Below, in pieces: positions 1 to 16,937 of a stretch of DNA of 16,937 bases (its first letter is position 1; every line of letters starts with the position of its first letter). Source of the stretch: Gemmatimonadota bacterium (GTDB taxonomy: Bacteria > GCA-2686955); the NCBI GenBank assembly GCA_002686955.1, contig NYZA01000050.1, positions 1 through 16,937 on the forward strand. Direction: 5' to 3'. The position numbers and the translations under genes are program-made. The notes beneath the pieces are model-generated. The model was not told the origin of the DNA. It did not search any database and saw only the letters and a program-made list of their open reading frames with translations.

Positions 1-359
1 CGAGGCAGCATCGCCTCGTAGACAGCCGTGATCTGGTGCGGGAGCGGGTCCACAAGCGACGTGTGGACCGCGAGAACAGGATCGAAGAGGTGCGCCAGGC
101 GGATGCGGTGCGCCTCGGACACAAGGCGGAAGAGGTCGCCGTCACCGTCGAAGCTCCACGGTCGGCCTTCCTCGACAAGCTCCAGACGGGCCTCGTCGTG
201 ACGGTAGAGGATCTCGTTCGCGACCTTCCCTGTCGGTGACTTGTAGGTCAGCTCGACCGCCTCGGACCCGAACCAGTGGACGTTCACGACCGTGACCATG
301 CAGTCCGGCATGACGCCGCGAACGGCGGCGTTGGGTTGGAGTTGTTCTAGGGTGGTCAT
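1..359 (-). CDS. SNF2-type helicase, N-terminal 119 residues (cut by window edge)
   Basis: The reading frame opens at an ATG (357-359 on the reverse strand; protein starts MTTLEQLQPNAAVRG) and runs off position 1 without a stop. The visible part matches, from memory, the N-terminus of a large (about 1000-residue) bacterial SNF2/SF2 helicase-related family: a beta-rich segment around VNVHWFGSEAVELTYK (residues 26-40), then RPWSFDGDGDLFRLV (66-80), and at residues 105-118 PLPHQITAVYEAML, the Q-motif-like stretch that precedes Walker A. Walker A, DEAH and motif VI would lie outside the window, so activity cannot be judged. It begins 19 bases after the stop of the small CxxC protein, as third gene of a minus-strand operon. 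In other genomes such helicases often sit in phage-defence or restriction islands beside DNA methylases. That context is general knowledge and is not shown here. The Shine-Dalgarno sequence is weak. Confidence 0.8.
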   Translation of the reverse strand, partial: MTTLEQLQPNAAVRGVMPDCMVTVVNVHWFGSEAVELTYKSPTGKVANEILYRHDEARLELVEEGRPWSFDGDGDLFRLVSEAHRIRLAHLFDPVLAVHTSLVDPLPHQITAVYEAMLP

Positions 360-378
360 GTGTGCGTCCCGAGTCCCA

Positions 379-618
379 TCAGAGCGCCTCCAACTTCTCG
401 AGGTCGTGTCTGGTCTGCTTGAGCACGCCGGCGAAGCACTCAGCGCAGAAGCGCCGCGTCGATGAGTGCGGCTTCTTGGGCTGCGGGACGTCGTAGCTGT
501 CCTCGCCCTTGGCGATGCCTTCACCACAGCGGCTGCACGGCGTCTCGCGCCCGCAGGTCTTCTTGCTGGGCCGCCCGAGGGACGAGCCGATCAGCGACGG
601 CGTCTTCCCCTTAGGCAT
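379..618 (-). CDS. Small CxxC...CxxC putative zinc-binding protein (79 aa)
   Basis: This small basic protein has cysteines at residues 22, 28, 31, 58 and 61. The pairs C28-x2-C31 and C58-x2-C61, separated by 26 residues, look like a treble-clef or zinc-ribbon metal site. The second pair sits in RRFCAECFAG, similar in feel to LIM, PARP or HNH-type zinc knuckles. The N-terminus is Lys/Arg-rich and fits nucleic-acid binding; the C-terminus (about 64-79) should be helical. Its ATG overlaps the end of the upstream helicase by 8 bases, and GAGGG (625-629, reverse strand) lies 6 bases before the start, so it should be translationally coupled to that helicase. I do not recognise the family. A DNA-binding accessory subunit or small regulator for the flanking helicases is an inference from position only. 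Confidence 0.72.
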   Translation of the reverse strand: MPKGKTPSLIGSSLGRPSKKTCGRETPCSRCGEGIAKGEDSYDVPQPKKPHSSTRRFCAECFAGVLKQTRHDLEKLEAL

Positions 619-2635
619 TCTGGGCCCTCTTCAGTTGGCGGACGAGGTTGTTGAGGATGCCGGGGAGTTCGTCCGTCGCCGCGACGAACTCCTCGAAGGA
701 CCACTCCGGCCGCTTGCGGCCGTCACCGACCTTCTTGGCGATCGCCTGGTTCACCATCATGTAGGCGGCGATGGTGTTGTTGATGGCGCCGATCTCGGGC
801 TTGAGCCTGCGCGGGATCTCGAGACCCTCGGACTTCAGGCCGACACGGTTGAGCAGGACCTTCGCGGTGCGCCGCGCTTCCTCGTCGAGGCGCCTCTTCG
901 CCTCCTTCCACTGCTTCGCCGGGATCTTGCTGAACGGCTGCGCCGCGGGCGCCACGGCCGGCCCGAGCGCATCGGATCGGCTCTTCTTGACGACTTGTTG
1001 GGCCAGGCGGGGATCGAGTCCCAAGGCCTCGAGCTTCTTCTCGAGGTCGTGCTGGATGTCGGCGTCTTCGGCGGTCGCGAAGTCCTCCTCGAAGAGCTGC
1101 TCGACGATCTCGCTCCGGACGACCATGTCCTCGTGCAGCTTCATCCGGGCGCTGCCGTCGAGGACATCCTTCGGCGGGTCGGGCTCCTTGCCGCCGGTGA
1201 CCTCCTCCCAGAACTTCTGGTCGTCGTTCTCGAAGAGCTTGAAGCGCTTCAGGAGCTCGTCGAGATTCATCCCGACGTGGGTCACGATGTGGCCGTAGTT
1301 GTCGGGGTGCGCCGGGTCGTTCTGGACCACGACGCGCAGGATGCGGCCGACGAACTGGATGTAGGGCGCGAGCGAGCGGAAGGGGCGGAAGATCGCCGCG
1401 ACGCTCAGCTTCGGGTGGTCAAACCCCTCCCCCAGCATCTGCACCTGGACGATGCAGTCGAGGACGCCGCTGTAGAGGTCGCGCATGACCTCCTCGTTCG
1501 CCTTCTCGTCGGCCTCCTTGTCCGGGCTGCTGTGGACTATGGCGGTCTCGTAGCCGCGCTCTTGGTAGAGCGAGCGGATCTGGCGAGCGTGGTTGATCGA
1601 GCAAGCGACGGCGATAAGCTGGTGCTTGGTCCCGGTCTGGCGGAGCTGCTCGAGCTTCTCGAGGCTGTTGTCGACGATCGAGACGTTGCACGGCTCTGAG
1701 AGGGCGACGCCGCGGCTGAACCACTCCTCCTCCTTCATCTCGAGGACCTCCTCGATGGTGAAAGCGTGCTCCTCGTCTTCCAGCGTGAAGGTCAGCTTGC
1801 TCGGGGCCAGGTAGCTGGCTTTCAGCTTCTTGACGTAACCCTTGATGCAGGCGCTCTTGAATGGGTACCGGAACACGAGCGTGCCCTCGAGCTCCTGCCG
1901 GTCGCTGCGAAACGGAGTCGCGGTTAGGTTCGCAACCTTGGCGTTCGGGAACCTCGCGAAGACCCTCTGCCAGCTCGCCGCCGCACCGTGGTGCGCCTCG
2001 TCGACGATGATGAGGTCGAAGAAGTCCTCGGCGAACTTCGTCAGCCACTTCTCCGCGTTCGTGCCGAACTGCTGGATGTTGGTCAGGACGATATGCGACT
2101 TCTCGCACACGGAGAGGTTGCCGGTGTCGAGCGTGCAGACGTAGGGCCCGCTCGTCATGTCCCGGGGTTCCAACACGCCGCGCTGCCGCCAGAAGCACTT
2201 CTGCTTATTGGTGATGTCGAAGGCCTTGTAGAGTTCGTCCTTGATCGTGAGGTTCGGCGCGATAACGAGGACGCGGCCTTCGGCGATCCCGAACGGGAGG
2301 ATGGCGGCCACTCCGGACTTGCCGCAGCCGACCGGGAGCTGGATCAGCGCCTTCTGACCGCCGCGCTGGAAGTACGCCGCGGCCTGAAGGTAGGCGTCGC
2401 GCTGGGGCTCTCGGAGGTTCGGGTTGGCCTCGATCTTGGCCGGCGTGTCCTGGAAGAAGTCCTCGAGCTGCAGGCAGGCCTGCATCCAGGCGCCGAGTTC
2501 CTCGCGATCGTACATCCACTTTTTGCCGACGCGCTTCGCGGGAAGGCGGCCCTCCCGCGTGAGCCCGTAGAGCTTCGTCTTGCCCATGCCGAGGTACTCG
2601 GCCGCCTCGTCTGTGCCGATCCATGAGTCAGCCAT
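611..2635 (-). CDS. Excisionase-type HTH fused to SF2 DEAD/DEAH-box helicase
   Basis: The protein has 674 residues. Residues 5-52 are a MerR/excisionase helix-turn-helix (TDEAAEYLGMGKTKLY followed by the GRLPAKRVGKKW wing). The SF2 helicase core follows: motif I QLPVGCGKSG (99-108), motif II VDEAHHG (211-217), motif III LTATPFR (237-243), a HELICc domain with GEGFDHP (402-408), and motif VI QFVGRILR (427-434). The closest known layout is that of type III restriction Res subunits and stand-alone SF2 translocases, but I see no nuclease motif in the helical, charged C-terminus (about 480-674). I chose the ATG at 2635 because the excisionase domain begins right there, and because the open frame further upstream translates to unprotein-like sequence. 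No Shine-Dalgarno is present, but a -10-like TATCGT ends 6 bases before the ATG, fitting a leaderless transcript. It is the first clear gene of the minus-strand operon. Function is inferred to be DNA-sequence-guided translocation or unwinding, possibly in defence. Confidence 0.88.
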   Translation of the reverse strand: MADSWIGTDEAAEYLGMGKTKLYGLTREGRLPAKRVGKKWMYDREELGAWMQACLQLEDFFQDTPAKIEANPNLREPQRDAYLQAAAYFQRGGQKALIQLPVGCGKSGVAAILPFGIAEGRVLVIAPNLTIKDELYKAFDITNKQKCFWRQRGVLEPRDMTSGPYVCTLDTGNLSVCEKSHIVLTNIQQFGTNAEKWLTKFAEDFFDLIIVDEAHHGAAASWQRVFARFPNAKVANLTATPFRSDRQELEGTLVFRYPFKSACIKGYVKKLKASYLAPSKLTFTLEDEEHAFTIEEVLEMKEEEWFSRGVALSEPCNVSIVDNSLEKLEQLRQTGTKHQLIAVACSINHARQIRSLYQERGYETAIVHSSPDKEADEKANEEVMRDLYSGVLDCIVQVQMLGEGFDHPKLSVAAIFRPFRSLAPYIQFVGRILRVVVQNDPAHPDNYGHIVTHVGMNLDELLKRFKLFENDDQKFWEEVTGGKEPDPPKDVLDGSARMKLHEDMVVRSEIVEQLFEEDFATAEDADIQHDLEKKLEALGLDPRLAQQVVKKSRSDALGPAVAPAAQPFSKIPAKQWKEAKRRLDEEARRTAKVLLNRVGLKSEGLEIPRRLKPEIGAINNTIAAYMMVNQAIAKKVGDGRKRPEWSFEEFVAATDELPGILNNLVRQLKRAQNA

Positions 2636-2641
2636 GCCGGA

Positions 2642-2671
2642 ACGATAGCAAATGACACCATCCGATATCAA
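2642..2671 (-). promoter_or_regulatory. Candidate leaderless promoter of the helicase operon
   Basis: Reading the reverse strand, TTGATA (2666-2671) is followed after 18 bases by TATCGT (2642-2647), preceded by TG plus one base as in an extended -10. The helicase ATG comes 6 bases after the -10, so transcription would begin at or next to the start codon. This agrees with the missing Shine-Dalgarno. It is a consensus match by eye only. Confidence 0.4.
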
Positions 2672-2868
2672 CATCTGCCCGTGGTTCTGACGTCGAGTCT
2701 GTGCGATCCGGTGCGGTAGTAGAGGGTTGGGGGGGGCGGAATAATCTCCCACTCGAGCCGAATCGGCCAACCCGCCGGCTCGCTGGTGTCGATGCGGTAG
2801 GCGTGAATGATGCCCTCGTGCGAGGGGCGATGTGTTTGCCACCCCCGCGCGCCCCACCTTGCCGGCAC
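2668..2868 (-). other. Protein-like small frame; possible small gene or 3' remnant of a lost gene
   Basis: From a GTG at 2868 to a TGA at 2668-2670 the reverse strand encodes 66 residues. The last 50 or so, from about 2830 onward, look like real protein: GIIHAYRIDTSEPAGW, then RLEWEII, then LYYRTGSHRLD. Third codon positions are mostly G or C there, and the translation has alternating hydrophobics typical of beta strands. The residues before that are low-quality and match no protein style. It ends 32 bases before the helicase start, in the same direction. It may be a small first gene of that operon, or the C-terminal end of a gene cut off at a junction near 2840. I do not recognise the family, and the eight-base C run inside it could also break or shift the frame. 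Confidence 0.25.
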
Positions 2869-2938
2869 GGTGGAACCGAAATGCGGGAGCCCCTGAACCG
2901 CCACCGACGACTCCGCCGAGCCGCGCGCGCGGCGATGA

Positions 2939-2944
2939 TAGAAT
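2939..2944 (+). promoter_or_regulatory. Candidate -10 element of the glycan operon (leaderless)
   Basis: TAGAAT matches the -10 consensus at five of six positions and ends exactly 6 bases before the ATG at 2951. There is no Shine-Dalgarno between them, so the first gene of the operon is probably read from a leaderless transcript. I could not find a convincing -35 hexamer at the usual spacing. Confidence 0.42.
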
Positions 2945-2950
2945 GCAACG

Positions 2951-4642
2951 ATGGATGCCGATCGCCGCCTGATGCTCGTGGGTCTCGATGGAGCCTCATG
3001 GCCGGTGCTGCGCCGATGGATCGACGAGGGAGCGATGCCCAACTTGGCGGGACTTGCCGACCGCGGGGCGTGTGGACCTTTGCGCACGGTCGTTCCACCG
3101 GTGACCGCGGCCGCGTGGTCGACGATCGTGACCGGGCTGAACCCGGGCCGCCATGGCATCTTCGAGTTCCTCGTGAAAGACGGCGCGTGGGATCGGGAAG
3201 TGCCGGTCTCGGCGAGGATGCGGCGGGGCGCGACGCTCTGGGACGAAGTGGGCGCCGCCGGTGGCCGCTCCATCGTCTTGAATATGCCCGTGACCTATCC
3301 GCCGGCGTCGATAGAGGGCGAGATGGTCTCGGGCTTCTTGACGCCGCCGGGGGCGGAGCGGATCTCGTGGCCGCACGGGCTCGCGGCCGAGCTCGATGCG
3401 CGTTTCGGGCCCTATCCGCTCCATATTCGCGAGGTGTACGCGGCCGGGCGGGTCGACGCGATCCTCGATGAGCTTTTTCGGGAGCTCGACCACCGCGGCC
3501 GGGTGTGCGAGTACATGAACGATAGCCGCCCATGGAACCTCTTCTGCCTGCACCTCTGGGGACCGGACCGCCTGCAGCATGAGCTGTGGCACGTTTTCGA
3601 CCCAACGCACTCGATGCACGACCCGGCCGAGGCAAAAAAGCATCTGCCACGGATTCGCGAATACTTCGCTCGGCTCGATCGACTGCTCGGGGAGCTCTTC
3701 GGTTTTCTGGGGGAGCGCGACCACGGGATGATCGTCTCCGATCACGGCTTCGGTCCGATCGAGCACTACCTCTGCATGAACCTCATTCTCTTGGCGACGG
3801 GGTTCCTCGAGCTGCGGAGCAGCGCCGCGGTGCGCCTGAAGAGGCTCGTGCTCCGCCTCGGTTTCTCGCCCCTGAATCTCTACCGGCTCGCGGCCGCTAT
3901 CGGTCTGGGGCGCCTGCGTCTCTCGAAGGGCTTTGGTCAACGTCAGGCGTTGGTGGCCCCATTGGCCCGTCTTTTCCTGAGCCTGGACGATGTCGATTGG
4001 AGCCGGACACGAGCTTATTCGCGTGGGAACTATGGTCAGATCTACGTCAACACGGCGGGGAGGGAGCATGGGGGGGTCGTTCCAGAGGGCGAAGGAAGAG
4101 ATGGCGTGCTCCGTGAGTTGGAGTGCGTGCTCCGAGAGGTTGAGGCGCCCGATGGCGGGGCTCTTTTCGGCGAGATTCTCCGGCGGGAGCAGCTCCACGA
4201 GGGGCCGTGGGCTCGTTGGTCCCCCGATCTGGTCGCCCTGCCCGCGGACATGAGGCATAAGGCGCTGGGAACCTTCGATTTCTCGATGTCGCACCTCACT
4301 CAGCGGGTCTCAGGGAACTCCGGGGATCATCGGCTCGACGGAATGCTGCTGCTGGCCGGAGATCGTGTGTGTCCAGGCCCGATCGAGGGCGCGGGAGTGG
4401 CGGACGTCTTCCCAACCGTGCTCCATCTGCTGGGGATCGGGTCGGAGGATCGGGTCGACGGGGCCGTGCTCACACGCGCGCTGCGAGAAGGCGAGGCAGC
4501 GGAGCATGAAGCGCCGTCCGGTGGGACACAGCTCCCGCGGCCGCGAAGTAGAGATGACCGAAGCAGGGCGATCCGCCCTCTTCGCCCGGATGAGGCCCGG
4601 GTGATTCGCGAGGCTCTTCGCGGCGTCGGCTACTGGAGCTGA
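2951..4642 (+). CDS. AlkP-superfamily phosphodiesterase/phosphatase-like protein
   Basis: The protein has 563 residues and belongs to the type I phosphodiesterase/nucleotide pyrophosphatase branch of the alkaline phosphatase superfamily (PF01663-like). The binuclear-metal and catalytic set is complete by eye: D13 in LMLVGLDGAS, Thr nucleophile T52 in PPVTAAAWSTIVTG, D206 and H210 in GPDRLQH, D264-H265 in IVSDHGFG, and H460 in SGDHRLDG. These enzymes hydrolyse or transfer phosphodiesters or phosphomonoesters; the substrate cannot be read from sequence. There is no signal peptide or membrane helix, so it looks cytoplasmic unless exported unusually. It ends in LRGVGYWS, echoing the LRALGYVE tail of the fused AlkP protein later in the operon. 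It is the first gene of the plus-strand operon, with a leaderless-type start, and is followed after 3 bases by the GT-C fusion gene. A role in processing a phospho-linked glycan or lipid-linked sugar is inference. Confidence 0.87.
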   Translation: MDADRRLMLVGLDGASWPVLRRWIDEGAMPNLAGLADRGACGPLRTVVPPVTAAAWSTIVTGLNPGRHGIFEFLVKDGAWDREVPVSARMRRGATLWDEVGAAGGRSIVLNMPVTYPPASIEGEMVSGFLTPPGAERISWPHGLAAELDARFGPYPLHIREVYAAGRVDAILDELFRELDHRGRVCEYMNDSRPWNLFCLHLWGPDRLQHELWHVFDPTHSMHDPAEAKKHLPRIREYFARLDRLLGELFGFLGERDHGMIVSDHGFGPIEHYLCMNLILLATGFLELRSSAAVRLKRLVLRLGFSPLNLYRLAAAIGLGRLRLSKGFGQRQALVAPLARLFLSLDDVDWSRTRAYSRGNYGQIYVNTAGREHGGVVPEGEGRDGVLRELECVLREVEAPDGGALFGEILRREQLHEGPWARWSPDLVALPADMRHKALGTFDFSMSHLTQRVSGNSGDHRLDGMLLLAGDRVCPGPIEGAGVADVFPTVLHLLGIGSEDRVDGAVLTRALREGEAAEHEAPSGGTQLPRPRSRDDRSRAIRPLRPDEARVIREALRGVGYWS

Positions 4643-4645
4643 GTC

Positions 4646-7147
4646 TTGGCCGTTACCGGACGACGCCGCAGGTTCCGACTGGTCGCGAAGGGTAGACGCA
4701 CGGGCGGGTCGCCCGTCCCCGAACGCAGAACCGGCGATCTCGCGACCGCGATCCTGATCCTCGTCGGCCTCGCGGCGCTCTTCCTTTCGTATTCGAACTA
4801 CGGCGTCAACGTTCTCGACGAGGGGTATCTGCTCGGCGCGGTCGAGCGAGTCGCGCGGGGAGAGGTGCCCTATCGGGATTTCGCGCATCAGTACGCACCT
4901 GGGCGCTTCTACCTCTTCTCGTGGCTCTTCGAGCTCGTACCCCCCTCGATCGAGGCGACGCGGGCGGTCTGGGCGCTCCTTCTCGCGTTGACCGGCACCG
5001 CGATCTATCTGACCGCGCGGCATTTCGCCGGGCGAGTCGCGGCGCTTTGGCCGGTGCTCGCATTCGCGGTGGCGCCCGGTCCCTGGCAGAAATCGTTCCT
5101 AGTTCTCGGGAGCATCGTGTTGGCGCTGGCGCTTCTGCGCTTCTGCGAGAAACCCGCTGGGAGCCGCGCCTTCCTCTTCGGGGTCCTCGCCGGGGCGGTT
5201 TTGATTCTCAGGCAAGATGTGGCTCTTTACGGAATGGTGGCCTTTGCCGTCGCGGTCGTTCGTCTTGCTCCATCCCGTTGGGCTCACGCCGGATCTTGGC
5301 TTCTGCTCGCCGGGGGAGGATTCGCGCTCGCCGTGGCGCCCGTGGCGGCGGCCTTCTTCATGAAGGGCGCGCTCGGCGACGCCGTTTGGAGCATGCTTTT
5401 CGCTGGACTGGAGGGTGTGAGAGCCAACGCCTTGCCCTTTCCTTCGCTCTTGCCTCTCATGCCGCGCTCTCTCGGCGATCTGATCGAGGTTCCTTCCCGC
5501 CTTCTTCACTACCTTCCTCCCCTTGTGCTCGGAATCGCCGCGATCTGGGGGCTCCTGATCAGGGAACGCTCTCGGTCCGCGGGGGTGCTCTCCCTCGCCG
5601 CGCTCGGGGTCCTGCTCTTTCGACTAGATCTCGATCGAAGCCACGCCATGCACCTGCTTCAGGTGCTGCCGATCCCCTGGATCTTCACCGCCGCGGCCCT
5701 GGAACGTTGGGGGGGCACCCGGGCGAAGAGCGCGACGGCGGTGGCGGTCATCGCGCTCGTAATCCTGAGCAAGATCGGGCATAGCCACTACCCCAGCAGC
5801 TTCTGGGTGAGGGCGGGGATGAGCAAGGCGCTCGAGCTCGATCGCGCCCATCTGCGCCTGGAGCCGAATCGGGCCGCGGCGCTGAGCGGTGTCGTGCGAT
5901 ACGTGAGAGAGCAGACCGAGAAGAACGAGCCTCTGCTCGCGCTGCCCGATCTTCCCCTCGTCCATTTCTTGAGCGATCGGCCAAACCCGTTGCGATACGA
6001 CCTGCTCCGGGCGGGGCGCCTACACGGCGCCGACGACGAACGAGAGACCATCCGGCGCATCGACACCGCGGCGCCGACCTGGTTCGTGTGGAATACCAAG
6101 GCGGTCGACTCGGAACTGCCGGGGCGCCGCCTGCAAGCCCACGCACCCGCCCTGTGGGGGCACCTCATGGGCCGATTCCGGCTGGTCGAGGAGTTCGGCC
6201 CCTACCGGGTCTACCGGAGAAGAGACGAGAAGCCGCCCCGTCCCGAGATCGTTCTGCTGGGCGTGGAAGGATGGACAGTCCAGTCGTCGCCGGAGCCCCC
6301 GCCGGGATTGCGCGACCGTTGCACGCAGTTCGACCTCGCCCTCTCTCCTTCGATGAACGCCGAGGAGGCTTGGCTCGCCATGAGCTCGGGAGTGACGCCG
6401 GGTCGAAGGCGGCAGGGTATTGAGGGCGGATTCAACTTGCGGTCGGTGCTGAGCTCGGCGGGGTATCGGCTGCGGGGATGGGACGAAGCGGTCGACCTGC
6501 GCGATCACGCTGCGAAGATGGCCGTTGTCGACCGGATCGTCGCCGAGGGTTTCGACGACGCTTACGGTCTGCTTGAACGGGCCTTCTCGGAACGGGAGGG
6601 CGAGAGGATCACGATCGTGGCGGGCTTGGGGAAGGAGAAGGTATTGGGACGGGAGTACGAGCGGGCCGCCGGAAAGGTGCGCGGAGTGGTTGCGGGGGCG
6701 CGTCCGACCGGAACGGTCTTCCGCTCGGATCTCACACGCGTCCCCTTCGATTCAGCGGTTCGGGTGCCGCTGTGGGTGGCATCGCCGACCGAAGGGGTGC
6801 GGCGCTCTCCGGCGCCAGTCTCGCTGCTCGATGTGGTCCCCACCTTGCTCGATCTGCTCGCGCTCGACACCGGCGAGCGGGTCGATGGCGTCTCCTTGGT
6901 GCCCATCACGCGTGGTTTCAAAGCGATTTCGAGATACCATTATGTGGAGGGGAGTTTCCGGCGGGCGGACGATCCCAGGTGGTGGGGCATCCGCGGCAGG
7001 GCCTGGAAGCTGCTTCTCGGGCCCTCCGGAGAACGCGTGCTGCTCGATCTCAGCGCCGATCCCGGCGAGACTCTCGATCTATCGGTTCGCTCTCGCGAGC
7101 GGGTTCGGCGCTTGACCGCCATCGCGATCTCGTCTGTGGAGGAATGA
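4646..7147 (+). CDS. GT-C membrane glycosyltransferase fused to an inactive AlkP-like domain
   Basis: The protein has 833 residues. Residues 32-376 carry roughly ten to twelve hydrophobic helices. The first periplasmic loop holds NVLDEGYLLGAVERVARGEVPYRDF-like sequence (55-79), typical of ArnT/PMT-type (GT39/GT83, PMT_2-like) transferases that use polyprenyl-phosphate sugars; D58-E59 is the likely catalytic acidic pair. Residues 400-525 look like the usual soluble C-terminal part of such enzymes. From about 534 to 833 a second domain follows the AlkP/sulfatase fold: EIVLLGVEGWT, then AWLAMSSGVTPGR, AVVDRIVAEG, ITIVAG, VRVPLWVASP and VSLLDVVPTLLDLLAL. Aligned by eye to the preceding gene, the metal Asp is E541, the nucleophile Thr is A572, and the DH metal pair is G660-L661, so this domain should be dead. 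The TTG start at 4646 has GGAG 7 bases upstream and lies 3 bases after the previous stop. The inactive domain probably binds a glycan or a partner. Confidence 0.82.
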   Translation: MAVTGRRRRFRLVAKGRRTGGSPVPERRTGDLATAILILVGLAALFLSYSNYGVNVLDEGYLLGAVERVARGEVPYRDFAHQYAPGRFYLFSWLFELVPPSIEATRAVWALLLALTGTAIYLTARHFAGRVAALWPVLAFAVAPGPWQKSFLVLGSIVLALALLRFCEKPAGSRAFLFGVLAGAVLILRQDVALYGMVAFAVAVVRLAPSRWAHAGSWLLLAGGGFALAVAPVAAAFFMKGALGDAVWSMLFAGLEGVRANALPFPSLLPLMPRSLGDLIEVPSRLLHYLPPLVLGIAAIWGLLIRERSRSAGVLSLAALGVLLFRLDLDRSHAMHLLQVLPIPWIFTAAALERWGGTRAKSATAVAVIALVILSKIGHSHYPSSFWVRAGMSKALELDRAHLRLEPNRAAALSGVVRYVREQTEKNEPLLALPDLPLVHFLSDRPNPLRYDLLRAGRLHGADDERETIRRIDTAAPTWFVWNTKAVDSELPGRRLQAHAPALWGHLMGRFRLVEEFGPYRVYRRRDEKPPRPEIVLLGVEGWTVQSSPEPPPGLRDRCTQFDLALSPSMNAEEAWLAMSSGVTPGRRRQGIEGGFNLRSVLSSAGYRLRGWDEAVDLRDHAAKMAVVDRIVAEGFDDAYGLLERAFSEREGERITIVAGLGKEKVLGREYERAAGKVRGVVAGARPTGTVFRSDLTRVPFDSAVRVPLWVASPTEGVRRSPAPVSLLDVVPTLLDLLALDTGERVDGVSLVPITRGFKAISRYHYVEGSFRRADDPRWWGIRGRAWKLLLGPSGERVLLDLSADPGETLDLSVRSRERVRRLTAIAISSVEE

Positions 7148-8172
7148 TGACGGCGATCCCTTTCGACATCCATCAGCGCTACCGCGGCATCTTCCGGTCG
7201 CTGGAGCCCTACCTGTCCGAGGGCCGTGTCTTGGATGTCGGCGGAGCGAAGGGAGCCGCCGCCGCTCTCGCGGCGCCGGGGCTCGATATCGTCGTCGCTG
7301 ACCTGGGTGTCGTGGAGGAGCGCGGGGGGGTGCGCGCCGATGCCGTGACGCTTCCCTTTCGTTCGGGTTGCTTCGACGCCGTGGTCTCCGCGGATCTGCT
7401 GGAGCACGTTCCTGAGCGATCGAGAGCGGCGGTGCTCCGGGAGATGCTCCGCGTTGCAAGGGGAGCCTTGATCGTCGCCGCCCCCTTCGATGATCCGCGC
7501 GTGCGCGCCGCGGAAGAGAGTGTTGATGCGCTGGTCCGAACCCGTCTCGGGGGGCCTCATCCCGCTCTGGCGGAGCACAGGGAGTACGGGTTGCCCAACT
7601 TGCGTCGAACGGTGAGTGAGCTGGGGGCAGGCGGACGGCGGACGGCGATAGCTCCAAACGGCTCGCTGCAGCTCTGGCTGCCGCTGATGCTCACCGACTG
7701 GTACCTCGCCGACCATGCCGCACTGGCGCCTCTGCGGGAACGCTTGGCGCAGTTTTACGACGAAGTCGTGTGTGAGACCGACGCCGCGGAGCCGGCCTAT
7801 CGGCATGTCGTGACCTCGGTGCCGGCCGCAATGGCGAGGAACCGATCGGTCGATATGAAGTCCGCCGACTCGGTTGCGGGGCGGAAGATCGATTACGATG
7901 GAATCGCTGCCCTGCTCGAGCTCTTCCGCATCGACTCCGTTCGTAGCGCCGATTCCGCGCGTGAGGCGGCGGAGGAGCGCGCGGACCGATCCGAGCAGGA
8001 GGCGCGCTCCTTGCACTCCGAGCTCACCCGTTTGCTGTCGCACAATCGCGACCTCGAGGATTCCTTGCGGCTGCACACCGCGGAGCTCGAAGAGCTCCGA
8101 GCGTTTCGTAGCCGCTTCACCGATTCGGTGCCTGGCCGCACCTGGCGCCGGATCCGGGAGCATGGCCGGTGA
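7144..8172 (+). CDS. Class I SAM-dependent methyltransferase with C-terminal coiled coil
   Basis: The protein has 342 residues. Motif I is VLDVGGAKGAAAA (29-41), the acidic end of beta-2 is VADLG (51-55), and LPFRSGCFDAVVSADLLEHVPE (70-91 region) is the methyltransf_11-type motif with the LEHV turn. Residues 100-230 complete the Rossmann fold and a variable lid. Residues about 267-320 are rich in Glu, Arg and Leu with heptad-like spacing, predicting a coiled coil, and a basic tail follows. The substrate is not evident; in glycan loci such enzymes methylate sugars or sugar phosphates. The first ATG (7144) overlaps the upstream stop as ATGA; a second ATG at 7147 is better spaced from GGAGGA (7138-7143) and may be the true start, changing only one residue. 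The coiled coil may serve assembly with operon partners. Confidence 0.85.
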   Translation: MMTAIPFDIHQRYRGIFRSLEPYLSEGRVLDVGGAKGAAAALAAPGLDIVVADLGVVEERGGVRADAVTLPFRSGCFDAVVSADLLEHVPERSRAAVLREMLRVARGALIVAAPFDDPRVRAAEESVDALVRTRLGGPHPALAEHREYGLPNLRRTVSELGAGGRRTAIAPNGSLQLWLPLMLTDWYLADHAALAPLRERLAQFYDEVVCETDAAEPAYRHVVTSVPAAMARNRSVDMKSADSVAGRKIDYDGIAALLELFRIDSVRSADSAREAAEERADRSEQEARSLHSELTRLLSHNRDLEDSLRLHTAELEELRAFRSRFTDSVPGRTWRRIREHGR

Positions 8173-9572
8173 CCGTCCAGAATGCACTTTCCCCCGCTTC
8201 CCAAATGTTGCGTATCTGCTTGGTGGTACACGAATTCTTCCCGAATCACATCGCGGGGACGGAGCAGTTCACTGCCCATCTCGCCCGCGCTCTGGAGGAC
8301 CGTGGCCACCGTGTAATCGTTTTCACCCGCGAGGATGCACCGCCCGGAGCACGGCCGCAGCTCGTGTCGGAGCGGGCCGGCGAGATGCACGTGCACAGGC
8401 TCTACTGGCGACAGAGCGGAGGCAGAGCGCGCGCCCTTCTCCAGGATCTCAGAGGCGGCCCTCCCGCCATCGCCTTCCGCCGCGTGCTGAGGGACTTCCG
8501 CCCCCATGTCGTCCATTTCCAGCATCTGCTCGGCCTTTCGCTGCAGCTCATTGCCGACGCAAAAGACGCCGGCGCGAAATGCGCTCTTACACTCAACGAC
8601 TTCTGGTTCATCTGTCCTCGAATCAAACTCATGCGTCCGCCTCGGAAGGATGAATGGACCGGGCTGCGCTGCGACGGCCCGTACGGTGGCCGGGCATGCC
8701 CTCCCTGCTCCAGGGGGCTCGGACGACGCGCTCGGTTTCTGCTCGCGGGGTACCACAAGCACCGCTTCGGGCGTTTTCGGGCGGCCGCTGCTCTGGCCGA
8801 TTGGGTTCACTCTCCATCGCAGCATCTCGCCCAGCTCTTCAGTAGGGCGTGGGGAGAGGATGGACCACCGATCGAGGTCAGCGACTACGGAATCGATGTG
8901 GACGGTGTCCGCGAGCAGTGCAAAGACGGAGCGCCGCGTCGGGACGACCGTGTGCGGATCGCCTACATCGGCGCGATCATCCCCGAGAAGGGCCCCGATA
9001 TCTTCCTGGATGCTCTCTCGATCCTTGGGCGGGGGAACTGGAAGGCGCGAATCCACGGTGATCCGGAGGTCCAGCCGCACTACGGTCGCGAAGTCGCGGC
9101 ACAGGCCCGCTCTTTGGGTGTGGAGATGGCGGGTCCCTATCCGCCCGGCCAAGCGGGAAAGGTGCTCGCCGATGCCGATCTGGTCGTGGTTCCCAGTCGC
9201 TGGTGGGAGAACCGACCCCTGACCGTGCTAGAGGCCTTCGCCGCGGGAGTGCCGGTCGTGGCCGCGCGGCTGGGAGGGCTGGCCGAGATGGTTCGCAACG
9301 ATTGGGGCGGGTGGACTTTCTCGCCGGAGAACGCGGGGGACCTGGCGCGCGTGCTCGGCGAGGTGATCGGCGATCCGGATCGACGCAGGAAGGCCGCCGA
9401 TCGGATTCCTCCGCTCAAGGACCTGCTCTATCTCGGTGAGGAAATGGAGACTCGATACTTATCAATGTTGCGTCACGGGCTCCGTCGCGAGCGCGACATC
9501 GGCTGGTCGATCGGAAGCGACCACGTACTCGGTCCCCAACACCGGGCATCGGGAAGAGCGGAGCCTCAATGA
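8169..9572 (+). CDS. Glycosyltransferase family 4
   Basis: The protein has 467 residues and a GT-B fold. The N-terminal Rossmann half begins LRICLVVHEFFPNHIAGTE (14-32), where the Gly-rich loop contacts the acceptor. The C-terminal nucleotide-sugar half has IAYIGAIIPEKGPDIFLDAL (264-283) and the retaining-GT4 EX7E motif from E347 to E355 in SRWWENRPLTVLEAFAAGVPVV. A cysteine group C149, C168, C177 and C180 (CP-R near 149, CPPC at 177-180) sits in the N-terminal half and recurs in the fused GT4 of this operon. No membrane helix is seen, so it should act on the cytoplasmic face, adding a sugar from an NDP-sugar to a lipid-linked glycan. The start is a GTG overlapping the preceding stop as GTGA, with GGGAG 8 bases upstream; the internal ATG at 8205 is an alternative. 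The donor sugar is unknown. Confidence 0.87.
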   Translation: MTVQNALSPASQMLRICLVVHEFFPNHIAGTEQFTAHLARALEDRGHRVIVFTREDAPPGARPQLVSERAGEMHVHRLYWRQSGGRARALLQDLRGGPPAIAFRRVLRDFRPHVVHFQHLLGLSLQLIADAKDAGAKCALTLNDFWFICPRIKLMRPPRKDEWTGLRCDGPYGGRACPPCSRGLGRRARFLLAGYHKHRFGRFRAAAALADWVHSPSQHLAQLFSRAWGEDGPPIEVSDYGIDVDGVREQCKDGAPRRDDRVRIAYIGAIIPEKGPDIFLDALSILGRGNWKARIHGDPEVQPHYGREVAAQARSLGVEMAGPYPPGQAGKVLADADLVVVPSRWWENRPLTVLEAFAAGVPVVAARLGGLAEMVRNDWGGWTFSPENAGDLARVLGEVIGDPDRRRKAADRIPPLKDLLYLGEEMETRYLSMLRHGLRRERDIGWSIGSDHVLGPQHRASGRAEPQ

Positions 9573-10627
9573 AGGGGCGGGCCATCGCCTGGACCCGACT
9601 CCTCGGGTGGCGCAATGGGGCCAAACGGACCCGGGAGCTGCCACGGCGCATCACGATCGAGAACACACACCGGTGCAATCTGCGCTGTCCCTTCTGTCTA
9701 CACACTCTTCACGAAGGAGCATCGCCCTCGATGAGCCCCGGTCTTTTCGACTCATTGGCGGCTGAGCTGTTCACGGAAGGGAGCGAAGTCGGACTCTCGG
9801 TTACGGGCGAGCCTTTTCTCTCGCCGCGATTCGAGGAGGAGTGCGCGGCGATCGAAAAAGCCGGCGCCCACCTCGTGACATACACCAATGGAACGCGTCT
9901 GCTCGAAGCCCTCGACATGGCTTCCTTCAGGGCGGTCGTGCGCGGGCTCAGCGTTTCGCTCGACGCGGCCACCGAGGCAACCTATTCCACGCTCCGTCCT
10001 CCGGCTTCTTGGACGAAGATGCTCGATGGGATTCGGGCCTACGATCGCTGGCGAAAAACGCGCGATGATCCTCCCGCGCTCGAGCTGGTGCTGGTGCTGC
10101 AGAGGCGCAACATCGACGAGCTCGTTCGGTGGGTCGATCTGGCGAAAGAGCTCGGCGCCGATCGCGTGGCGACCTCTCACTTGGTCGTGCACAGCGACGA
10201 CATGCGGCCCGAGAGCCTGGCGGAGTTGGAGGAAGGACGAAAGCTCGCGAATCGATCGATACGGGCCGCGCGAGAGCGCGCGCGATCGATCGGCATCGAT
10301 GCAACCTTTCCCGGGCCCTTCGGTAGCCCCTCGGTCGCTCCGGAGGCGCCCCCCGAAGCTCCGAGAGGTGAAGCGACCTGCCGCCTGCCGTGGACCGAGA
10401 CGTGGATCGATGCCTCGGGCGAGGTCTATCCCTGCTGCTTCCCCGATCTGGTGCCGTCCATGGGCAACGTGAAAGAGGGGGGATTCACGGCGGTCTGGAA
10501 TGGGAGCGCGTACCGCGATTGGCGACGCGCTCTGCTCGGCGCCGACCTTCCCCCGCCCTGCCGAAGCTGCCATCTGGCTCGTCCCACCAACGAAGCGCGC
10601 TTCGAGCTCGTGAGGGCGGAGCCTTGA
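9569..10627 (+). CDS. Radical SAM/SPASM-type enzyme 1
   Basis: The protein has 352 residues. The radical SAM cluster motif is C36-x3-C40-x2-C43 (THRCNLRCPFC). The usual TGEPFLSP (79-86, the GGE-like SAM-binding strand), YTNGT (105-109) and SVSLDAA (128-134) motifs follow. The C-terminal SPASM/twitch-like part carries C271, C289, C290, C331 and C334 (TCRLPW, YPCCFPD and CRSC), enough for one auxiliary Fe-S cluster and fewer cysteines than full two-cluster SPASM domains. SPASM enzymes modify peptides, proteins or sugars by radical chemistry. In glycan operons their substrates are mostly unknown; a sugar oxidation, epimerisation or dehydration is possible. The ATG overlaps the preceding stop as ATGA, with GGAG 5 bases upstream. 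A second enzyme of the same layout follows immediately. Confidence 0.88.
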   Translation: MKGRAIAWTRLLGWRNGAKRTRELPRRITIENTHRCNLRCPFCLHTLHEGASPSMSPGLFDSLAAELFTEGSEVGLSVTGEPFLSPRFEEECAAIEKAGAHLVTYTNGTRLLEALDMASFRAVVRGLSVSLDAATEATYSTLRPPASWTKMLDGIRAYDRWRKTRDDPPALELVLVLQRRNIDELVRWVDLAKELGADRVATSHLVVHSDDMRPESLAELEEGRKLANRSIRAARERARSIGIDATFPGPFGSPSVAPEAPPEAPRGEATCRLPWTETWIDASGEVYPCCFPDLVPSMGNVKEGGFTAVWNGSAYRDWRRALLGADLPPPCRSCHLARPTNEARFELVRAEP

Positions 10628-11724
10628 TCTCGTTGCGACCTCCCGGATCGAAGGCGGCCCGCCGCGCGAATCTGCGCACCGCCGCCCAGAGCATCGCCCG
10701 CGGACGCACACGGGTATCTCACCGCCCCGTCGAGGCCTTTCTGGAAATCGTTCGCGACTGCAACATCCGGTGCACCATGTGCGCCATCTCCTTCGATGAT
10801 CACTACCGCGTCGGTCCTCGAGACGATCGCGGTCTGATGCCGATCGAGCTCTTCGAACGATCCCTGCCCCTGCTGCGCCGGGCGGCGAAAGTGCATCTGA
10901 TGGGAACGGGAGAACCGCTCCTGCACCCGGAGCTTCCCGAGATGGTGCGCCGCCTCACCCGATGGGGCGCCTGGGTGACCTTCAACACGAATGGAACCCT
11001 GCTGGAGCCAGAGCTGGCGCGGACGTTGTGCCGCGCGCGGCTCAGCCAGATCGTACTCTCGCTCGACGGTGCGACGGCATCGACCCACGAGTCGATCCGC
11101 CGGGGGGCATCGTTTCCCCGCATCATCGAGAACATCCGCTTCCTCAACGATCAAGATGGCGCTCCGGAGCTGATCGTGGCGATGGTTCTGATGCGAGAGA
11201 ATCTGGACGAAATCGAGGCAATGATCGAGCTCTCGGCCGGCCTCGGGGCGCGCTTTCTGCATGTGGAGCCGCTTCTCTGGCAAGACGATGCGGCGTACGG
11301 AGAGTTCTACGACGCGAACGCCGTGCCGCGAAACGAAGCAAGGGTCCGGGTCGCGGAGGCATCGGCGGCCGCTGAGAGTCTCGGAGTCGCAATCGAATCT
11401 CCACTCCTGGCCTCCAGCGCCGGCGAGCCGGGCGAGGAATCGCCGGGCCCGATCTGCTCCGAACCGTGGACCACCCTTTACGTCACGAAGGATGGGAGGC
11501 TGCGGGCCTGCTGCAACGGCACCGAGGATCTGGGGAGTCTCGGCGGCGACGGCGGCGGCTGGAACGACGCGGGCTTCGCGCGCTACCGGCGCCTCATTTC
11601 CGGGGAGAAGCTGCCCGCCGATTGCGGTAGCTGCGCGGTGAACCGTCGCTTTCGAAAGGTCCTCCCGATCGACGCACCGATGCTTGGGATTCCAGCGTCG
11701 ACGCTGCCTCCGGAGGTGCGCTGA
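10624..11724 (+). CDS. Radical SAM/SPASM-type enzyme 2
   Basis: The protein has 366 residues. The radical SAM motif is C46-x3-C50-x2-C53 (DCNIRCTMC), followed by HLMGTGEPLLHPEL (91-104), FNTNGT (120-125) and VLSLDGA (144-150). The C-terminal SPASM-like cysteines C278, C296, C297, C334 and C337 have the same order and spacing class as in the neighbouring enzyme, so the two are paralogues that diverged strongly. The N-terminal 35 residues are basic. The start is inferred as TTG at 10624, overlapping the preceding stop as TTGA with GAGGG 7 bases upstream. Farther upstream, the frame overlaps the previous gene and is not protein-like. The chemistry is unknown. Two consecutive radical enzymes suggest a two-step conversion or two related substrates. 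Confidence 0.87.
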   Translation: MISLRPPGSKAARRANLRTAAQSIARGRTRVSHRPVEAFLEIVRDCNIRCTMCAISFDDHYRVGPRDDRGLMPIELFERSLPLLRRAAKVHLMGTGEPLLHPELPEMVRRLTRWGAWVTFNTNGTLLEPELARTLCRARLSQIVLSLDGATASTHESIRRGASFPRIIENIRFLNDQDGAPELIVAMVLMRENLDEIEAMIELSAGLGARFLHVEPLLWQDDAAYGEFYDANAVPRNEARVRVAEASAAAESLGVAIESPLLASSAGEPGEESPGPICSEPWTTLYVTKDGRLRACCNGTEDLGSLGGDGGGWNDAGFARYRRLISGEKLPADCGSCAVNRRFRKVLPIDAPMLGIPASTLPPEVR

Positions 11725-12644
11725 TGGTGGGCGTTTCGGTCGTCATTCCGACTCTCGATGGTGGAGATCGGCTCGATTCGGTTCTTGACGCGGTCATGAC
11801 GCAAGAGGGAGATGACTTCGACGAAATCGAGATCGTCTGCGTCGACAGTGGATCTCGCCCCCCCATGAGAAAGCGGCTCGATCGCAAGGACGTACGCGTG
11901 ATCGACATCCCGAGGGGATCGTTCGACCACGGAGCAACGCGCCGCCTGGGGATCGAGAATACGAGAGGAGAGTTCGTCGCCCTTTTGACGCAGGACGCAC
12001 GCCCCGCCGACACCCGCTGGCTCGCGCCCTTGATCGATGCCCTTCGGCGCGATTCCGAGGCGGCCGGCGCGTGGAGTCGACAGCTCGTCCGCCCCGGCGC
12101 CGACCCACTGGAACGATGGAAGATGCACCACTGGTCCGGCTCGAAGAGGGAAGCTCGGCGCGCCGGCCTGCCCGAAGGGGAGGGCTGGGACGATCTCGAT
12201 CCGCGCCGGAGGTATCAGGTCGCGCTCTTCGACGACGTGAGCTGCTGCATTCGGCGTTCCGATTGGCAACGCATCCCTCACCGGCCGGTCGAGTTCGGCG
12301 AAGATCTCGATTGGGGACGACGGGTCGTGGAGGCGGGGCGACGGATCCTCTTCGTGCCGGAATCGCGCGTCGTTCACAGCCACCCGGCGCGCACCTGGAG
12401 CGACGCGAGGAGGGTCTTCGCCGACCATCGCAACATCATTCGTCTGACCGGATGGCGCACCGTTCCGACCCTCGGCACGGTGCCGCGTGCCGCGATCGGT
12501 GGTTTGCTCGATATGACGCGCTTCGTCTGGCGAACCTCGCCACCATCCGCCCGCCCGGGTCCGCTCGTCCGCTCCATCCCCTACGCTCTCGGACTCGCCG
12601 CGGCACAATGGGCCGCATCCGCAAAGGAGCGCGCCGCCCGGTGA
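11724..12644 (+). CDS. Glycosyltransferase family 2, rhamnosyltransferase-like
   Basis: The protein has 306 residues and a GT-A fold. It starts VSVVIPTLDGGDRLDSVL (4-21), the nucleotide-binding first strand. FDHGATRRLGIENTRGEFVALLTQDARP (67-94 region) is characteristic of GT2 rhamnosyltransferase-like enzymes, with D91 in the metal-binding TQDA position. GEDLDWGRRVVEAG (192-205) is the catalytic-base ED region, and RVVHSH (215-220) completes the C-terminal site. Residues 280-300 are mildly hydrophobic and may touch the membrane. It is expected to add a deoxyhexose such as rhamnose from an NDP-sugar, but no dTDP-rhamnose synthesis genes are in the window, so the donor is uncertain. The ATG shares one base with the previous stop (TGATG), with CGGAGG at 11711-11716. 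Confidence 0.86.
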   Translation: MVGVSVVIPTLDGGDRLDSVLDAVMTQEGDDFDEIEIVCVDSGSRPPMRKRLDRKDVRVIDIPRGSFDHGATRRLGIENTRGEFVALLTQDARPADTRWLAPLIDALRRDSEAAGAWSRQLVRPGADPLERWKMHHWSGSKREARRAGLPEGEGWDDLDPRRRYQVALFDDVSCCIRRSDWQRIPHRPVEFGEDLDWGRRVVEAGRRILFVPESRVVHSHPARTWSDARRVFADHRNIIRLTGWRTVPTLGTVPRAAIGGLLDMTRFVWRTSPPSARPGPLVRSIPYALGLAAAQWAASAKERAAR

Positions 12645-15600
12645 AGATTCTGCACGTCGTCCACCGTCTTCCCGATCCACGGGCGCCGGGTGGCTCGGAG
12701 CTGCACGCATGGAGGCTCGCCGCCGCTCAGAAGAGGTTGGGGCATGATGTGCTGATCGCGCTTGGAGATCCTGCGGCCGCGATCGGGGAGGAGGTGGACT
12801 GCGTTTCGCTCCCCACCTCGAATCGCGCACCATGGGGCGATCGGCGGATCGATGACGCGATCTTTGGGCGCACTCGAGAATGGGGCGCGGAGATCGTCCA
12901 CCTCCACCACCTCATGAACCTCTCGGCGTCGGCACCGATCGCGTTGCGGCGAGGCGAGATCCCCTGCGTCATGACGGCGCACGATCTGTGGACCTTTTGC
13001 CCGCGGGGACAGATGGTGCATAGCAATGGGGAGCGCTGCGTCGAGCCCAGCTCGGCCCGCTGCGGACCTTGCCTCGGCATCGAAGCTGAAACATGTGGGA
13101 CGAAGAGGTGGCTATTGCGTAGAGCTCGCAACAGTATTGACGCACAGGCGCTCTCTCGGGTGCGACGCGAAGCGCTCGAATCGATCGACCGTATCATCGC
13201 TCCGGCACCGCGTATCGCGACACTCTGGATCCGGCTTGGAGCTCCCCGAGAGCGGATCAGCGTCGTGCCGCACGGCATCGAAACCGCGGCGCCCCTCGAT
13301 CCGACGAGCGGACGGGACCGCGACGACTTCGTCTTCGGCATTCTCGGCTCTGTGCTTCCGACCAAAGGACACGAGATCGCGATCTCCGCGTTCCAGCGGT
13401 TGGCGGCGCCCCAACTACGCCTCGAAATCCACGGCCCTCGCCTCCCCTTCCACGGAGACCGAGAGCATCTCGCGCGGATCGACGCTGCCACCGCGCGAGA
13501 TCCCCGCATCTCGATCCACGGCCCGTATCGCCCCAACGATCTCGACCGTGTGCTCGCCCGCCTCGACGCCGTGCTCGTCCCCTCGATCTGGGAGGAGCAT
13601 TTCGGGCTCACCCTGCACGAGGCATCGACGCGCGGACTTCCGGTGATCGCGAGCGAAATCGGCGCACTGCCCGACGCGATCGTGCCCGAGGAGACCGGTC
13701 TGTTGGTCCCCCCAGGCGACCCCGCCGCGCTCGCCTCCGCCATGGGCAAAGTGTCGCGTCATGAATGGTCCCCGTCTCGGAGAATCGAGCCGCGCACCAT
13801 CGAAGAGAACGCGCGCGATATATACGAAGTGCTCCAATCGGTCGTCGCATCGGCGCGCAACAGGATCGGTGCAATCGCGCTGGCGGCGGCTATTCTCTCC
13901 CCCTTCACCCCGACGAGCCAAGCCGCCGAGACGGTTCGAGTCGAGCGCAAGATCGAGCTCGCCGAACGCTTCACCTCCGCCTCGATACGTCCCTCTGATG
14001 CCGATGTGCGGGTCACGCGGATCTTCGTCGGTGGCGAAGAAGCCCCCTGCATCTTCCAACACCCCGACAGCAAGATCACCTTTGAAGATGTGCCTCTTCA
14101 CGAAGGGGCACGCTTCGTGGCCGCGCTCGGAATCGCCGACGGCGCATGGGAACGCCCAGGAAACGGCGTTGTCTTCGAGCTCGCCCTCCCCGCCTTTTTC
14201 GGGGATCGCGTCATCTTCAGCCGGCGCGTCGACCCTCGCGTCGAATCCAAGGACCGCCGCTGGATTCCGGTCGACGTCCCCCTGGATCAGCTCGGCGTAT
14301 CGGGCTCCGCCGACCTCATCTTGCGCACCCTGGACGACGGCGACGGACGCTACGACTGGGCCGCTTGGCGAAGCCCGCGAATCGTTTCATCCGGCGCTCT
14401 TCGCGCGGCCTCTCCCGCCCTCCGCCCCGAGCCCTCTCTTCTCCTGATCACCATCGACACACTACGCGCCGATCACCTCGGCATTTGCGGCGGCGCCCCC
14501 ACGCCGACCCTCGACTCGCTCGCCGCCTCCGGCAGCACCCGCTGCGATATTCAGAGCCACGCTCCGATCACAGCCCCGTCTCACGCCGCTCTGATGCTGG
14601 GGCGCCTGCCCCGCGAGGCCGGGGTTCTGAACAACGGCGACCATCTACAGAAGCTCGAATCGACCCTCGCCGAGAAGGCCCGCGCCGCCGGCATGCGCAC
14701 CGGAGCCGTCGTCGCCCTCGGAGTCCTCAACTCCCGCTTCGGTTTCGATCGCGGCTTCGAGCGCTTCCTCGACGTGCCGGAAGGCCCGGTCTACTGGCGC
14801 CCCGGCGAAGAGGTGAACCGCCTCGCATTCCGACTCCTCGAATGGGCACGGCTCGACCGCTTCTTGCTCTGGGTGCACTACGCCGAGCCGCACGAACCGT
14901 ACGAACCGCCCGCAACCGCCGGCAACACGCTGCGCCTCGTCGACGCATCCGGCGCGCCCGTCCCGCGTCATCGCTTTACCAGAGACACTCTCTCCAGCGT
15001 CCCCCTCTTGCTCCCCCCGGGCGAAACCCGGCTCCGGCTCGAGGCCGAGAAGGCGGGGAACCTGCTGCGCGGAAGCGAGCTCACATTCAAGCTGCCCGTG
15101 CTCCGCCTCGAGGGCCTGGCGCCGGAAGAGCTCGCTGAGCTCGACATGAAACTCGGAGAAGGATGGCGCGAGTTCCCGCGCGGCCTCGGCCTCGAAGGGC
15201 GCTGGTTGACGCGGGCGGGCGAGATCGTGATCACCAACCGCTCGCCCGAGCCGAAGCGCGTCACCCTACGATATCTCGCCAAGGAGCACATGGCGCTGGC
15301 GGAGCTGGGCAGGCGTTACGCGGGTGAGGTGGCCCATGTCGACCGCCTAATCGGCGAGCTCCTCGCCGAGCTTCGCGGGCTGGGGCTCGACCGATCCACT
15401 TACGTCGCAGTCACCGCCGATCACGGAGAAGCGTTGGGGGAACGGGGATTGGTGGGACACGTTCACCATCTCTACGACCATCTCCTGGCGGTGCCGATAC
15501 TGCTGGCCGGCCCTTCGCCCAATCGACTCGGTGACAGGAGCCCCGCGGGAATCGTCGACCTGCACGCCACCCTGCTCGACCTACTCTCACTTCCCCCTCT

Positions 15601-15958
15601 TCCCGGAGGACGAGGAGAGTCGCTTCTCGTCTCTCCGAGCTCCGACGGTGCGCCGCCCCCCCGCGACCGCGTCGTTTTCAGCGAAACCCACCGCCCTCAG
15701 GCCGATCGAGACCGCGTCGCTCTGGTCAGCCGCGGGTGGAGGCTGATCCGCTCTTTCGATCCCCTCGAAACCGAGCTCTACGAGCTGACGCCCGATGGCG
15801 AGAAGGGGAACATCCTCTCGCGGCACCCGGAGATCGCGATCGATCTCGGCCACAGGCTCGACTCGCTTCTCGATTCGAGCCCGGCTCCACCACCACGCCG
15901 ATCGGAATCCGACGAAGCGCTTCGGAGCCGCCTCCGCGCGCTGGGATACGTCGAATGA
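12641..15958 (+). CDS. GT4 glycosyltransferase fused to a membrane helix, beta domain and AlkP-superfamily domain
   Basis: The protein has 1105 residues. Residues 1-403 form a full GT4: VKILHVVHRLPDPRAPGGSE, GILGSVLPTKGHE (233-245), EX7E at E319-E327 and a Cys group C120, C133, C141, C144. Residues 408-421 (IGAIALAAAILSPF after RNR) form a short hydrophobic helix ending SQAAE, like a signal peptide or anchor. A beta-rich, jelly-roll-like domain follows (430-585), then an AlkP/sulfatase-type domain (about 597-1105): D606 and D611 in ITIDTLRADHLG, nucleophile T644 in TAPSHAALM, HYAEPHEPY (746-754), D927-H928 in TADHGE, and H940. Thr at the nucleophile excludes a formylglycine sulfatase. Residues about 758-885 insert extra beta-rich sequence. 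The GTG start overlaps the GT2 stop as GTGA, with AAAGGAG 11 bases upstream. The upstream open frame overlaps GT2 and is not real. One polypeptide may join cytoplasmic sugar addition to periplasmic ester chemistry. Confidence 0.83.
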   Translation: MKILHVVHRLPDPRAPGGSELHAWRLAAAQKRLGHDVLIALGDPAAAIGEEVDCVSLPTSNRAPWGDRRIDDAIFGRTREWGAEIVHLHHLMNLSASAPIALRRGEIPCVMTAHDLWTFCPRGQMVHSNGERCVEPSSARCGPCLGIEAETCGTKRWLLRRARNSIDAQALSRVRREALESIDRIIAPAPRIATLWIRLGAPRERISVVPHGIETAAPLDPTSGRDRDDFVFGILGSVLPTKGHEIAISAFQRLAAPQLRLEIHGPRLPFHGDREHLARIDAATARDPRISIHGPYRPNDLDRVLARLDAVLVPSIWEEHFGLTLHEASTRGLPVIASEIGALPDAIVPEETGLLVPPGDPAALASAMGKVSRHEWSPSRRIEPRTIEENARDIYEVLQSVVASARNRIGAIALAAAILSPFTPTSQAAETVRVERKIELAERFTSASIRPSDADVRVTRIFVGGEEAPCIFQHPDSKITFEDVPLHEGARFVAALGIADGAWERPGNGVVFELALPAFFGDRVIFSRRVDPRVESKDRRWIPVDVPLDQLGVSGSADLILRTLDDGDGRYDWAAWRSPRIVSSGALRAASPALRPEPSLLLITIDTLRADHLGICGGAPTPTLDSLAASGSTRCDIQSHAPITAPSHAALMLGRLPREAGVLNNGDHLQKLESTLAEKARAAGMRTGAVVALGVLNSRFGFDRGFERFLDVPEGPVYWRPGEEVNRLAFRLLEWARLDRFLLWVHYAEPHEPYEPPATAGNTLRLVDASGAPVPRHRFTRDTLSSVPLLLPPGETRLRLEAEKAGNLLRGSELTFKLPVLRLEGLAPEELAELDMKLGEGWREFPRGLGLEGRWLTRAGEIVITNRSPEPKRVTLRYLAKEHMALAELGRRYAGEVAHVDRLIGELLAELRGLGLDRSTYVAVTADHGEALGERGLVGHVHHLYDHLLAVPILLAGPSPNRLGDRSPAGIVDLHATLLDLLSLPPLPGGRGESLLVSPSSDGAPPPRDRVVFSETHRPQADRDRVALVSRGWRLIRSFDPLETELYELTPDGEKGNILSRHPEIAIDLGHRLDSLLDSSPAPPPRRSESDEALRSRLRALGYVE

Positions 15959-16937
15959 GCCGCGCCGGCGCGCTCCTGCTCGCGGCGCTCTCGCCGGACC
16001 GCGCTCCAGCCTCCACGATCGCCCGCATCTGCCGCAGCGGCGATTCGGTCTGGGAGGAGCTGAAGAGCCTGGCGATCGAGCAACAGGTGCTGCCGGCCCT
16101 GTACTTCGGTCTCGCCCGAATCGAAGGAGTGCCACCAGAGGTGCTGCAACGCCTGTCGGGCGCCTATGTCGCCAATGTGCGGCGAAACGAGCGAATGCGC
16201 GCGGTCGCGGTCGAGCTGGCCGCCATCTGTCGCGACCGCGGCATCTCCGCGATGGCGCTCAAGGGCCTGGCACTCATCGAGACCGGGGTCTACCGCGATG
16301 CCGGTGTACGCGCGCTGGCCGATGTCGACATCCTCGTCCCCAGCGCGTCGTTCGCCGATCTCTATAGAGAGCTGCGGTCCGCAGATTGGAAGCAGCTCGA
16401 TGATGGCGTGCCCGAGTCCCACTACCTTCGCCACACCCACCAGGCGCCCCCCCTTGTGCACGCCGCCACCGGCCACCTCGTTGAGATCCATCGCGAACCC
16501 TGGCCGCGGCAGCTCTCCCTCCGCGACGGAAGCGCCGGCATCTGGAAGCGCTCCACCGCGCTGGCCGCCCCCCCCGGCCTGCGGGCCCCCTCTCCCGCCG
16601 ATCTGGTCGTGCAAGCCGCGATCCACACCCTCCTTCACAGCACCGCCCGGTTCATGGGCCTGGTCGACATAGCGACGATTCTGCGCATCGCGCGCCCGGA
16701 ACCCGCGCAGATCGCGCAGGCCGCCGAAGAGAGCGGCGCCAGGCGACAGGTTGCCGCGATGATCCATCTCGCGCTGAGAACCTGCGGCCCGCGCTCGAAC
16801 GCGGATGAGCTGGCCAACGCCATCGCCTTCGGAGCGGGGCGCGCCATGACGCGAACCGGTATCGCATCACGGCTCCTTCGAAATCGTCCCCATTGGATCG
16901 AGGCGGCACCCTTCCCCAGTCTGCACCCCGATCCCGC
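15955..16937 (+). CDS. PF14907-type nucleotidyltransferase-like protein (3' end outside window)
   Basis: The first 327 residues are visible and the frame is open at the right edge. ALKGLALIETGVYRDAGVRALADVDILVP (101-129 region) is the hallmark of the NTP_transf_5 family of nucleotidyltransferase-fold proteins: K103-G104, R119, and the metal-binding D123 and D125. VEIHREPW (176-183) matches the conserved E-x-H-W segment. A helical C-terminal part begins near 215. Members occur in exopolysaccharide and PEP-CTERM-type loci and in some lasso-peptide clusters. Their reaction is poorly defined: transfer of a nucleotidyl, phosphoryl or sugar group has been proposed. The ATG overlaps the fusion gene stop as ATGA, so it belongs to the same operon. 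Its presence after a phospho-active enzyme fits a phosphoglycan theme, but this is inference. Confidence 0.82.
   Translation, partial: MSRAGALLLAALSPDRAPASTIARICRSGDSVWEELKSLAIEQQVLPALYFGLARIEGVPPEVLQRLSGAYVANVRRNERMRAVAVELAAICRDRGISAMALKGLALIETGVYRDAGVRALADVDILVPSASFADLYRELRSADWKQLDDGVPESHYLRHTHQAPPLVHAATGHLVEIHREPWPRQLSLRDGSAGIWKRSTALAAPPGLRAPSPADLVVQAAIHTLLHSTARFMGLVDIATILRIARPEPAQIAQAAEESGARRQVAAMIHLALRTCGPRSNADELANAIAFGAGRAMTRTGIASRLLRNRPHWIEAAPFPSLHPDP

Follow-up and report, generated by a model that had tools for sequence, protein, structure and literature searches.

The fused reading frame and its domains

Our analysis of a 16,937-nucleotide stretch of DNA (the window) revealed a single reading frame in which a GT4 glycosyltransferase, a hydrophobic stretch, a beta-sandwich domain and an AlkP/S1-sulfatase-fold domain follow one another in this order. 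The window is one of the 270 contigs of a metagenome-assembled genome (MAG) of 4.28 Mb with 84.5% completeness, and the fusion is known from this one genome only. The gene cluster around it encodes an AlkP-superfamily phosphodiesterase, a polytopic PMT-like protein with an AlkP-like tail, a methyltransferase, a second GT4, two radical SAM proteins, a GT2 and an NTP_transf_5 protein, which suggests a locus of the surface-glycan type. The features of the fused gene are as follows.

12623-12629, plus strand: Shine-Dalgarno-like AAAGGAG upstream of GTG 12641 (duplex -8.1 kcal/mol)
12641-15958, plus strand: whole fused ORF, 1105 aa, GTG start, TGA stop overlapping the ATG of the next gene
12641-13849, plus strand: GT4 glycosyltransferase domain, residues 1 to about 403, EX7E motif E319/E327
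13829-13831, plus strand: GTG at residue 397, the only in-frame start codon near the joint, without Shine-Dalgarno
13856-13924, plus strand: internal signal-peptide-like segment RNR-IGAIALAAAILSPFTPT-SQA, residues 406-428, with signal peptidase I (SPase I) cleavage predicted at 428/429
13928-14410, plus strand: beta-sandwich domain of CBM51/NPCBM fold, about residues 430-590
14426-15955, plus strand: AlkP/S1-sulfatase-fold domain, residues 596-1105, with D606, T644, D927 and H928
14924-15292, plus strand: beta insert of about 120 residues in the AlkP domain (residues ~762-884), common to stand-alone relatives

Translation from GTG 12641 to the TGA ending at 15958 gave 1105 residues with no internal stop, in agreement with the sequence-only reading, which had described neither a stop nor a frame change between the GT4 and AlkP parts. 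The start codon has a strong Shine-Dalgarno and lies within a 4-base GTGA overlap with the stop of the GT2 gene, and the ORF ends in an ATGA overlap with the next gene; the stop-to-stop frame, at 1380 aa, is longer since it runs into the upstream GT2 gene. Codon log-odds favoured the fusion frame over the other two plus-strand frames across 13541-14200, with the antisense shadow frame being similar in places, and GC3 stayed level through the joint. Since the log-odds favour this frame without a dip across the joint, it is not a chance open frame.

The GT4 half had been described as complete with about 403 residues, and this was borne out by the domain matches. Its GT4 domains span residues 16-382 in Pfam, with PF13439 (E 4e-20, 73.0 bits vs. 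a cut-off of 28.5) and PF00534 (E 2e-23, 83.4 bits vs. a cut-off of 26.4), and the EX7E motif is whole (E319-HFGLTLH-E327). The last GT4 helix, TIEENARDIYEVLQSVVA, reaches to about residue 403, which is where stand-alone GT4s also end: the close relatives L166 and L167 have this helix as their last and stop soon after that point. The full domain, the EX7E motif and the C-terminal helix end are shared with GT4s of surface-glycan clusters (PF13439/PF00534; closest L166, L167, L056 and L010), but none of those read has an exported enzyme behind it as the fusion's GT4 does. A model of the whole protein by AlphaFold had a mean pLDDT of 55 and was unreliable outside the AlkP part; conclusions on the GT4 fold do not draw on it.

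A separate model of the beta-sandwich domain, built with an alignment of 13 sequences, reached a pLDDT of 88.8 and matched CBM51 structures with Z 14.0-15.6 over 131-155 residues, about 2 Z units above the next structural group. The fold is thus that of CBM51/NPCBM domains; Pfam NPCBM gave weak matches in 5 of 13 family members (best E 4e-4) and the window's own domain had no Pfam match. Judging from the fold, this mobile accessory domain probably binds sugars.

The AlkP domain matched PF00884 over residues 599-982 (E 2e-26, 93.2 bits vs. a cut-off of 25), and its nearest structure was an S1 sulfatase (Z 36.4, rmsd 2.6 over 336 residues). The intact site with a threonine nucleophile that had been proposed for this domain was recovered by motif alignment, with metal ligands and nucleophile at D606 in DTLRADH, T644 in TAPSH and D927/H928 in DHGE. 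Formylglycine sulfatases require the motif C/S-X-P/A-X-R (PMC12421950), which is absent here, with T644-A-P-S-H in its place; despite a fold closest to S1 sulfatases the domain is therefore not a classical sulfatase. In the phosphoethanolamine transferases MCR-1, EptC and LptA, Thr is the nucleophile acting on phospho-esters (PMC5031297), and by this analogy the substrate of the AlkP half would likely be a phospho-ester. These transferases resemble the AlkP half in their AlkP-type fold and Thr nucleophile, and their glycolipid substrate is likewise modified on the outer side of the membrane (PMC5031297). They are, however, anchored by a membrane-spanning domain and structurally more distant than S1 sulfatases (Z 36), and the likeness seen is one of fold and nucleophile.

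The joint and the distribution of the two halves

The segment between the two halves had been described as a membrane helix; its composition instead points to a signal peptide. A hydrophobic stretch (409-421) is followed by a proline-containing c-region and SQA|AE. Its core (409-420) has the highest hydrophobicity of any 12-mer in the whole protein (Kyte-Doolittle mean 2.41) and sits exactly between the domains. By motif, the segment has what is expected of an SPase I signal peptide, namely a positive n-region (RNR), a hydrophobic core of 10-15 residues (IGAIALAAAIL) and small residues at -3 and -1 (S-Q-A). For a transmembrane anchor a Kyte-Doolittle mean of at least 1.6 over about 19 residues was used as threshold, and the best 19-mer, which includes RNR, reached 1.49. 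The core of about 12 residues has a summed biological-scale value of +6, with prolines directly after it. The joint segment hence resembles the short core of a signal peptide, followed by an SPase I-like site, rather than a full transmembrane helix. A segment of this type would be expected to place the AlkP side outside the membrane, as had been suggested.

The Shine-Dalgarno duplex at GTG 13829 amounts to 0.1 kcal/mol vs. -8.1 kcal/mol at GTG 12641, most other gene starts in the window having -4 to -11 kcal/mol. As far as the sequence tells, the AlkP half would be translated by read-on from the GT4. The GT4 is not closed by a stop, nor is the AlkP part preceded by a start codon that has a ribosome site, so the AlkP export signal stands directly behind the last GT4 helix. 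A frameshift at the joint was considered and rejected, as a GT4 end and a signal peptide are both absent from the other frames. Both halves are complete and joined without linker at the gene ends, with the AlkP export signal retained.

Outside this gene, the two halves were found apart. AlkP relatives bearing the insert are L072 (= L086; 34-36% identity), L085 from Acidobacteria (38%, the best), L087 from Planctomycetota, L088-L091 from Aminicenantes, and L092 and L093 from Acidobacteria. The best of them align across the whole AlkP domain including the unusual insert of about 120 residues, all are separate genes, and the Thr nucleophile is kept in the insert-bearing relatives. Each stand-alone relative has a hydrophobic N-terminal signal of its own, mostly of lipobox type and in a few cases plain hydrophobic. 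The proteins from Acidobacteria, Aminicenantes and Planctomycetota MAGs (L085-L093) thus share full-length match, insert, nucleophile and export with the AlkP half of the fusion, but they stand alone, mostly with a lipobox, whereas the fusion's AlkP sits behind a GT4.

A second GT4-AlkP fusion, which the sequence-only reading had proposed to look for in related genomes, was not encountered. There was none in the source genome, in the phylum (2 genomes, including one family relative) or among 40 relatives, none in 386 genomes searched from the AlkP side (top 3 candidates scored per genome) and none in 290 genomes searched from the GT4 side (top 6 candidates scored per genome). A whole-protein search of the genome contigs gave no relative, none of 80 loci had a GT4 like that of the fusion (up to about 4.5 kb on each side), and a comparison of the neighbouring genes in G001, G353, G036, G035, G390 and G391 gave no sign of a shared cluster. 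The long frames that were read turned out to be GT4 with TPR, GT with GT, GT4 with some other second domain, or tandem AlkP proteins. Among the papers searched, none dealt with GT-sulfatase fusions. The fusion is a singleton, conserved nowhere in the genomes sampled, and is probably lineage-specific. The earlier idea that relatives might carry two separate genes here held in so far as the halves are separate; they were never adjacent.

Possible fate of the fused product

We give an even chance to an end-to-end fusion of two ordinary genes into a two-enzyme polyprotein that is probably split by signal peptidase. The ribosome would produce one chain, of which the GT4 folds in the cytoplasm and may add a sugar to a lipid-linked glycan, while the internal signal peptide, with the positive RNR kept inside, would route the CBM51-like and AlkP part through Sec. 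Signal peptidase I would then cut after SQA-428 and free an exported enzyme, whose CBM51-like domain may bind glycan and whose Thr644 and bound metal may hydrolyse or transfer a phospho-ester group. The most likely outcome would be two separate enzymes in 1:1 amounts on opposite sides of the membrane, like a bacterial polyprotein. In FbcH of Bradyrhizobium, the cytochrome b-c1 polyprotein, two proteins are likewise encoded in one frame and separated at an internal signal peptide, although FbcH consists of respiratory proteins and has no sequence kinship with the fusion. Cutting of a signal placed behind a folded domain of 400 residues would not be assured.

Cleavage after SQA had been put forward as an alternative to a stable bifunctional membrane protein, and is the better of the two readings, since the segment resembles a cleavable signal peptide. 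In the uncut form the segment would serve as an N-in/C-out anchor, with the GT4 in the cytoplasm and the AlkP in the periplasm, and the one chain would link the addition of a sugar with a subsequent modification of that glycan. The single chain, the RNR on the cytoplasmic flank, the presence of GT4 and AlkP within one glycan-type cluster and a further GT-AlkP joining at 4646-7147 are consistent with such an enzyme. We nevertheless regard it as unlikely given the core of only ~12 residues (biological-scale sum +6, 19-residue mean 1.49) with prolines right after it, the good SPase I site, and the relatives' AlkPs, which look like exported proteins or lipoproteins. That the GT4 glycosylates a lipid-linked glycan, which the uncut exported CBM51-AlkP part of a single membrane-spanning chain modifies after its flip, appears quite improbable.

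Should this one MAG carry an error of consensus or assembly, or a loss of the stop at strain level, two genes would be separated by a stop in the living population. This accords with a singleton in a fragmented MAG, with both halves being separate genes everywhere else seen, and with several codons in 13817-13860 that are one substitution away from a stop. The coding signal is continuous, however, there is neither an intergenic stretch nor a ribosome-site start suited to a separate AlkP gene, and a single indel offers no explanation because the last GT4 helix and the signal share one frame; we see a small chance for this account. The internal start at GTG 13829 that had been suggested would yield a separate exported AlkP besides or instead of the fusion and, lying 9 codons before the RNR n-region, would give a normal signal-peptide layout. 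It is very improbable, as the Shine-Dalgarno is missing and, in the absence of a stop, ribosomes from the GT4 would read through anyway.

If the sequence is right, the preferred reading, a polyprotein split at its signal peptide, would make this a natural GT4-exported-AlkP polyprotein, from a gene unusual in bacteria whose product has to be split at an internal signal peptide into a cytoplasmic and a periplasmic part. The fusion suggests that both activities serve one glycan, and it might help to explain what the large, uncharacterised Thr-type AlkP families of Acidobacteria-like phyla do.

Other AlkP-type and CBM51-like proteins

The cluster is headed by a PF01663 phosphodiesterase of the AlkP superfamily without obvious signal peptide (2951-4642, plus strand). 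Next to it, 4646-7147 (plus strand) encodes a polytopic PMT-like membrane protein (weak PF13231 match) with a C-terminal AlkP/sulfatase-like domain, in which metal ligands and nucleophile seem to be lost (GVEGW for DTLRADH, GLGKEKVLG for DHGE). The cluster has here another GT-AlkP fusion, apparently a dead one, and three AlkP-superfamily domains occur inside 13 kb.

The same genome (G000) has more than 30 AlkP/sulfatase-type matches in 4.3 Mb, many of which have several membrane helices at the N-terminus and share the C-terminal motif LRALGY. On contig C196, a frame of 1455 residues (L032:2769-7133, plus strand) begins with a lipobox-like N-terminus and also includes a stretch that resembles substrate-binding proteins and a tandem of at least two full AlkP domains. 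Fused neighbours as a genome-wide trait were considered for this ORF and rejected; it is without internal signal.

The beta domain of the fusion recurs as the C-terminal part of radical-SAM-type proteins and of a polytopic transferase-like protein; a frame of 1746 residues in the same genome contains it internally. Appended CBM51/NPCBM-like domains of this kind, without confident Pfam match, were seen on radical-SAM-type and polytopic proteins (L055, L062, L064, L065, L068 and L069, C-terminal ~150 aa; L063; L059), and these carriers are by expectation cytoplasm- or membrane-type enzymes.
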